Assembly (NCBI GenBank): GCA_030266845.1
Contig: JAJDIT010000004.1
Location: 1 to 64,000, forward strand
DNA length: 64,000 nucleotides
Direction: 5' to 3'
Origin: Acholeplasma sp. OttesenSCG-928-E16
GTDB lineage: Bacteria; Bacillota_I; Bacilli_A; Acholeplasmatales; Acholeplasmataceae
Positions 1 to 64,000 of this stretch are shown piece by piece. Every line of letters starts with the position of its first letter. The stretch's first letter is position 1. The translations under genes and the position numbers were made by a program. The notes beneath the pieces were generated by a model, which was not told the DNA's origin, ran no database searches, and saw only the letters and a program-made list of their open reading frames with translations.

Positions 1-801
1 AAGCTCAATAACGTGCTCCATAAATTTGTCATAACAGTAACCGCCATTTGATTTATAGGCATCTATTAAATCCTCTAAAGCCTTTTTGCCAAAAAGCTTG
101 TAATGAGCCAAAAAATCATAAGCCATATCAGATATTTTCGCCTCTGTCCAATCAATGATTCCAACTAAGTTATTGTCATTATCGACTAATAAATGTCCAG
201 GATATAAATCTCCATGTATTAACCCTACTTCTAGTGGCCAATATTCCTCCTCACATAACCATTTATCCCATCTATCTAGTAAGCTGTTTGAAATGTCTAT
301 CTTAGCTTTTACAAACTCTATTCTTTCGATCATAATTTGCCTTAAGTCCATCGCATTATGTCTAGCAATTTTAAAATCAAACTTGCGATTATCTGCTAAC
401 CGGTGAAGAGAAACCAATGCCTTAGCAAACTCATTTGTATATTTTAAAGGGATGTTACTGATATCAAATATCCAATTTAGACTCATATCTTCGTTTGTAG
501 ATAAAACGGGAGTTCCTTGAACTTTCTTGTAAGCAATTAGGTCCTTCTCGCAAATTTCAAATTTCGGTACCCTAAATGATATGTTTGTTTGATTGAGCAG
601 GTCCAAAAACTCTTTTTCAACTTTTGCTTTTTCATATACATCTATTCTCCTTGGAAATCTCAAAATCCAGTCAGTTCCAAGCTCATCCACATAAAAGACG
701 ACCTGAAAATCAAGACCGATTTCATTTATAAATACATCTTTGATATTGCAAAAGCCGTATTTATTCATTATATTAATGATTTCTTGCTTATCCTTGCTCA
801 T
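1..801 (-). CDS. Macrolide 2'-phosphotransferase homologue (Mph/APH family), 3' end cut by the window edge
   Basis: The open frame runs from ATG at 801 to base 1 without a stop (267 residues visible; the family is about 300). Around residues 190-220 it carries the kinase catalytic loop IHGDLYPGHLLVD, followed by VGIIDWTEA with the metal-binding Asp. The HGDLYPGH version is characteristic of Mph macrolide kinases rather than aminoglycoside kinases. Family members use GTP to phosphorylate the 2'-OH of the macrolide desosamine. The start is supported by AAAGGAGC about 9 bases upstream. Actual resistance is not shown; many chromosomal homologues are uncharacterised. A 20-codon ORF lies just upstream. 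Confidence 0.82.
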   Translation of the reverse strand, partial: MSKDKQEIINIMNKYGFCNIKDVFINEIGLDFQVVFYVDELGTDWILRFPRRIDVYEKAKVEKEFLDLLNQTNISFRVPKFEICEKDLIAYKKVQGTPVLSTNEDMSLNWIFDISNIPLKYTNEFAKALVSLHRLADNRKFDFKIARHNAMDLRQIMIERIEFVKAKIDISNSLLDRWDKWLCEEEYWPLEVGLIHGDLYPGHLLVDNDNNLVGIIDWTEAKISDMAYDFLAHYKLFGKKALEDLIDAYKSNGGYCYDKFMEHVIEL

Positions 802-867
802 TTGATTTTTTGCTCCTTTAGATCATCCTTACTTTATAGATATTCAAATACTAAATCAATTAAAGAA

Positions 868-930
868 TTATAGCTTTTCTAATGATCTCGCAACAATCTT
901 ATTGTTAGTTTCCATTCTTGGTAACAACAT
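868..930 (-). other. Possible 20-codon leader ORF before the macrolide kinase
   Basis: ATG at 930 opens a 20-codon frame (MLLPRMETNNKIVARSLEKL) ending in TAA, 3 bases after the stop of the upstream membrane-protein gene and about 67 bases before the kinase start. The RNA can form two mutually exclusive stems here: TTGTTA with TAACAA, or AACAAT with ATTGTT. That is the layout of translational attenuators of some macrolide-resistance genes. There is no clear ribosome binding site, no recognised stalling motif, and no arm complementary to the kinase Shine-Dalgarno. It may be chance. Confidence 0.2.
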
Positions 931-933
931 ATT

Positions 934-1395
934 TTATTTTACCACGTGATTTAATAGAAAATGGGTTAGGTGAAGCATAAAAAAGATAATTGATAATCCA
1001 CAAGCAAACCAATTTTTTCGATCAATAGAAAGAAACGTAAAGGAAAGGCAAGGTGGAATAGTTAGTAATGCTAACACTGTTAAATTAACAGTGCCGCTAT
1101 AGTATAAAACCCAATTTATGTAATATATAATTAGGCAAATAATAGAAGCTATTAAGAAGGGGGTTCTTATAGAAAGCTTTTTTTCTTTTTTGTTTATTAA
1201 TAGTATAAGTGATGCAATCATTAATACTTGAAATATCGTCTGAAAAATATCAATCACCGGTGTTGTTGACTCTATTCTTAGTGGATCATTACTAGATGGA
1301 ACAAATACCCATACTATATTTGGAATCATAACTAATGCAAATAGAATTAATCCAATAAAAGAAAACCCCATTTTAAATTGAATCTTTTTTCCCAT
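934..1395 (-). CDS. Small integral membrane protein, unknown function
   Basis: A 153-residue protein with about five hydrophobic segments (near residues 8-31, 46-66, 78-96, 103-120 and 130-148), a Lys-rich loop (NKKEKK) after the second, and no signal peptide. Start ATG at 1395 follows AAGGAGAAACG. I do not recognise a family. It lies between an AraC-type regulator upstream and a macrolide kinase downstream, in the same orientation. Confidence 0.7.
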   Translation of the reverse strand: MGKKIQFKMGFSFIGLILFALVMIPNIVWVFVPSSNDPLRIESTTPVIDIFQTIFQVLMIASLILLINKKEKKLSIRTPFLIASIICLIIYYINWVLYYSGTVNLTVLALLTIPPCLSFTFLSIDRKNWFACGLSIIFFMLHLTHFLLNHVVK

Positions 1396-1450
1396 CGTTT
1401 CTCCTTAATAGCTTTTATATGTCTATTATAGACAATTTTCTATCACCTTA

Positions 1451-2317
1451 TTACTTTTTGTTTAATTCATTAACTGGTAGCCAAATTTCACATTCATAAT
1501 CATCTTTACTTGGGTCTTTATGTGGTGGGTAATATTCAATATCTACACCACTTGCTAGTTCATATGATTCATTACCTGGTAACCACTCTTTAAAGATAAA
1601 GGTATTTACTGTCTGCAAGGATGTTGGTAAAGCACCTACTGCTTTAAACTTGACCCATTTTCCTGCCTCAATGGTTCTAACCTCAAAACCTTCAGGAATA
1701 TCATCACTTATAAATTTTCCAGCAATCATATAATCAAAAGTTTCCTTTTGATCTTTTTCGGTAAAGCATATTCCATACATTCCAATCATATGCTTTTCTG
1801 CCGCTTCATGATTACATATTTTTGGCATTAATTCACTCCAAAATTTTGGAATACTTTGATATGCATCATCATATCTCACTTTTCTAACAACCCCAATAAC
1901 TTGAAACTCTTTTAAATCTTCTACTTTGTAATCCATTTCTTTTCCTCCTTTTATTATTATAGAAATGTTTAGAGGTAAAAATGGTTTGATGTTTAACAAG
2001 TTTGCTTTCGTATCTCTTGGAGAAAATCCATGATATCTCTTATATGCTTTAGAGAAACTCTCAGGAGTTTCGTATAGGTATTTATAAGCAATGTCAATGA
2101 TACTAGAATTTTCATTTGATAGCTCCAAAGCAGCAAGATATAGCCTCCTATTTCTTATGTATTCGGATAATGTATATCCAGTTAGAATACTAAATCCTTT
2201 GTGAAAATAGAAAGGAGAAATCAAGACATAGTCAGCGACATCTTCTAAAACTATATTTGATAATAAATTTTTCTCAATATAACTGACTGCTTTTTTTAAA
2301 CTTGTGATCCATTCCAT
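1451..2317 (-). CDS. AraC-family regulator with C-terminal GyrI-like effector-binding domain
   Basis: Residues 1-105 form the double helix-turn-helix of AraC/XylS regulators (ALELSNENSSIIDIAYKYLYET, then SFSKAYKRYHGFSPRD). Residues about 128-288 are a GyrI-like / AraC_E_bind domain starting MDYKVEDLKEFQVIGVVRKVRY, which in relatives binds amphipathic small molecules. Start ATG 2317 follows GAGGTAAATAA. The sequence between the domains (about residues 119-127, IIIKGGKE) is encoded by AAAGGAGGAAAAGAA directly before an in-frame ATG at 1936. That is a textbook ribosome binding site, so a separate 161-residue effector-domain protein could also be made. Target genes cannot be read from the sequence. 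Confidence 0.85.
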   Translation of the reverse strand: MEWITSLKKAVSYIEKNLLSNIVLEDVADYVLISPFYFHKGFSILTGYTLSEYIRNRRLYLAALELSNENSSIIDIAYKYLYETPESFSKAYKRYHGFSPRDTKANLLNIKPFLPLNISIIIKGGKEMDYKVEDLKEFQVIGVVRKVRYDDAYQSIPKFWSELMPKICNHEAAEKHMIGMYGICFTEKDQKETFDYMIAGKFISDDIPEGFEVRTIEAGKWVKFKAVGALPTSLQTVNTFIFKEWLPGNESYELASGVDIEYYPPHKDPSKDDYECEIWLPVNELNKK

Positions 2318-2385
2318 TTATTTACCTCGACTTCTATTTTAAATAAGAAATAAGAAAAAATCTTGTCATTTTTTGTTTTAATTTG

Positions 2386-2805
2386 TCATTTTAAAGGTCT
2401 TATTTTGGCAGATAGAAAAAGGATGATGTCATTAACTTGTTCTTTATTTGTAACTCTATACCTTATCCATCCACCGCTTCCACATGGGTATCTGTTTTTC
2501 CATGTTAGTAGCGCATACTCACTTAATTGTCCTTCAATTTGGTTAATAGCCTCACTTCTTATTTGGAAAAATACTGTGAAAGAATCTTTTTCGGCGTGAA
2601 TATCACAAATATGTTTTTTGTTATGCCTGTAGCTTTTGCCCCAACCATAGTCTTTGCCATATGGAAATCTTATTTTATCAGATAGATTGTAATTGTTTTT
2701 CAAAAAAACTTCAATTTGAAGCCATGCTTCTTTACTTCTTCCACTGTATTCTAACATCTCATCAAATGAAGGCTTATTGTTTTTATCAAGCATTCTCTCA
2801 TTCAT
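2386..2805 (-). CDS. DUF3788 family protein
   Basis: A 139-residue soluble protein. The order of motifs matches the DUF3788 family: an N-terminal Trp-containing helix (SGRSKEAWLQIEVFL), then KDYGWGKSYRHNKKHICDIHAEKDSFTVFFQI, and a C-terminal GSGGWIRYRVTNKEQVNDIILFLSAKIRP. The biochemical function of the family is unknown; it is common as a single accessory gene in Firmicutes. ATG 2805 follows AAAGGAATAAAAT. It sits between a lipoprotein gene and the AraC regulator on the same strand with short gaps. Confidence 0.75.
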   Translation of the reverse strand: MNERMLDKNNKPSFDEMLEYSGRSKEAWLQIEVFLKNNYNLSDKIRFPYGKDYGWGKSYRHNKKHICDIHAEKDSFTVFFQIRSEAINQIEGQLSEYALLTWKNRYPCGSGGWIRYRVTNKEQVNDIILFLSAKIRPLK

Positions 2806-2840
2806 ATTTTATTCCTTTTTCTATTAGTAGTTGAACTCAA

Positions 2841-3542
2841 TTACCATACGTAATATGGTGTATCTGAATATTCGCTCTCTGAAAATGATGTATTAGTAGA
2901 AACAAGGTACTTAACATTTTTTAAGATCGAATTTTCATAATAATAACCAAATATTGTCATACTTCCTTTCCAAATGCCAGTCCAAAGTTTGACCTCTACG
3001 TCAATAAGGGTATATACTTTATCAAGATAGATGAAAGTAATACTAAAATCTGAGTCAAAAGTGATTGAATGTTCTATGTATAAAGATTTTCCTCCCCATG
3101 CATGACTTGTTTCAAAAACTTCAAACTCATAATCGATAACTGTTAAAATATCAAGATTTAGTCTTTGTACTCCTAAATATCTATTTTCAAAAAAATCTTT
3201 TTTCATTGGTTTTTCAGCAGTTAAAACCTCGTTGTTAAATTCTTTAAAAGTATCATAATTCCAAGCATAAACAGCTTTATCACCAAGTTCATTCATTTCG
3301 CTTAAGTAAATTCCACTATTGTCTTTGATTGTTGTTGAACTTAAAAAAGAACCATATTCTAGTTCACCCTCTAATGAGTATATTTCTAAGCCATTATTCA
3401 CTATATCAAGTCCATTAATATGCCTCATTTCATTTTTAGCTTTTGCATAAGCTTCCTCTTTGGTGTACTCATCATATCCTTTACATGATGTGGCCAATAA
3501 TGTTATAAGAAGCATTGTTAATATTGATAAAGCATTTTTCAT
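2841..3542 (-). CDS. Lipoprotein of unknown function
   Basis: A 233-residue protein with a lipoprotein signal peptide: MKNALSILTMLLITLLATSC, with lipidation expected at Cys20 (lipobox LATSC). The mature part has no family I recognise. It is rich in aromatic residues and beta-prone stretches and ends SEYSDTPYYVW. Start ATG 3542 follows AGAGGAGATAACT. It should be anchored on the outer face of the cytoplasmic membrane. No transport or enzyme motif is visible. Confidence 0.72.
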   Translation of the reverse strand: MKNALSILTMLLITLLATSCKGYDEYTKEEAYAKAKNEMRHINGLDIVNNGLEIYSLEGELEYGSFLSSTTIKDNSGIYLSEMNELGDKAVYAWNYDTFKEFNNEVLTAEKPMKKDFFENRYLGVQRLNLDILTVIDYEFEVFETSHAWGGKSLYIEHSITFDSDFSITFIYLDKVYTLIDVEVKLWTGIWKGSMTIFGYYYENSILKNVKYLVSTNTSFSESEYSDTPYYVW

Positions 3543-4157
3543 AGTTATCTCCTCTGCTTAAACAATCATTTATCATACTTGTTATCTTCTTTATGTTAAC
3601 ACATTTTATATAGAACTATATAAAAAATATGTAGTTACTAGTTGAAAAACAAAAGGATTGGTAAAGATAGAATATTTAAAAACCATAAGAATCCTTTATG
3701 AATTTAGTTTTTTTAAAAAAAAGCAAGACTACAAATTCTTGATGATAATTAAAAATAACACTTAGATTTATTATATTATTGAACTTTTTTACCAAATAGC
3801 TATCGTCTCACGCAATAATGATGCTTCTTTAGTCATATCACTCTTTAATTTGGCAACAAAAAAAGCCGCCCCAGCAGCCTTGTGGATAACCTTTGCTCAA
3901 GAATATGGACAGCTAAACCGTAATCAAGGATTTTTTAAAGTTTCATTGTTAATCATTAAGTATTAATCTTTTTTGTTTTAAGAACATTGAACTTTAATTT
4001 TTAAATATTAAATTTTGAACTTTTACCTAGTTGCATCAACAGGAAAAATTATCCAAATTTTTATATTAATCTTCATTTTCGTTTGAAGTAACGCCATATT
4101 GTTTAGGTTTTCGTTGGAGCGGCAATATTTAGTTTTTTTTGGTGATTATATTACGGC
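3543..4157. other. 615-bp stretch without a clear gene; possible gene remnant at 3764-3966
   Basis: No ORF with a start and ribosome binding site is present. On plus, a frame opens after a TAG near 3764 and runs about 66 codons to a TAA near 3966 (it includes AAPAALWITFAQEYGQLNRN), with a local GC-rich patch and no ATG; it could be a fossil of a coding region. An 8-bp inverted repeat (AAAGGATT at 3652-3659, AATCCTTT at 3690-3697) lies to its left, followed by a T-run on plus. I cannot assign a function. Confidence 0.3.
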
Positions 4158-4175
4158 CTAAACCGTAATATAATC
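4144..4175. repeat. Perfect 13-bp inverted repeat overlapping a stop codon
   Basis: GATTATATTACGG (4144-4156) and CCGTAATATAATC (4163-4175) are perfect complements around a 6-base loop that contains the TAG stop of the minus-strand gene. There is no T-run after the stem on either strand (the minus side has an A-run), so it is not a standard intrinsic terminator. The outer GTGATTAT (4142-4149) recurs at 4922 and 4959 next to the divergent WYL regulator gene. Confidence 0.7.
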
Positions 4176-4796
4176 AACTTCAATGAACGTTGTTGCATTT
4201 GATTCTGATAACTTGTAGTCAATAGAATTCGAAAACTCAATTAATTCTGATTCGTAATTCTCGATGAAATCAGCTATTTTATTTGGATCAACTATTTTCA
4301 AGGTTGATTTTTTCATAAAATCCTCAGAATGTGCTTTAATGTCTTCTGGCTTTCTATCACTCGAGTTTCCAAGAATAGAAGTTAAATATGCTTCGAGCTT
4401 CCTTGGTAAATTCTCTTTCTCATCCGTATCAATCTCTTCCTTTGCTTCTTGATATTGTTTTTTCAATATCCTTAGCAAGTTTTGTTCCTGGTATAGATTT
4501 GCTTTTCTTTCTATTGCATCTGCTACTACCAAATTCAAACCATTTATATTGATTATAGTATTAGCATTGGATTTTACAATAGCGGCTCTAAGAACTTTTC
4601 TATTACTGATTAATTGATTAACTTTTATTAAGTTTGACTTCATCTCTTCTTCAACTTTGTTCACATTAATCCCTTCGATAGTCTGTGACTCGCCTTTTTT
4701 AATGGCAACAAATCTTTCATTCGATGCTTTATTGATTCTTGCGTCTAAAACTTTCAGTGTTGATAAAGCTTGATGGATCGACATTTTAACTGGCAT
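4158..4796 (-). CDS. Coiled-coil protein resembling the DIP1984/septicolysin-like family
   Basis: About 212 residues from ATG 4796, chosen because GGGAGGTAATAAAA precedes it; an upstream in-frame ATG at 4820 lacks a site and would lie before this Shine-Dalgarno. The protein is mostly charged helix: long amphipathic helices with a central VNQLISNRKVLRAAIVKSN segment and an end LSESNATTFIEVDYI. This layout (helical arms, N-x-T-x-I/L pattern near the C-terminus) resembles DIP1984-type proteins, often carried by phages and islands. The resemblance is by eye and the function is unknown. It is divergent from a WYL regulator, with which it shares a 173-bp intergenic region. Confidence 0.6.
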   Translation of the reverse strand: MPVKMSIHQALSTLKVLDARINKASNERFVAIKKGESQTIEGINVNKVEEEMKSNLIKVNQLISNRKVLRAAIVKSNANTIININGLNLVVADAIERKANLYQEQNLLRILKKQYQEAKEEIDTDEKENLPRKLEAYLTSILGNSSDRKPEDIKAHSEDFMKKSTLKIVDPNKIADFIENYESELIEFSNSIDYKLSESNATTFIEVDYITV

Positions 4797-4878
4797 TTTT
4801 ATTACCTCCCTTTCTTTCATAATTCCATTGTATCAAGTAAGAGAATTTTGTTAAATTGGCAAATCATCTATTTTTATT

Positions 4879-4966
4879 GACCACTTTTCTATACTATAGA
4901 GGTATTTATCCAATAATCACTGTGATTATGACCACTTTTTGTGGTATCATATTTAAGGGTGATTAT
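4879..4966. promoter_or_regulatory. Candidate operator region between the coiled-coil gene and the WYL regulator
   Basis: Three kinds of repeat crowd here. A 17-bp palindrome at 4913-4929 reads ATAATCAC-T-GTGATTAT. Direct repeats GACCACTTTT lie at 4879-4888 and 4930-4939, 51 bp apart. ACCAC-TTTTT-GTGGT forms an inverted repeat at 4931-4945, abutting a possible -10 TATCAT at 4945-4950. Another GTGATTAT follows at 4959-4966 beside the Shine-Dalgarno. The natural reading is autoregulation by the adjacent WYL protein; this is inference. Confidence 0.45.
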
Positions 4967-4969
4967 TTT

Positions 4970-5971
4970 ATGGAAGAAAAAATAAAGGTTAATATTCCGA
5001 AGAATGTATATGAAATACTTATTAAAGATATGGAATTATTTGAGTTTATCAAACCAAACGGATCACTAAACAAAAATCTTTTTTATAACACATTAATAAC
5101 AAACTACTATCAAAATTATAGTGAATCAGAAAAAAAGATTCATAATACCATTACTGATGAACTAGTAAACCACTCCAATTTAAAAACAAGCGATATTGAA
5201 TATATCTCTTCTTTAATCACAAGCAAAATCCAAAAGTACAATTTGAACCTTACTTCTACTAAATATGAAGTTAGTATTTCAATGAAACCGACCGGATTAT
5301 CTACTGTTGCTTTCGAATATATTTATAATTATTTACTGAACAATTCTACTATTTCTAGTTTTTTTAGAAATATGTTTACATCTTATTCGATTAAACCTCA
5401 AAACTTAAGGGAAAGAATCATCTTCAAAAATAAATTTGATATCATTAATGAGGGAATTCTAAAAAAGAAGAAAATATTTTTCTCTTATTCAAAGGATAAT
5501 AGAAGATATGAAGTATCTCCTTATATGATTGCAAATTCAAAAGAAGAATTATTTAACTATCTACTTTGTTCAATGGAAAATCAAATATCTACTTTTAGAA
5601 TAACAAGAATAAATAAAATCGGATTACTAAACACTAGTTCTTCTGTACCTCTTGACCATAGGGCAAACTTAGATTTAATGAGCGAATTAGGCCCTCAATT
5701 TCATATAGCTCTCAATGAGAAGGAGACAGTCGTCATTAGACTAAGTGAAAATGGAAAAAGAATGTTTAAAAGTATATATTTGCATAGGCCAACTCCAACG
5801 AAAATAGAGAATAATCTGTACTATTTTGACTGTTCATATAATCAATTATTTCAATATTTTAGTAGATTCGGAAAATTTGCATATGTATTATATCCCAAAT
5901 CACTAAGAGATAGAATCAAAACTTTCTATTTAGAAGGCTATAATAAATATGAAGCAAAAAAAAGTGAATAA
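4970..5971 (+). CDS. WYL-domain transcriptional regulator
   Basis: A 333-residue protein from ATG 4970, following AAGGGTGATTATTTT; the longer frame from 4856 would run through the operator repeats and was not used. The N-terminus (MEEKIKVNIPKNVYEILIKD) looks like a ribbon-helix-helix strand and helix. Residues about 165-235 are a WYL domain (ILKKKKIFFSYSKDNRRYEVSPYMI, then TFRITRINKIGLLN), followed by a WCX-like C-terminal region (ETVVIRLSENGKRMFKS). WYL proteins sense ligands or nucleic acid and often control defence or mobile-element genes. It is the only plus-strand gene in the first 12 kb. Confidence 0.75.
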   Translation: MEEKIKVNIPKNVYEILIKDMELFEFIKPNGSLNKNLFYNTLITNYYQNYSESEKKIHNTITDELVNHSNLKTSDIEYISSLITSKIQKYNLNLTSTKYEVSISMKPTGLSTVAFEYIYNYLLNNSTISSFFRNMFTSYSIKPQNLRERIIFKNKFDIINEGILKKKKIFFSYSKDNRRYEVSPYMIANSKEELFNYLLCSMENQISTFRITRINKIGLLNTSSSVPLDHRANLDLMSELGPQFHIALNEKETVVIRLSENGKRMFKSIYLHRPTPTKIENNLYYFDCSYNQLFQYFSRFGKFAYVLYPKSLRDRIKTFYLEGYNKYEAKKSE

Positions 5972-6012
5972 GTTATTTTTATTTAGTCTCAATCATTTTC
6001 ATATATTTTGTA

Positions 6013-6396
6013 TTATTCTTTTTTTTGAGTTTTAACGCTTAATGATTGGTAGAATCTGAATAATTGATTTAGTGAGTATTCATAACTTTTAATCACTTTT
6101 CCGTCATGGTTTAAACTAAACAATTTATATGATCCCAAAAAGAGCTCATCATTTCTTTGTTGTTGCTGAATTAATCCAATAAAAAAACACAATGCCCTAC
6201 GTAAGAAATTATAGTCACTTTCTTTATTCCTTTTGGTCATAAAAAGATAACAGTAGTAATCACTCATAAGCAGCATATCAGCAATAAATTGTTTCTTTCT
6301 TCCGTGAATATTTGATATTACTGGTTTATTCATCTCTACATTTTTTGGTTCTAATCCTGCCATTATTCTTTTTATTTCGCTATCAAAAACATCCAT
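6013..6396 (-). CDS. Riboswitch-controlled 127-residue protein, unknown function
   Basis: Start ATG 6396 (MDVFDSEIKRIM) is chosen because AAAAGAGGGATAAA precedes it. A longer frame to 6471 would run through the upstream terminator and riboswitch and has no ribosome binding site. The protein is soluble-looking, Gln-rich in the middle (LIQQQQRNDE), and has no recognised motif or membrane segment. Its leader holds a SAM-clan aptamer candidate and an intrinsic terminator, which points to a link with methionine or S-adenosylmethionine metabolism. No sequence feature of the protein itself shows this. Confidence 0.6.
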   Translation of the reverse strand: MDVFDSEIKRIMAGLEPKNVEMNKPVISNIHGRKKQFIADMLLMSDYYCYLFMTKRNKESDYNFLRRALCFFIGLIQQQQRNDELFLGSYKLFSLNHDGKVIKSYEYSLNQLFRFYQSLSVKTQKKE

Positions 6397-6412
6397 TTTA
6401 TCCCTCTTTTCT

Positions 6413-6445
6413 ACCAAAAAAAGAAAATACCATCGATGATGGTAT
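6413..6445 (-). terminator. Intrinsic terminator of the riboswitch expression platform
   Basis: On minus, ATACCATC-ATC-GATGGTAT forms a perfect 8-bp stem (6427-6434 with 6438-6445), followed by TTTTCTTTTTTT. Its 5' arm and loop contain CCATCAT (6436-6442), fully complementary to ATGATGG (6465-6471), which lies just 3' of the aptamer. A competing antiterminator is therefore possible. Confidence 0.78.
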
Positions 6446-6464
6446 AAATGTAAAAAAGATATAT

Positions 6465-6541
6465 CCATCATTCAAGCTTTAGCACCTTGCCTATTGGTAG
6501 GTTGCTGAAGGGTCCCAGAGCTTGTCTCTATCCTTCTCTTT
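6465..6541 (-). promoter_or_regulatory. SAM-clan (S-box/SAM-IV-like) riboswitch candidate
   Basis: On minus the leader contains CCCTTCAGCAACC, a small hairpin CCTA-CCAA-TAGG, then CAAGGTGCTAA. These spaced segments are the core signature of the SAM-I/SAM-IV clan (CAGCAACC then AAGGTGCTAA). A closing helix CAAGCT/AGCTTG (6 bp) encloses the core. The 5' half differs from a canonical S-box, which usually reads GGGACTGGCCC, so the exact subclass is open. Downstream lie an antiterminator arm, an intrinsic terminator and a gene of unknown function. Confidence 0.6.
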
Positions 6542-6840
6542 ATGGTAAATTTATTTTATCTTACTAGCTATGTTAAGTCAATAAAATAATTTAGTTATTT
6601 ATAGTGAATTCCTATTTGATGAATTAAGTATGATACATAAGCTATGCTGTTCAATTAATCTCTTGATAAAGCTTAGCTCTTCGCGTTAGTCCTAAAATCT
6701 TATAGAGGAGTAATAAATTGGTGACATTTCAACCAATGAGAATAGAACCAGTGATAAAATATGATGATAATTATAATTAAACATCCAACCGTTATAATCC
6801 TTTGAAACTTGCTGCATGTCGTGTATATCATCAAACCCTC
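6542..6840. other. Intergenic stretch, no gene seen
   Basis: About 300 bp between the SAM-clan leader and the 3' end of the leucine-rich-repeat lipoprotein gene. It should hold the promoter of the riboswitch transcript. I see no ORF with a start site, RNA gene or strong hairpin. Confidence 0.5.
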
Positions 6841-7989
6841 TTAAATAAGAGGAATTGGATTTCCACTCTCGTCAAATTTCCATTCACCTTCCCAATATAC
6901 TGGTCTTTTGCAGTTCCACTCGTTTGACCAACCATTTGGTTTAGATTGTAAATCAGTAAATATTACTAGATTACTACAACCACTAAATGCATTGCTTCCT
7001 ATGCTTTGTACTAATTTTGGTATCACAATACTTTTTAATCCACTACAACCAACAAATGCAAGGTGGCTTATTGTTGTGACTGATTCTGGTATCACAATAC
7101 TTTTTAATCCACTACAATTTTCAAATGTATATACTTCTATACTTTGTACTGTGTTTGGGATCTCAACACTTGTTAAACCACTACAACCACTAAATGCAGA
7201 ATTCCCTATTGTTGTTACTGATTCTGGTATCACAATACTTGTTAAACCACTACAACCACTAAATGCATAATTCCCTATTGTTGTTACTGAATCTGGTATC
7301 ACAATACTTTTTAATTCACTGCAATCACCAAATGCACCTTCCCCTATTGTTGTTACTGATTCTGGTATCACAATACTTGTTAAACCACTACAACCAATAA
7401 AGGCACCGTTCCATATTGTTGTTGCTGATTTTGGTATCACAATACTTGTTAACCCACTACAACGATAAAATGCAGCACTCCCTATTGTTGTGACTGATTC
7501 TGGTATCACAATACTTGTTAAACTCCTACAACCGCTAAATGCAGCATTCCCTATTGTTGTTACGGAAGAAGGTATGGTGATATCAGCTAATTTTACAAGA
7601 TCAGAAAAGGCATAACTTGAAATGCCAGTGACATCTTTTCCTTCATAAACAGAGGGAATTGTTAGTTGTGTAACCGATTTATCTTTATACCCAGTTATTG
7701 TTACCGAATTATTTTCGATGATATATTCATATGATGAAACATATGTTGCTGTCACTGTTAGTGTCTCTGTGACATTTGTAAACGGGATATCCCAGCCGCT
7801 AAATGTATAATTTTCTCTTATTGGATCGCTTGGTGGTGTTGCGCTTTCACCAAGAGCTACTTTTTCCACTTTCAAAATACTGCCATCATAGTCTTGGAAA
7901 GTAACTGTATATTTATCTTCATCATTAGTACATGAATACACAAAAAGAATGCAAAACAATATAAACATAATTTTTAATGTTATTTTCAT
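6841..7989 (-). CDS. BspA-type leucine-rich-repeat surface lipoprotein
   Basis: A 382-residue protein. Residues 1-20 form a lipoprotein signal (MKITLKIMFILFCILFVYSC, lipid on Cys20). Residues about 27-83 are one Listeria-Bacteroides (InlB B-type) repeat, VTFQDYDGSILKVEKVALGE to GWDIPF. Residues about 85-345 are LRR_5 repeats of 23 residues with the core SGCSGLTSIVIPESVTTIG. The C-terminal cap is rich in Trp (NGWSNEWNCKRPVYWEGEWKF). Such proteins are displayed on the cell surface and in characterised cases mediate adhesion. ATG 7989 follows AAAGGAGGTGCATACTAA. Confidence 0.9.
   Translation of the reverse strand: MKITLKIMFILFCILFVYSCTNDEDKYTVTFQDYDGSILKVEKVALGESATPPSDPIRENYTFSGWDIPFTNVTETLTVTATYVSSYEYIIENNSVTITGYKDKSVTQLTIPSVYEGKDVTGISSYAFSDLVKLADITIPSSVTTIGNAAFSGCRSLTSIVIPESVTTIGSAAFYRCSGLTSIVIPKSATTIWNGAFIGCSGLTSIVIPESVTTIGEGAFGDCSELKSIVIPDSVTTIGNYAFSGCSGLTSIVIPESVTTIGNSAFSGCSGLTSVEIPNTVQSIEVYTFENCSGLKSIVIPESVTTISHLAFVGCSGLKSIVIPKLVQSIGSNAFSGCSNLVIFTDLQSKPNGWSNEWNCKRPVYWEGEWKFDESGNPIPLI
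6960..7560 (-). repeat. Tandem 69-bp coding repeats of the LRR lipoprotein
   Basis: The plus-strand string GGTATCACAATAC recurs at 69-bp steps (near 7019, 7088, 7226, 7295, 7364, 7433 and 7502, with a variant at 7157), each unit coding 23 residues. Several units differ by only a few bases, so copy number could change by recombination or slippage. Confidence 0.85.
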
Positions 7990-8027
7990 TTAGTATGCAC
8001 CTCCTTTAATTCACTTATCTTGAAAAC

Positions 8028-8036
8028 ATTATAACA
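8028..8036 (-). promoter_or_regulatory. Extended -10 promoter of the LRR lipoprotein gene
   Basis: TGTTATAAT on minus is a perfect extended -10 (TG-n-TATAAT), about 40 bp before the start codon. The -35 region is weak (TTTTTA at 17-bp spacing). Confidence 0.6.
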
Positions 8037-8198
8037 TATTTAAATTAAAATAAAAATGCGAAGAAAGCCTATATTAAGTGACACACTAATATTCATTAGA
8101 CTTGATATTGTCACTATTTTCAACCACACTTTATCATAAGAATAAATTAAGATTCAATTAACTGAAACAAGATATCTACTTAGGGATGATTAGTGATT

Positions 8199-8245
8199 AT
8201 ACTATGAATTATACTTGATTCTCGTAGTATACATAAGTTATAAGT
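8199..8245. repeat. Diverged copy (E) of the dispersed intergenic repeat
   Basis: ACTATGAATTATACTTGATT followed by CGTAGTATACATAAGTTAT resembles copy C at 17700-17742 (ACTATGAACTATACTTCATC, then GGCGTACACACATATTTTAT). It is the weakest member of the family and may be fortuitous. Confidence 0.35.
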
Positions 8246-8247
8246 AA

Positions 8248-9459
8248 CTAAACCAAATTCTGTTGTTCAAGATCTTCTATTTCTAATTTTGGAATCAGCT
8301 TTTTATATGTTGTATCCATCAAGATTGCTCCAAGAGGAGCCGTAATTAGGATTGACAAAACTGCTATGGTTAATACTAGAGGACCACAATCAAGTCCCAT
8401 GGATAAAGCAATACCACCAATTGATGCTTGTACTGTTGCTTTTGGTAAGTATGAAAACATGACAAATAGTCGTTCTTTTAGTGTTAATTTCGTGAATAAT
8501 AGTGAAGCGAATACTCCAATCATTCTAAAGACTAATGCTATCGCTAGAACCACTAATGGCATAAATCCAGAGCTAAAAGCATACTTTATATCAACAGATA
8601 TTCCTACCAATACAAATAATAAAATCTCAAAAACACTCCATAGGTTTTTATATCCATGTTCTATTTTTTTTGCGTCTTCTTTATTTTTTAAAAATATAAT
8701 AATGCCTGTTACCATTATTCCAATTAGTGAAGAAATGGATATATATGATTTTAGTATTTCCTCAAGCCCTATCATTAAAAAAGATAATCCAAGAAGGATA
8801 ATGATTTTAACCACCAAGGGAACTTTTATCTTTTTAAATATAAAACTTATAACAAATCCAACTATTATACCGAGCACTGTTCCTAATATTATTGATATTG
8901 GTATTTGGGCAATGATCCAAGCATTAATGGTTCCACCACCTGTTAATCCTAAAAAAGAATAAAATAACACAATAACGTATATATCATCCATTGATGCTCC
9001 TGCCATTACCAGTTCAGGAATATGGTGTTTTTCTCCATATTTTTCATTTTGTAGCTTAATCATTCTAGGAACAACTATCGCTGGAGAAACAGCTCCTAAT
9101 ACTGCTCCAATAAGTAAGGCTTCAAATATATTTACCCCAAGCAGGATGGGAGCAAATATTAAAACTCCTATTATTTCAAATGTTGCTGGAACAAAACACA
9201 TTAGTATTGCTGGTCTACCAATCTCTTTTAGATTCTTAAGATTCAGTGATAATCCACTTCTTGTTAAGATAATAACGAGAGCAATCTGTCTCAAGTAAGG
9301 AGATATTGTAAGCATTATTGGATCAATAAAATTCAATACTGAAGGCCCTAACAATATGCCTAATAAAATCATACCTACAATCTTTGGAATTTTAAATCTT
9401 TCAAAAAGTAAACCGATTAAAAAACCACCAACTAAAATTAAACCTAAACTCAAAATCAT
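8248..9459 (-). CDS. Cation/proton antiporter (CPA family) under fluoride riboswitch control
   Basis: About 403 residues with 11-13 membrane segments. The fold-typical segments are LLGILLGPSVLNF near residue 35, LGAVSPAIVVPRMI near 125 and AGASMDDIYVIVLF near 150, where the Asp-Asp pair fits the ion-binding site of sodium/proton antiporters. Start ATG 9459 is preceded by AAGGAGGGAGATTTT; the longer frame to 9516 would lie inside the riboswitch terminator. Antiporters of this type are among the known gene classes behind fluoride riboswitches, so a role in fluoride or pH stress is likely. Substrate is not proven. Confidence 0.85.
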   Translation of the reverse strand: MILSLGLILVGGFLIGLLFERFKIPKIVGMILLGILLGPSVLNFIDPIMLTISPYLRQIALVIILTRSGLSLNLKNLKEIGRPAILMCFVPATFEIIGVLIFAPILLGVNIFEALLIGAVLGAVSPAIVVPRMIKLQNEKYGEKHHIPELVMAGASMDDIYVIVLFYSFLGLTGGGTINAWIIAQIPISIILGTVLGIIVGFVISFIFKKIKVPLVVKIIILLGLSFLMIGLEEILKSYISISSLIGIMVTGIIIFLKNKEDAKKIEHGYKNLWSVFEILLFVLVGISVDIKYAFSSGFMPLVVLAIALVFRMIGVFASLLFTKLTLKERLFVMFSYLPKATVQASIGGIALSMGLDCGPLVLTIAVLSILITAPLGAILMDTTYKKLIPKLEIEDLEQQNLV

Positions 9460-9495
9460 AAAATCTCCCTCCTTATAAATATGGGTAAATTCAAT

Positions 9496-9543
9496 AAAAA
9501 AACTGACAACCCACACTTAAAAAAACAGTGTAGAAGTCATCAG
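9496..9543 (-). terminator. Terminator of the fluoride riboswitch
   Basis: On minus, CTGATGAC (9536-9543) pairs with GTTGTCAG (9503-9510) and CTACACT continues the stem with AGTGTGG, with a two-base bulge; a run of seven T follows (9496-9502). The 5' arm is the conserved GCTGATGACTTCTACA segment of the aptamer itself. Aptamer and terminator are thus mutually exclusive, consistent with fluoride switching the gene on. Confidence 0.78.
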
Positions 9544-9590
9544 CTTATTTGCGGTTTTGGTTTTAAACCAAGGGAGACATCATTCCCTGT
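9526..9590 (-). promoter_or_regulatory. Fluoride riboswitch (crcB motif)
   Basis: Read on minus, the leader has GGGAATGATGTCTCCC, an inserted hairpin TTGGTTTAAAACCAA, then ACCGC and GCTGATGACTTCTACA. This matches the crcB-motif consensus: a GG-n-GATG stem-loop closing in CC, then an ACYGC...GCTGATGRCYYCTAC segment. It lies 70-130 bp before the antiporter start with a terminator between. Confidence 0.85.
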
Positions 9591-9688
9591 TGTTATTATA
9601 ACACTTTAATATATGTTTTTAAACTGCATATCGACTTTAATTTATGCCTTATGAAATGCCCCATAACTATATAAGATGCGGGTATCAA

Positions 9689-10243
9689 TTACATAGGTTT
9701 TAAATTGCTTTCAAGTCTACTGATAATTTTTTCTAACCTTGCTATCTTGGTTGTTTCTGTTTTTGCATCAAAATACATCAGGACATAATTCTTTTGTATA
9801 GAAGGAGACATCTTTTTAAAGTTTTCTAATGCAACACTGTTAACTGAAATAAGCTCTATTAGTTTATTTTTTTGATCATCTGTTATTTCGTTTTTTTGAA
9901 CTGTGTTCCACATTCCATTTTTTTTAGCTACTTCAATTGCCTCAAAACCAAGGTTAGTCATTACTCCTTTAGCGATTAATTCATTAGCTAATTCTTTATT
10001 CTTCTTGGACCATTTGCTTTTAATTGTTCTCTTTGCAAAATATTTCTTATATTTGCCAGGTGAGATGTTTTTCATTAGTCCATCAATCCAGCCAAAACAA
10101 AGAGCTTCTTCTAATGCATCATTTGGAGAGAGAGATTTTCCTTTTTCAAATATCATCCAAAAACCATCACTAGTTTCTGCATTAGTAGATAGCCAATCTC
10201 TATATTCTTTTCTATTGCTAAATGTCATTTCTATTTTTGTCAT
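9689..10243 (-). CDS. YdeI/OmpD-associated (OmdA-like) family protein
   Basis: A 184-residue soluble protein. Family hallmarks are EYRDWLSTNAETSDGFWMIFEKG at the N-terminus, ALEEALCFGWIDGLMKNI near residues 45-62, the basic stretch KYKKYFAKRTIKSKWSKKN, and the C-terminal MSPSIQKNYVLMYFDAKTETTKIARLEKI. The family is annotated as bacteriocin-protection or YdeI-like; its biochemistry is unclear. Start ATG 10243 follows GGAGGATTGC; a TTG four codons earlier would lie in the ribosome binding site. Confidence 0.8.
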   Translation of the reverse strand: MTKIEMTFSNRKEYRDWLSTNAETSDGFWMIFEKGKSLSPNDALEEALCFGWIDGLMKNISPGKYKKYFAKRTIKSKWSKKNKELANELIAKGVMTNLGFEAIEVAKKNGMWNTVQKNEITDDQKNKLIELISVNSVALENFKKMSPSIQKNYVLMYFDAKTETTKIARLEKIISRLESNLKPM

Positions 10244-10272
10244 GCAATCCTCCAAAAAACACTTTCTATATT

Positions 10273-11757
10273 CTATCCGTTTAATAGCTGATTTATATTT
10301 TTTCTTTTGTTATTAATTGCATCCATTAAAAATATGGCAGAAAAACCAGTCACAACTAATCCAATAATAGATATACCAATAAATAATATAAGACCTTTCT
10401 CCTCATTCTCTTTATAATCTTGTTTACTAATTATAACTTGACCATTAACTACTAGCTCCGTAACATCCCACATTTTAGAAGGAAGTCCATCAATTTTAAT
10501 ATCCCAATAACCAAAATAAGATATATCTATTTCATGGTTTTGATCTAAAATCTCTCTTATTTCATCAAAGCCAACTAATCTACTAAGTGAAGCATTAATA
10601 CAATAAATTTCACTTTTATCATTATTGAAAAATATTCTTGTTTCACCATCAACTATTTCATATTCGTAGATTAGTCCCGAAATAGAATCTGATAATTCTA
10701 CTGGGGTAATTTCATATTCCAGAGATTTAGTAACTCCAAAAATAATCGTAATTAATCCAAGAACTATATATATAGTAAAAGATAAAATAAGACCATTTGA
10801 TTTTGATTTTTCCATATGAATTCTCAGATTATTATCTTTATTATAAATAGTAAGCCCAAGATTAAAGTCTGATTCTTCCATTCTCTTTTTTTTACCTTTC
10901 AATGTAGCGATAACAAGCATCAAAAAAGCTAGCAATATGATTGGTAAATAAAATAAATAAGGATACAAATTCCCAGTATAGGCAACCAGTAAAACTATAC
11001 TTACTAAAACAAACGTCAGTAATGAGAAAAATGTTATAGAGTTTCTTGTTTGTCTGGGGAGGGATTCTTTGATAGAAATACCAAGAAGTTTTATCTCCTC
11101 AATTTGAGCCTCTGTAAAGCCTAATTTTGAATCACCTAAGTCTACTCTGTTAATAACATTTGATTCAATATTAATATCTGTAATGTTAGCTTCATTTTTC
11201 TTTAGAGTCATTTCTAAATTGGTTGAAATTATTGCACCATTATTCTTTAAGTATGTAATAAAATCGTAAACACCTAACGTTCCCTTTGAACTATAAAACA
11301 ATTGTTTGTTACTTCTATCATAAAAATAAAACTGAAAATCCATCTGCTCTATTCTAAAGATATCTTCCACTTTAAATATTTTTTTCCGAAAAAAGTTTCT
11401 AATTACTACATTATCTCCAATTATAGCTTCATAATCCAAGTTAATTTGAATAACAAATAATACAACAAATAATAAAAAGAATATAGTAATTCCAAACATA
11501 ATCCATAGTTCAATCACATTTACATCCGAAACACTTTCATTTAACCATATTAAAACTAGAAATATTAATAACAATATAGAGTAAATAATTATTATGATAA
11601 CATTAATTTTTTTTGAAACTCTAGTAAAAAAAGAATTGGGGATTTTTAATCTCTTATCAACTACTTTCTTTTTAATAAATTGCCACACAATCAAAAATGT
11701 TAAAAAAAGTAAAAATACTAGCAAGAAGACTATAGATTCAACTTTCATTGTTTTCAC
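10273..11757 (-). CDS. Multi-pass membrane protein, unknown function
   Basis: A 494-residue protein. Three membrane segments near the N-terminus (about 8-28, 52-72, 85-108) are followed by a soluble region resembling a bacterial PH-like domain (IIGDNVVIRNFFRKKIFKVEDIFRIEQ). Then come two segments (about 240-285), another soluble part, one segment (about 328-348), an extracytoplasmic-looking domain (about 350-455) and a last segment (about 460-480). I do not recognise a family. Start is GTG 11757 or ATG 11748; neither has a strong ribosome binding site. Its start lies 14 bp before the YdeI-like gene end on the same strand side. Confidence 0.65.
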   Translation of the reverse strand: MKTMKVESIVFLLVFLLFLTFLIVWQFIKKKVVDKRLKIPNSFFTRVSKKINVIIIIIYSILLLIFLVLIWLNESVSDVNVIELWIMFGITIFFLLFVVLFVIQINLDYEAIIGDNVVIRNFFRKKIFKVEDIFRIEQMDFQFYFYDRSNKQLFYSSKGTLGVYDFITYLKNNGAIISTNLEMTLKKNEANITDINIESNVINRVDLGDSKLGFTEAQIEEIKLLGISIKESLPRQTRNSITFFSLLTFVLVSIVLLVAYTGNLYPYLFYLPIILLAFLMLVIATLKGKKKRMEESDFNLGLTIYNKDNNLRIHMEKSKSNGLILSFTIYIVLGLITIIFGVTKSLEYEITPVELSDSISGLIYEYEIVDGETRIFFNNDKSEIYCINASLSRLVGFDEIREILDQNHEIDISYFGYWDIKIDGLPSKMWDVTELVVNGQVIISKQDYKENEEKGLILFIGISIIGLVVTGFSAIFLMDAINNKRKNINQLLNG

Positions 11758-11853
11758 ACATAATATCTCTAGTTGATAGAGTTCCCTTTCTTTTTTTATT
11801 TATAAACATTTTTCACCTTTTCACTTTTTAATTTTCGTCAGTAATTTACACTC

Positions 11854-12283
11854 TCATTTTTTAAGACTATAATAATAGGTCATTTCATGCTCTTCTTCTT
11901 GAAAAAGGACAAACTTCATTTTTTCTAGTAAATTTAATGATGGGATATTATCCTTATCCATAGAAGCAAGAATCAATTGATATTGGAACTTGAAAACTAC
12001 ATCTTTATTTTTTTACACATGTTGGATTTATCGTTAACTGAAATAGATTACTAACTAGAGAATAATTCAATATAAGAAACCCAGCAATATCGCGTTTTTC
12101 TCTAAATACGATGATTTTATCTTTTATGTTGGACATATTTCCGGGGTTTGACAAGAACCATCTATATTCATTTGATAATCTCTCATTATAAAGGGCAAAT
12201 CTATTAGTAAATGAGCAATTAGTGCTATAACTATCTTCAATCCAATTATTAATAGACAAATCAATATGTGGGTCATTTTCTTT
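11854..12283 (-). pseudogene. Frameshifted GNAT acetyltransferase remnant
   Basis: The upstream part is open from 12283 and reads to LILNYSLVSNLFQLTINPT, then stops near 12005. In another frame the C-terminal half continues FQYQLILASMDKDNIPSLNLLEKMKF (split here around SLN) and ends at TGA 11854-11856. A core strand followed by ASMDKDN..S..LLEKMKF is the typical end of a GNAT acetyltransferase. The segment carrying the acetyl-CoA loop (usually R-G-x-G) is missing and no good start codon is present, so this is a decaying gene, not a sequencing slip alone. Confidence 0.7.
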
Positions 12284-12425
12284 CTAAAACATTAACCTTA
12301 CCGCCAATATATTATTTTGATAAATCAATTATTCTCTTTGTTATTTGTATTTGTATCCATATAACCTCATCCATGGTAATTTTACCATAAAAAAGAAGCT
12401 GACTTGCTTCAACTTCTATTTTTTC

Positions 12426-12471
12426 TTTCAACTGCATATCAACTATTTTGGCGTGCACATAAATTATCGGC
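12426..12471 (-). repeat. Dispersed intergenic repeat, copy A
   Basis: On plus it reads TTTCAACTGCATATCAACTA, then GGCGTGCACATAAATTATCGGC (last 22 bases quoted as two blocks: GGCGTGCACATA, AATTATCGGC). It shares both blocks with copies C and D, and lies upstream of the decayed minus-strand GNAT gene. Confidence 0.6.
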
Positions 12472-12621
12472 ATCTTAAAGAGCCTATTCATATTCTAGTG
12501 AGATCTAACAAAGCATTCTTGTCATTATCATCAATGGTCTCGCTGAAGAACTAAATCTTACATGTTCTTTATTGTAATATTACCTACACTGTAATTCTAA
12601 AATGAAGATTTTATTTTATTC

Positions 12622-12649
12622 TTGATATATGATAATATAATATTATAAT
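12622..12649 (+). promoter_or_regulatory. Sigma-70-type promoter of the hybrid histidine kinase
   Basis: TTGATA (12622-12627), 16-bp spacer, TATAAT (12644-12649), about 62 bp before the preferred TTG start at 12711. Confidence 0.65.
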
Positions 12650-12710
12650 CTTTTTATAATGAAAATTTAGGGTAACTTATATTTTGATTTTATCGGACGG
12701 AGACACTTTC

Positions 12711-15470
12711 TTGGAAAAAACAAAAAATCAAGGAAAAAGGAAAGTCAAAAATAGTATTTCATTAAAACTTAGATATATTAATTTATCTATTTTTGTTTTA
12801 GCCACAATTATTATGGCTGTTTTAACTCTGATTATTATGAGTAGTATAACTAATGATGTTTCTAGGGATTATGCTGAATTGTATTCAGATAGAGCCGTGG
12901 GTATCTTAAATACTCATTTATCTAAAGAAATTAAACTGGTAGAAAAAGTTGCTGGATCAAACGAGATTATTGAATGGTTAAAAGACGAAGAAAACGAGAC
13001 AAAAAAATTAGCTGCATACAATGAAATTCAAGATACACTTAGAGTATTGGAGGAAGATTCATTTTTTTATGTAGGTATCAATAGTAGTTTAAATGAATAT
13101 CCGATTTATTCGAATTACGAAATAAAGGACTTCGTTCCAGCCGCTACTTTAGAAGAAAACGATATGGAAGATGTTTGGTACTTTGATTGTCTAGGTTCTT
13201 CTTATCCTTATGAGTTAAACATTGACATTGGAAAACTTGATGGACTCAAAAGAGTATGGCTTAATTATAAGGTTGAAAGTGAAGGCAAGGTTTTAGGTGC
13301 CATCTGCACAAATTTACTTTTTGAAAATGTTTTAGGTGAACTCTTTGGAATAGAAGAATATCAAAAAAATAAAAGCATTTGGACGCTGATTATTAATCAA
13401 CAAGGTATCATTCAAATGGACAGTTCATTAGGAACTGAGGATATCTTAGAGCAGGAGAATGAAGTCGTTTATATAAATGAAAAATTCTCAAATAAGACCT
13501 TTAATAAAATGATAAATGATTACCTAAATAATTCTAGTGGAATTTATGAGGAATCCCTAATTGCTGAAGTGATTGAAATGAACAGCGGAAGTTATAGATA
13601 CGCATCTATATCACCAATTATGGGAACTACATGGTCAGTTGTCTCCTTATATAGTTCATCCTCTTTATTTACTATTAACAGTTTGTGGCCATTATTTATT
13701 GTAATAGTCGGGTTGTTCGTTGCCTATATTTTACTAACAAATATATCAAACAACAAAATCATGATAACTCCGATTAATCGCCTTGTTGAGAGTCTTTCTA
13801 AAAGAGAAAATGGGGATATAGTTATTTCTGGTTTAGATAGAATGGATGAATTTGGAGTTCTTGCTCGAAAGTTTGACGAAAATGTAAAGGACTTAGAAAA
13901 ATATAATTCTAAGTTGATTGAGGAAACAAAAAAAGCAGACTCAGCAAACAAATCAAAATCTGTATTTCTAGCTAATATGAGTCATGAGATTAGGACTCCT
14001 ATAAATGCAATTCTAGGAATGACACAAATAGGACTAAAGGCAACTGAAAAAGAAAGAAAGGACTATTGTTTAAACAAAATCGACGAAGCCTCAAATCACT
14101 TGCTTGGAGTGATAAATGACATTTTAGATATTTCAAAAATTGAAGCGGACAAATTAGAACTTTCATATATTTGGTTTGATTTTGAAAAGACTCTTCAAAA
14201 TCTTGCAGAAGTCATCGCTTTTAGAATGAATGAAAAAGAAATTAGTTTTTCCGTTAATTTTGATAGAAACTTACCTAATTCAATATATGCAGATGATCAA
14301 AGAATGTCCCAAGTCATTGCTAATTTTTTGTCGAATGCTGTGAAATTTACTCCAGAAGGTGGTAAAGTTGAATTAAAAGCACAACTTTTAGCTGAAAAGG
14401 ATGGTTTATATACAATAAGAGTTTCGGTCAGTGATACTGGAATTGGAATTTCAAAAGAAACAAAGAGTAAGCTTTTCCAAAATTTTGTTCAAGCGGAAAG
14501 TGGCACTTCCAGAAAATATGGTGGAACTGGTCTTGGCCTTTCAATCTCAAAAAGAATAGTTGAGTTAGCTAAAGGGACAATTGGTGTAGAATCCGAAGTT
14601 GGGCATGGTTCGGTCTTCTACTTCGATTTCACTTGTGAAGGCAAAACACTAGAAAAAGAGGTTTATTCTTTAGAAAACACCAATTTGAATATATTAGTTA
14701 TTGATAAAGATAAAGCAGTTCATAACTTTTTTATGGATTTTTCATCAATATACAAAATAGATTGTGATATTTCTTGCTCTGAAGACGAAGGAATTAAACT
14801 ACTACAGACTAATAAGTATTCTATTGTGTTTGTTTCTCAGAGTATATCTAATGATAAAGGAATTAGACTTATTAAAAGCATTAATGAATTAGACAAGAAA
14901 ACTAATGTAATTTATTTATCAACTCTTGATATAAATTCAATTGAAGAACATAATAAAGATATTATCATTTATAAAGTTCTACCAAAACCACTATTTCAGA
15001 CGACTATTTTAAATATGATTAATGATATTCTTGGTAAAGCCTATTTTGAAGAAAAAATAGTTTTAAATTCAGATGAAGGTATTTTCAAGGACTATACTAT
15101 ATTACTCGCTGAGGATGTAGAGATTAACAGAGAGGTATTTACTGCTATTCTTGAATCAACTGGTATTAAAATAGATTCTGTAGAAAATGGACTATTAGCA
15201 GTTGAGTCTTTTAAAGAAAACCCTAATAAATATGATTTGATTATGATGGATGTTCAAATGCCTGAAATGGATGGCTTAACAGCAACCAAGGTTATTAGAA
15301 ATCTAGATACAGAAAAGGCCAAAACAATACCAATTATTGCCATGACCGCTAATGTTTTTAAAGAAGATGTCGAAAAATCATTAAGTGCTGGTATGAATGA
15401 TCATCTAGGAAAACCGATTGATTATGAACTATTAGTTCAAAAACTTAGAAAATATCTAATTAATAATTAA
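12711..15470 (+). CDS. Membrane-bound hybrid sensor histidine kinase with two receiver domains
   Basis: About 919 residues from TTG 12711, preferred because GGACGGAG lies 8 bases upstream; an in-frame TTG at 12684 is less well placed. Order: membrane segment (about 22-44), large extracytoplasmic sensor region, second segment (about 323-343), HAMP-like linker, HisKA with phosphorylatable His425 in MSHEIRTPINAILGM, HATPase (SNAVKFTPEGG, DTGIGI, GGTGLGLSIS), a receiver-like domain whose acceptor Asp is absent (IVFVSQSIS), and a full receiver with Asp847 in LIMMDVQMPEMDG. No output regulator or HPt gene is adjacent, so the partner must be elsewhere. The ligand is unknown. Confidence 0.92.
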   Translation: MEKTKNQGKRKVKNSISLKLRYINLSIFVLATIIMAVLTLIIMSSITNDVSRDYAELYSDRAVGILNTHLSKEIKLVEKVAGSNEIIEWLKDEENETKKLAAYNEIQDTLRVLEEDSFFYVGINSSLNEYPIYSNYEIKDFVPAATLEENDMEDVWYFDCLGSSYPYELNIDIGKLDGLKRVWLNYKVESEGKVLGAICTNLLFENVLGELFGIEEYQKNKSIWTLIINQQGIIQMDSSLGTEDILEQENEVVYINEKFSNKTFNKMINDYLNNSSGIYEESLIAEVIEMNSGSYRYASISPIMGTTWSVVSLYSSSSLFTINSLWPLFIVIVGLFVAYILLTNISNNKIMITPINRLVESLSKRENGDIVISGLDRMDEFGVLARKFDENVKDLEKYNSKLIEETKKADSANKSKSVFLANMSHEIRTPINAILGMTQIGLKATEKERKDYCLNKIDEASNHLLGVINDILDISKIEADKLELSYIWFDFEKTLQNLAEVIAFRMNEKEISFSVNFDRNLPNSIYADDQRMSQVIANFLSNAVKFTPEGGKVELKAQLLAEKDGLYTIRVSVSDTGIGISKETKSKLFQNFVQAESGTSRKYGGTGLGLSISKRIVELAKGTIGVESEVGHGSVFYFDFTCEGKTLEKEVYSLENTNLNILVIDKDKAVHNFFMDFSSIYKIDCDISCSEDEGIKLLQTNKYSIVFVSQSISNDKGIRLIKSINELDKKTNVIYLSTLDINSIEEHNKDIIIYKVLPKPLFQTTILNMINDILGKAYFEEKIVLNSDEGIFKDYTILLAEDVEINREVFTAILESTGIKIDSVENGLLAVESFKENPNKYDLIMMDVQMPEMDGLTATKVIRNLDTEKAKTIPIIAMTANVFKEDVEKSLSAGMNDHLGKPIDYELLVQKLRKYLINN

Positions 15471-15529
15471 TAACAAACTAATTCCACTTTTTCTTATTTG
15501 ATATCTTTTGATTCTATATTAGACTTGAT

Positions 15530-16029
15530 TTATTTTATCCACGCTTCTTTATTTTTCATGCAAAACTCTTTTAATGTAGTGGGTTTTTCACCAGTTATTT
15601 TTTCAAAAGTATCAGTTATTTTCTTTGCAGTTCTCAAACGTGTCATCATATAAAGCATTCCCATTACTGTGCTATATTCCCTATCTAATCCTCTTATATC
15701 TATCCAATACCTCTTTGCAAGTTTTGGTTTGGGATTTGAATAGGTTATTTTTCTTTCTAATACATCAGAAAGAATTCCTGCTACTTCATAATAATTAAGA
15801 GCCTCACCAGCCGTGATAGAATATGCAGTGTTTTGGTGATTTTTAGCATCAGTCAGGACTTTTGCAGCTAGTTTACCAATATCTTCTGCATCTATGAAAA
15901 TGGTTAGAGCTTTTTAACGGGAACAACTATTCTATCAAAATACTTTATTTCAAAAGCATGAATTCCGCTGATGTTTTGTATGAAAAAGCTCGGTCTTATA
16001 TGACAATATGGAAGATTTGCATTAACAAT
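15530..16029 (-). pseudogene. SDR/NmrA-type NAD(P)-binding oxidoreductase remnant
   Basis: The upstream frame reads LPYCHIRPSFFIQNISGIHA to IVVPVKKL and stops at 15904-15906. The next frame continues TIFIDAEDIGKLAAKVLTDA, then AYSITAGEALNYYEVAGILS and onward to TAA 15530-15532. RPSFF.QN and FIDAEDIG are typical of the C-terminal half of NmrA-like SDR proteins. The Rossmann NAD(P)-binding N-terminus is missing and a frameshift splits the rest, so the gene is inactive. Confidence 0.8.
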
Positions 16030-16136
16030 TTATTTCTCTATTTTATGGTGAGGTAGTATTGGATTTTTTTCAACTCCTAAATGTTAATTAAAATATATAG
16101 CTTTTATCGGTATACTACACCAATAGTCTATTTGAT

Positions 16137-16574
16137 TTAATAACTCAAAAGATTCTTAATGTCCTTTTCAAGAAGTGATTTCATTGAATCTTTAAACTTA
16201 GATAAATCTATGGAAAGTGCTTTTGCTTCGATTTTCTTAAACAACTCTTTTTTCTCTAAAATAACAAATTTCAAAGACTGAAGTTTCTGCCTTAAAGCAG
16301 TGGGTTTATCATCATCTAAAGCAGACAATATTTCATCAATTCTTTCGTTTATTAGGTTATCATTGTCCCACTTTGACTGTCTGCACACCAAGCGAAATCC
16401 TCTCACTCTCATTAGATAACTATCACTTTTTAGCATTGCAATAAACTCATCAATATAACGATACAAGATATCACTTGAGTCTGAAAAAGTCTCAAGTTCT
16501 AAGAGTATCTCATATGACTCCTTTACATCTCGGTTATACAATTTGCTTACTTTCTCTTTTATTGTTTTATCCAT
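16137..16574 (-). CDS. HEAT-like helical protein (SufBD-annotated family in Firmicutes)
   Basis: A 145-residue all-helical protein with repeated amphipathic pairs: DVKESYEILLELETFSDSSD, YLMRVRGFRLVCRQSKWD, KPTALRQKLQSLKFVILEKK and a C-terminal LLEKDIKNLL. It resembles short HEAT-repeat proteins that Firmicutes genomes often label SufBD protein, although no Fe-S assembly motif is visible. Start ATG 16574 follows AGAGGTGTTTT. The function is unknown; it sits alone between an acetyltransferase and a decayed oxidoreductase. Confidence 0.62.
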   Translation of the reverse strand: MDKTIKEKVSKLYNRDVKESYEILLELETFSDSSDILYRYIDEFIAMLKSDSYLMRVRGFRLVCRQSKWDNDNLINERIDEILSALDDDKPTALRQKLQSLKFVILEKKELFKKIEAKALSIDLSKFKDSMKSLLEKDIKNLLSY

Positions 16575-16605
16575 AAAACACCTCTAATTAATCATCACAT
16601 TGAAA

Positions 16606-16654
16606 TTTTTCTTAACCTCACTTCAACACAGGGTGCACATAGTAAATTATCAGC
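16606..16654 (-). repeat. Dispersed intergenic repeat, copy B
   Basis: On plus: TTCTTAACCTCACTTCAACA, then GGGTGCACATAGTAAATTAT and CAGC. It matches copy D at ACTTCAACACAGG and TGCACATA...ATTATCAGC, and lies 30-80 bp before the start of the helical-protein gene. Confidence 0.6.
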
Positions 16655-16725
16655 ATGAAAGTCAATCTACAATATCACTTATTATTAAATGATAACTGAT
16701 TAAAGTGAATAGATCTAATGTCTAG

Positions 16726-17631
16726 TTACTTATTCTTCTCCTTTTTTACCCACATTGTTGAAGTAATGGATGGTCTAAATCCAATATTATAATAGAACTG
16801 TTGAGATGAACCTACATACACTTTAGTTGCTCCTAATTCTTTGCATCTTCTTATTGCTTCTAAAACAGCACATTTTCCCAGTCCTAGCTTTCTATATTCA
16901 GGATCTGTTGCAACTGGCTCAACTAATGCATAATCTGATTTATCATCATACCACATTCCACAATACGAAACAAAATTTCCTTCTTTATTTAAAACTGCTA
17001 TCTTTAGATAAGGATTAACATTAGGTCTTTCAAATTCTTTTCTATAGGTTTCGAGCATTTCAGAAGTAGGAGAGTATTTTCCTTCTCCATCGATTTCATG
17101 GTTAAATCCTTTCCAAAGTATTCTTCCATATTGATATATATCATACGTATCTTTCATGCTTGTCATTGAGAAACCATCAGGCAACTTATATTCAAGGTTT
17201 CCGTTTTCAATACTAAAAATAGAATCTAAGTCTTTATGCTGTGAAGGAATATACCCCAGCTTACTTGCTTCATTTTGAAAAACTATATCATTATCTTGTA
17301 TAAGAATTTTCACATGACCTTCACTTGATAGATTTTCTTCTGCATACTCAATCATTGCTTTTCTTAAAAAGTCATAGCCAGGTTTCAAAAGCAAAAATGA
17401 GTTGCCGTCGACTGTTGTATCAAATGTAGCAAATCCAATTATTTTTCCGTCATCTTCCCATATTCCTATTTTTGATAAATTGCCTTTTTCCAAATATGAA
17501 TGAGATATCATCCAGTCCCATCTTCCAAAGTGGTAATTCGGATTGTTTAACTCAATTAAAAATTTTCTAACCTCATAGTAATCAGTACCATATAGATTAG
17601 TATTATTGAATTTTCTGTTTTTTATTGCCAT
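16726..17631 (-). CDS. GNAT family N-acetyltransferase (two-domain)
   Basis: A 301-residue protein with two GNAT-like halves. The N-terminal half is degenerate (KIGIWEDDGKIIGFATFDT). The C-terminal half has the acetyl-CoA motif VEPVATDPEYRKLGLGKCAVLEAIRRCKELG (motif shown in parts: ATDPEYRKLGLGKC) and the closing VYVGSSQQFYYNIGF. Start ATG 17631 follows AGAGGACAAAAATT. The acceptor substrate cannot be inferred. It is a single gene with copy C of the dispersed repeat upstream. Confidence 0.85.
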   Translation of the reverse strand: MAIKNRKFNNTNLYGTDYYEVRKFLIELNNPNYHFGRWDWMISHSYLEKGNLSKIGIWEDDGKIIGFATFDTTVDGNSFLLLKPGYDFLRKAMIEYAEENLSSEGHVKILIQDNDIVFQNEASKLGYIPSQHKDLDSIFSIENGNLEYKLPDGFSMTSMKDTYDIYQYGRILWKGFNHEIDGEGKYSPTSEMLETYRKEFERPNVNPYLKIAVLNKEGNFVSYCGMWYDDKSDYALVEPVATDPEYRKLGLGKCAVLEAIRRCKELGATKVYVGSSQQFYYNIGFRPSITSTMWVKKEKNK

Positions 17632-17656
17632 AATTTTTGTCCTCTTTTATTTTTCC

Positions 17657-17746
17657 TTTCAACCTCATATCAACTATACTTGAAAAACTATATGAAAATA
17701 CTATGAACTATACTTCATCTTAGGCGTACACACATATTTTATCGGC
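17657..17746 (-). repeat. Dispersed intergenic repeat, copy C (long form)
   Basis: Starts TTTCAACCTCATATCAACTA and ends GGCGTACACACATATTTTAT-CGGC on plus, with about 44 extra bases between the two conserved blocks compared with copy A. It lies 26-115 bp before the GNAT start at 17631. Confidence 0.6.
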
Positions 17747-17802
17747 AAAAAGAATACCAATATTATAACTTACTACTCGATACGATTGACTTCAAACACG
17801 TT

Positions 17803-18282
17803 TTAGTTTGATTCAAATGGAATGTTATACTTTTCTATTTGGGCAATCACGTGTGAAAACTCACGAGGTGCAACAAAAAACTTGTAATTTTTCTCATTTG
17901 TAACAACAGTGAAAGTTCTCTGATAACCTTTGTGTTTTATTACTATTATATCTTCATATCGAATTGATGCTTTAATTTTTTTTAAGGATTTGTTAATTAT
18001 CAATTCAATTATCAATTCGCGATCAGTAAATGAGAACCCAGCAAAATATATTATCATTAAAATACCTGCAATAACAAAAAGAACCGATAGTAAAACAAGT
18101 GTTGAGGCAAGACCTGTTAACTCCCACATAATATCAGATAACCCCCAGGCTTGAAGTGTATTTTCATCTAGATTTATTACAATAAATAAGAGAAATCCAC
18201 AAGCTAATAAGATTGGGGCAATAGCAATAAATACTACTCCTCTCTTAGCATAATTAATAACTCCACTATCTTTGTTTTTCAT
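17803..18282 (-). CDS. Two-helix membrane protein with PH-like tail, unknown function
   Basis: A 159-residue protein. Two membrane segments (about 14-34 and 58-82) are followed by a cytoplasmic part of about 75 residues (ELIIELIINKSLKKIKASIRYEDIIVIKHKG) that resembles small bacterial PH-like domains. There is no signal peptide or catalytic motif. Start ATG 18282 follows GGAGAAAAAGAATT. Copy D of the dispersed repeat lies about 100-190 bp upstream. Confidence 0.6.
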   Translation of the reverse strand: MKNKDSGVINYAKRGVVFIAIAPILLACGFLLFIVINLDENTLQAWGLSDIMWELTGLASTLVLLSVLFVIAGILMIIYFAGFSFTDRELIIELIINKSLKKIKASIRYEDIIVIKHKGYQRTFTVVTNEKNYKFFVAPREFSHVIAQIEKYNIPFESN

Positions 18283-18385
18283 AATTCTTTTTCTCCTTCA
18301 GTTTTATTGTAAATAAAACATTTTTATTCATTCATACAATTTCTAAAAATTATTATTCTCTCAATGACTAAATATTCAATTAATC

Positions 18386-18471
18386 TTTCAACCATACTTC
18401 AACTACATATTAACATATATTCAACTGCATTAAAACCTACTTCAACACAGGCGTGCACATAGATTATCAGC
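18386..18471 (-). repeat. Dispersed intergenic repeat, copy D (long form)
   Basis: On plus it begins TTTCAACCATACTTCAACTA and ends ACTTCAACACAGGCGTGCAC-ATAGATTATCAGC. It matches copies A, B and C at both ends. The middle carries further CAACT/TTCAACTG units about 12-20 bases apart. Confidence 0.62.
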
Positions 18472-18562
18472 CAGTATATGTTGATTCATTCTAAAGACTT
18501 GCCATGCTTAATATATATTTTTCGTGGCGAAAACAGTACTTCATTCATAATCTTTATATATG

Positions 18563-18623
18563 TTTACAGTCTCAACATTTCTTATATTTATGATTTTAGA
18601 CATATGTTTCCACAGACTGTAAA
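18563..18623. repeat. Perfect 10-bp inverted repeat with a 41-base spacer
   Basis: TTTACAGTCT (18563-18572) and AGACTGTAAA (18614-18623) are exact complements. There is no T-run, so it is not an ordinary terminator. It could be a protein-binding site pair or the ends of a small mobile element. Confidence 0.5.
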
Positions 18624-18744
18624 ATCTATTGTTATTGTTATTATCTATGTTTAACCAAACCAATACAATTTATCCTATTATCTAGCAGTATAATCTTGTT
18701 CGTCAACCGCACTTCAACCAAATCTGAACAATACTTGAAAGTTA

Positions 18745-20022
18745 TTATTTCAACTCTAGCACTACTAGAGTCTCGATTGAAGTTGTCTGTGGAAACATTC
18801 TAATTGGAACAACCTTTTTTATATCATATTTATCAACTAATTCTTTGATATCTCTTGCAAGAGTCTTAGGGTCGCATGATAAATATATTAGTTTCTTGTA
18901 ACCATTATCAAGAATAGCTTCTTTGGCCATTGGAAACAATCCATTTCTTGGCGGATCAACGATTAAAACATCAGCATTAATATCCTGCAATTTATCTTCT
19001 ACATTTGCCTTTATTATCTCAACATTATTAATATTATTATCACTTTTTGTTTTATGAGCCATCTCAATGTTTTCTAAGTTATTATCTATCAGTATTATTT
19101 TAGATGCTTTTTCTGATAAATAAAAGCCAATTGATCCTACACCAGAAAAGGCATCAATCACGATGTCTTTTTCATTAATCTCTTCTTTTATTTCATCATA
19201 AAGAGGCTTGATAATGCTTGAATTAATTTGATAAAATGATCGGTCATTCACACTTATTTTATATTTATCTAGACTCATATCAATCAAATTATCTTTAAAT
19301 ACCGTTTTTGATTTATCTCCCAAAATTCTTTTGATATCCTTCTTAAGATTGACTGTTATTCCGATAACTTCTTCATGTTTTCTAAGCAAAAATATAAGAT
19401 CATCTAAGCCATCAAAATCCTCTTTAGTTGAAACAAAGGTGATTAATATTTGATTGTTTGAATTCACCCTAAATACAACATGATATAATTCACTTCCAAC
19501 TATTATTTGAGACTCATTGATGATTCTTAAGAACTTATTTATCACATTATCCACTAAAATGAATTCATTTGTTTTCTTTAATTTCAATTCGTTATCTTGA
19601 TATAAACCAAGTGTAATATATCTAGAGTTCATAACGTGGAAAACAGCCTTATTACGATAATAAACCGACTTTGATGAAAAAATGGATTTATTAATTTCAA
19701 CATCCAGACCAGCAATCTTTAAAAAGGTATCTTTAGTTGTTTTTTCTTGCCACTTTATTTGAGCTTGATCAGTTAAGTGTATTAGATTAAGACTTCCAAG
19801 AGAATGAGTATCATTATCCCTTCTATCCTTGGATTTTTTAATCAGCTTGACGATATCTGCTGCTGCAAAATTCTTTTTTATACTAGTTATTTTAACGAGG
19901 GCTACCTCGTTAGTTATCATCTTTTTTACAAAAATTACCATATCATCGTATTTACATACTCCATTCCCTTGGTAATCTATATCAATAGCTTCTAGTGTTA
20001 ACACATCATTTTCTTTTATCAT
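18745..20022 (-). CDS. rlmCD: 23S rRNA (uracil-5-)-methyltransferase, RlmCD/TrmA family
   Basis: A 425-residue protein. Residues 1-55 form a TRAM RNA-binding domain (EAIDIDYQGNGVCKYDD). The C-terminal class I methyltransferase has the SAM site VIDAFSGVGSIGFYLS, the motif IVDPPRNGL and the catalytic Cys in YLSCDPKTLARDI. QINSSIIKPLYDEI matches the family's Q-x-N segment. The N-terminal four-Cys cluster of E. coli RlmD is not seen, as in some Firmicute relatives. It methylates C5 of specific rRNA uridines; which site cannot be read. Start ATG 20022 is 3 bases after the serine dehydratase stop. Confidence 0.88.
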   Translation of the reverse strand: MIKENDVLTLEAIDIDYQGNGVCKYDDMVIFVKKMITNEVALVKITSIKKNFAAADIVKLIKKSKDRRDNDTHSLGSLNLIHLTDQAQIKWQEKTTKDTFLKIAGLDVEINKSIFSSKSVYYRNKAVFHVMNSRYITLGLYQDNELKLKKTNEFILVDNVINKFLRIINESQIIVGSELYHVVFRVNSNNQILITFVSTKEDFDGLDDLIFLLRKHEEVIGITVNLKKDIKRILGDKSKTVFKDNLIDMSLDKYKISVNDRSFYQINSSIIKPLYDEIKEEINEKDIVIDAFSGVGSIGFYLSEKASKIILIDNNLENIEMAHKTKSDNNINNVEIIKANVEDKLQDINADVLIVDPPRNGLFPMAKEAILDNGYKKLIYLSCDPKTLARDIKELVDKYDIKKVVPIRMFPQTTSIETLVVLELK

Positions 20023-20024
20023 TA

Positions 20025-21224
20025 TTATTTGGCCTTCTTTTCTTTATAATATTTTGCTAATCCACCCTCAGCTGTTTCACGGTATTCCCTTGCAAGGTCT
20101 TTACCAGTTTCTAACATCGTTTCAACAACAGTATCAAAAGAAACTTTTGACAATGAAGTAATAATTCCTGCCAATCTAGACGCATCGATTGCCTTCATCG
20201 CATATAAAGCATTTCTTTCAATACATGGTATTTGAACATAACCTCTTACCGGATCACATGTTAATCCTAAGCTATGTTCTAATGCTACTTCTGCTGAATA
20301 CTCTATTTTGGAAATAGAATATCCTTTTAAATAAGCTGCGGCAGCGGCTGCCATTGCACAAGCACTTCCTATCTCTGCTTGGCATCCAGCCTCTGCTCCA
20401 CTTATAGAAGCGTTATGTTTAATAAGATTGCCAAATATAGAAGCAACTCCAATTGCTTCTATGATTCTTTGTTCACTAAAGCCTAATCTTACATAAGTGT
20501 AATATAAAACTCCTGGTAAAACCCCACATGACCCACAGGTTGGAGCAGTAGCTACTATTCCTCCTGCCGCGTTTTCCTCAGCACAGGCAAATGCAAATGA
20601 AGATACTAAACGAGCTTGTGTATCTTCCATCTCAAAATCTTCGGTTGTTTGATATAGTTTTCTAGCTTTTCTTCTAACTTTTAAGCTTCCAGGTAAGAAA
20701 CCACTTTTCTTAAGTCCTGTTTCAACTGTCTTTTTCATGGTCTTCCAGACATCATATAAAAACTCAATAATGCACTCACCTTCGGCCATTAAGACATATT
20801 GAAATAAGGATATTTTTCTCCTTGCACAATAGTTTTTAATAGACTTAAATGATGAGTGAGTATAAACATCTTCTTCCTTATCTTCGATACTCTCAAAGAT
20901 GATTTTTCCTCCTCCAACGCTTTTTATCTTCTCTTCACCTAGAAAAACATCATCCTTATACATTTGAAATAATGCGGTATTTGGATGTTCTTTTTGATCT
21001 ATTTTAGTTTCAAAAATCACTTCATGTGGTTTTAGTTCTTCTTCGATAGCTTTAAAAGTCAAGTGACCATAACCAGTCAATGCTAGTGAATTATATAAAG
21101 TGACAACATATTTATTTGCATCGCTGTAGCGAGCCTTTGTTATTTTAGCTGCTTTACTTGGTCCCATGGTATGACTACTCGATGGACCCCGTCCAATATT
21201 ATAGAGGCTTTTAATTGATTTCAT
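20025..21224 (-). CDS. sdaA: L-serine dehydratase, iron-sulfur dependent, single chain
   Basis: A 399-residue protein joining beta and alpha domains. It starts with the beta-domain signature SLYNIGRGPSSSHTMGPSKA, and the alpha domain contains TAPTCGSCGVLPGVLYY and AEAGCQAEIGSACAMAAAAA, whose Cys residues bind the 4Fe-4S cluster. It deaminates L-serine to pyruvate and ammonia. The chain is shorter than E. coli SdaA (about 454). Its start overlaps the stop of the M32 carboxypeptidase gene (TAATG), suggesting one mRNA with the peptidase and RNA methyltransferase. Confidence 0.9.
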   Translation of the reverse strand: MKSIKSLYNIGRGPSSSHTMGPSKAAKITKARYSDANKYVVTLYNSLALTGYGHLTFKAIEEELKPHEVIFETKIDQKEHPNTALFQMYKDDVFLGEEKIKSVGGGKIIFESIEDKEEDVYTHSSFKSIKNYCARRKISLFQYVLMAEGECIIEFLYDVWKTMKKTVETGLKKSGFLPGSLKVRRKARKLYQTTEDFEMEDTQARLVSSFAFACAEENAAGGIVATAPTCGSCGVLPGVLYYTYVRLGFSEQRIIEAIGVASIFGNLIKHNASISGAEAGCQAEIGSACAMAAAAAAYLKGYSISKIEYSAEVALEHSLGLTCDPVRGYVQIPCIERNALYAMKAIDASRLAGIITSLSKVSFDTVVETMLETGKDLAREYRETAEGGLAKYYKEKKAK

Positions 21225-22714
21225 TATAAATCTTTATATTTATCCTTTAGATAATTAACATAATAACTTGCAAAAAAAGGTTCATTGGTTGCTATAAGCA
21301 TAATCTCTTTTGGTGTTTTAGAGGCACCATATTTATGAATATGTTCTTTTAACCATTCATTAATATTATCAATCCTATTTTCTTTGATTTGTTTTTTGAT
21401 ATTAATGTCTTGATCCATTTTATGATATATTTGAGCTGCATAAGCGGTTCCAAGAGCATATGTTGGAAAATATCCAAAAGATCCTCCCGCCCAATGAATA
21501 TCTTGCAAGACTCCTTCTGAATCGGTTTTTGGTTTTATTTTTAAGTAGCGATACATTAATTGATTCCATTTTTTAGGTAAATCCTTCACCTTGATTTTTC
21601 CAGAAATTAATCCCTTTTCAAGCTCATAACGAACCATTATATGAAGCGGATATGTAAGCTCATCGGCTTCGATCCTAATTAGGCTTCTTTCGGTCTTATT
21701 AACAAATCTATAAAATTCATCAACTGAAACATTTTTAAACTGTTTTGGAAACAACTCAGCTATTTTTTGAAAATGAGTACTAATAAACTCATATGATCTA
21801 GCAATCATGTTCTCATAGAGTCTTGATTGCGATTCATGAATTCCCATACTAGCCCCTCCGTGGAGGTTTGTTCCGTCAAATCTTTTGTCGTTTTGTTGTT
21901 CATAAATAGCGTGCCCAGTCTCATGAACAACAGAAAAGATATTAGATAATAAATCATTTTCATGATAAGCTGTTGTAATTCTTGTATCAACACTTGCTAA
22001 CCCTGAAGTAAAAGGATGAACACTAGTTTTTAGCAAGCCTCGGTTCTTATCAAAATGAAGGACATCAAGTAGATAATCGGATAATTCTTTTTGCTTATTA
22101 ATATCAAAAATTTTGTTGGAAAACTTTCGGTTAATTTTTCTTTTTTTGGCGGTTTTTTCTAACACAAAAGGAACTAACTGCGTTCTTAATTGATCAAAAA
22201 ACTCATCGTATTCTTCTACTGTCATGTCATCTTCATAAAAATCAAGTAAAATATCATAACCTTTCTTATCATCTGTTTCTAGATACTTAGTTAATTTTCT
22301 TTGAAATTGAACGATTTTTTCTAAAGTTTCACTCCATAAGGCAAAATCGTTATTCTTTTTGGCATTTGCCCAGATTGGAGAGGCACCTTGAATTAACATG
22401 TCATACTCTAAGTACTCATTTTTAGGAACTACTTTTATTATTTGGTAGCTCTTGTATAGGTGTTTTATCTCAACCTTTAAATCATCATCCAAGGTATCTT
22501 TATTTAGATATAGTTCTTCAAGTAGGTCAGTATATTCTTTATCAGTCTCTAGTTTATATGCTTCCTCCATTAAGATCTGATAATTAGAAAGCTGAAAATC
22601 CAATCCCATTTTAGGCATTTCAGTTTCTTGATCCCAATTCATTAACCAGAAAAAATATCGATAGGCGTTGAGTTTTTTTTGTAAATCTTTAAATTTATTG
22701 ATTTTATCAATCAT
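21224..22714 (-). CDS. M32 family metallocarboxypeptidase
   Basis: A 496-residue cytoplasmic zinc carboxypeptidase (Taq/Pfu carboxypeptidase family). The zinc site HETGHAIYEQ lies near residue 265, followed by the M32 segments HGGASMGIHESQSRLYEN and RIEADELTYPLHIMVRYE, then DIHWAGGSFGYFPTYALG near the C-terminus. It removes C-terminal residues from peptides in the cytoplasm. Start ATG 22714 follows AAAGGAGGTCAAAGAAA. It heads the peptidase - serine dehydratase - methyltransferase gene string. Confidence 0.93.
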   Translation of the reverse strand: MIDKINKFKDLQKKLNAYRYFFWLMNWDQETEMPKMGLDFQLSNYQILMEEAYKLETDKEYTDLLEELYLNKDTLDDDLKVEIKHLYKSYQIIKVVPKNEYLEYDMLIQGASPIWANAKKNNDFALWSETLEKIVQFQRKLTKYLETDDKKGYDILLDFYEDDMTVEEYDEFFDQLRTQLVPFVLEKTAKKRKINRKFSNKIFDINKQKELSDYLLDVLHFDKNRGLLKTSVHPFTSGLASVDTRITTAYHENDLLSNIFSVVHETGHAIYEQQNDKRFDGTNLHGGASMGIHESQSRLYENMIARSYEFISTHFQKIAELFPKQFKNVSVDEFYRFVNKTERSLIRIEADELTYPLHIMVRYELEKGLISGKIKVKDLPKKWNQLMYRYLKIKPKTDSEGVLQDIHWAGGSFGYFPTYALGTAYAAQIYHKMDQDINIKKQIKENRIDNINEWLKEHIHKYGASKTPKEIMLIATNEPFFASYYVNYLKDKYKDL

Positions 22715-22758
22715 TTTCTTTGACCTCCTTTTGATTTATTATAACATTTCTTAATTAC

Positions 22759-24108
22759 TTATAAATAATTAAAAAGAATAATTGAGGCAATTCCAAAGTA
22801 AACAAAGAGCGAGAACACATCATTAATAGTCGTTATTATCGGCCCAGATGCTGCTGCTGGATCTATTTTTACCTTTTGAAAGAATAATGGAATGAAAATA
22901 CTAATGACTGCTGAAAAGAATAAAGCAACAAAAATAGAAACAGATACTGTTATTCCAATTAAATATGCTGGCACATTATCCAAAGTAGGCATGATGCTTA
23001 AGAATCCAAAGACAACTAAAAAGGCGGCGGCTGCTAAAATAAGACTATTAATGGCAGATACTAACAATTCCTTTATAATATGTTTTTTTGTCTTTTCTTT
23101 ATCTATTAACTTATTGGAATTTAATCCTAGGATAGTTGCGGCAAGTGATTGCGTACCAATATTCCCTGCCATTCCAAGGATCATTGGCTGGAAAAACGTT
23201 AGAGCAATTACAGCAGCCATGATATCCTCAAACCTTGATAAAAACATCGCAATTACAATATTTAAGACAACTGATATTAATAACCAAGGAAGCCTCTTAA
23301 AAGTTCTTTTTATTGTTGAATCATCTTCTAAAAATTCATTGACCCCAGCAAATTTTGTATAGTCTTCTTCATGATGATATGCTAACTCCAATAATACATC
23401 ATCTGCCGTGATAATTCCTAAAAGATGTTGTTCACTATCTAAAACTGGAATCGCCTTTAAGTCATAATCCCTAACCTTTTTAATAACACTTTCTATTCTT
23501 TCATCAGTATCACAATAGATGAAATCATCAACTAAAATATCATTTATACTATCATTAGGTCTTGCGATAATTAGTTCCCTTATGGAGACTATTCCGAGTA
23601 AAGTGTCATTCTCATCCACCTGAAAAATATAATCAATGAAGTCCTGATCCCTCATCTCTTTGATAACGTAGTTAGTTGCCTCCTTGACTTGAAGATCTTT
23701 TTTTATCTTAATAAAATCAAGGGACATAATTGAAGCAGCTACTTCTTCTTCATAGCCTAATAACTCTTTCATCTGATTCCTTTTATCATTGCTTAATAAA
23801 GGCATTATCCAGTTTAAATCTAAGTTTTCCAAGCTAGCTAAAAATTCCCTTAAGTCATCGGTATCCAATTGATTTATAATACTAGCAATTAAGTTATCAT
23901 CCGCGATTCTTAGTAACTCTAATTGATTGTTTTTTGGTAGATATGAAAATACATTTGCCCTCTTATATGGTTCTAACAAACTAAATATTTTAATTTGGTC
24001 GCTTAAACTAAAATTAACTAAATTGTTAGCTATTTCAAACGGCTGATGATGATTTAATTGTCTTTTTATCGCTTGGTCATTTGAATTAATATTCAGTTTC
24101 TTTTTCAT
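22759..24108 (-). CDS. mgtE: MgtE-type magnesium channel, second paralogue
   Basis: A 449-residue protein with an N-terminal superhelical domain (FSLLEPYKRANVFSYLP), a CBS pair (about 130-255: IFQVDENDTLLGIVSIREL, AIPVLDSEQHLLGIITADDV) and five membrane segments with the pore helix FFQPMILGMAGNIGTQSLAA. The end has KIDPAAASGPIITTINDV. MgtE channels admit Mg2+ when the CBS domains sense low Mg2+. It overlaps the first mgtE by 4 bases (ATGA), with GGAGG before the start, so both are translated from one mRNA. Confidence 0.93.
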   Translation of the reverse strand: MKKKLNINSNDQAIKRQLNHHQPFEIANNLVNFSLSDQIKIFSLLEPYKRANVFSYLPKNNQLELLRIADDNLIASIINQLDTDDLREFLASLENLDLNWIMPLLSNDKRNQMKELLGYEEEVAASIMSLDFIKIKKDLQVKEATNYVIKEMRDQDFIDYIFQVDENDTLLGIVSIRELIIARPNDSINDILVDDFIYCDTDERIESVIKKVRDYDLKAIPVLDSEQHLLGIITADDVLLELAYHHEEDYTKFAGVNEFLEDDSTIKRTFKRLPWLLISVVLNIVIAMFLSRFEDIMAAVIALTFFQPMILGMAGNIGTQSLAATILGLNSNKLIDKEKTKKHIIKELLVSAINSLILAAAAFLVVFGFLSIMPTLDNVPAYLIGITVSVSIFVALFFSAVISIFIPLFFQKVKIDPAAASGPIITTINDVFSLFVYFGIASIILFNYL

Positions 24109-25448
24109 AGTTTACCTCCTAACATCAAGGATGCAAGACCAAGATATATCAAAAGAGCAAGAACATCTACTATCGTTGTAATGAGCGGGCCAGAAGCTAC
24201 AGCTGGGTCGATTTTGATTTTCTTTAACAAGAGTGGAATAATAATAGCAATAACTGGCGCAAGAATAATAACAAGCCATAAAGATAAACCTATTATCATT
24301 GCCATTTCAAGTTCACTTGCCGCATTATCAACTAATGATGTATTTATCTTTGCCATGAAAAAAGCTAAGATGGCGGCAATTAATCCGATGAAAAAACCAT
24401 TTATCATCCCTGATAGAATTTCTCTTTTTGTATTTTTCTTAATCGTTTTTTTATTATCGGCGATTAGCTTTAACATGACTGCTAGTGTCTGTGTTGCCAC
24501 ATTTCCGGCGGAGTCCAAAATTAATGGCTGAAAAACCATCAAGATCACCATATGTGTGAGTAGTTCTTCAAAACCTGAGGTAACTAAGGCAATTGGAACA
24601 GTTAAAACTAGCAATATTAAAAGCCATGGCAAACGGTGGAAAGCTGTTTTTGTAAAAGTCTCTTCTATCGATTGATCTGGAAGCAATGCTAATTTTTCAT
24701 AATTTTCGACTTGTTCTTCATGGTATATATCAAGAGCATCATCGACAGTAATCATCCCTAACAATGTTCCATCATTATTAATAACTGGCATTTCAAAATA
24801 ACCAAAATTCCTTATTTCATTAACTGTATCTTCAATATCTTGTTTATCATTTGCTGCTTTGGTATGCTCCAAAATATCCTTAACATAGGCAGGAGACTTG
24901 GTAGTTAACAATTTTTTTAAGGCAATTGTTCCTTGATATTTGTGTTTTTCATCAATAACGAAAATAGTCTTTATCGATTCCGCTTCTGGAGCTTCTTTTA
25001 TCAGTTTTTTGGTTGCAATTTTGATTTCATCATTAATATTAACCGAAACAAAAGACGAGCTCATGTGAGCACCCGTTTCAAACTCCTCATACTTAAGCAA
25101 TGATTCAACTTTTTCTTTTTCTTCTTCATCAAATAAACTGATGATTTCTTCTTGTTCCTTTGAATCCATTTCTAAAATGATATCGACAGCATCGTCTAAA
25201 TCTAAGTTATCAATAATTTCTTTAATTGATGAATCATCTAAGTCAATTAGTACTTCTGCGGCATCTAGATCATCAAGGTATGTCAAAATTTCTGCAAACT
25301 TTTCTTTACTGATATTGTTAATTAAAGTCTCCTTTTCTTCTTTGTCCAAATCTAAAAAATGCTCAGCAATATCATAAGAATGGAGAGAATCTAAATTTTG
25401 AGTCAAGATTAAGTTATCTTTTTCTTTTAAAATATCTTTTAAACTCAC
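24105..25448 (-). CDS. mgtE: MgtE-type magnesium channel, first paralogue
   Basis: A 447-residue protein with the same architecture as its neighbour: N domain rich in Asp/Glu (YLDDLDAAEVLIDLDDSSIK), CBS pair (FVIDEKHKYQGTIALKKL, MPVINNDGTLLGMITVDDAL), pore segment VFQPLILDSAGNVATQTLAV and IDPAVASGPLITTIVDV. The start is GTG 25448 after GGTGATTTAA, weak compared with its neighbours. The two paralogues diverge most in the N domain and may act as a heterodimer or under different thresholds. No Mg2+ (M-box) riboswitch fits in the 116-bp upstream gap. Confidence 0.93.
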   Translation of the reverse strand: MSLKDILKEKDNLILTQNLDSLHSYDIAEHFLDLDKEEKETLINNISKEKFAEILTYLDDLDAAEVLIDLDDSSIKEIIDNLDLDDAVDIILEMDSKEQEEIISLFDEEEKEKVESLLKYEEFETGAHMSSSFVSVNINDEIKIATKKLIKEAPEAESIKTIFVIDEKHKYQGTIALKKLLTTKSPAYVKDILEHTKAANDKQDIEDTVNEIRNFGYFEMPVINNDGTLLGMITVDDALDIYHEEQVENYEKLALLPDQSIEETFTKTAFHRLPWLLILLVLTVPIALVTSGFEELLTHMVILMVFQPLILDSAGNVATQTLAVMLKLIADNKKTIKKNTKREILSGMINGFFIGLIAAILAFFMAKINTSLVDNAASELEMAMIIGLSLWLVIILAPVIAIIIPLLLKKIKIDPAVASGPLITTIVDVLALLIYLGLASLMLGGKL

Positions 25449-25505
25449 TTAAATCACCATTATAAGTTTACCATTTTTTATCCTTTTAAAAAAGGAAATA
25501 GTAAA

Positions 25506-25542
25506 TAAAAAGCAACCACAAGATTATTATCTGGCTGGTTAC
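25506..25542 (-). terminator. Intrinsic terminator after the SecB-like gene
   Basis: On minus, GTAACCA (25536-25542) pairs with TGGTTGC (25512-25518), with an inner AGAT/ATCT stem, followed by TTTTT. It separates the ZIP/SecB-like pair from the mgtE operon. Confidence 0.65.
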
Positions 25543-25564
25543 TTTTATGGCTAAGTATTAATTA

Positions 25565-25999
25565 TCATTTCTTATATGGATCTTTTAAAACAGGTGGTAA
25601 GATAAGTGGTTTTTGGTTGGAAATATTTGATAATTCCGCTACCAATAGTGATGATTGGGAAACAATTGGTAACGCATTTATAATCCCGATTCTTGACCTT
25701 TCAATGAAGTCTTCTATTTTCGCTTGATCTCCATTAAAAAATGATACTGCATTGTCATCAAAAAGACAGTTAACTAAGTATTCTATTTTAATACTAAATA
25801 ATTTGTTTGGAGAAAAATCAAGTCTTCTTTCAAATATCAAATCAAAACCAGTCATTGAAATGTTTGTTGGAATAACATTATCAACCACCTTGATTTCTAA
25901 ATGCTCAGAAGTATGTCCCAAAAAGTCAAATTTGACATTTTTTAAGTTGAATTTGACACTCCTAAAATTGACGTTAACATTTTTTTCCTTATTATCCAT
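25565..25999 (-). CDS. SecB-fold-like protein, unknown function
   Basis: A 144-residue soluble protein of alternating beta strands (FRSVKFNLKNVKFDFLG, LFSIKIEYLVNCLFDD) and a helical end FIERSRIGIINALPIVSQSS followed by PLILPPVL. Strands then a long helix then a PPL-type segment recall SecB-like chaperones. The match is weak and by eye; no substrate is implied. Start ATG 25999 follows AAAGGATTCTT, 11 bases after the stop of the ZIP transporter gene, so the two are probably co-transcribed. Confidence 0.45.
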   Translation of the reverse strand: MDNKEKNVNVNFRSVKFNLKNVKFDFLGHTSEHLEIKVVDNVIPTNISMTGFDLIFERRLDFSPNKLFSIKIEYLVNCLFDDNAVSFFNGDQAKIEDFIERSRIGIINALPIVSQSSLLVAELSNISNQKPLILPPVLKDPYKK

Positions 26000-26010
26000 A
26001 AGAATCCTTT

Positions 26011-26835
26011 CTACCCTAGTGAAACATCTAGGATCATCATAATAATAAATCCGATCATTAATCCTAAAATTGATAAATGTTCTTGTTTACTATTTTCGGT
26101 TTGTTTGGCTTCTGGAATCAATTCATCAGCCACCACATAAATCATTGCTCCTGCCGCAAAAGCCAAAGCATATGGCAATAAATCTTTTACATAAGTTACT
26201 AATAAAACACCTAACACAGCTGCTATTGGTTCAACAATACCAGATAGTTGACCATAAAAGAAAGACTTAGATCTACTCATTCCCTCTTGTCTTAACGGGA
26301 TTGAAACCGCGGCTCCTTCCGGAAAGTTTTGAATCCCCATCCCAATTGCTAGTGATAGTGCCCCATAAAGTGCGGCTGAATCACTTCCGGTGCCATGAGC
26401 TATTGCACCAAATGCGACACCAACAGCTAATCCTTCTGGAATATTATGTAAAGTTATCGAAAAAACTAATAAGATATTTCTTTTAAGCTTACTCGGTCTT
26501 CCTTCGGCTTCCTTTGCTCCTCTATGAATATGAGGTACTACTTTATCAGCGATAAAAAGTACTAATCCACCTAAGGCAAACCCAATCGATACGATTAGCC
26601 AAGAAGGGACTTTAGAATTATTATCATCTACCATGTTGATAGCCGGTTGTAGTAATGACCAAAATGAAGCAGCAATCATAACACCTGAGGCAAAACCCAA
26701 CATCAAATTTAAAAATCCTTTATTAATTTTTTTAAAGAAAAAGACCATTGCTGCCCCTAGGGCTGTCATTCCCCAAGTAAATAGTGCTGCTAATAAAGCT
26801 TGCAGCCATGAGTCTAATCCACTAAACCACTCCAT
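26011..26835 (-). CDS. ZIP family metal transporter
   Basis: A 274-residue protein with about eight membrane segments. The metal site motifs are in segments 4 and 5: LHNIPEGLAVGVAFGA and QNFPEGAAVSIPLRQEG. A His-containing cytoplasmic loop (VVPHIHRGAKEAEGRPSKLK) precedes segment 4. ZIP proteins import Zn2+ or other divalent metals; the GufA/ZupT-like type fits best. Start ATG 26835 follows TAGGAGGCTAT. It lies between two aldo/keto reductase genes and a SecB-like gene, near the MgtE channels. Confidence 0.92.
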   Translation of the reverse strand: MEWFSGLDSWLQALLAALFTWGMTALGAAMVFFFKKINKGFLNLMLGFASGVMIAASFWSLLQPAINMVDDNNSKVPSWLIVSIGFALGGLVLFIADKVVPHIHRGAKEAEGRPSKLKRNILLVFSITLHNIPEGLAVGVAFGAIAHGTGSDSAALYGALSLAIGMGIQNFPEGAAVSIPLRQEGMSRSKSFFYGQLSGIVEPIAAVLGVLLVTYVKDLLPYALAFAAGAMIYVVADELIPEAKQTENSKQEHLSILGLMIGFIIMMILDVSLG

Positions 26836-26858
26836 ATAGCCTCCTAAAAAACAATTTA

Positions 26859-27881
26859 CTATGTAACAACGACAACATGTCCTTTTAAGATATCTTCAAT
26901 TTGTTTTATTTCCTCAGCTGTGAAATTCATTTTATCAATAACCTGTAAGTTTTCTTTAAGCTGAGCTATCTTTGAGGTTGAAATCAACACCGATGTCATT
27001 AGTTCATTTTTTAGTGCCCATGCGATCGCCAGTTGAGCGATTGTCTGTTTTCTTTTTTTAGCAACAGCATTCAAAGCCTTGAGCAGTTCTCTTAATTCAT
27101 CAGTAACATCAGTCGAATCGATCCAAATAGCCTCTTTGTTGGCAACCCTTGAATCTCTTGGAATACTTTTAATATATTTATTAGTAAGTAATCCCTGCTG
27201 CAAAACACTATATGCGATTGTCCCTGCTCCTAACGAATTTTGAGTTTCTAGTAATTTATCATCTTCAATCCATCTATTAAGCATGCTGTAGCTTGGTTGA
27301 GTAATAACGTATGGGACATTTAGTTCATTTAATATTTTAGCCGCTTCCTTTAATTCCTTTGAATTATAGTTTGATAGACCAATATATAATGCCTTACCTT
27401 GTAAAACTATATCCCTTAAAGCGAGCATTGTTTCTTTTAGATTAGTTTTTGAATCGAACCTGTGATGATAAAAAATATCAACATATGGAATACCTAATCT
27501 ATTTAGGGACTGATCTATGCTTGCCATTAAATACTTTCTAGAACCTCCATCACCATATGGACCATTCCACATCCAATAACCTGCTTTTGTCGATATAATA
27601 ATTTCATCACGATATTTCATTAAGCCATCTTTTAGAATTTTACCAAAAACTATTTCAGCATGACCAGGAGGCGGACCATAATTATTCGCTAAGTCAAAAT
27701 GTGTAATACCGTTATTGAATGCTTCAAATATTATTTCCTTACAACTCTCATAATCATTATTTTCTCCAAAGTTATACCAAAGTCCAAAAGATAAAACTGG
27801 TAGTTTTAATCCGCTACTGCCAAGATTCCGATAAATCATCTTTTGATATCTGTCTTCGTTTGCCTTAAACATTATTTTCAC
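26859..27881 (-). CDS. Aldo/keto reductase (YghZ/Kv-beta type)
   Basis: About 340 residues forming an AKR barrel: FGLWYNFGENNDYESCKEII, then FDLANNYGPPPGHAEIVFGK with catalytic Asp and Tyr, IISTKAGYWMWNGPYGDGGS with Lys, and YHHRFD with His. The WMWNGPYGDGGSRKYL segment is typical of YghZ (L-glyceraldehyde-3-phosphate reductase) and potassium-channel beta-subunit relatives. It uses NADPH to reduce aldehydes. Start is GTG 27881 or ATG 27872 after AAAGGAGCTGA. It overlaps the ECF/DUF1893 gene by 17 bases. Confidence 0.9.
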   Translation of the reverse strand: MKIMFKANEDRYQKMIYRNLGSSGLKLPVLSFGLWYNFGENNDYESCKEIIFEAFNNGITHFDLANNYGPPPGHAEIVFGKILKDGLMKYRDEIIISTKAGYWMWNGPYGDGGSRKYLMASIDQSLNRLGIPYVDIFYHHRFDSKTNLKETMLALRDIVLQGKALYIGLSNYNSKELKEAAKILNELNVPYVITQPSYSMLNRWIEDDKLLETQNSLGAGTIAYSVLQQGLLTNKYIKSIPRDSRVANKEAIWIDSTDVTDELRELLKALNAVAKKRKQTIAQLAIAWALKNELMTSVLISTSKIAQLKENLQVIDKMNFTAEEIKQIEDILKGHVVVVT

Positions 27882-28863
27882 TCAGCTCCTTTAGTCTTTT
27901 CTTAATCTTATTATAGCCGATTTCTAGATCATTTTCATCCAATACGGCTTCCTCTATTGGACACATACCATTTTTATTGTTATTTATTATATAATCGGTT
28001 CTTTCCCTAAAGGTAGATTTTATGTTTTTATCATTTAAAAAATCAATCGCTTTTTGACTTCCTAAAAGTCCGTATATTCCTTTGGCTTTTCCTAAAACTA
28101 TAATAATTGCGGCTCCTTTACCAATAACCTTATCAAAAACATATGATCCTCTAAGAAATTCTTTATTGTTTTCATATAACTTAAGGAGTGGGGAAATCCC
28201 CTTTCCCTTATCTAAAAAGACTATTTTCTTATTCTTAACAAGCACCAATGATGCTTGATTTGATTCTATTAAATCTATTGCTTCTTTAAAAGTCTTGTTA
28301 ATATGCATATATTTGGATAACACTCCTTTTTTTAAGATTAGATAAATACTTGGTATTATAACTAATTGAATAGCTATTCCTGGTAATCCAGTGAGAAATG
28401 CACTAAATGCCGAAAGAGCAGCAAGTTCGGTTTCCATTAAATTGGTTAAAACAGTAAAAATTAGTGCATATCCTAATCTGCCTAAAACCATTGAAATAAC
28501 TAGTGTCAAAAATATATTCAGCCTTATCTTATTTGTTAAAAAGCCGCTTGCTAGACCATATACTGATAATTCTACTGCCATAATCGGAAGCATCGGAAAT
28601 GAAACTGGCATCCCAGTCATTAAAGACGAAAGCGCTGGTGTTAGGATTCCACAAAGAAATCCGTATTTCGGTCCCGTTATTATTCCACATAAAAATACTG
28701 GAATATGCATAGGTAAAAAAATCGTCCCTGGGATCATAAAAAGATGACCTGTAATATATGGAATTAATATTCCTAATATTATAAAAATAGCAGTTAGCGT
28801 AAGTTTAGTCAGTTCTGTTATCTTTAAAATGCTGTCCTTATTAATTAATAGTCGGTTCATCAC
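27865..28863 (-). CDS. ECF transporter S component fused to a DUF1893 domain
   Basis: A 332-residue fusion. Residues about 15-180 are a six-helix membrane domain like ECF vitamin-transporter S components (FLPMHIPVFLCGIITGPKYG, TGMPVSFPMLPIMAVELSVY). Residues about 185-332 match DUF1893: AIDLIESNQASLVLVKNKKI, GKGAAIIIVLGKAKGIYGLL, and GMCPIEEAVL. DUF1893 proteins (TM1506 type) have a cytidine-deaminase-like fold of unknown activity. No ECF energising ATPases are in the window. The gene overlaps both neighbours, the two aldo/keto reductases, so the three form an operon. Confidence 0.82.
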   Translation of the reverse strand: MMNRLLINKDSILKITELTKLTLTAIFIILGILIPYITGHLFMIPGTIFLPMHIPVFLCGIITGPKYGFLCGILTPALSSLMTGMPVSFPMLPIMAVELSVYGLASGFLTNKIRLNIFLTLVISMVLGRLGYALIFTVLTNLMETELAALSAFSAFLTGLPGIAIQLVIIPSIYLILKKGVLSKYMHINKTFKEAIDLIESNQASLVLVKNKKIVFLDKGKGISPLLKLYENNKEFLRGSYVFDKVIGKGAAIIIVLGKAKGIYGLLGSQKAIDFLNDKNIKSTFRERTDYIINNNKNGMCPIEEAVLDENDLEIGYNKIKKRLKELSENNV

Positions 28864-29996
28864 TCCGTGATTCTTTCAATAGTTTCTGATACTTTATAAA
28901 GTAGTTTTGGAATTTCTAATGACTGCGGGCATTTTGATACACATTCATTACATCTAACACATTTGTTGGATTTTTCTGTATCGCTTAACTGATGATGATA
29001 ATCACTTAAAAATTTTTCAGGATCTTGATGAATGCGGTATTCATTATAAATTAAAAAATTCTTAGGAATATTAACCCCGTGTGGACATGGCATGCAATAC
29101 CGGCAATTAGTACATAAAATTGTATCGGAACTTCGATAAATCTTTTTTGCAGTTTCAATCAAATTTAATTCTTCTTTTGATAGTTTGTTAAGTTCTATAG
29201 CTGTCTTTATATTATCTTCAACTTGGATCAAGTTTGACATTCCGCTTAATACTGTTAAAATCCCATCAAAACTAAGGCAATATCTAAGTGCCCAAGATGC
29301 AACTGATCTTTGAGGATTATAATCTAAAAAAACTTTTCTTGCATTTTCATTTAGGGTAGCTAGAGCTCCTCCTCTAACTGGCTCCATTATAATAATAGGG
29401 ATATTCCTATCTCTTAGAATTTGGTATTGTTTATTAGATTGATATTCCTCGTAGTCGACATAATTAAACTGGATTTGGGCAAAATCAAACTGATATGTAT
29501 CTACTATTTTCTTTAAAATCGATGGTCGATCATGAAAAGAAAAACCTAAATATTTAATCTTTCCTGCTTTTTTTAAATCAGAAAGAACATCAAATACTCC
29601 TAAACTAATAACCTTTTGAAAGCTTCTTTCATTTAGAGCATGTAATAAGTAAAAATCAAAGTAATCAACTTTGCATTTTTTTAATTGTTGGTTAAAAATT
29701 CTTGTCACATCATCCAAACTTTTTACTTCCCACATCGGGCACTTACTTGCAATATGAATTTTACTTCTATCATATTTTCTTAATACATCTCCAACAAAAG
29801 TCTCGGACATTCCATCATGATATGGCCAAGCAGTATCAAAATAATTGACTCCGTTTTTGATTGCATAGTCGATCATTTTCTCTGCTAGTGGATAATCAAT
29901 TTCTTGAGTATTTGGATTTGTTCTCGGTAATCTCATCAAACCAAATCCTAATGGAGATATTTCAAAGTCAATAATTCCTAGTTTTCTTTTTTTCAT
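28860..29996 (-). CDS. Aldo/keto reductase with C-terminal ferredoxin-type Fe-S domain
   Basis: A 378-residue protein. Residues 1-280 form the AKR barrel (GFGLMRLPRT, VNYFDTAWPYHDGMSETFVG, KIHIASKCPMW, LLHALNE). The tail has two 4Fe-4S Cys sets, CTNCRYCMPCPHG and CVRCNECVSKCPQS, each ending in a CP turn. Such fusions are common in anaerobes and probably link aldehyde or quinone reduction to ferredoxin-like electron flow; the substrate is unknown. ATG 29996 follows AAGGAGTATATTA. It is the first gene of the operon and overlaps the next by ATGA. Confidence 0.92.
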   Translation of the reverse strand: MKKRKLGIIDFEISPLGFGLMRLPRTNPNTQEIDYPLAEKMIDYAIKNGVNYFDTAWPYHDGMSETFVGDVLRKYDRSKIHIASKCPMWEVKSLDDVTRIFNQQLKKCKVDYFDFYLLHALNERSFQKVISLGVFDVLSDLKKAGKIKYLGFSFHDRPSILKKIVDTYQFDFAQIQFNYVDYEEYQSNKQYQILRDRNIPIIIMEPVRGGALATLNENARKVFLDYNPQRSVASWALRYCLSFDGILTVLSGMSNLIQVEDNIKTAIELNKLSKEELNLIETAKKIYRSSDTILCTNCRYCMPCPHGVNIPKNFLIYNEYRIHQDPEKFLSDYHHQLSDTEKSNKCVRCNECVSKCPQSLEIPKLLYKVSETIERITE

Positions 29997-30032
29997 TAAT
30001 ATACTCCTTCTTATATATAAATTATACCACTA

Positions 30033-30070
30033 AAAAGAAAATTCGAGGGTTCAAATTTGACCCTCGAATT
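30033..30070 (-). terminator. Intrinsic terminator after tldE/pmbA
   Basis: An 11-bp stem AATTCGAGGGT / ACCCTCGAATT with a 9-base loop is followed on minus by TTCTTTTT. It is the strongest terminator in the window and ends the tldD-tldE operon. Confidence 0.9.
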
Positions 30071-30080
30071 GATTTATTTG

Positions 30081-31388
30081 TTATTGTCCACCGATCATCA
30101 ATGATGAGATATGAACACTTGGTGATCCAAGGCCATCTTCATTCAATTTAAGATCTTTTCCAATTCCTGCAACATTATTTAATAGTGTAAAGAAGTTTCC
30201 AGAAACAACAATCATTTTAACAGGATGATCAAGCTTTCCATCCTTAATCTTAAATCCTGCTGCTTGTAGTGAGAAGTCACCGCTTGATGTATTAACACCA
30301 GCATGTAATCCTGATAATTCAGTAATATAGATGCCATCTTTGATTGGAGCTAATAAGTCTTTTAAAGACAGTTTGCCAGGTTCTAAAATTAAATTAGTTG
30401 GAGAAACTGATCCGTGGAATCCATTTCCTGATGGCTTATCGCCTAATAATTTAGCACTCTTTAGGTTATTGATAAACCCTGTGAAAACACCTTTATCAAT
30501 CAGCTTTTTCTTTTTACAAGGTACTCCTTCATCATCAAATGGAATCTTAAATAATGCCTTCTTATTTAGTGGATCATCTACTAAAGTAATGCTTTCTAAA
30601 GCAATTTTTTCTCCCACTTTCCCTTTTAGAGGGGTTAGATTACGATAGCAAGCCTCAGCACTGAAAATTGATGAGTAAACAGATAAGATATCTGCAAAAG
30701 TTGTGTTATCAAAAACAACTGGATACTCACCACTTGGAAGTGATGAACCACCTAGTTTAGCAACACCCTTTTTGACCGTCGCTTTTCCCATCGCAACTGG
30801 ATCGAGCTCATGGAAATTCTTAACGATTTTAATATCATATGCAGTTTGAATATCTTCGCCCTTAGCAAACACACCAACCGCATAAGCACCACAATAATTG
30901 GCATTTCTTGTTAGATTTAACCCTTTTGAGTTAACTATTCTTGTAACTGTTTGGCTTTCAATATATATAGTGCTTTGAACTTGAGCACAATATTTATTTT
31001 TCAATACCTCTGCTTCTAGTTTTTTAGCAAAATCGATTTTAGCACTCAAAGGAACTTCGCTTAAATCTGATTTTTCATCAGCTACAGTTGGATATTTCTT
31101 GGCACCTTTATAGATAATTGCTGGTTCAGATACTGTAACCACCTTAGCATTCGCAATTAATTCGTCTAAATAATTACTAACATCTTGATCGTTGAAGTTT
31201 TCAATGGAAACTGACCCCATTTTACCACGGTAAATGCCTCTAATAGTCGCTTGTTCTACTTCGCTTTTAACACACTTGTCTACTTTTCCTTGATAAACTG
31301 TAACATTTAGACTGATACTTTTTACGGCATATATTTCTAAAGCCTTTAAGCCTTTTGATAAACCTAATTCTATCCATTTTTGATACAT
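30081..31388 (-). CDS. pmbA: TldE/PmbA subunit of the TldD-TldE metalloprotease
   Basis: A 435-residue protein of the TldD/PmbA family lacking the zinc HExxxH motif, as expected for the TldE subunit. Family segments are SSGDFSLQAAGFKIKDGKL and GIGKDLKLNEDGLGSPSVHI, with FAKKLEAEVLKNKYCAQV. The heterodimer degrades unfolded peptides and matures modified peptides such as microcin B17 in E. coli. It starts at ATG 31388, overlapping the tldD stop (TAATG), with GGAGGTAAAGAATA before it. Confidence 0.92.
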   Translation of the reverse strand: MYQKWIELGLSKGLKALEIYAVKSISLNVTVYQGKVDKCVKSEVEQATIRGIYRGKMGSVSIENFNDQDVSNYLDELIANAKVVTVSEPAIIYKGAKKYPTVADEKSDLSEVPLSAKIDFAKKLEAEVLKNKYCAQVQSTIYIESQTVTRIVNSKGLNLTRNANYCGAYAVGVFAKGEDIQTAYDIKIVKNFHELDPVAMGKATVKKGVAKLGGSSLPSGEYPVVFDNTTFADILSVYSSIFSAEACYRNLTPLKGKVGEKIALESITLVDDPLNKKALFKIPFDDEGVPCKKKKLIDKGVFTGFINNLKSAKLLGDKPSGNGFHGSVSPTNLILEPGKLSLKDLLAPIKDGIYITELSGLHAGVNTSSGDFSLQAAGFKIKDGKLDHPVKMIVVSGNFFTLLNNVAGIGKDLKLNEDGLGSPSVHISSLMIGGQ

Positions 31389-32770
31389 TATTCTTTACCT
31401 CCGCCGCCGACTGTTAACTCTGTAACTCTAATTGATGGTTGTCCCACATCCACTGGAATTGATCCTGATAAAGATCCACACATTCCTTGTCCTAACTCAA
31501 GATTTGAGGCGATTCTATCTATTTTATATAAGATATCTTTACCTTGTCCGATTAGCATAGCTCCTCGAACTTGTTTAGTTAGTTTACCATCTTCAATCAT
31601 ATAGCCTTCAGATACTGCAAAATTGAATTCACCAGTGGCTGGATTAACTTGTCCACCACCTAGCTTTTTAGCAAATAATCCATATTTTGTATCCTTAATA
31701 ATTGCCTCAAGAGTATCTGTTCCATTTGTGATATATGTTGATGACATTCTTGATGTTGGACTGTATTTATATGATTGTCTTCTACTAGAACCGGTTGGTT
31801 CCATATTCATTTTTCTGGAGTTGCGATAATCAATTAAGTACCCCTTTAAAACTCCGTTTTCAATTAATAAATTATCCTTTGTTGGAGATCCTTCATCATC
31901 AAAATTTTGCCATCCCCATTCGCCTTTTAATGTTCCATTATCTCTAGCGGATAAAATATCAGACCCAACCTTATCACCGATTCTATTAGCAAATGGTGAT
32001 AATCCTTTAGCCACAGAGGTAGCTTCAAGTGGATGTCCACAAGCTTCATGAAAAATAACTCCTCCAAAAGCATTATGTAATACTACCGGCATCTTTTGGC
32101 TAACAATATCAGCGGCTGATAAAGCATCAATTGCTCTTTTTGCAACGTCTAGCGCTAATGCTTCTAAATCAATTTTGTCGAAAAGTTCAATACCCATTGA
32201 TTGACCTGGTCCTTCAAAAACCTCAACCATACCCTTTTCATCTTGAGCATATGCTGCCAATATAACTCTTGTTCTAACTCTTAAGTCATCTTGGTAAACA
32301 CCAAGTGAGTTAACTATTAAAACTTTTTGTTCATATTCAATAAGATTAGCAACCGCTTGTACGATCTTTGGATCATAATCTTTAATTAAAGATGAAAGTT
32401 TCATTAACTTATCTGCTTTAACCTTAGCTTTCGCTTTAGCTCCAAATTTCTTTGCGATCACCTTGTATGGCTTAGCATCTTTTAATGGTTCTAATACTCC
32501 TTTTGGACCACTGTATGAAGATGCGAGGTCTAAAATTAATTTTTTTAAGTTATCAAAACTTACATCATTAGTATATCCATATACCTCATCGCCACCTTGT
32601 AAAAGCCTGATACCAGCACCAAAAACGTTTGATGTTTTAGAAGCGATAATTTGACCACCAATCGAATTCATCGACCTGTTTGCTGAGTCTTCTAAAAATA
32701 TTTCAGCGAAGTCAGCTCCAGTTGAAACACCCAAAGCAAGAAGCTCTTGTAGTTTTTCTTTTCCAATCAT
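31388..32770 (-). CDS. tldD: TldD metalloprotease subunit
   Basis: A 460-residue protein with the zinc-binding HEACGH in FGGVIFHEACGHPLEATSVA, and the family signature GRRQSYKYSPTSRMSSTYI-like (here GSSRRQSYKYSPTSRMSSTY). The end contains GQGKDILYKIDRIASNLEL and GQPSIRVTELTVGGGGKE. It is the catalytic partner of the adjacent TldE. Start ATG 32770 follows AAAGGAAAGTGAGTAT. No peptide-precursor gene for RiPP maturation is visible nearby, so general peptide turnover is the default role. Confidence 0.94.
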   Translation of the reverse strand: MIGKEKLQELLALGVSTGADFAEIFLEDSANRSMNSIGGQIIASKTSNVFGAGIRLLQGGDEVYGYTNDVSFDNLKKLILDLASSYSGPKGVLEPLKDAKPYKVIAKKFGAKAKAKVKADKLMKLSSLIKDYDPKIVQAVANLIEYEQKVLIVNSLGVYQDDLRVRTRVILAAYAQDEKGMVEVFEGPGQSMGIELFDKIDLEALALDVAKRAIDALSAADIVSQKMPVVLHNAFGGVIFHEACGHPLEATSVAKGLSPFANRIGDKVGSDILSARDNGTLKGEWGWQNFDDEGSPTKDNLLIENGVLKGYLIDYRNSRKMNMEPTGSSRRQSYKYSPTSRMSSTYITNGTDTLEAIIKDTKYGLFAKKLGGGQVNPATGEFNFAVSEGYMIEDGKLTKQVRGAMLIGQGKDILYKIDRIASNLELGQGMCGSLSGSIPVDVGQPSIRVTELTVGGGGKE

Positions 32771-32844
32771 ATACTCACTTTCCTTTCATTTATGTTTTTT
32801 ACATTATATAACTTTTGTTCTAAAAATACTATGTTTTTTAAGAA

Positions 32845-34629
32845 TTATTCATTTTTCTCATCATATTGTAGTTCATACAAACTGTAATAAATTCCTTCTT
32901 TTTTCAATAATTCTTGATGACTTCCCATTTCCTTTATCTCCCCTTTTTGCATTACGATAATTTTATCGCTATGCTGAATTGTTGATAAACGGTGAGCGAC
33001 AATGAGCATTGTCGAAATATTCATCATCTTCTTTAATGATTCTTGGATTATCTCCTCTGTTTCTGAGTCGATGTTCGCGGTTGCCTCATCTAAAATCATT
33101 AGACTTGGCTTATAAGTGATTGCTCTTGCAAATGATATCAATTGTCTTTGACCAGTAGAAAAGTTATTTCCTCTTTCCAAAACCAAGTGACTATACTTGC
33201 CTGGGAGCTTTTCGATAAACGAGTCTGCCCCAACATAACGTGCAGATGTCATTACATCCTCTAAGGTTACGGAGTCATCATTTAGAGCAATGTTTTGATA
33301 GATTGTTCCACTAAACAAGAAAACATCTTGAAGCATTTGTCCGATGTGTCTTCGCAAACTAGAACGGGTAATCTTTTTAATGTCTATCCCATCAATTAAT
33401 ATAGTTCCTTTTTGAATTTCATAGTTTCTAACAATCAAACTTAGAATCGTTGTTTTTCCAGATCCGGTTGCACCAACAAACGCTACTGTCTCCCCATGAT
33501 TAACCGTGAAACTTACATCCTTTAAAACCCATTCATCATCAATATAAGAAAACCAAACATTTTTAAATTCTATTTTCCCTGTAAATGATTCTAATTCAAT
33601 CGCATCAACATCATCAATGATAGTTGGAGCAGTATCTAAAACATCAAAGATTTTTTCTGCACTAGAAAAAGCATCTTGAATTGTATTGAATAAATCCGAT
33701 ATTTCCTCAATCGGGCGGAAAAAATTGCCAACATATTGATATAGCATAATGACTGCACCAGCTGATATCGCGCCTATCATCACCTCTTTTGTCCCAAAAA
33801 TGAACACCATTATTGATCCAGCTATAGATATCAAATAAATAAATGGGCGGTAAACGGCAAAAATAGATATTTGTTTAAACCAGTTTTTTCTAATAAGTCT
33901 ATTTTTATCTTTAAACTCATTAGTTTTCTTTTCCTCTTGGGAAAATATTTGGGTAATCTTCATTCCTGATAGATTTTCTGATAAAAAGGCATTCAACTCA
34001 GAAATATTATTTCTTATTCTTCGATATGATTTTCTTGTCATCCCTCTAAAAACAATGGTGGCAACCAAAGCAACTGGAATCGCAATAAAAACTATTATTG
34101 CCACTTTAGCACTTATTACCAATAAAATTACCATTATGGCAATTAAATAAACAAAGTTTTTAATCAAATTAACAAACACCGATGTAAACAACTCTCCAAT
34201 CGAATTGGTATCATTACATACTCTCGTTACAAGTTTGCCAACTGGAACCTCATTTAACTGGCCAATCGAAAGACTTTCAATATGTTGAAAAACCTCATCT
34301 CTTAAACTAAAAACTATTTTCTGCCCCATAACTTGGAGCATAATCGTCTGCTTATAAGAAACAATATTTCCAATAACAAGCAAAACTACATATCCTATTG
34401 CCACTACAACAATGAAAGTTATTTTATAAGTATTAGAATGATCAGTGCTTGTTAATGTATCAATCATCATTCCAAGTAACGCTGGAGGCAATAAATCGAT
34501 AGTCAAAACTAAAAATGTCAACAACAAGGCGACGATTAACGTTTTTTTGTGTGGTTTTATGTACTTGAATAGTTTTTTAATTACTACCTTATCACCAAGG
34601 GTTCTGGTGTTTTCTTTAAAATCTTTCAT
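32845..34629 (-). CDS. Heterodimeric ABC exporter, short subunit
   Basis: A 594-residue half-transporter: six membrane helices (about 1-320) and a nucleotide-binding domain with Walker A GATGSGKTT, signature FSTGQRQLISFARA (first Ser-Gly pair altered) and Walker B LMILDEATANID with the catalytic Glu intact. With its neighbour this gives one complete ATP site (this Walker B plus the neighbour's SGGQ) and one degenerate site. This is the pattern of heterodimeric multidrug exporters of the BmrCD/LmrCD class. The substrate is unknown. ATG 34629 follows GGGGAGTGTTTAA directly at the upstream stop. Confidence 0.93.
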   Translation of the reverse strand: MKDFKENTRTLGDKVVIKKLFKYIKPHKKTLIVALLLTFLVLTIDLLPPALLGMMIDTLTSTDHSNTYKITFIVVVAIGYVVLLVIGNIVSYKQTIMLQVMGQKIVFSLRDEVFQHIESLSIGQLNEVPVGKLVTRVCNDTNSIGELFTSVFVNLIKNFVYLIAIMVILLVISAKVAIIVFIAIPVALVATIVFRGMTRKSYRRIRNNISELNAFLSENLSGMKITQIFSQEEKKTNEFKDKNRLIRKNWFKQISIFAVYRPFIYLISIAGSIMVFIFGTKEVMIGAISAGAVIMLYQYVGNFFRPIEEISDLFNTIQDAFSSAEKIFDVLDTAPTIIDDVDAIELESFTGKIEFKNVWFSYIDDEWVLKDVSFTVNHGETVAFVGATGSGKTTILSLIVRNYEIQKGTILIDGIDIKKITRSSLRRHIGQMLQDVFLFSGTIYQNIALNDDSVTLEDVMTSARYVGADSFIEKLPGKYSHLVLERGNNFSTGQRQLISFARAITYKPSLMILDEATANIDSETEEIIQESLKKMMNISTMLIVAHRLSTIQHSDKIIVMQKGEIKEMGSHQELLKKEGIYYSLYELQYDEKNE

Positions 34630-36684
34630 TTAAACACTCCCCTCAACGATACTTTCTAATGTTTGTCTTCTTACCATGTCTTTATATAAATCCGAACTAT
34701 GCAACAATTCATCATGGGAACCTATCCCAACTATTTTTCCATCATCCAAAAGAATAATTTTATCCATATGCTTTACAGTAGATATTCGGTGAGCAATAAA
34801 AATTGTCGTTTTTCCTTTTCTTATCTCATGTAAATTATGAATGATTGCTTCTTCGGTTTTGGTATCTACCGCTGATACTGAGTCATCTAGGATCAAAAAA
34901 TTAGCATCTTTATATAAAGCTCTTGCTATCGATATTCTTTGTTTCTGGCCACCTGATACGGTCACTCCTCTTTCTCCTAAAATAGTCTCATACTGCTGAC
35001 TAAATTCCATAACATTAGAATTAATGTCGGCTAATATTGCAGAGTCGACTACTTTTTCCATATTGATAGTTTCATCAGAAAAGGCAATATTATCGGCAAT
35101 CGTTTCAGAAAAAAGAAAGTTATCTTGTGGAACATATCCAATTGAACCTCTTAGGCTTTTTAAAGATAAATCCATTATATCGTGTCCGTCAATAAAAATT
35201 GTTTGGCTGGAAACATCATAAATTCTCATAAATAAATCTACAAGAGTCGTTTTTCCTGAGCCAGTTTTTCCTAATATTCCGATGTTTTCACCCTTTTTTA
35301 TTTCAAAGGATACATTCTTTAATACTGGTGATTCGCCATCAGGATACTTGAATGTAAGATTGTTAACCTTAATATTACCAAATAGATTGTCAACAACGGT
35401 TGCATCTTCCTTTTCTTCTACTCCTGGTTTTGAATCTAAAAACTCAGCGATTCTTCTGCTTGATGCCCTAGCTTGTCCGGTTATATAAAAGAACCTTGTA
35501 ATAGCTGAAATCGGCCATAACAGTTGTGAGTAAAAAGACATATATGTAACTAAAGATCCAGCAGTAAAACTAGAAGTGTCAGTAATAATGAAATACCCAC
35601 CAGCCGAAATAATAATCAAAATTATGATGTTTGATAAGATACTGACAACAATTTGCATTTGAGTCATTTGCTTAACATAGCGGATATTTTTTTCATAAAA
35701 ATCAGAACTTTTCTTTTTAAATAAGAGTAATTCTTTATATTCTCTAACAAAAGCCTTAATAACTGAGATACCTGAAAAACTTTCCTGAACAAAATCACTC
35801 ATATTTTCAAATGAGTCTTGTCTGACTCTAAATTTAAGGCGCATGCTCTTATTAACAATATAGACTATTATCATCAACAATATAATCGGAATTAGTAATA
35901 TTAAGGTCAAAATCGCCGAATCTTCATTTAAAGTAAACATTCGGTATAATGAAAACCCTCCTAAGAATAAACCATCAACTAAATGCAAAATCCCTGGGCC
36001 AAATGCTTCTCTGACTGCATTTAAGTCATTAATAAAGTAAGTCATTAATCCACCGACTTTTTTGTGTGAATAAAAATCCTGAGAAAGGTGGGTTGCATGA
36101 TTAAACATAACTCTTCTTAATTCATATTCTATTTGCCTAGCAGTTCCAAAAATCGCAAAACGCCATAAGAATCTTCCAAGTGCAATAACTAATGCATGAA
36201 GAATAATTTGGATACAAAGTTCCCAAATATAATCAAATTTATCTTCATTAATAACATTCCAGTTTGGATCATATATTTTCGCTTTTTCTAAATTTTTGAT
36301 TTCATCGTTACTAAATAAAAAGCTATGAATTTCCCCTTCAAAAGAATAAGAAATAGTCGTTTCATTACCGCTTTTAGCTACTGTTGGTAGAATATCATTA
36401 CCAGAAAAAGTTATTTCATCATCTTTATATGTGTATATAAATGTTTCTGTCTTTTCATCTTTTTTAAATGATGCCTCACCAACATCTAAAAAAGTAAATA
36501 CGGCATTATCATCTTTTTTAGAAGCTAGGGTCGTGGTAGAAGGATTGATGGTATCGGTTATTCTTCCGATAATCATCGGAACTTCTAACTGGATCCAGTC
36601 GATAGCAATCAAAATGGCTATTCCAATTAAAAAAGCCCAAAGATACTTGATGTAATATTTTGTAAAGTGCTTACCAAAAACCAT
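34630..36684 (-). CDS. Heterodimeric ABC exporter, long subunit with extracellular insertion
   Basis: A 684-residue half-transporter. Residues about 46-150 insert a hydrophilic domain between the first two membrane helices (TFLDVGEASFKKDEKTETFI, ISYSFEGEIHSFLFS), predicted outside. The nucleotide-binding domain has Walker A GKTGSGKTT, signature VSGGQKQRISIARA and Walker B FLILDDSVSAVD, where Asp replaces the catalytic Glu. Long-plus-short gene pairs with such an insertion are typical of YheH/YheI (BmrCD). Start ATG 36684 follows AGGAGGGAATT, next to an 18-bp palindrome. Confidence 0.93.
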   Translation of the reverse strand: MVFGKHFTKYYIKYLWAFLIGIAILIAIDWIQLEVPMIIGRITDTINPSTTTLASKKDDNAVFTFLDVGEASFKKDEKTETFIYTYKDDEITFSGNDILPTVAKSGNETTISYSFEGEIHSFLFSNDEIKNLEKAKIYDPNWNVINEDKFDYIWELCIQIILHALVIALGRFLWRFAIFGTARQIEYELRRVMFNHATHLSQDFYSHKKVGGLMTYFINDLNAVREAFGPGILHLVDGLFLGGFSLYRMFTLNEDSAILTLILLIPIILLMIIVYIVNKSMRLKFRVRQDSFENMSDFVQESFSGISVIKAFVREYKELLLFKKKSSDFYEKNIRYVKQMTQMQIVVSILSNIIILIIISAGGYFIITDTSSFTAGSLVTYMSFYSQLLWPISAITRFFYITGQARASSRRIAEFLDSKPGVEEKEDATVVDNLFGNIKVNNLTFKYPDGESPVLKNVSFEIKKGENIGILGKTGSGKTTLVDLFMRIYDVSSQTIFIDGHDIMDLSLKSLRGSIGYVPQDNFLFSETIADNIAFSDETINMEKVVDSAILADINSNVMEFSQQYETILGERGVTVSGGQKQRISIARALYKDANFLILDDSVSAVDTKTEEAIIHNLHEIRKGKTTIFIAHRISTVKHMDKIILLDDGKIVGIGSHDELLHSSDLYKDMVRRQTLESIVEGSV

Positions 36685-36693
36685 AATTCCCTC

Positions 36694-36730
36694 CTAATAC
36701 TTTTGTATTAGTCCCATACATTAGATTATA
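36694..36730 (-). promoter_or_regulatory. Promoter and palindromic operator before the ABC exporter
   Basis: TATAAT on minus lies at 36725-36730. CTAATAC-TTTT-GTATTAG, a perfect 7-bp inverted repeat, lies at 36694-36711, just after the expected transcription start and touching the AGGAGGG ribosome binding site. Position and symmetry suit a repressor operator or an RNA hairpin partly masking the binding site. The -35 element is poor. Confidence 0.55.
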
Positions 36731-36772
36731 CACCTAATTTTTAAATATTGGCTCTTTTTAAAAGAATTTTAA

Positions 36773-36801
36773 TTGACTACCATCTAGGATAGTGTTAAAA
36801 T
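36773..36801 (+). promoter_or_regulatory. Promoter of peptidase T
   Basis: TTGACT (36773-36778), 17-bp spacer, TAAAAT (36796-36801) preceded by TGT (extended -10), about 25 bp before the start codon. Confidence 0.75.
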
Positions 36802-36826
36802 TTTTTTATAACGAAAGGATGGCTCT

Positions 36827-38044
36827 ATGAAAACAATCAATAGATTTTTAAACTACGTCAAAATCGATACAAAATCTGATCATCAGTCAGACACTTATCC
36901 TTCTACAAAAAAGCAATTTGACTTAGCAAATTTATTAGCGAAAGAACTAAAAGAAATGGGATTAGAAGTTGTTCTTGATGATTATTGTTATCTATATACA
37001 AAAATACCTAAAAATATCAATAAAGATATCTTAAAGGTTGGTTTTATCGCCCATCTAGACACCTCACCAGATGCAAGCGGCAAGAACGTTAATCCAAGAA
37101 TAATTGAAAATTATGATGGCATGGATATAATCTTAAACGATAAACTTTCCATAAAAACATCTGAGTTTTCTTTTCTTAGTAGCTTAAAAGGAAGTGACTT
37201 AGTAGTCACTGATGGAAATACCTTATTAGGAGCTGATGATAAAGCGGGTGTTGCCGAAATAATGAGTCTAGTTGAAACATTAGTAACTGATTCTAGCATC
37301 AAGCACGGTGATATTTATATATGCTTTACCCCAGATGAGGAAATAGGTAGAGGAACCGATAAGTTTAACTTTGATTTATTTAAAGCTGATTTCGCTTATA
37401 CGGTTGATGGTGGAGCCGTTGATATAATATCATATGAAACATTTAATGCCGCTTCTGCTTTAGTAACAGTAACTGGTAAATCAATCCATCCTGGTAGCGC
37501 AAAAAATAAATTAGTAAATGCCTCATTGTTGTTGATGGAGTTCAATAATTTATTAGACCACAATAAAAGACCTGAATATACTGAGGGGTATGAAGGATTT
37601 AATCACTTAAGTGAGATGAAAGGCGAAGTGGAAAGAGCAAATGCTAATTATATAATTAGAAATCATGATAAAAATGAATTTGAAAAACAAAAAAATTCAT
37701 TTATCAAAATAAAAGACTATTTAAATGATAAGCATGGTTATTTGGCTTTTAGTGTCGATATTAAAGATAGCTATTATAATATGTATGAAGTATTAAAAAA
37801 TCATAAAAACGTCATCGACCTTGCTGAAAATGCCTTAATTGATGTTGGATTAACCCCAAAGTTTGAAGCAATCAGAGGGGGTACCGATGGAGCTAGATTA
37901 TCTTTTGAAGGTTTGCCTTGTCCTAATTTAGGAACCGGAGGTTACAATTTTCATGGTCCTTTTGAGCTATTATCTATTAACGAAATGAATGCGGCAGTTA
38001 AGGTTTTACTTTCTATAGTTAAACTTCTAACAAATAATAATTAA
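36827..38044 (+). CDS. pepT: Peptidase T (tripeptide aminopeptidase)
   Basis: A 405-residue M20B metallopeptidase. The zinc ligands are in VGFIAHLDTSPDASG (His-Asp), LLGADDKAGVAEI (bridging Asp), CFTPDEEIGRG (Glu-Glu base), AYTVDGGAVD (Asp) and near the end NLGTGGYNFHGPFE (His). It cleaves the N-terminal residue of tripeptides in the cytoplasm. ATG 36827 follows AAAGGATGGCTCT. The gene is convergent with the CoA transferase and overlaps its 3' end by 4 bases. Confidence 0.95.
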   Translation: MKTINRFLNYVKIDTKSDHQSDTYPSTKKQFDLANLLAKELKEMGLEVVLDDYCYLYTKIPKNINKDILKVGFIAHLDTSPDASGKNVNPRIIENYDGMDIILNDKLSIKTSEFSFLSSLKGSDLVVTDGNTLLGADDKAGVAEIMSLVETLVTDSSIKHGDIYICFTPDEEIGRGTDKFNFDLFKADFAYTVDGGAVDIISYETFNAASALVTVTGKSIHPGSAKNKLVNASLLLMEFNNLLDHNKRPEYTEGYEGFNHLSEMKGEVERANANYIIRNHDKNEFEKQKNSFIKIKDYLNDKHGYLAFSVDIKDSYYNMYEVLKNHKNVIDLAENALIDVGLTPKFEAIRGGTDGARLSFEGLPCPNLGTGGYNFHGPFELLSINEMNAAVKVLLSIVKLLTNNN

Positions 38045-39069
38045 TCATAAAAATTTATTGGCAATTTGATACTCTTAAATTGCCCTTTTTTTATGTTTTT
38101 TAAATCTTTAACTTCGGTACTATCAAACGCCTCTTTGATATCATTAATCGGTCCAGCAGAAATATTGTTTTCTTTTAATAGCTTAAGTATTTCTTTTTTT
38201 GGATACTTTATTAATTTTTCATTAATTTTTCCTTCTAATTCATCTATTTTTGAAATTCTTTTTTCATTAGTTTGAAATTTTTCTTTATCTAGTCCAATCA
38301 AATCCGCTAGTCTAAAAAACATTTCATCGTTAGCTATCGCGATAATTATAAAACCATCTTTAACTTTATATGAATTATATGGAGCTATTGAGTAATGACG
38401 ATTTCCCTTTCTTTTTTCGCAGTAATCTAAATTTAAGTATCTGGTGGCTTCTACTTGAATCAAGCTAAGTGCTGATTCTAATAATGAACAGTTAATTTCC
38501 TTACCTCTATTGGTTTTTTCTCTTTCTAAAAGAGCGGCTAAAATACCAATTACAAGATTTTGACCGGTTACATAATCAATAACAGGAACTCCAGTTTTTT
38601 GGGGGACATCATATTCATTACCGTTTAAACTCATAAATCCGCTTAACCCTTGGATAACGATATCTTGGCTTCTTGTGTTTTTGTTATCTGTATTTCCATA
38701 GCCATTAATTGATGCATATATCAATCTAGGATTAAGTTTTTTTATGTTTTGATATGATATTCCGATTTTATCGTAAGAAGATTGAATAGAATTATGAATT
38801 AATACATCTGATTCCTTGATTAATTTAAAAACTAACTTCAAATCTTCTTCATTTTTAAAGTCGATATAAATTACTTCTTTTTCTGAATTTAAGGCATAGT
38901 AATAATCAGATAGATCATCACTTAATTTCATTCCATAGTGTCTTGATTCATCTTTATAACCTTTTCTTTCTATTTTTATGACCTCTGCGTTTAGATCTTT
39001 TAAGATATTTCCCGCTAGAGGAGCTGAAAAAATTCTACCAAATTCTATGACTTTTATTCCTTTTAACAT
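38041..39069 (-). CDS. CaiB/BaiF family III CoA transferase, short C-terminus
   Basis: A 342-residue protein. The start MLKGIKVIEFGRIFSAPLAG and QDIVIQGLSGFMSLNG are diagnostic; the Asp in SQDIVIQG corresponds to the catalytic Asp that forms the acyl anhydride. Relatives usually run 380-410 residues; this one ends at LPINFYD, about where others continue past PIKFSxTP. It moves CoA between carboxylic acids. It starts 4 bases after the radical SAM stop, with AAGGAGTAAATAA before ATG, so it is the last gene of the NRPS operon. The peptidase T terminator lies inside its 3' coding part. Confidence 0.88.
   Translation of the reverse strand: MLKGIKVIEFGRIFSAPLAGNILKDLNAEVIKIERKGYKDESRHYGMKLSDDLSDYYYALNSEKEVIYIDFKNEEDLKLVFKLIKESDVLIHNSIQSSYDKIGISYQNIKKLNPRLIYASINGYGNTDNKNTRSQDIVIQGLSGFMSLNGNEYDVPQKTGVPVIDYVTGQNLVIGILAALLEREKTNRGKEINCSLLESALSLIQVEATRYLNLDYCEKRKGNRHYSIAPYNSYKVKDGFIIIAIANDEMFFRLADLIGLDKEKFQTNEKRISKIDELEGKINEKLIKYPKKEILKLLKENNISAGPINDIKEAFDSTEVKDLKNIKKGQFKSIKLPINFYD
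38060..38092 (+). terminator. Intrinsic terminator of peptidase T, inside the convergent gene
   Basis: GGCAATTT (38060-38067) and AAATTGCC (38077-38084), then CTTTTTTT on plus. The stem lies within the last 18 codons of the CaiB-type gene on minus. Confidence 0.82.
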
Positions 39070-39073
39070 TTAT

Positions 39074-40258
39074 TTACTCCTTAAACAATTTAGTTTGATA
39101 TCCAAGACACTTAAAGCCATTTTCATTAACTATCGGTATCTCATTTTCATTAATTTTTAATTCTTTTCGTACCCAAAAACAAATACTAATTGAAATACCG
39201 TATTTGGCGGCAATTTTCTTAATCTTTTCGATCCAATATATTGATTTTTCTCTACTTGGAGCTGTTCTTGACCTTTGTTTAACATGGTTTAGGTTGTCAT
39301 TATTAAAATATGTTTCAAAGACTTTTTTGAAGATATCAGGATCATATTCTTTTATCACTGATGCTAATAGGGTCATATTCCAAATATTAGCGGTCAAAAA
39401 TTCAGGTTTAATGTTGATTATATGATACTTATTAAGTTGTTTAAAGAAATCATCAAGTAGTTCATCATTTAAGACACTAATTAAAATGGGCTGAACTAAA
39501 GCTGAATTAGCCATAATTCCATTTTCTTGACACAATTTAACCGCTTCTAGTCTTGATTCATAAGAAGCTGCATATGGCTCTAAGTATTCTCTAACGCCAT
39601 TTGGGAATATCGACAATGAAGTGTTAAACTGCATTTTTCCTTTTAATTTTTTAAAAAGATCTAGAATACTAACCCCATCATATTGATAGTTTAGAGCTTC
39701 TACTCCCGCTTTTGAAGCGATAAAAAGTCGGATCTTAGAATCACTTCTTTTTTTATAGTGATTAATGAACTCTAAAAGAATTTTATGGGCAATTCCAGTT
39801 TGGAGGGTTGCTTCACAGAAAGCTTCTGTTTTTGGTGAGAAGTAAAAATAATGATCTTCATGATAGTATTGTTCTAGCTTTTTTCTTACTAATTCATGGT
39901 AGTTTTCATAAACGATTAATTCCTGATGGATACCATCATCAACTAAGCAATACGCACAACCAACATTGCAGCTTAAAACTGGATTTATTTCATAGGTTTG
40001 AATAGGACAAGATCCAGTGTAGTTATGAATCAATAACTCGCTATTTAAGTCTATTTTTTCGATTTTTACTTCCATCTTTGGAAATAACTTTCCTTCTTCG
40101 ATCCTTTTTTTAAAATATTTAGATCCTTCAATAGCTTCTTCTTTTACTTTTTCACTTACGTTGATATTAATAAAGTCATCAAAATTCAACTCTCTCATAG
40201 TAAAGTTTTTGTTGGTATAGATTGATTTATCATTTTCACTTAATCTTGTTAATTTCAT
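39074..40258 (-). CDS. Radical SAM enzyme of the spore photoproduct lyase (SPL) type
   Basis: A 394-residue protein. The cluster motif is C97-NVG-C101-AY-C104 (CxxxCxxC), inside TYEINPVLSCNVGCAYCLVD. Other SPL-like segments are YFYFSPKTEAFCEATLQTG, IRLFIASKAGVEAL and a C-terminal Cys384 in FKCLGYQTKL; an extra Cys84 precedes the motif. No sporulation or UV-repair context is visible. It overlaps the upstream NRPS gene by 4 bases (ATGA) and is followed 4 bases later by a CoA transferase, so it most likely modifies the NRPS product or its building block. Confidence 0.85.
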   Translation of the reverse strand: MKLTRLSENDKSIYTNKNFTMRELNFDDFININVSEKVKEEAIEGSKYFKKRIEEGKLFPKMEVKIEKIDLNSELLIHNYTGSCPIQTYEINPVLSCNVGCAYCLVDDGIHQELIVYENYHELVRKKLEQYYHEDHYFYFSPKTEAFCEATLQTGIAHKILLEFINHYKKRSDSKIRLFIASKAGVEALNYQYDGVSILDLFKKLKGKMQFNTSLSIFPNGVREYLEPYAASYESRLEAVKLCQENGIMANSALVQPILISVLNDELLDDFFKQLNKYHIINIKPEFLTANIWNMTLLASVIKEYDPDIFKKVFETYFNNDNLNHVKQRSRTAPSREKSIYWIEKIKKIAAKYGISISICFWVRKELKINENEIPIVNENGFKCLGYQTKLFKE

Positions 40259-43200
40259 TTTTTAGCTCCTTTTATTAAATTTATTATTATATCTGTGTTT
40301 TCTTTGAGCATTATTTCTGCATGGTTACATGTGAAATACTTGCAGTCTGCTTGTTGATGCCCAAGCTTTTGATCGTTGTATTTTTTTGCCGACTGACTGG
40401 ATACAAATAGTGTGTATTTATTCTTTCCTTCATATAGCAGATATTTATTTAGTAATTTCATAATTTTCTTTTGTTCACTTAGAAACTTGAAAGAAAAAAA
40501 ATCTTTAATATGCTTTATTGCGTATTTAAACATTTTTTTATATCCTCTTAAACGAAAAACTAAAAGACAATTTCTAAGCGCTATTATAATTGCCGATCTT
40601 AACCTAATTGGATATAAAGCATAATTAGGGGTATCAATCATATAGACTGATGAGTTATCACCTCCTAATTGTCTTGATAGTTCAAAGGCAAATGTGCCTC
40701 CTCCTGAATAACCTATTAAAGTATAGTGATCATATTTATAGTCATTTAACAATTCTAAAGATATATCTTTACAAAATGACTCTACTGATTCATACCGATG
40801 TAAATTATTGGAATTAATAGCTAAAATTGGAGTGTCATCACTTATTGAGTCAATTAGATTTTTGTAAGAAGCTACATCACCAGTTAAGTCAAAAAAGATT
40901 ATAAAGGGGGTCTTATTTCCATCTTTAATTAGTGTTATGTTTTTAGTTCTTTTACCTTCTTTTATGAAATCATACAATTTGTTTACTGTTGGATTTGAGT
41001 ATAGATCAGTAATCAAAAGACTAGTCTTAAATTCTCTTTCTATTTTTGTGATCATTTCGATTAGTTCAATCGAGTTGATCCCATAATTCATAAAGTCATC
41101 ATGATAATTGATATCTTCTAAGGCAACTTGTCTAATTATTTCTAATAACTTTTTCTTTTCTCTGGTCTTTTTTGTTATATCATTATTGTTTATTTTAATA
41201 TTAGGCTTGTCGCTATTACCGCGTGGTATTTCCTTAGCTAAAATGATTTTTTTAATGCTCACATAATAAGGTAAATTATTAGTCAAATACTTTTTATACT
41301 TATTTAAGTTGATTTTGCCGACAACATACTGAATAATACTGTTTTTTATATATATTGTATAGGAATCTTTTATACCCTGATATTTTTTTGAAATGGTATC
41401 AATTGCGTCTAGTTCAATTCGAAATCCATTTAGTTTTATTTGCCTGTCTTTTCTAGTTAAAAATATATTTTCATTATATTCATTTTGCTTTATGATATCT
41501 GCACTTTTATATCCTTTATATTTAGTTTTTTCATCAATGAAAAAACGTTCCTTTGTCAGCTTATAATTATTTAGATATCCTAATCCAACATTAGGACCGA
41601 TAATAAATAATTCTGCCTCATTTTCGTCAGTATATGAGAGTCTTTCATAATAGGATGAAAATGGCTTGCCAAATGGATATTCATCCATTTTTTTGGTGAT
41701 GATTTGATAATGCGATAGAACAGTACATTCAGCAGGTCCATATCCGTTTATTACTTTATACTTAGTATGTTCATTATAGTATGTCATTTTAGCCCCTGCA
41801 ATCATTAGGGAATCAATATTATCATCTGGATATAATTGATTATAAAGCTGTCCTAGAGCGGTTGTAAAAATAAGATTTTTAATGTTATTTTCACATACGT
41901 AATTATGAATTAGTTTGATGTCCTTCCTTATTTTATCACTAGCTATAAATAAAGTTGATCCCGTCTTTAAAGCGAGGATAGTTTCGATTAAAGAACCATC
42001 AAAATCTAAGGAACAGGTAGAAAGGACACTTGATCTTGATAAACCATCATATGCTTCATTTATACTATTATAAAAAGCTAATAAGTTTGGAGTGGTAATG
42101 ATTACACCTTTTGGTTTACCAGTTGAACCAGAAGTATACATTACATATGCTATGTCTCCATTTATTGATTTGCAAGAACTCATATTTGGCAATTTGGTAA
42201 TGTTTATCTCATTATCTAGCTCATATAAAGATTGTTCTTCGTTATATTTTAAGAGGGTTTTAATTTTCGTTTCACCAATAATGTCATCCCTGATATTCTT
42301 ATTATGTAAATTTGATAATACAACAAATGCTTTACCTGCCTTTAAAATACCAAGAAGTCCAACATAAAAATAAACTGACCTTTCATTTAAAAGGCCTATT
42401 AAGGAGCCTTCATCCTTGATTGCTAGGGCTACATTACTAGAATATTGATCTAATTCTTTATAGGTTAGTTTGTGATAGTCATCAACTAATGATAAAGATT
42501 CAAGGTTGTTCTTAATTGAATCATCGATTGCTTTCATTAATGTTTCTTTTTTAGGGATATTTATTAGATCATCTTGTTTTGTGATAAATTTGATGGCATA
42601 TTTTTTAATATTGTTTAAAATACCATCAATCTCTTTTTCTTTGTAGGTACTTACCGAATAATCAACTGCAATTTCAAGATTACTTCCTTTTGGTTTGAGA
42701 TTAGGATTAAGCTTGAAATTAAGTTCAGTTACATCTTCATTTGGTGAAAAGCGTGTTATTGGGTATGTCAAACCAGAAAAAGGAAGAGAATTTATAATGA
42801 ATTTGGAAGGCATCAAGACAAAAGGATCATTTTTAGAATATTTATGAATCAAATCGTCTGCCACAAATTGGTGTCTTGAAAAAGCCTCATCTAAAAGAAT
42901 CGTAAAACGATCTAAAAAACTAGAGTATGTTTCCTTTTTTAAAGACATTACAAGAGGAATAGTGGATGCACACATCCCGGCTAGTCCCTTTTCATGATCT
43001 CCTCTATTATGATGGGTTGTAGAAATGGTGATATTTTCTTTCCCAAAAAACTCAAAAAGGGATAAAAATGTTGCCGCATAGATAACTTTAAAAACTGAGA
43101 TTTTGAGACTCTTACTATATGCTAATAAATCATCTGTCTCTGATTTTAAAAACTCCATACTAATTCTACTAGAAGAAATATCGTCTCTCAATAAATATTG

Positions 43201-43743
43201 TCTTTCCTTAGATTCTTTTAATATAGAATCAAAAAAAAGATCATCTTCTTCTTTTTCTTTACTTTTAAGGTATGCTTCTTCTTTATTAATAAATTCCAAA
43301 TATGAATGCTTTTTTATCGTTACTTCACTGCTTGTTAATTTTTTTTCAATATAATTTGTAATGAGTGCTATTCCATAAGCATCAATAATTGAATGGTGAA
43401 AAATAAAATAGTATCCTCTTTTTTTTCCATCTATTAAAAAAAAGCGATATAAATCATCATCAAATAAATCAAAGATTTCATCATGAAATTGATAATCGCT
43501 ATCCTTAATCAAAAAATCCTTTTCCTTATATTTACATATCTTCTGATATATTTTATTTTCACTCTTTATAAATCTAATTCTAAGACAATCAAAAAAAGAA
43601 ATTGCTTCATTTAATGCATTTTTTATTTCAAATGGTGATTTATCATTAATTTCGACAAAGCCATACATATAAGAAAACTTACTATTAGGATATATTTCTT
43701 GATTAATGATTATTCTTTTTTGTGGGCTTGTAAGTGGATGCAT
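40255..43743 (-). CDS. Single-module nonribosomal peptide synthetase (C-A-T-TE)
   Basis: 1162 residues. Condensation domain about 1-400 with the active site HHSIIDA (His116-His117, Asp121). Adenylation domain about 405-850: A3 YVMYTSGSTGKPKG (533-546), A4 with FDGS (581-584), A5 INGYGPAE (665-672), A7 YKSAD, A8 TRKDRQIKLNGFRIEL, weak A10 RGNSDKPN. Carrier domain about 865-930 with Ser891 in YGINSIEL. Thioesterase about 945-1162 with GYSGGG (Ser1013), Asp1037 and His1141. Asp582 at the amino-group-binding position implies an alpha-amino acid substrate. No phosphopantetheinyl transferase is in the window. RBS AAAGGAAAAAGACAT precedes ATG 43743, with a TATAAT at 43764-43769. Confidence 0.93.
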   Translation of the reverse strand: MHPLTSPQKRIIINQEIYPNSKFSYMYGFVEINDKSPFEIKNALNEAISFFDCLRIRFIKSENKIYQKICKYKEKDFLIKDSDYQFHDEIFDLFDDDLYRFFLIDGKKRGYYFIFHHSIIDAYGIALITNYIEKKLTSSEVTIKKHSYLEFINKEEAYLKSKEKEEDDLFFDSILKESKERQYLLRDDISSSRISMEFLKSETDDLLAYSKSLKISVFKVIYAATFLSLFEFFGKENITISTTHHNRGDHEKGLAGMCASTIPLVMSLKKETYSSFLDRFTILLDEAFSRHQFVADDLIHKYSKNDPFVLMPSKFIINSLPFSGLTYPITRFSPNEDVTELNFKLNPNLKPKGSNLEIAVDYSVSTYKEKEIDGILNNIKKYAIKFITKQDDLINIPKKETLMKAIDDSIKNNLESLSLVDDYHKLTYKELDQYSSNVALAIKDEGSLIGLLNERSVYFYVGLLGILKAGKAFVVLSNLHNKNIRDDIIGETKIKTLLKYNEEQSLYELDNEINITKLPNMSSCKSINGDIAYVMYTSGSTGKPKGVIITTPNLLAFYNSINEAYDGLSRSSVLSTCSLDFDGSLIETILALKTGSTLFIASDKIRKDIKLIHNYVCENNIKNLIFTTALGQLYNQLYPDDNIDSLMIAGAKMTYYNEHTKYKVINGYGPAECTVLSHYQIITKKMDEYPFGKPFSSYYERLSYTDENEAELFIIGPNVGLGYLNNYKLTKERFFIDEKTKYKGYKSADIIKQNEYNENIFLTRKDRQIKLNGFRIELDAIDTISKKYQGIKDSYTIYIKNSIIQYVVGKINLNKYKKYLTNNLPYYVSIKKIILAKEIPRGNSDKPNIKINNNDITKKTREKKKLLEIIRQVALEDINYHDDFMNYGINSIELIEMITKIEREFKTSLLITDLYSNPTVNKLYDFIKEGKRTKNITLIKDGNKTPFIIFFDLTGDVASYKNLIDSISDDTPILAINSNNLHRYESVESFCKDISLELLNDYKYDHYTLIGYSGGGTFAFELSRQLGGDNSSVYMIDTPNYALYPIRLRSAIIIALRNCLLVFRLRGYKKMFKYAIKHIKDFFSFKFLSEQKKIMKLLNKYLLYEGKNKYTLFVSSQSAKKYNDQKLGHQQADCKYFTCNHAEIMLKENTDIIINLIKGAKK

Positions 43744-43763
43744 ATGTCTTTTTCCTTTATTTA

Positions 43764-43769
43764 ATTATA
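43764..43769 (-). promoter_or_regulatory. -10 element before the NRPS operon
   Basis: A perfect TATAAT on minus, about 20 bp before the start codon; no good -35 is seen at 16-18 bp. Confidence 0.45.
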
Positions 43770-43837
43770 TCCTATAATAAAATAAAATGCATCCCAATAG
43801 AGACACATTTATTATTAAAATTGTACTTGTATCAAAA

Positions 43838-44128
43838 CTAACATCCAGCCGGCATTTCTTCTTTGATATCTTGATAATCCGGATCGTTTTCAAACAGCTT
43901 TTTCACATATGAACATAGTGGAATTATTTTCATATTATCTTTTCTAGCTCTTATTGCTAGTTGATCTACTAAACCTTTAGCTACTTTTTGCCCTCTTGCC
44001 TTAATATCGACGAACACTTGCATCGCTGTATAATTGAAATCATCATATTTATTAAACTGGATGAATCCAACTTCCTCATTTTTTTCATTTACCGCGATAA
44101 ACTTATTGTCCTTTTCTATATATTTCAT
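43838..44128 (-). CDS. Small GNAT acetyltransferase (YidJ/NATD1 type)
   Basis: A 96-residue minimal GNAT-like protein: EVGFIQFNKYDD, then QVFVDIKARGQKVAKGLVDQ (acetyl-CoA loop R-G-x-x-x-A/G) and MKIIPLCSYVKKLFENDPDYQ, where P-L-C-S-Y/F-V and the final D-Y match the YidJ/NATD1 family. ATG 44128 is chosen because GTGGAGGGATAGAA precedes it; an upstream frame lacks a site. The gene stands alone between the ABC-2 permease and the NRPS operon. Confidence 0.8.
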   Translation of the reverse strand: MKYIEKDNKFIAVNEKNEEVGFIQFNKYDDFNYTAMQVFVDIKARGQKVAKGLVDQLAIRARKDNMKIIPLCSYVKKLFENDPDYQDIKEEMPAGC

Positions 44129-44200
44129 TTCTATCCCTCCACTTCTATTATACATTTAATAAAATATATGTGGTTGAATACGCATATCATGAATTTTTAT

Positions 44201-45007
44201 TTATTTTAAATCTGATTTACTAAAAATCAATATTCCCAAACCTGAAAAACCAAGAATGTAAACTATGTTGGAAACAAATAATACTACCGTTGTATAACTA
44301 GGTATTAATGGTGTTCCAGCTAGTGGTAGCATTTCCGTTATCAACATATTTTGGTAAGCTGGCGTCAAGGTTAGAAGAAAAACAAATACCTCGTTAACAT
44401 TTGATAAGTCCGTAGCTGAAAAGAGAATAACCATTAAAATAAACATCGAAGACATGAACATTGCTACTGAAAATAAAGTGGTCCATATGCTCTTCTTTAA
44501 TGAAAAAGCAATAAAAACAATAACAGTAATAATAGTTGTATAGTGCAATAATCCAATAAAAAAGAGTACCACTGCTTTAGCGAACAGTTCGCTTGTTAAG
44601 CCGTTTTCTGAATATCCACCAATCATGGTTCCTACCATACTGGATACAAAAAAGTAAACAAAATAACAAATGAATCCATAGACAAGTGATACTATTAAGC
44701 GGCTTAAAAATATCAAACTTCTCCTCTTACCTATTAAAACCTTATTTCTGATTGTTCCGTTTTTAAAATCTCTAGTTGCTACAACACCTACTAATATCGG
44801 AATGAATATAGCGATATCACTCATTAGGGATGCGGCAGTTTGAACAAATTGCTCTCCTGTTGGTAATCCTTCTCCCCCAAGTCCACTTGTTGCCCCCATA
44901 CTAAGTAGAATCATTAACACTGAATAACCAGCAATAACGATAATAGTTGTTATGGTTGAGCGGTCTTTAAATAATGCGTAAAAATCTGATTTTAGTAATC
45001 TAGTCAT
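44201..45007 (-). CDS. ABC-2 type permease
   Basis: About 268 residues with six membrane segments, preceded by MTRLLKSDFYALFKDRSTIT and containing the typical loop VVATRDFKNGTIRNKVLIGKRRSLI after the second segment. It pairs with the ATPase gene it overlaps. ATG 45007 is preferred because GGGAGGTGGCCATA precedes it; GTG 45016 would lie inside that site. Bacitracin- or lantibiotic-efflux-like systems have this layout; the substrate is unknown. Confidence 0.85.
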   Translation of the reverse strand: MTRLLKSDFYALFKDRSTITTIIVIAGYSVLMILLSMGATSGLGGEGLPTGEQFVQTAASLMSDIAIFIPILVGVVATRDFKNGTIRNKVLIGKRRSLIFLSRLIVSLVYGFICYFVYFFVSSMVGTMIGGYSENGLTSELFAKAVVLFFIGLLHYTTIITVIVFIAFSLKKSIWTTLFSVAMFMSSMFILMVILFSATDLSNVNEVFVFLLTLTPAYQNMLITEMLPLAGTPLIPSYTTVVLFVSNIVYILGFSGLGILIFSKSDLK

Positions 45008-45917
45008 TATGGCCACCTCCCATAACTTTAAAATAGTAACTTTCTATATCATCTTCTATTTTCTTAACATTTGTTACTTTGATATCAACCTTATTAAGGA
45101 GGATAACAATTTCACTTACATCAATCTCTTCATAAAATCTAATAATGTTGTTTCCAATTAAATCGTATCTAGCTTGTCCAAATAAAACTTCATCCGCCTT
45201 AGCGTTTGAAGATACGAAAAAGTCAGTTTTTATTTCTTTATCTTGAATATCATCAGCATTGATCTCTTTTATGAGTTCTCCTCTATGGATAAATCCATAT
45301 CTTGTTGCTACTTTAGCTAATTCTGATAATATATGGCTAGAAATTAAAAATGTAATCCCGTTTTCTTTATTTAACCTTTGGATCAATACTCTAATACCAG
45401 CAATGCCTTCTGGATCTAAGCCATTCATTGGTTCATCTAAGATCAAAAACTCCGGCTCTGATAATAAGGCCATCGCGATTCCTAGCCTTTGTTTCATGCC
45501 AAGGGAAAAAGACTTTGCCTTTTTATTATTACCTATTAAGTAACCTAATCCGACACTTTGTAAAGTATCTCCAATTATCGAATCATCACTTTTACCAATT
45601 AATCTTAATTGAACAGATAAATTATCGGTTGCTGATAAGTTAAGATGAATAGATGGAACTTCTACTATGGCACCAACTTTACTTCTTGCGGAGTAAATAT
45701 CTTGTTCGTTGGCATTCACGCCAAAAAGTTCATAAGAACCTTCATCCGATTTAATTAATCCAGTAATCATTCTAATTAAAGTTGTCTTTCCGCTTCCGTT
45801 TTCACCGATAAAGCCATAGACATCTTTCTTATGAATAGTCATGTTAGCACCTTTAACAGCGTAAACATTACCATATCTTTTAGAAAGATTATTAGTTTTT
45901 AAGATTATATCCTTCAT
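45000..45917 (-). CDS. ABC transporter ATPase for the ABC-2 permease
   Basis: A 305-residue protein with Walker A GENGSGKTT, Q-loop region IVEVPSIHLNLSATDNL, signature FSLGMKQRLGIAMALL and Walker B FLILDEPMNGLDPEG, then SSHILSEL. The DrrA/BcrA type drives export by the downstream ABC-2 permease. ATG 45917 follows GGAGGACAC. The degV terminator ends a few bases before this ribosome binding site, leaving no room for a separate promoter, so expression probably depends on read-through. Confidence 0.92.
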   Translation of the reverse strand: MKDIILKTNNLSKRYGNVYAVKGANMTIHKKDVYGFIGENGSGKTTLIRMITGLIKSDEGSYELFGVNANEQDIYSARSKVGAIVEVPSIHLNLSATDNLSVQLRLIGKSDDSIIGDTLQSVGLGYLIGNNKKAKSFSLGMKQRLGIAMALLSEPEFLILDEPMNGLDPEGIAGIRVLIQRLNKENGITFLISSHILSELAKVATRYGFIHRGELIKEINADDIQDKEIKTDFFVSSNAKADEVLFGQARYDLIGNNIIRFYEEIDVSEIVILLNKVDIKVTNVKKIEDDIESYYFKVMGGGHND

Positions 45918-45926
45918 GTGTCCTCC

Positions 45927-45950
45927 AAAAAAGACTGGTTACAGTCTTTT
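45927..45950 (-). terminator. Terminator hairpin between degV and the ABC ATPase gene
   Basis: AAAAGACTG-TAAC-CAGTCTTTT forms a 9-bp stem on minus ending in six T, overlapping the degV stop and directly followed by GGAGGA, the ribosome binding site of the next gene. Confidence 0.7.
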
Positions 45951-46821
45951 ATTTATGTTTTCCTAAGAAAAATAATGCAATTGTTCCTGGGCCAGCATGG
46001 GCACCAATAATTGGTCCTATATATCCGATTGTTATTTGGGCACTTGGATATTTATCTTTAATCAACATCGCTAAAAAATTTGCAGCTTCTAAATCATCAG
46101 CATGACTAATAAAGAAAACCTTATTATCGATGATTGTTTCTTCCATCATCGAAAATAATTTTTCCAAAGATTTTTTTCTTCCTGGAACCTTTCCAATATT
46201 TATCAGTTTTCCAGCATCATTTACGTGTAGTACCGGTTTAATACTTAATATCTTCGCTAAAACAGCCGCTGTTTTTGAGATTCTACCACCTCTTCTAAGA
46301 TGATTAATATCAGTAACTGTAAAATAATGAGTCAAGTGATTCTTAGTGTTTTCGGCAAACTCTTTAACCTCGCTTAACGATTTACCCTTTTCGCGCTCAA
46401 GAGCACATAAATAATCAAGCATTCCCTCACCTGCTGAAGCAGCTAGTGTATCTACTATCTCTAATTGACGATCAGGATATTTCTCCCTTAACTCCTCAAC
46501 TGCCATTCTTCCGCTGTTATAAGTTCCACTTAATCCAGAAGAAAAGGCTAAAACTAAACAATCTTTACCTTCTTTTAGTAGTGGTTCTAATACAACTTTA
46601 TAATCTTCTGAATTTAACTGCGCAGTTGTTGCGTGACCTCCAGCTCTAACTTTTTCATAAAATTCGGCCACTGACATTGCACTAAAATCAAAATTATGTT
46701 GATATGTTTTCTTACCATCAAAAGAAAAAGTAAGTGGTATTACCTTAAAATCATACTTTTCTACTAAATCTACTGGTAAATCAGCCGTTGTGTCAATTAT
46801 TATCTCAAATTTGTTTTTCAT
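45949..46821 (-). CDS. DegV family fatty-acid-binding protein
   Basis: A 290-residue protein with DegV hallmarks: IIDTTADLPVDLVEKYDFKV, TAQLNSEDY, CLVLAFSSGLSGTYNSGRMA, VDTLAASAGEG, INHLRRGGRISKTAAVLAKIL and the end GPIIGAHAGPGTIALFF. DegV proteins bind a single fatty acid; FakB members present it to the fatty acid kinase FakA. No fakA is nearby, so membership in that pathway is not shown. ATG 46821 follows AGGAGGACAGT. Confidence 0.93.
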   Translation of the reverse strand: MKNKFEIIIDTTADLPVDLVEKYDFKVIPLTFSFDGKKTYQHNFDFSAMSVAEFYEKVRAGGHATTAQLNSEDYKVVLEPLLKEGKDCLVLAFSSGLSGTYNSGRMAVEELREKYPDRQLEIVDTLAASAGEGMLDYLCALEREKGKSLSEVKEFAENTKNHLTHYFTVTDINHLRRGGRISKTAAVLAKILSIKPVLHVNDAGKLINIGKVPGRKKSLEKLFSMMEETIIDNKVFFISHADDLEAANFLAMLIKDKYPSAQITIGYIGPIIGAHAGPGTIALFFLGKHK

Positions 46822-46869
46822 ACTGTCCTCCTATTTTTTAATAGATTTATCACAATGATTATACTATTT

Positions 46870-48363
46870 TTATTCAAGATTTTCTACCACTTTTTCCTCG
46901 CTTACATTTTTTACTTTTTTCTTAAACGGGGTCGTCAAGGATAGATCTGTATTCTCGATTGCACTATACATAATAATTGTCATTATCATATAATAAAATG
47001 CATAGAAAGTGTTATCAATCAACCCATGGATATGAGTAGCTAGCATTCCTACTCCAAAAATCATTATTTCAAAGCTCCACTTTCTTTTTATTAACTTAAC
47101 TAATTGAACTATATGAAATACCAATGATCCTAAGCCAAATAGCCCCATGGTTCCAATTGAATGGAAAAAAGTTGAATGATAGAAAACTGGTCGGTTTTCT
47201 TGGGTGATATCAGTAAAGTGAATGTGTCCCCCACCAACGATTGGGCTTTTAATGAACTCAGATATCGCTTCTCTATATAATTCAAATCTGCCATTAGAAA
47301 ATCCTTCAAGATCATCTGCTGAATTTAATACCCTCTCAACAATTGCACCAAATATCGATTCTTTGTTTTCATTAAATGGTATTAAAGTCACTGTAATAAG
47401 TAAAACCGCACAGATTACTAATAATATTTTTGATTGGTTGTTTCCAAACATAAAAATCAAAACAATACATAATATAGCAGATACAGTAATTCCAATATAG
47501 CCACCTCTTGATGCCGAAATCATTACAAGAGCTATCACTAACCAAAAATAAATCACATAAGGCCAAGAAATCTTTTTCTTACAAATATAATAAACAATTG
47601 TTGGTAAGAAAAAAGCTAAATACATGGAACCAGCATTGATATTATCGTATCCTAATTCAAATCCAATGCCATAATTACTCCATTTTTTACTGATCCCATA
47701 GTTAATTGCATCAAATATATTATCGGCTTGTTTTAAATCTATAATTTCTTTAATACAATTTATATACTGAACGATAAATTGAGCAGAAATCAAAATGCTA
47801 AGCATAAAAAATACAAAAATATACTTTTCCGGGTTTTTTTCTTTTGATGTACTAATCAAAAAAGTATATAACAATAAATAAAGGGGACCCGCAATTGTAT
47901 ACACAATATTTATTACCATATTAGGTTCTGTTTCTTCATTAATCCTAAATGGTAAAATATAGCCAATAGCGATTAACATTAATCCGATAGTCAAAGCCCC
48001 AACTTTTAGTTTCACTTTATATCTAATTATATGAAATATTAATGCTGAAAAAAGAATAAAGGCTAGTACATATAAATAAGCTGCCTCCTTAAAAAAGTCC
48101 ACACTAAATGCTCTTTGACTTACTCCAATAATACACATAGCTGATAAGATAATAGGAACTAAATAATAGGTGTTTTTAAAGAAGACTGCAACAAGGGTAA
48201 ACGCTACTGTAATAAAAAGCAAGCTAACAAAGAACATTGGTTCCTTAGAAATAGCGATACTCGTAGATGATTTATCTTGTAATATCCAAAAAATAAAGGT
48301 TAATACTATTATTCCGATTACATACCATTTGGTGTTTAAAAACTTCTCTATTTTTAAAAGCAT
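46870..48363 (-). CDS. O-antigen ligase/polymerase (Wzy-like) membrane protein
   Basis: A 497-residue protein with about 12 membrane segments and a periplasmic-type loop holding the ligase/polymerase signature region: VMISASRGGYIGITVSA, then GFSNGRFELYREAISEFIKSPIVGGGHIHF (part), YHSTFFHSIGTMGLFGLG. Wzy proteins link repeat units on the outer membrane face. It is the last gene of the exopolysaccharide string. ATG 48363 has AGAAAGGAAATTTAAGTTCA before it. Confidence 0.85.
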   Translation of the reverse strand: MLLKIEKFLNTKWYVIGIIVLTFIFWILQDKSSTSIAISKEPMFFVSLLFITVAFTLVAVFFKNTYYLVPIILSAMCIIGVSQRAFSVDFFKEAAYLYVLAFILFSALIFHIIRYKVKLKVGALTIGLMLIAIGYILPFRINEETEPNMVINIVYTIAGPLYLLLYTFLISTSKEKNPEKYIFVFFMLSILISAQFIVQYINCIKEIIDLKQADNIFDAINYGISKKWSNYGIGFELGYDNINAGSMYLAFFLPTIVYYICKKKISWPYVIYFWLVIALVMISASRGGYIGITVSAILCIVLIFMFGNNQSKILLVICAVLLITVTLIPFNENKESIFGAIVERVLNSADDLEGFSNGRFELYREAISEFIKSPIVGGGHIHFTDITQENRPVFYHSTFFHSIGTMGLFGLGSLVFHIVQLVKLIKRKWSFEIMIFGVGMLATHIHGLIDNTFYAFYYMIMTIIMYSAIENTDLSLTTPFKKKVKNVSEEKVVENLE

Positions 48364-48399
48364 TGAACTTAAATTTCCTTTCTCACAATATAGATTGTA

Positions 48400-49596
48400 T
48401 CATAACCCCTTAATTTTAAGAATAAAATTATCCATATTGCTCTTGATATCGTAATTATCCTTGATGAATTTTTTAGCGTTTAGCGAAATCTCTTTTGATA
48501 ATTTGTAATTATCAAGCAAATCATTGATCGAATTTATGTAATCATCATCATTATTGGCATGAAAATATTCACATTCATTTTTTGCATCAATTCCTTCAAT
48601 TCCAATATCGTTAGTTATAATTGGCAGCCCAGCTGACATTGCTTCTAATATTTTAACTTTCACGCCAGCTCCTAAGACAAGTGGAGCAACCAAACACATT
48701 GATTCTCTAAAAAAAGGGGAAACATCAGGAACATATCCTAATATATCGATAAATTCATTTTGATAATTTAGAAGTTCTAATGGTGGTTTAGATCCTATTA
48801 CAATGAATTTCATATTTTCTTTTTTAATTTTAATGAAAATATTCTTAATAAAATAAATAACACTCAAATAATTTTCCGGTCTATTCATCGCTCCAAAGAA
48901 AATAATATTGTTATTTTTTCTTTCATATTTTTCTTCTAAATAACTATGAAAAAAGGGTGGTAAACAAAAAATTTCCTTTTTTAAATTATTATCTAATAAA
49001 AGTTTTTCATCTTTTTTATTATTTACAACAACCAAGTCAAGCTTGTCTAATGCCTTTATTTCGGTTTTTTTTAATTTGTTGTATTGAATATCTCTAAGTT
49101 TTTTTCTAATAAAATGTTTTTCATACTCTTTTTTTCTTAAAAGTGCTAAGAAAGAAACATCTTCTTCAATACCAATAATCTTTGAATCATTAAATATTCT
49201 TTTTATTTTATCGATCATAAAAATTATTCCAGTCCATTGAAGAATAATGTATTTAGGATAATATCCTTTATTCTTAAGATCGTTTAGATATTTAATAACT
49301 TCTCTCTCTTTTCCTTTATCCAAAAATCCAGCATTATTAGATAGTTTATTTATTTTTATTTGAATTTTCTTAAAGATGTTTTTTTCAATATCTTTTTTTA
49401 TGAATATATGATTTTTTATTTTATACTTATCTAAATCTAACTTGTCTTTTTCCTTTGTAGTCGAAAAAGATACAAGATTTATTTCAAACTCGCCACTATT
49501 ATTAATATATTTTAAATGGTAATTATGGTTTTGCCCACCAGCATGATCAACATTGTCATATGGGACGAATTCTGAGATCCATAGTAATTTATCCAT
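48400..49596 (-). CDS. GT4-type glycosyltransferase
   Basis: A 398-residue GT-B glycosyltransferase. The C-terminal donor half has IIFFGAMNRPENYLSVIYFI, FIDILGYVPDVSPFFRESMC and LVAPLVLGAGVKVKILEAMS, where the E in KILEAM is the family's nucleotide-sugar-binding Glu. The N-terminus (LLWISEFVPYDNVDHAGG) is typical of GT4. Sugar and linkage are unknown. ATG 49596 overlaps the flippase stop (TAATG) after AGGAGAACATA. Confidence 0.85.
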   Translation of the reverse strand: MDKLLWISEFVPYDNVDHAGGQNHNYHLKYINNSGEFEINLVSFSTTKEKDKLDLDKYKIKNHIFIKKDIEKNIFKKIQIKINKLSNNAGFLDKGKEREVIKYLNDLKNKGYYPKYIILQWTGIIFMIDKIKRIFNDSKIIGIEEDVSFLALLRKKEYEKHFIRKKLRDIQYNKLKKTEIKALDKLDLVVVNNKKDEKLLLDNNLKKEIFCLPPFFHSYLEEKYERKNNNIIFFGAMNRPENYLSVIYFIKNIFIKIKKENMKFIVIGSKPPLELLNYQNEFIDILGYVPDVSPFFRESMCLVAPLVLGAGVKVKILEAMSAGLPIITNDIGIEGIDAKNECEYFHANNDDDYINSINDLLDNYKLSKEISLNAKKFIKDNYDIKSNMDNFILKIKGL

Positions 49597-51116
49597 TATG
49601 TTCTCCTAAACACTTTATTGCTCAAAGATTTAAATTCCTTAGTTTTAAAGCTTGCAAGAAAAAAGATTATATTTGGAACAACTATACAAATTAATATTTT
49701 TAAAACAAAATTAGTAACACCACTAAACGGTAATAATTTGGCCAAAAAATATGTTCCAACAAGACTTGTAAAAATGATTATGACATAAATTAAAATTCTT
49801 AAAAAATAAGACGTGACTTTTTGATTGAATAGGTATTTAAACAATACAAACGGTTCAATCCATAAGGAGGTAACAATACTACTAATAATAGTGGCTATTA
49901 AAACCCCAAAAACTCCCCACACTTGAACTAAAATGATATCTAATGCAATATTGATTAAAACCTCAAAAACCGGCTTAATACGATCTTTTACAAATAAACC
50001 GGCTGAATCCTTAAAGACATTTACGATCCCTCTCATCTGCCTAATGAAAAATGCGATGGCAATCACTAACATCGTATTAAAATCAAGTAAATAAGAGCTA
50101 TCTAACCAAAGCTCAATAAAATCTTGAAATAATACAACAAGGGAAATTAATGCAAAACCTGCCAACCAAAACTGACAAAAATTAAATACATTAAATATTT
50201 GATGTATCTTTTTTTTATCTCCTTCTACGATTAAGTTTCCAACTGTACTAGAAATCGCGGTTGCTAATAACCCGAAAATAGAAACTAATGTATTAATCAC
50301 TAAGTTATAGTTAGAGTAAATTCCTAAAACAGCTAGTCCTAAAAAAGAAGAAATAATAATATGATCTGTACTAAATACTAATGCCCCTCCAACTTTATGA
50401 ATAAACATTGCTTTAGTGTTCTTTTTGATTTCTTTTAAATCTTCTTCTTCAAGGGGGATTGAGCTTCCCCTAATATCATTAAATAGTTTATAAGAAATAA
50501 TATAAATTAAGACTGAGTCGATGATGGTAGTAAGAACTACTGCTCCTGTGTATAAATAATAATTTTTCGTAGTTACTAATAACAATATTTGCAGAGCCGA
50601 CAAAATTATTTGCGTTATCATTGACACTTTTGATTCTATATCATTTCTTTGATAAGCAAATATTAGTGCTCTTCTATGGGCAAAATAATAACCGACAACA
50701 TTACTCAATATAAAAATTACATATATCACATAAATATTAGCCTGAACTGTCACTTCTCCCTCCATTAAAAATGGGAGAGCTGGCAGTAAAGATAATCCAA
50801 CAGCTAAAATAATTGTGCCTATAATATAATAAAACTTCTTATATAAGGATAAAAGACTCTTGATTTTACTTATATTACCCTCAGAAACTGGTTTATACAT
50901 GCTATAGACTATTGCATTTCCTAAGCCTAGCTCAGCTAATGATAAGATTGTTAAAATATTAGTGAATAAATTATTAAGTCCCAGATATTCAACCCCTAAG
51001 TAACGAATAAAAAAAGTTCTGTTTATAAACATCAGAATTGTTTTAATTATGAATGCTAATGCTGCAAAAAAAGTATTATTTTTTACCGCTTTCGTTCTTG
51101 AGGGCAGAGGTATCAT
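49596..51116 (-). CDS. Polysaccharide flippase (Wzx/MATE-like)
   Basis: A 506-residue protein with 12-14 membrane segments. The start FFAALAFIIKTILMFINRTF and IRYLGVEYLGLNNLFTNILT are characteristic of polysaccharide-export flippases of the MOP superfamily. It would move lipid-linked repeat units across the membrane. ATG 51116 follows AAGGAATAATAA, 10 bases after rmlB. Confidence 0.9.
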   Translation of the reverse strand: MIPLPSRTKAVKNNTFFAALAFIIKTILMFINRTFFIRYLGVEYLGLNNLFTNILTILSLAELGLGNAIVYSMYKPVSEGNISKIKSLLSLYKKFYYIIGTIILAVGLSLLPALPFLMEGEVTVQANIYVIYVIFILSNVVGYYFAHRRALIFAYQRNDIESKVSMITQIILSALQILLLVTTKNYYLYTGAVVLTTIIDSVLIYIISYKLFNDIRGSSIPLEEEDLKEIKKNTKAMFIHKVGGALVFSTDHIIISSFLGLAVLGIYSNYNLVINTLVSIFGLLATAISSTVGNLIVEGDKKKIHQIFNVFNFCQFWLAGFALISLVVLFQDFIELWLDSSYLLDFNTMLVIAIAFFIRQMRGIVNVFKDSAGLFVKDRIKPVFEVLINIALDIILVQVWGVFGVLIATIISSIVTSLWIEPFVLFKYLFNQKVTSYFLRILIYVIIIFTSLVGTYFLAKLLPFSGVTNFVLKILICIVVPNIIFFLASFKTKEFKSLSNKVFRRT

Positions 51117-51126
51117 TTATTATTCC

Positions 51127-52134
51127 TTATCTTTTTTTGTTGTAATTTAGATATTCATTGCTTAGTATTTCATCTAGCCATTTTTTATTATCTAAATTCC
51201 ATTTAATCGTTTTTTTAATTCCAGATTCGAAACTTGTTTTTGGAATCCAATTTAGCTCTTTTTTTATTTTTGTAGAATCAATAGCATATCTTAAGTCGTG
51301 CCCAAGCCGATCCTTAACATATGTGATGAGCTCTTCACTTTTACCTAGTTCGTTTAGAATAGTCCTTACTATTTCAATGTTTTCTTTTTCGTTATTGCCA
51401 CCGATGTTATAAATTTCATTTATTTTCCCGTGTCTAATAATCTCATCGATCGCAATACAATGATCTTCCACATAGAGCCAGTCCCTAACATTTAATCCAT
51501 TCCCATAAACTGGTAATGGTTCATTATTTAAAGCTTTATAAATCATAACGGGAATTAATTTTTCAGGAAACTGATATGGCCCATAATTATTACTGCATCT
51601 AGAAATGGTAGCTCGCAAATTGAATGTTCTAATATAAGATAAAACTAATAAATCGGCAGATGCTTTTGATGCTGAATAGGGACTAGATGGACAGAGATTT
51701 GTGTCCTCTTTAAAAAACAAGTCTTTACGATCAAGCGGTAAATCTCCATATACTTCATCGGTAGAAACTTGATGGAATCTAACGTTACCATATTTTAAGC
51801 AGGCATCCATTAGAACTTGTGTTCCTAAAATGTTCGTCTTTAAAAAGACCTCTGGATTTTCTATTGATCTATCGACATGACTTTCAGCAGCAAAATTAAC
51901 TACTAAATCAAATTCTTCTTGACTAAAAAGCTCGTAGATATATTCTCTATCAGTAATATCCCCTAATACAAACTTAAACTTATCATTTTTCATTGCTTCT
52001 TCTAGGGATCTTAAATTACCAGCATATGTTAATAAATCTAAACAAAAGACTTGATCGTTTGGATATTTTTTTAATAAATAATAGATGAAATTGACCCCTA
52101 TGAAACCAGCACCACCTGTCACTAATATTTTCAT
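51127..52134 (-). CDS. rmlB: dTDP-glucose 4,6-dehydratase
   Basis: A 335-residue extended SDR. NAD site TGGAGFIGVNFIYYLL, then FAAESHVDRSIENPEVFL, catalytic VSTDEVYGDLP and YSASKASADLLVLSY (Tyr-x-x-x-Lys), and SRCSNNYGPYQFPEKLIPVM. It makes dTDP-4-keto-6-deoxyglucose, the second step to dTDP-L-rhamnose. ATG 52134 lies 4 bases after the rmlD stop, with its AAAGGAG inside rmlD. Confidence 0.96.
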   Translation of the reverse strand: MKILVTGGAGFIGVNFIYYLLKKYPNDQVFCLDLLTYAGNLRSLEEAMKNDKFKFVLGDITDREYIYELFSQEEFDLVVNFAAESHVDRSIENPEVFLKTNILGTQVLMDACLKYGNVRFHQVSTDEVYGDLPLDRKDLFFKEDTNLCPSSPYSASKASADLLVLSYIRTFNLRATISRCSNNYGPYQFPEKLIPVMIYKALNNEPLPVYGNGLNVRDWLYVEDHCIAIDEIIRHGKINEIYNIGGNNEKENIEIVRTILNELGKSEELITYVKDRLGHDLRYAIDSTKIKKELNWIPKTSFESGIKKTIKWNLDNKKWLDEILSNEYLNYNKKR

Positions 52135-52137
52135 TGT

Positions 52138-52974
52138 TTAAAGCTCCTTTAGATATCTTTTTAGTGCATCTCTTATATCTGGCAATTTATGAAAACCATT
52201 TTCATAGAGTGATTTTTTTGAAAGCTTAGAATTCATTGGACGACTTGCCTTCGCTGGAAATTCATCACTAGATATTGGCTTTATTAAAGCCTCTACACCA
52301 AGTTCACTAAATATCATTTTCGCAAAATCAAACCATGATATATATCCTTCGTTGGTAACATGATATATTCCAAATTTATTAGAATCTATCATTTTTATTA
52401 TTGCTTTAGATAAATCTTTCGTAAAGGTTGGTGAACCAACTTGATCATCTACAACACTAATATTCTTATTTTCTTTTTGAAGAGCAATCATCGTTTTTAT
52501 AAAATTTTTACCGTTTTTACCAAAAACCCATGATGTTCTAATGATAAATGATTTTTGATACTCCATTACTAAATTTTCAGCATCCATTTTAGATTTTCCA
52601 TATATTGATAGCGGATTTCTATTATCAAATATTTCGTATGGAGCATCTTTTTTTCCATCGAAAACATAGTCAGTTGAGATAAAAAGGAACTTAGCATTTA
52701 TCTTCTTTGCGGCTTCTAATAAATTCTTAGTAGCGTTAACATTGACATTCCTACATAGTTTTATATCATCTTCAGCTTGATCAACAGCTGTATAGGCAGC
52801 GCAGTGAATTATAACATCTGGAAGATATTTATTGACGATTTTTAATACTTTCTTACAATCTGTAATGTCTCCATCTTCTTTATCGATGCCTAGATGATCA
52901 ATCCTAAGTTCTTTTAGGTCACTTACAATATCACTTCCAAGCATTCCTTTCGCCCCGGTTACTAATACTTTCAT
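52138..52974 (-). CDS. rmlD: dTDP-4-dehydrorhamnose reductase
   Basis: A 278-residue SDR with VTGAKGMLGSDIV at the N-terminus, INCAAYTAVDQAE-type segment (here IIHCAAYTAVDQAE), FISTDYVFDG, and YGKSKMDAENLVM holding the catalytic Tyr-Lys. It performs the last step to dTDP-L-rhamnose. It overlaps rmlC by 4 bases (ATGA). Confidence 0.95.
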   Translation of the reverse strand: MKVLVTGAKGMLGSDIVSDLKELRIDHLGIDKEDGDITDCKKVLKIVNKYLPDVIIHCAAYTAVDQAEDDIKLCRNVNVNATKNLLEAAKKINAKFLFISTDYVFDGKKDAPYEIFDNRNPLSIYGKSKMDAENLVMEYQKSFIIRTSWVFGKNGKNFIKTMIALQKENKNISVVDDQVGSPTFTKDLSKAIIKMIDSNKFGIYHVTNEGYISWFDFAKMIFSELGVEALIKPISSDEFPAKASRPMNSKLSKKSLYENGFHKLPDIRDALKRYLKEL

Positions 52975-53519
52975 TTATAATTCACATCCGAGTCTTTTAA
53001 AAATGGAGCATTTTTATCTTTATCTGATAAAATCGGATTATCATAATTCCAGCTAATCTTGATATTTGGATCATCATATCTTATAGATCTATCGCTTTCC
53101 TTATGATAAAAGTTATCCACTTTATATAAAAATTCAGTATCATCTTCTAATGTAAGATAAGCATGGCCAAAGCCTCTTGGTATTAATAGTTGTTTCCCAT
53201 TTTTTTCTGTTAGTTCAATTGAAAACCATTTAAGATACGTCTTTGACCCTGTTCTTAAGTCAACCGCTACATCCAAAACTCTTCCTTTTGTACACCTAAC
53301 TAATTTCGCTTGCGAATATGGTTCATTTTGAAAATGAATACCTCTAATGGTTCCTTTATTAAGACTAAATGAGTGATTATCCTGAACAAAATCATAGAAT
53401 ATACCATGCTCTTCAAAGGTTTTTTTATTGTATGATTCAAAAAACCAACCCCGCTCATCATGGTAGATGTTTGGTGTTATTACTAATAGATCTTCAATAA
53501 ATGTTTTTTCTACTTTCAA
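52971..53519 (-). CDS. rmlC: dTDP-4-dehydrorhamnose 3,5-epimerase
   Basis: A 182-residue cupin: [41 protein letters not shown] (catalytic His in GIHFQ), [18 protein letters not shown] and [15 protein letters not shown]. The third step of dTDP-rhamnose synthesis. The start is TTG 53519, overlapping the rmlA TGA, with GAAGGCGG 8-10 bases upstream, so the rml genes are translationally linked. Confidence 0.95.
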
Positions 53520-54400
53520 TATTTAATACCGCCTTCTACTACTTTTTTTAAATAATCTCCATATGAATTTTTTTCATAAGTTTTCATTCTTTCTATTAGT
53601 TGGCTTTTACTCATCCAACCATTATTATAAGCAATTTCTTCAATACAGCTTATCTTAATCCCTTGGTTTTCTTGTACAACCTTAACAAACTCCGATGCAT
53701 TATATAATGATTCAAAAGTGCCTGTATCAAGCCATGTATAGCCTCTGCCTAAGGTAATCACTTTTAGCTTTCCCTCTGCTAGATATAAGTTGTTTAAATC
53801 TGTAATCTCCAATTCATTCCTCTTAGAAGGTTTTAAGCTTTTAGCTCTTTCTACGACACTATTATCATAAAAGTATAGCCCAGTTACAGCATAGTTTGAC
53901 TTAGGAATCATTGGTTTTTCTTCTAATGAGATGGCTTTGCCATCCTTATCAAATTCTACTACTCCAAATCTATTTGGTTCTTTTACCATATATGAAAAGA
54001 TCGTAGAAAATCCATTGTTGATTGAGTCTACTGCTTTTTTTAATTCATTTACTAAACCATTACCATAAAAGATATTGTCTCCTAATATCATACATACAGA
54101 ATCATTACCAATAAAGTCATCACCTAAAATAAAAGCTTGCGCCAAGCCGTCTGGACTAGGCTGCACTTTATATGATAAATTGATCCCAAAAAGAGAACCA
54201 TCTTTAAGTAAGTCTTTAAATCGATTAATGTCTTCTTTCGTCGAGATTATTAGGATATCCTTAATTTTGGCGAGCATTAAAATTGATAATGGATAATAAA
54301 TCATCGGTTTATCATAAATCGGTAGTAATTGTTTTGATGTAACGGTAGTAAGTGGATAAAGTCTTGTCCCGGATCCACCAGCTAAAATTATTCCTTTCAT
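53516..54400 (-). CDS. rmlA: Glucose-1-phosphate thymidylyltransferase
   Basis: A 294-residue nucleotidyltransferase: [65 protein letters not shown] and [19 protein letters not shown]. It makes dTDP-glucose from glucose-1-phosphate and dTTP, the first step of the pathway. ATG 54400 follows GGAAGGGTATAT. Gene order in transcription is rmlA-C-D-B, complete for dTDP-L-rhamnose. Confidence 0.97.
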
Positions 54401-54411
54401 ATATACCCTTC

Positions 54412-55251
54412 CTATGCTTTTTTTATTAGGTAATAGATGTTTCTAATAAAAATTCCAAAATGTTTTATTGAATAAACTAAGAAGTCATTTAAAGATTTTC
54501 TCTTTCTATAATTATAAATACTAGACTTTCTTATTATTTTAATTTCTTTTTTACTCATAATAGGTAGACTATCTAGAATATCAATCATTTTCGCTTCTGA
54601 TTCATACATTTTAAAAGCATTTGAAGAAACATTTGAATCAGTAAAATGATGAACATAGGTAACTTGATTATTTGTCTTAAAGGTCTTTTTGTATTTAAAC
54701 ATTAAAAGCCATAAAAAGAAGTCATCTGTTCCATTTATTTTTAAAATATTATCAAACCATTCGTTAGGAATACTAGATTTCTTGATAAGGCATTGACCTG
54801 GTGAAATAATTTGGTTTCTAAAATATAGATAGGCATTATAATTTGTCGAAAGCCTTAAAGCTCTTTTATTTTTATAGATTAATTTAAAAGAGTCCTTATA
54901 CTCATAGATTCCATTAGAAACAAGACAATCAAAGTCATCATCAAAATTAATGTTACAAAATGCTTCTTTTGTTATTGAGTCGTCTTGATCCAAAAGTAAG
55001 ATGTATTTTCCGGATGCTTTTTTTATTCCTCTTATTCTAGATTCATGAATCCCAAGGTTTTGTTCATTAATGTAAATATCTACTCCCTGCTCATTTAATA
55101 CTACTTCTTCTTTAGAGTCATTAATAATTATTATCTCAAAAAAATTTTTTTGAATTTTTGAATTTTTGATAGCTTCATTTATCGAACTAATCGTTTTTTC
55201 TATATATTTATTTCCATAATAAAAAGGAATAACAATCGATATTAATTTCAT
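54412..55251 (-). CDS. GT2 family glycosyltransferase
   Basis: A 279-residue GT-A enzyme: [50 protein letters not shown] and [13 protein letters not shown], whose DQDD is the metal-binding Dx[19 protein letters not shown] carries the typical acidic acceptor-side motif. The C-terminus is basic and amphipathic, as in membrane-associated enzymes. Likely a rhamnosyl- or hexosyltransferase given the locus; not determinable. Overlaps the upstream gene by ATGA. Confidence 0.88.
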
Positions 55252-55979
55252 TTTTTCTTATCCTCTTTATACTTTTCATAAAATTTCGCATTTCTTAAAG
55301 AAGAATAATGAGAAATTTTTGAAGATATTACTTCTCCTAATATTTTCTTTAAAAATACTCGGTACTTGCGATTTTTTCGATTATACCAAGAGCCATCATA
55401 ATAATGAACAGCATATCCTTTCTTTTTACTATGTGTTGGACGGTCAAAATAGATCTTTGGGAATATATGGATATTAGATTTTAGAATTTGTTCCTTGCCA
55501 TTTAAAATGAAATCGTCGTAATTTTCCAAGAAAAACTCTGTAATCCAATCATTGCTTGGAACACCAATAATAGCTTTCCCGTTATCAAAGAGGCTAAGGA
55601 TTTTTTTTATATTAGGATTATTTTTTGATGCTCCAATAACAGCTGTCGCTAAAGCGGCATCATTCATGAATCCCATAAATAGATCATTGTCTAATAAATC
55701 ATTAAAGCTTTTTTTAACCAACACATCAGTATCTAAATAGATTCCTCCATATTCATAGAGTGTTTTATATCTAAAATAATCTGATGAAAAACCATATTTT
55801 TTTAAATCATAGGATTCTTTCATCCAAGGATGCTGGTTAACATCAAAATTAGATTCATTCCATTCAATTATTTGATAGTCTGGTAACTTAGTTTTAAAAC
55901 TTTCGATAAATCTTAATGTTTGCAGAGATTTTTTATTACCACCAAACCAGCAATAGTGTATTATCTTTGGAATTGCCAT
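55248..55979 (-). CDS. GT32-type glycosyltransferase (DXD)
   Basis: A 243-residue protein: IPKIIHYCWFGGNKKS, YQIIEWNESNFDVNQHPWMK, GFSSDYFRYKTLYEYGGIYL and DTDVLV, the GT32 DxD. Such enzymes transfer mannose, galactose or N-acetylhexosamine in capsule loci. ATG 55979 follows AAAAAGGTAAATGAT. Part of the tightly packed exopolysaccharide genes. Confidence 0.9.
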   Translation of the reverse strand: MAIPKIIHYCWFGGNKKSLQTLRFIESFKTKLPDYQIIEWNESNFDVNQHPWMKESYDLKKYGFSSDYFRYKTLYEYGGIYLDTDVLVKKSFNDLLDNDLFMGFMNDAALATAVIGASKNNPNIKKILSLFDNGKAIIGVPSNDWITEFFLENYDDFILNGKEQILKSNIHIFPKIYFDRPTHSKKKGYAVHYYDGSWYNRKNRKYRVFLKKILGEVISSKISHYSSLRNAKFYEKYKEDKKK

Positions 55980-55984
55980 ATCAT

Positions 55985-57019
55985 TTACCTTTTTGTAATT
56001 TCTTCTATTATTATATTAGTCACATTTTTATAATCGTATTTTTCAATCTTTTTTAAAGAAAAATCGACGTTTTGGAGACCTTGATTAATTCGATTTGCCA
56101 GATCTTTTGCGTTATTTACCTTAAATACATTATCAATGATTCCGCCATAGATTTCTTTAAACACACTAATATCAGAAATAATTGCTTCTGTGTGCAGAAA
56201 ATATGCCTCTAGTGGTGGGATTCCAAACCCTTCATATCTTGAAGGCTGAATAAGAAACTTAGCTCTTGCGATAATGCTATATAATTCATTAGAGGTTATT
56301 TTGCCAGTAAATAAGACATTGCTTTTTTTTATTTTTTCTAATAATATGTCATTTTTTTCTCTAAAATTATCTTTGCTACCAATTATTAGAATTTTAGTAT
56401 CTGAATCTTCTAGATAATTAGCGGCATCTATTAACGTATCTATTCCTTTATGTTTTTTTATATTACCTACATAAACAAGATAGTTTTCCTTTTTTATATC
56501 ACCTAGGTCATTATTTTTTATGTAATCTAAAAGATTTTTTGATAAACCATTATATGTGATGGAAACCGGTGGATGTTTTTTGAAAAAATAATCGATTCGG
56601 TTTTTAGTGAAATTAGAAACACTAAAAATATGGGTGGCTTTTTTAATTCCTCTTTTAATTAAATATTTTTTCTTTAAATAGTCAAACTTGTTATTGTTAT
56701 ATTCCTTTATATCAAGTGCGATTAGATCATGGATAGTAGTGAAGACTTTTGGTTTGATGCCGTAGGGGACAATAAAGTGCGGGATAAATATAACATCGCA
56801 ATCGTTTATCTTTTTATTATAAAAAAGTAAGCCAGAAAGAGAAAACGGATCAGTATCATCTTCTAAAACTAAATACTCACCTATCGTTTCTTTTATTAAC
56901 TTATTCTTGCCTAATAATAGATAGTCGTGTTTGGTATAGTCGAGGTTATCTAAGATTCCTCTTAAGTAAACACCTATTCCTGACTTTCCTAAATATCGGC
57001 AGTCAATTCCAATCTTCAA
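55985..57019 (-). CDS. GT4-type glycosyltransferase (mannosyltransferase-like)
   Basis: A 344-residue GT-B protein: IGIDCRYLGKSGIGVYLRGI with the GIG-Y glycine-rich N-terminus, IFSVSNFTKNRI, NYLVYVGNIKKHKGIDTLID, FTGKITSNELYSIIARAKFL and IQPSRYEGFGIPPLEAYFL (EGFGIPPLE donor site). The start is TTG 57019 after GGAGCATAAAAA, overlapping the upstream TGA. Relatives are often mannosyltransferases, in line with the ManC gene nearby. Confidence 0.9.
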   Translation of the reverse strand: MKIGIDCRYLGKSGIGVYLRGILDNLDYTKHDYLLLGKNKLIKETIGEYLVLEDDTDPFSLSGLLFYNKKINDCDVIFIPHFIVPYGIKPKVFTTIHDLIALDIKEYNNNKFDYLKKKYLIKRGIKKATHIFSVSNFTKNRIDYFFKKHPPVSITYNGLSKNLLDYIKNNDLGDIKKENYLVYVGNIKKHKGIDTLIDAANYLEDSDTKILIIGSKDNFREKNDILLEKIKKSNVLFTGKITSNELYSIIARAKFLIQPSRYEGFGIPPLEAYFLHTEAIISDISVFKEIYGGIIDNVFKVNNAKDLANRINQGLQNVDFSLKKIEKYDYKNVTNIIIEEITKR

Positions 57020-58107
57020 TTTTTATGCTCCTGGTATTTTTTTAAAACATAAGTTTTAATCTCTTCTTTAAATCTTTTATCACTAAATTTTAGGGCGTGT
57101 TTTCTAATTTTTTCTTTATCAAAGGACATAGTTTCAAATCTTTTTATTGCATCCATTAAAGATTCAGCTGTCTGTTCATTAAAGAATATGCCAGTTTCAT
57201 TTTCTACTATCGTTTCAAGGGCACCGCCCTTTTTATAAGCTATTACCGGTCTACCGGCACTTTGAGCTTCTAGGGGAGTAATTCCAAAATCCTCTTCACC
57301 TGGAAACAAGAAAGCTTTACATTCGGCATAATATTTTGGAATTTCATCATCAGAAACTCTTCCTAAAAATTCGACTTGCTTACCGGCTATTTTCTTTAAA
57401 CTAGACATCTGTGGTCCAGATCCTATCACATACAACTTCTTATTTAATTTAGTACATGCTTCAACTGCTATTTCAATTTTTTTGTAAGGAACGAGTCTTG
57501 ATAAAACTAAATAATAATCCTGATCATTATTAGAAATATTGAACATATCAGTTCTAATTGGTGGATAAATAACATCAGCTTCTCTTCGGTAATGCTTATT
57601 AATTCTTTTTTTTACATTGTGGGCATTGGCGATAAAATAATCGACTCTATTAGATGATACATTATCCCAAATACGCATGTAATTCATGAAATATTTAATA
57701 AACTTCTTTTTTATGTTTTTCATGGACTTGGTGTATTCATAATAAAATTCCCATGCATATCGCATCGGTGTATGACAATAACAAATATGAAGCGTATCTG
57801 GATTAGTAACAATACCATGTGCGCAAGAAGAACTACTAGAAATAACCACATCATATTCATTTAGGTTAAACGATTCAAATGCCATCGGCATAAATGGGAA
57901 ATACTTTTGATGGTTATTAATTGCCTTTTTCTTTTTCTGCAAAAATGAAGTCCGAACATCAATGTTCCTTAATTCACTTGCTAAATTATTTGGATTATAG
58001 ACTGTCGTATATATTGGGGCATCAGGAAAAACTTTTTTTAATTCGATAACAACCTGCTCGGCACCTCCCATATTTGTTAACCAGTCATGCACGATAGCTA
58101 CTTTCAT
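57016..58107 (-). CDS. GT4-type glycosyltransferase (WbaZ-like)
   Basis: A 363-residue GT-B protein: VAIVHDWLTNMGGAEQVVIE, YDVVISSSSSCAHGI, ICYCHTPMRYAWEFYYEYTK (typical of WbaZ/WbpY-type mannosyltransferases), YYLVLSRLVPYKKIEIAVEA, FLGRVSDDEIPKYYAECKAF and FPGEEDFGITPLEAQSAGRP with the EDFGITPLE donor site. GDP-mannose from the neighbouring ManC is the probable donor. ATG 58107 follows AGAAGGAAGATAAA. Confidence 0.91.
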   Translation of the reverse strand: MKVAIVHDWLTNMGGAEQVVIELKKVFPDAPIYTTVYNPNNLASELRNIDVRTSFLQKKKKAINNHQKYFPFMPMAFESFNLNEYDVVISSSSSCAHGIVTNPDTLHICYCHTPMRYAWEFYYEYTKSMKNIKKKFIKYFMNYMRIWDNVSSNRVDYFIANAHNVKKRINKHYRREADVIYPPIRTDMFNISNNDQDYYLVLSRLVPYKKIEIAVEACTKLNKKLYVIGSGPQMSSLKKIAGKQVEFLGRVSDDEIPKYYAECKAFLFPGEEDFGITPLEAQSAGRPVIAYKKGGALETIVENETGIFFNEQTAESLMDAIKRFETMSFDKEKIRKHALKFSDKRFKEEIKTYVLKKYQEHKN

Positions 58108-58119
58108 TTTATCTTCCTT

Positions 58120-59142
58120 CTAGAAATCGTTTTTAGCGATTTCTTTAATTTTATTAATCTCGCTTTTTTTGGCAACTAAAATCTTGTTATCTGTTTCAAC
58201 AATAATTAGATCTTCTACACCGATTAAGGATACTGACTTTTTTCTAGCGATTACTATGTTGTTTTTGGAGTCGCATTCGATAAGTTTATCTGAAATGTTG
58301 ATACTTCCGTTTTTATTTTCATTTAAAATATCTATTAGTGAATTATAACTTCCAACGTCATTCCAGCCTATATCTACTGGAATCACCTTAATGTTGTTAG
58401 CTTTTTCCATAATGGCGTAATCTATTGATTTTCGTTCAAATTCATTAAATAAATCCTTTAAACTACCATCTTCATTAGCTATTTTCATTAAAGTTTGATA
58501 ATGTGAGTTGGCGTGTTCCATAAATGCCTTATAGATCGTATTTTCGGTAAATATAAACATTCCTGAATTCCATAAATATTTTTTCTCTAATAGATATTTG
58601 GTGGCCGTCTTAAGGTCTGGCTTTTCCCTAAAACTAATCGCATCAAATACATCATTAATTTTAAATTCTTTATCTAATTCGATATATCCATAATTTGTTT
58701 CTGGTTTAGTTGGTTTAATACCAAAAGTCACGATGAATCCTTCTTTTGCTACTTTCTCTGCTTTTAAAATATTATGTCTAAACTGTTCTTCATTTTTAAT
58801 TATATGGTCAGAAGCTAAAACAACAATTGTTGGATTATCAAAATGTTTTTTAATATTTAATACCCCAAAGCCTATGGCAGCGGCAGTATCTTTAAACATA
58901 GGTTCAATTATAAAATTACTGATTGGAAAATCCGGTAAAACTTCCTTAATAATATTTTGCTGAGTCGAATTAGTAGCAATGAAAATATTAGAAAGTGGAA
59001 TAATTGGCAAAATCCTATCAAGGGTTTCTTTGATCATAGGTTTTCCAGTAAATAAATCTAAAACTTGTTTTGGATGTTCCTTGGTTGATAGTGGCCAAAA
59101 CCTTTCACCAAGACCACCTGCCATTATTAAGGCAACTAACAT
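58120..59142 (-). CDS. manC: Mannose-1-phosphate guanylyltransferase
   Basis: About 340 residues: VALIMAGGLGERFWPLSTKE (pyrophosphorylase signature), PKQVLDLFTGKPMIKETLDR, FIIEPMFKDTAAAIGFG, VVLASDHII, NYGYIEL, FREKPDL, YLWNSGMFIF and PVDIGWNDVGSYNSL. It makes GDP-mannose from mannose-1-phosphate and GTP. It lacks the C-terminal isomerase domain of bifunctional forms. ATG 59142 follows AAAAAGGAGAAAAAT; the AAGGAG lies right at the uvrB stop, so it is coupled to uvrB. No phosphomannomutase is in the window. Confidence 0.94.
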   Translation of the reverse strand: MLVALIMAGGLGERFWPLSTKEHPKQVLDLFTGKPMIKETLDRILPIIPLSNIFIATNSTQQNIIKEVLPDFPISNFIIEPMFKDTAAAIGFGVLNIKKHFDNPTIVVLASDHIIKNEEQFRHNILKAEKVAKEGFIVTFGIKPTKPETNYGYIELDKEFKINDVFDAISFREKPDLKTATKYLLEKKYLWNSGMFIFTENTIYKAFMEHANSHYQTLMKIANEDGSLKDLFNEFERKSIDYAIMEKANNIKVIPVDIGWNDVGSYNSLIDILNENKNGSINISDKLIECDSKNNIVIARKKSVSLIGVEDLIIVETDNKILVAKKSEINKIKEIAKNDF

Positions 59143-59155
59143 ATTTTTCTCCTTT

Positions 59156-61105
59156 TTAACCATTACTTTTTAATTCGAACAACAAGTCCCTTAACTCAGC
59201 TGCTTTTTCAAAATCTAGATTCTTAGCTGCTTCCTTCATCGCTTTTTCGAGACGATTCATTTCTTTTTGGGTGACCTTTTTTGAATTGTCTTTTAAAAGG
59301 TCTTCTAATATATCTTCTTTCATTGAAATTTTATCTAGTATATCTTTTTTGATAGTTACTGGTGATACATTATTTCCCTTATTAAAGCTTTCTTGTAAAG
59401 CTCTCCTTCTATTGGTTTCATCAATAGCAACTCTCATGCTTTCACTGATTGTATCTGCATACATTATAACATAGCCATTTTCGTTTCTAGCGGCTCGGCC
59501 GATTGTTTGAATTAGGCTTCTTTCCGAACGTAAGAAGCCTTGTTTATCAGCATCTAAAATCGCTACTAAGGAAACCTCTGGCAAATCTAATCCTTCTCTT
59601 AGTAAATTGATTCCAACCAAAACATCATACTTTCCAACTCTTAGATCTCTTAAGATGGTAAGTCGTTCTAGTGATTTTATTTCACTATGTAAATAGGCTA
59701 CCTTTAATCCTAATTTTTTAAAGTAGGCTGTTAACTCTTCGCTCATCCTAATGGTTAGTGTGGTAACAAGTATTCTTTCATCTTTTTCAATTCTCTTTTT
59801 TATCTCAAAAAATAAGTCATCCATCTGACCTTCGCTTTTCCTTACCTCAATGATTGGATCTAGTAAATATGTTGGCCTAATGATCTGTTCAACAACTGGG
59901 ATATTCTTGCTTAATTCATAGTCACCAGGAGTTGCAGATAAATAAACAACCTTATCTAGCTTACTTTCAAACTCCTCAAAATTTAATGGTCTATTATCGA
60001 GAGCACTAGGTAATCTAAAACCATAATCTACTAAAGTTTGTTTTCTTGATCTATCCCCTCTATACATTCCTCTTACCTGAGAGACTGTAACATGTGATTC
60101 ATCGATAATCATTAAAAAGTCATCGCCAAAAAAATCGATTAATGTGGCTGGGGTTTCCCCCTCTTCTCTAAGTGCTAGATGTCTTGAATAGTTTTCTACT
60201 CCTGAAGTCATTCCCATCTCCTCTAGCATTTCAATATCATAGTTTGTCCGCATTTCTATTCTTTGAGCTTCTAACAGTTGATTGTTTTCTTTAAAATATT
60301 TGATTCTTTCTGCTAATTCTTCTTTGATTCGTCTTAATGATTCTTGTAATTTGTCCTTATTTGTAACGAACAAAGTATTGGGAAAAATCGTAACATATTG
60401 TAGAGATTCAATTGCTTTTCCAGTTACCACATCAAATCTTTTAATAGTTTCAATATCATCACCAAAAAAAGTTATTCTAATGCCTTGGGAATGCTTATTA
60501 GAAGGTATTATTTCGATACTTTCGCCTCTAACTCTAAATGTACCTCTTTTAAAGTCTATATCATTTCTTTCATATGCTAAGTCAATCAGTTTATTAATAA
60601 GTTTATTTCTTCCAAATGATTCACCATTTCTTAGTACCACTAGTGAATTCTTATAATCATCTGGGTCTCCTATTCCATATATACAAGATACAGATGCCAC
60701 GACTATTACATCTTCACTATCAAGCAAAGAGGCAGTTGCGCTATGACGCATCTCATCTATTTCATCATTAATTGATGCATCTTTTTCAATATAAGTATCC
60801 TTAGAAACAACATATGCTTCTGGCTGATAATAATCATAATAAGAAATAAAAAATTCCACTCTGTTTTCTGGAAAAAAAGACTTTAATTCTCCATATAACT
60901 GCCCAGCTAATGTCTTATTATGTGCCAGTACTAGTGTTTTTTTCTTAGTTTTTTCAATTAGTTTGGCAATAGTAAAAGTCTTACCGGTACCTGTTGCCCC
61001 AAGTAAGACTTGTTGTTTAATCCCTGACTCTATGTTTTTTTCTAGGGTATCAATAGCTTTAATTTGATCCCCTTTTGGTTCATAGGGCGAAACTAATTTA
61101 AACAT
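59156..61105 (-). CDS. uvrB: UvrABC excision nuclease subunit B
   Basis: A 649-residue helicase-like repair protein. Walker [11 protein letters not shown] (about 38-47), beta-hairpin region [24 protein letters not shown] in [19 protein letters not shown], motif VI region [20 protein letters not shown], and a C-terminal UVR motif ([20 protein letters not shown]). It loads on damaged DNA with UvrA and recruits UvrC. ATG 61105 follows GGTGATATAA. uvrA and uvrC are not here; the gene interrupts the exopolysaccharide string. Confidence 0.97.
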
Positions 61106-61121
61106 TTATATCACCACAATT

Positions 61122-61130
61122 ATTATAGCA
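61122..61130 (-). promoter_or_regulatory. Extended -10 promoter of uvrB
   Basis: TGCTATAAT on minus (TG-n-TATAAT), lying directly after the terminator of the preceding gene and about 17 bp before the start codon, so the leader would be very short. Confidence 0.6.
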
Positions 61131-61131
61131 T

Positions 61132-61165
61132 AAAAAAGGAAAGTATTATAAATACTTATCCTTTT
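61132..61165 (-). terminator. Intrinsic terminator after the sugar-phosphate transferase gene
   Basis: On minus, AAAGGA-T-AAGTATT pairs with AATACTT-TCCTTT around a 3-base loop, followed by TTT; it overlaps the stop codon region of the transferase gene. Confidence 0.78.
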
Positions 61166-62672
61166 AATTAAAGCTATTTATTTCATCCTTTTTATTTCTT
61201 TTTTTTGGTTCTTTATTGTAGGTCACATTTAGGATATATTCACTATTTAGCACTTTGATATTTTTTATTTCTAAAATTTCCTCTAAAGACCTATTTTCAT
61301 ATTTTCCTAAGCCGGCAGTCTTAGATAACATTACCCTAATTGTTAATAAGATAATAGAGATGTCTAATAGCAATGAATAATTCCTAACATACATTAAGTC
61401 ATATCTTAATCGCTCTAAATCAGGCGTATCATAACTGCCATAAATATGTGATAATCCAGTAATTCCTGGTTTGACATTTGCCCTAAAAGAAAATTCAGGA
61501 TCTTTTTTTGTGGCTTCTTCTATAATATTTGGTAGTAGCGGTCTTGGACCAACGATCGACATATTCCCTTTTAGAACATTTAAAAATTGTGGCAATTCAT
61601 CAATTCTTGAAGCTCTGATAATTTTTCCAAACTTTGTTATTCGATCATCATCTTTAGTGGCTAGTGTTTTTTCATCTGAATCAACTTTCATTGATCTGAA
61701 TTTATACATCATGAAAGGCTTATTATGGATCCCTAACCGAACTTGTTTATAAATAATTGGTCCGCCATCTTGAAGCTTGATAATTATTGCCACTATAAGC
61801 ATCGGTATGCAAGCAATTAATAAAATAATAGTTGTAAAAAATAAATCGAAAATCCGTTTAAAAAATCTTGATTCTGGTGATAAATGCATTGTTTTTTGTT
61901 TGAAAACTAGCGTATCATTTACTACGTCAAATTCTGACCTTTGCATCTCTATCTCATAAGTTTTAGGTACTAAATAAAGCCCCTTATATGTTTTTTGTAA
62001 GATATAAGTGACTAACATGTTTTTAGCTTCACTAGATAGTCCATCGGTTATGTATATGTCATCAACATTTGATATACACTCTTTAAGGCTATTAGGTAGT
62101 GGATCCTCTTCGTTATAAAAAACAACATAGCGAATAATCTTATAGTGATGTTTATCTATTAGAAATTCTTTAAAAAGTTGAAGAACATTAGCTTTTGGAC
62201 CATAAATTAAAACAATTCTCTGGTTTAGTTTATTCATTATCTTTGATAAAAATAATTTAAATAATGACATTGCAAAAACTTGAAGGGCAAGCAATATTAA
62301 TGGCGCAAATAATTGCGAAAAGTAGAGATCTTTATGAAATCCTTTCCCAATCAATAAAACTAGAAAAAATAAAGCATTACCTAAAAACAATGCTAAAAAC
62401 TGTGAAGTCATCACATTGATATACTGTCTACTTATGACTGAAACTTGATAAGTCAAAAAGAAAACTACCATGATGCCTAAATAGATTATTAGGATATAAA
62501 AGACATCACGATAGATTGAGAATAATGTATCAAAAGATGGATATGCTCCATAAGTTATATAATGATCGATTTTTGAGGATAATAAAAACATGAAAAACAA
62601 TATAGCAATATCTATAAATAACTCAATGAATCTCGATAATTTTCCATTCCAAAAGTTTTTATGTTTTCTCAA
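61164..62672 (-). CDS. Undecaprenyl-phosphate sugar-phosphate transferase (initiating, WcaJ-like)
   Basis: A 502-residue polyisoprenyl-phosphate hexose-1-phosphate transferase. Residues about 15-150 hold four or five membrane helices; 160-250 form a CoA-binding-like middle domain. The catalytic part has RFFKRIFDLFFTTIILL, GPIIYKQVRLGIHNKPFMMY, KFRSMKVDSDEK, SRIDELPQFLNVLKGNMSIV and GPRPLLP. It puts the first sugar phosphate on the lipid carrier. The start is TTG 62672 after AAGGGAGTCAGGGT. It is the first gene of the exopolysaccharide region, 41 bp after pyruvate kinase. Confidence 0.93.
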   Translation of the reverse strand: MRKHKNFWNGKLSRFIELFIDIAILFFMFLLSSKIDHYITYGAYPSFDTLFSIYRDVFYILIIYLGIMVVFFLTYQVSVISRQYINVMTSQFLALFLGNALFFLVLLIGKGFHKDLYFSQLFAPLILLALQVFAMSLFKLFLSKIMNKLNQRIVLIYGPKANVLQLFKEFLIDKHHYKIIRYVVFYNEEDPLPNSLKECISNVDDIYITDGLSSEAKNMLVTYILQKTYKGLYLVPKTYEIEMQRSEFDVVNDTLVFKQKTMHLSPESRFFKRIFDLFFTTIILLIACIPMLIVAIIIKLQDGGPIIYKQVRLGIHNKPFMMYKFRSMKVDSDEKTLATKDDDRITKFGKIIRASRIDELPQFLNVLKGNMSIVGPRPLLPNIIEEATKKDPEFSFRANVKPGITGLSHIYGSYDTPDLERLRYDLMYVRNYSLLLDISIILLTIRVMLSKTAGLGKYENRSLEEILEIKNIKVLNSEYILNVTYNKEPKKRNKKDEINSFN

Positions 62673-62713
62673 ACCCTGACTCCCTTACAGACCACTAAGT
62701 AATAATATAACTA

Positions 62714-64000
62714 TTATTTTTCTTGCTTATGAGCTTCTAATTTAGAATTCCTAACCGTAATAATTGTATCCCCTTTTTCAAGATTAAGGTTTTTGATTTT
62801 TTTATCTAGTTCACTACCTGATAAAACCGGGAAAACACCAAAGTAAATCGATAGTCTTCTAGCTTCGCATAAATCGTTTAAATAAGCGAAAATCGGTACA
62901 TTGGGACGATATTTGGAAATAACCTCAGCGATATCTTTACCATAAGCTACTATCGCTTTTACTTCTTCTTTTTTGGCTGATCTTGCAGCACTATATGCTA
63001 ATATTTCATTGATTTCATTTGATGAATATTTGAATGCCTCATCAGCAAATATTGAGTAGTCTATATCCATTTCAGTTCTTCTTTGAACTCTGTTCATATA
63101 ACTGACCGCTTCAACTGGGTATTTACCAACCGCACTTTCTCCACTCAACATAGTAGCGTCTGCTCCTTCATATATGGCATTTGCTATATCGGATACTTCG
63201 GCTCTAGTAGGTCTTGGATTTTCTTGCATTGACTCTAGCATCTGAGTTGCAACAATAACTATTTTGCCACTTCTTTGGCATTTTTGGGTCATATCTTTTT
63301 GAACATGTGGTAATTCTTCTGCCAATACTTCAACGCCTAGATCACCTCTTGCTACCATAACTCCATCCGCTTCTTCAATTATTTCATCTAGATTGTCGAG
63401 GGCTTCTTGATTTTCTACTTTAGCAATTATTTTTATGTTCTCTTTTTGTTTGTCTTTTAGTATTTCCCTAATAGCTCTCACATCTGATGCTCTTCTAGTA
63501 AATGAAGCCGCTATATAATCAAAATCATTGTCACAAGCAACACAAATATCTGCATAGTCTTTAGGAGATATAAAAGGCATCTTTAATACTGTATTAGGAA
63601 CATTTATCCCTCTGCGATCTCTAATGGAATGAGTGTTATTAGCAACCGCCATGATTTCCTTGTTCTCTTCGTTTTTCTTAATAACAGTTAATTGTAAATA
63701 ACCATCATCTACTAATATTGTTCCTCCAATATCAATATCATCAAATAAACCTGAATATGTTACAGAAAATGTGGTTTCATCACCAATGATTTCATGAGTT
63801 GTTACAATTGTGATAGTTGATCCTTGTTTTATTTCAACTTTTTTCCCGTCCTTAAAAGTATGGGTTCTAATTTCTGGGCCTTTAGTATCGAGCATTGCTC
63901 CTACATATAAACCTAGCGATTGACTAACTTTTCTTACTCGGTTTAGTCTTTCTATATGTTTTTCTGGTTTTTCATGAGAAAAATTATATCTGACAACATC
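62714..64000 (-). CDS. pyk: Pyruvate kinase, N-terminus beyond the window
   Basis: Open to base 64000; 428 residues visible, about 40 missing. The visible start DVVRYNFSHEKPEKH matches the usual GMxVxRxNFSHG segment (cut at the edge). Then MLDTKGPEIRT, substrate-site VEDGY-like VDDGYLQLT, IIAKVENQEALDNLDEII with catalytic Lys, GVMVARGDLGVEV, VATQMLESMQENPRPTRAEV and DATMLSGESAVGKYPVEAV. The C-domain ends LNLEKGDTIITVRNS without the extra PEP-utiliser domain seen in Bacillus. It converts phosphoenolpyruvate and ADP to pyruvate and ATP. Confidence 0.96.
   Translation of the reverse strand, partial: DVVRYNFSHEKPEKHIERLNRVRKVSQSLGLYVGAMLDTKGPEIRTHTFKDGKKVEIKQGSTITIVTTHEIIGDETTFSVTYSGLFDDIDIGGTILVDDGYLQLTVIKKNEENKEIMAVANNTHSIRDRRGINVPNTVLKMPFISPKDYADICVACDNDFDYIAASFTRRASDVRAIREILKDKQKENIKIIAKVENQEALDNLDEIIEEADGVMVARGDLGVEVLAEELPHVQKDMTQKCQRSGKIVIVATQMLESMQENPRPTRAEVSDIANAIYEGADATMLSGESAVGKYPVEAVSYMNRVQRRTEMDIDYSIFADEAFKYSSNEINEILAYSAARSAKKEEVKAIVAYGKDIAEVISKYRPNVPIFAYLNDLCEARRLSIYFGVFPVLSGSELDKKIKNLNLEKGDTIITVRNSKLEAHKQEK

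Follow-up and report, generated by a model that had tools for sequence, protein, structure and literature searches.

Organization of the locus

The window analysed here is a stretch of 64,000 nucleotides from Acholeplasma sp. OttesenSCG-928-E16. At 38041-43743, it carries three tightly spaced minus-strand genes encoding an NRPS, a radical SAM enzyme and a class III CoA-transferase, and the ORFs match exactly those of the preliminary description. According to the ORF list, the NRPS and radical SAM ORFs overlap by 4 bases and a 4-base gap separates the radical SAM and CoA-transferase ORFs. The features are as follows.

38041..39069, minus strand: class III (CaiB/BaiF) CoA-transferase gene, 342 aa (ORF, Pfam, 4ed9 alignment)
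38575..38577, minus strand: catalytic Asp165 of the CoA-transferase, in VIDYVTG (4ed9 alignment, residue check)
39074..40258, minus strand: radical SAM gene, 394 aa (ORF, Pfam, homologues, AlphaFold model)
39947..39970, minus strand: CNVGCAYC [4Fe-4S] motif, CX3CX2C, C97/C101/C104 (family alignment)
40255..43743, minus strand: NRPS gene, single module C-A-T-TE, 1162 aa (ORF, Pfam domains, catalytic residues)
40279..40881, minus strand: thioesterase (TE) domain, S1013/D1037/H1141 (Pfam, likeness to type I thioesterases)
40963..41148, minus strand: carrier (T) domain, Ser891 (Pfam PP-binding, residue check)
41158..42555, minus strand: adenylation (A) domain, code DGIIMAGVLK, Asp235 kept (Pfam, alignments)
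42577..43740, minus strand: condensation (C) domain, N-terminal, in starter position, HHSIIDA motif (Pfam, genome match, motif)
43753..43758, minus strand: AAAGGA, ribosome-binding-site-like, 5' of the NRPS ATG (sequence)
43785..43810, minus strand: terminator-like hairpin separating the GNAT and NRPS genes (pattern scan)

The hairpin at 43785..43810 suggests that the operon is a transcription unit apart from the GNAT gene; the pattern scan of the region returned five hairpins against 1.7 expected from shuffles. At the other end, the CoA-transferase gene and the peptidase T (PepT) gene stand tail to tail, with 4 bases in common, and a terminator-like hairpin of PepT (38060-38084, opposite strand) lies within the 3' end of the CoA-transferase gene. 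The stretch 44201-45917, next to the GNAT gene on its upstream side, encodes an ABC ATPase (lantibiotic-protection-like, TIGR03740 at 4e-63, below the cut-off) and an ABC2 permease. This pair may serve self-protection, or may be unrelated to the operon.

The stretch 38044-59156 is a variable segment. In relatives, PepT and the gene at 59156-61105 are much closer together, while the window holds between them the operon, the ABC system and a surface-polysaccharide-like cluster. Five relatives have the neighbouring PepT-ABC-ABC block, some of them with TldD/PmbA genes, without the operon. The ABC exporters at 32845-36684 and PepT were rejected as pathway genes since the same block is kept in family members that lack the operon. 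The G+C content of the operon is 26-30%, as compared with mostly 32-35% in the core flank; that of the polysaccharide region is low too. Apparently, the operon reached its host, a gut-type bacterium whose genome is very small, by horizontal transfer. Misplacement of the contig is unlikely because it carries the syntenic block of the family, and a plasmid origin was discarded, no plasmid match having been found for the radical SAM protein. Among 391 genomes sampled from the phylum, no other was found to have the radical SAM gene. A search of ~1980 genomes by taxon and one genome-collection scan gave no second case of the complete three-gene set.

The NRPS module and the CoA-transferase

The preliminary description of the NRPS as a C-A-T-TE enzyme with all core residues holds. 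Pfam identifies Condensation (1.8e-26), AMP-binding (1.2e-33) and PP-binding (3e-12) domains, all above cut-offs, and a Thioesterase domain slightly below its cut-off (1.6e-5, 25.7 bits for 26.4). The catalytic residues of HHSIID at 116-121 (H117, D121), as well as S891 and S1013/D1037/H1141, are all present. Its identity to BLAST matches is ~25% at most, and its motifs diverge (for instance, A7 is YKSAD).

A genome without any phosphopantetheinyl transferase (PPTase) had been considered to speak against the system. In fact, a 204-aa Sfp-type PPTase is encoded on another contig of the same genome, nearest to the AusB, AcpT and HetI models, all below cut-offs. At L022 1432-2498, its gene directly follows one for a protein of 150 aa that contains the motif HNCEHFC and is LRAT/NlpC-like by eye, one base being common to both ORFs.

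Alignment with LgrA and more than 40 A domains corrects the specificity code given earlier at one position: residue 278 is Ile and not Phe, the other listed positions being right. The code thus reads D-G-I-I-M-A-G-V-L-K, catalytic Lys included, and the same comparison gave no match to one particular amino acid. Since Asp235 is kept, an alpha-amino acid is expected. From the DGIIMAGVL pocket, this substrate is probably a nonpolar amino acid, at low confidence.

The NRPS is the sole C-domain protein of the genome (1.13 Mb, 86% complete), and the genome search revealed no NRPS partner upstream. Therefore, the C domain must get its donor from elsewhere. In a C-domain tree, it groups weakly (90/87, long branches) with C domains that stand at the N-terminus of one-module NRPSs from the same order. 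This placement is consistent with a starter role, which it does not prove; use of an acyl-CoA is predicted. Starter-C NRPS modules take acyl-CoA donors in lipopeptide initiation, and the present enzyme resembles them by its N-terminal C domain without upstream module, followed by A-T and a TE. It differs in that it has one module only, that a class III CoA-transferase, and not an acyl-CoA ligase, would provide the donor, and that a radical SAM gene is located inside the operon.

One-module NRPSs are encoded in the same family and order (L066 8491-12342, L068 7761-11645, L069 7632-11735, L070 5967-9611 and L071 5315-8917). Their codes are near-identical (DIESVGSIAK or DMETVGSIAK), and a reductase domain ends all three of those scanned with Pfam (L066, L068 and L070). 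The window NRPS was rejected as an ordinary C-A-T-R enzyme of this order, from which its release domain and code differ; the C domains may be related.

Class III CoA-transferases activate acids. The earlier assignment of the third gene to the CaiB type agrees with its class III fold in Pfam (CoA_transf_3, 2.8e-88) and with the presence of the catalytic Asp165. The enzyme is shorter than its relatives, covering residues 10-357 of 385 in 4ed9, with a C-terminus ~30 aa short. Its best model, NF052585 (1.9e-72), is matched with 244 bits for a cut-off of 750; the equivalog cut-off that would place it in a named substrate subfamily is thus not reached. The nearest enzymes are of the succinate type (NF052585; structure 9br6). 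It is the sole class III CoA-transferase of the genome, and among 90 relatives one other genome has such an enzyme above cut-off, with none in the same family.

The radical SAM family and its gene partners

By its motif, by Pfam (Radical_SAM, 1.5e-6, 28.9 bits, slightly below the 29.5 cut-off) and by Foldseek, the 394-aa protein is assigned to the radical SAM superfamily, in an undescribed family. C97, C101 and C104 are invariant in 17 homologues. Across the wide family, seven Cys are invariant, these three plus C84, C243, C360 and C384, and the window protein has all the invariant residues. An auxiliary cluster is possible. The AlphaFold model (pLDDT 84.9) used with Foldseek has MqnE, LipA (lipoyl synthase) and BioB (biotin synthase) as best matches, all loose (TM ~0.4). 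The protein had been called an SPL-type radical SAM enzyme. The radical SAM part of this name, with C97/C101/C104, is confirmed; membership of the SPL family was rejected, since no SPL profile is found at E 1e-3 and no SPL structure occurs among the best 50 Foldseek matches listed. One homologue scores 18.9 bits to the SPL model, for a cut-off of 437.55, a distant similarity only. The best profile of the window protein is that of the PA0069 family (E 2e-7, far below cut-off). Likeness to PA0069/Rv2578c and SPL-like proteins is distant and extends across the radical SAM core, whereas the present family is far below their cut-offs, has four more invariant Cys and has other gene partners. No account of the operon or of the radical SAM family was found in open-access papers, an absence that is weak evidence.

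A search of a genome collection yielded 20 homologues with 43-52% identity. A Bacteroidota sample added 12 sequences from a clade further removed, with ~40-42% identity to the window protein, which is itself divergent (branch of 1.42 in the tree). For the preliminary description, homologues that never co-occur elsewhere would have spoken against the system. Co-occurrence is seen for the radical SAM enzyme and the NRPS, which are found together in three other phyla (Desulfobacterota, Planctomycetota and Bacteroidota), and not for the full trio, so that the link of the transferase rests on one operon. An NRPS adjoins 2 of the 20 homologues, in Desulfobacter vibrioformis (L002) and in a Planctomycetaceae MAG (L005), and in each of the eight Bacteroidota loci examined, 6 bp separate the radical SAM gene from a giant NRPS downstream. 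The Bacteroidota NRPSs (~4185 aa where complete) have three or four modules and a terminal reductase. An ABC pair accompanies them, and genes for Band_7, periplasmic-binding and DUF697 proteins are divergently placed. Reductase and ABC genes are also present in the Desulfobacter and Planctomycete clusters, with Band_7 recognized by Pfam in the former and by eye in the latter. This conserved multi-phylum cluster (L102-L109 and L115-L122 in Bacteroidota, L002/L123 in Desulfobacter, L005/L124/L125 in Planctomycetaceae) has no description that we could find in the open-access literature.

Loading modules that lack Asp235 are no rarity among NRPSs. In these clusters, Asp235 is missing from all nine loading A domains (seven from Bacteroidota, one each from Desulfobacter and the Planctomycete), as compared with none of the 41 other A domains of the set. 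The loading codes begin with ILR in the seven Bacteroidota and are an identical IAWFRASGSK in Desulfobacter and the Planctomycete. Because the two types of code differ, one common acid does not follow. It should be noted that the Planctomycete loading module sits on another contig of the MAG; its link to the cluster is drawn from the common code and from 42% identity to the Desulfobacter domain. The window operon is like these clusters in that the same radical SAM family directly adjoins an NRPS. They are multi-module systems with loading modules, reductase release, an ABC pair and, for some of them, Band_7 and DUF697 proteins, whereas the window encodes a single module that ends in a TE for release, and a CoA-transferase; none of an Asp235-less loading module, reductase release or an ABC pair is found in its operon. 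Code-sharing between the window A domain and the other radical SAM clusters was also considered and rejected, no common code having been found.

Most other homologues belong to rumen-type Fibrobacter and Bacteroidales, where the radical SAM gene is followed by that of a ~404-aa protein and then by WbqC. Such a tight radical SAM - ATP-grasp-like (Cp1B-related) - WbqC operon occurs at L006 9001-12256, with equivalents in L003-L020. The profile of the ~404-aa family matches Cp1B, the ATP-grasp ligase of the E-64 pathway, at 1.7e-19. Cp1B, to which the ligase next to the radical SAM gene of these rumen genomes is thus related, couples an amino acid with a non-amino acid, which is dicarboxylic; the acid of E-64 is made by an O2-dependent oxygenase (PMC12568646). 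Cp1B is absent from the window, which would use a CoA ester and NRPS chemistry instead. No carrier protein is encoded in the rumen operons, in agreement with a free substrate for the radical SAM enzyme.

A tentative pathway and its alternatives

Loading A domains without Asp235, a Cp1B-like ligase and a CoA-transferase all suit a non-alpha-amino acid. Three unrelated activation systems therefore accompany one radical SAM family. This suggests, without proving it, that the family supplies or modifies an unusual acid building block, which would be the simplest account. In the window, the operon can tentatively be read, at somewhat less than an even chance, as a mini pathway to a small N-acyl amino acid. 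The PPTase would activate the T domain. The radical SAM enzyme would make or modify an unusual free carboxylic acid devoid of alpha-amino group, and the CoA-transferase would convert it to a CoA ester. The A domain would load one alpha-amino acid, the C domain in starter position would acylate it using the acyl-CoA, and the TE would release the N-acyl amino acid. The acid-making role is proposed because the family swaps partners, between loading A domains without Asp235 and the Cp1B-like ligase. Against this best reading have to be counted the uniqueness of the trio, the divergence of the radical SAM protein, the low identity of the NRPS, the difference between loading codes, the separate contig of the Planctomycete loading module and the occurrence of Asp235-less loading modules in other NRPSs. 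The pathway sketched in the preliminary description, with an intact module, acid activation and a radical enzyme, stays plausible, except for late tailoring; we infer from the gene partners that a role in acid making is better supported.

Radical SAM enzymes often act in tailoring, and the CoA-transferase could activate an ordinary metabolite, such as succinate or a short-chain acid. The radical SAM enzyme would then act late, on the acyl-amino acid while it is T-bound or once it is released. The closeness of the transferase to succinate-type enzymes would agree with this. However, the same radical SAM family adjoins ATP-grasp and WbqC genes in operons devoid of carrier protein, as well as NRPSs of very different architecture, and we hold late action to be unlikely, though still deserving attention. 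The radical SAM enzyme might also make a non-proteinogenic alpha-amino acid for the A domain, the transferase supplying an ordinary acyl-CoA. That the other radical SAM clusters share an acid-type loading domain, and no code with the window, makes this quite unlikely, even if the window A domain keeps Asp235 and has a code matched to no single amino acid. Finally, it is highly improbable that the genes stand together by chance, or that they are a decaying import, without joint product, as could be imagined from a unique gene set, rare in relatives, with a C-terminally short transferase and divergent NRPS motifs: spacing is tight, frames are intact, all catalytic residues and a PPTase are present, and the radical SAM and NRPS pairing recurs in other phyla.

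The acid-making reading has a wider form, more speculative and in our opinion rather doubtful, in which anaerobes would plug an unusual acid, made independently of oxygen and perhaps dicarboxylic and warhead-like, into three interchangeable activation systems. Hints of a dicarboxylate are the Arg found in both types of loading pocket (IAWFR..., ILR...), the dicarboxylic substrate of Cp1B and the succinate-type transferase.

The operon itself is of less interest than the finding of a radical SAM family whose acid-activating partners can be exchanged. If the acid-making reading is true, a class III CoA-transferase would be tied to the supply of an NRPS starter unit, for which no precedent was found in the open-access papers searched. 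Moreover, an uncharacterised radical SAM family would become a testable source of one building block for anaerobes of several phyla, and the trio of the window would be the smallest set to reconstitute.
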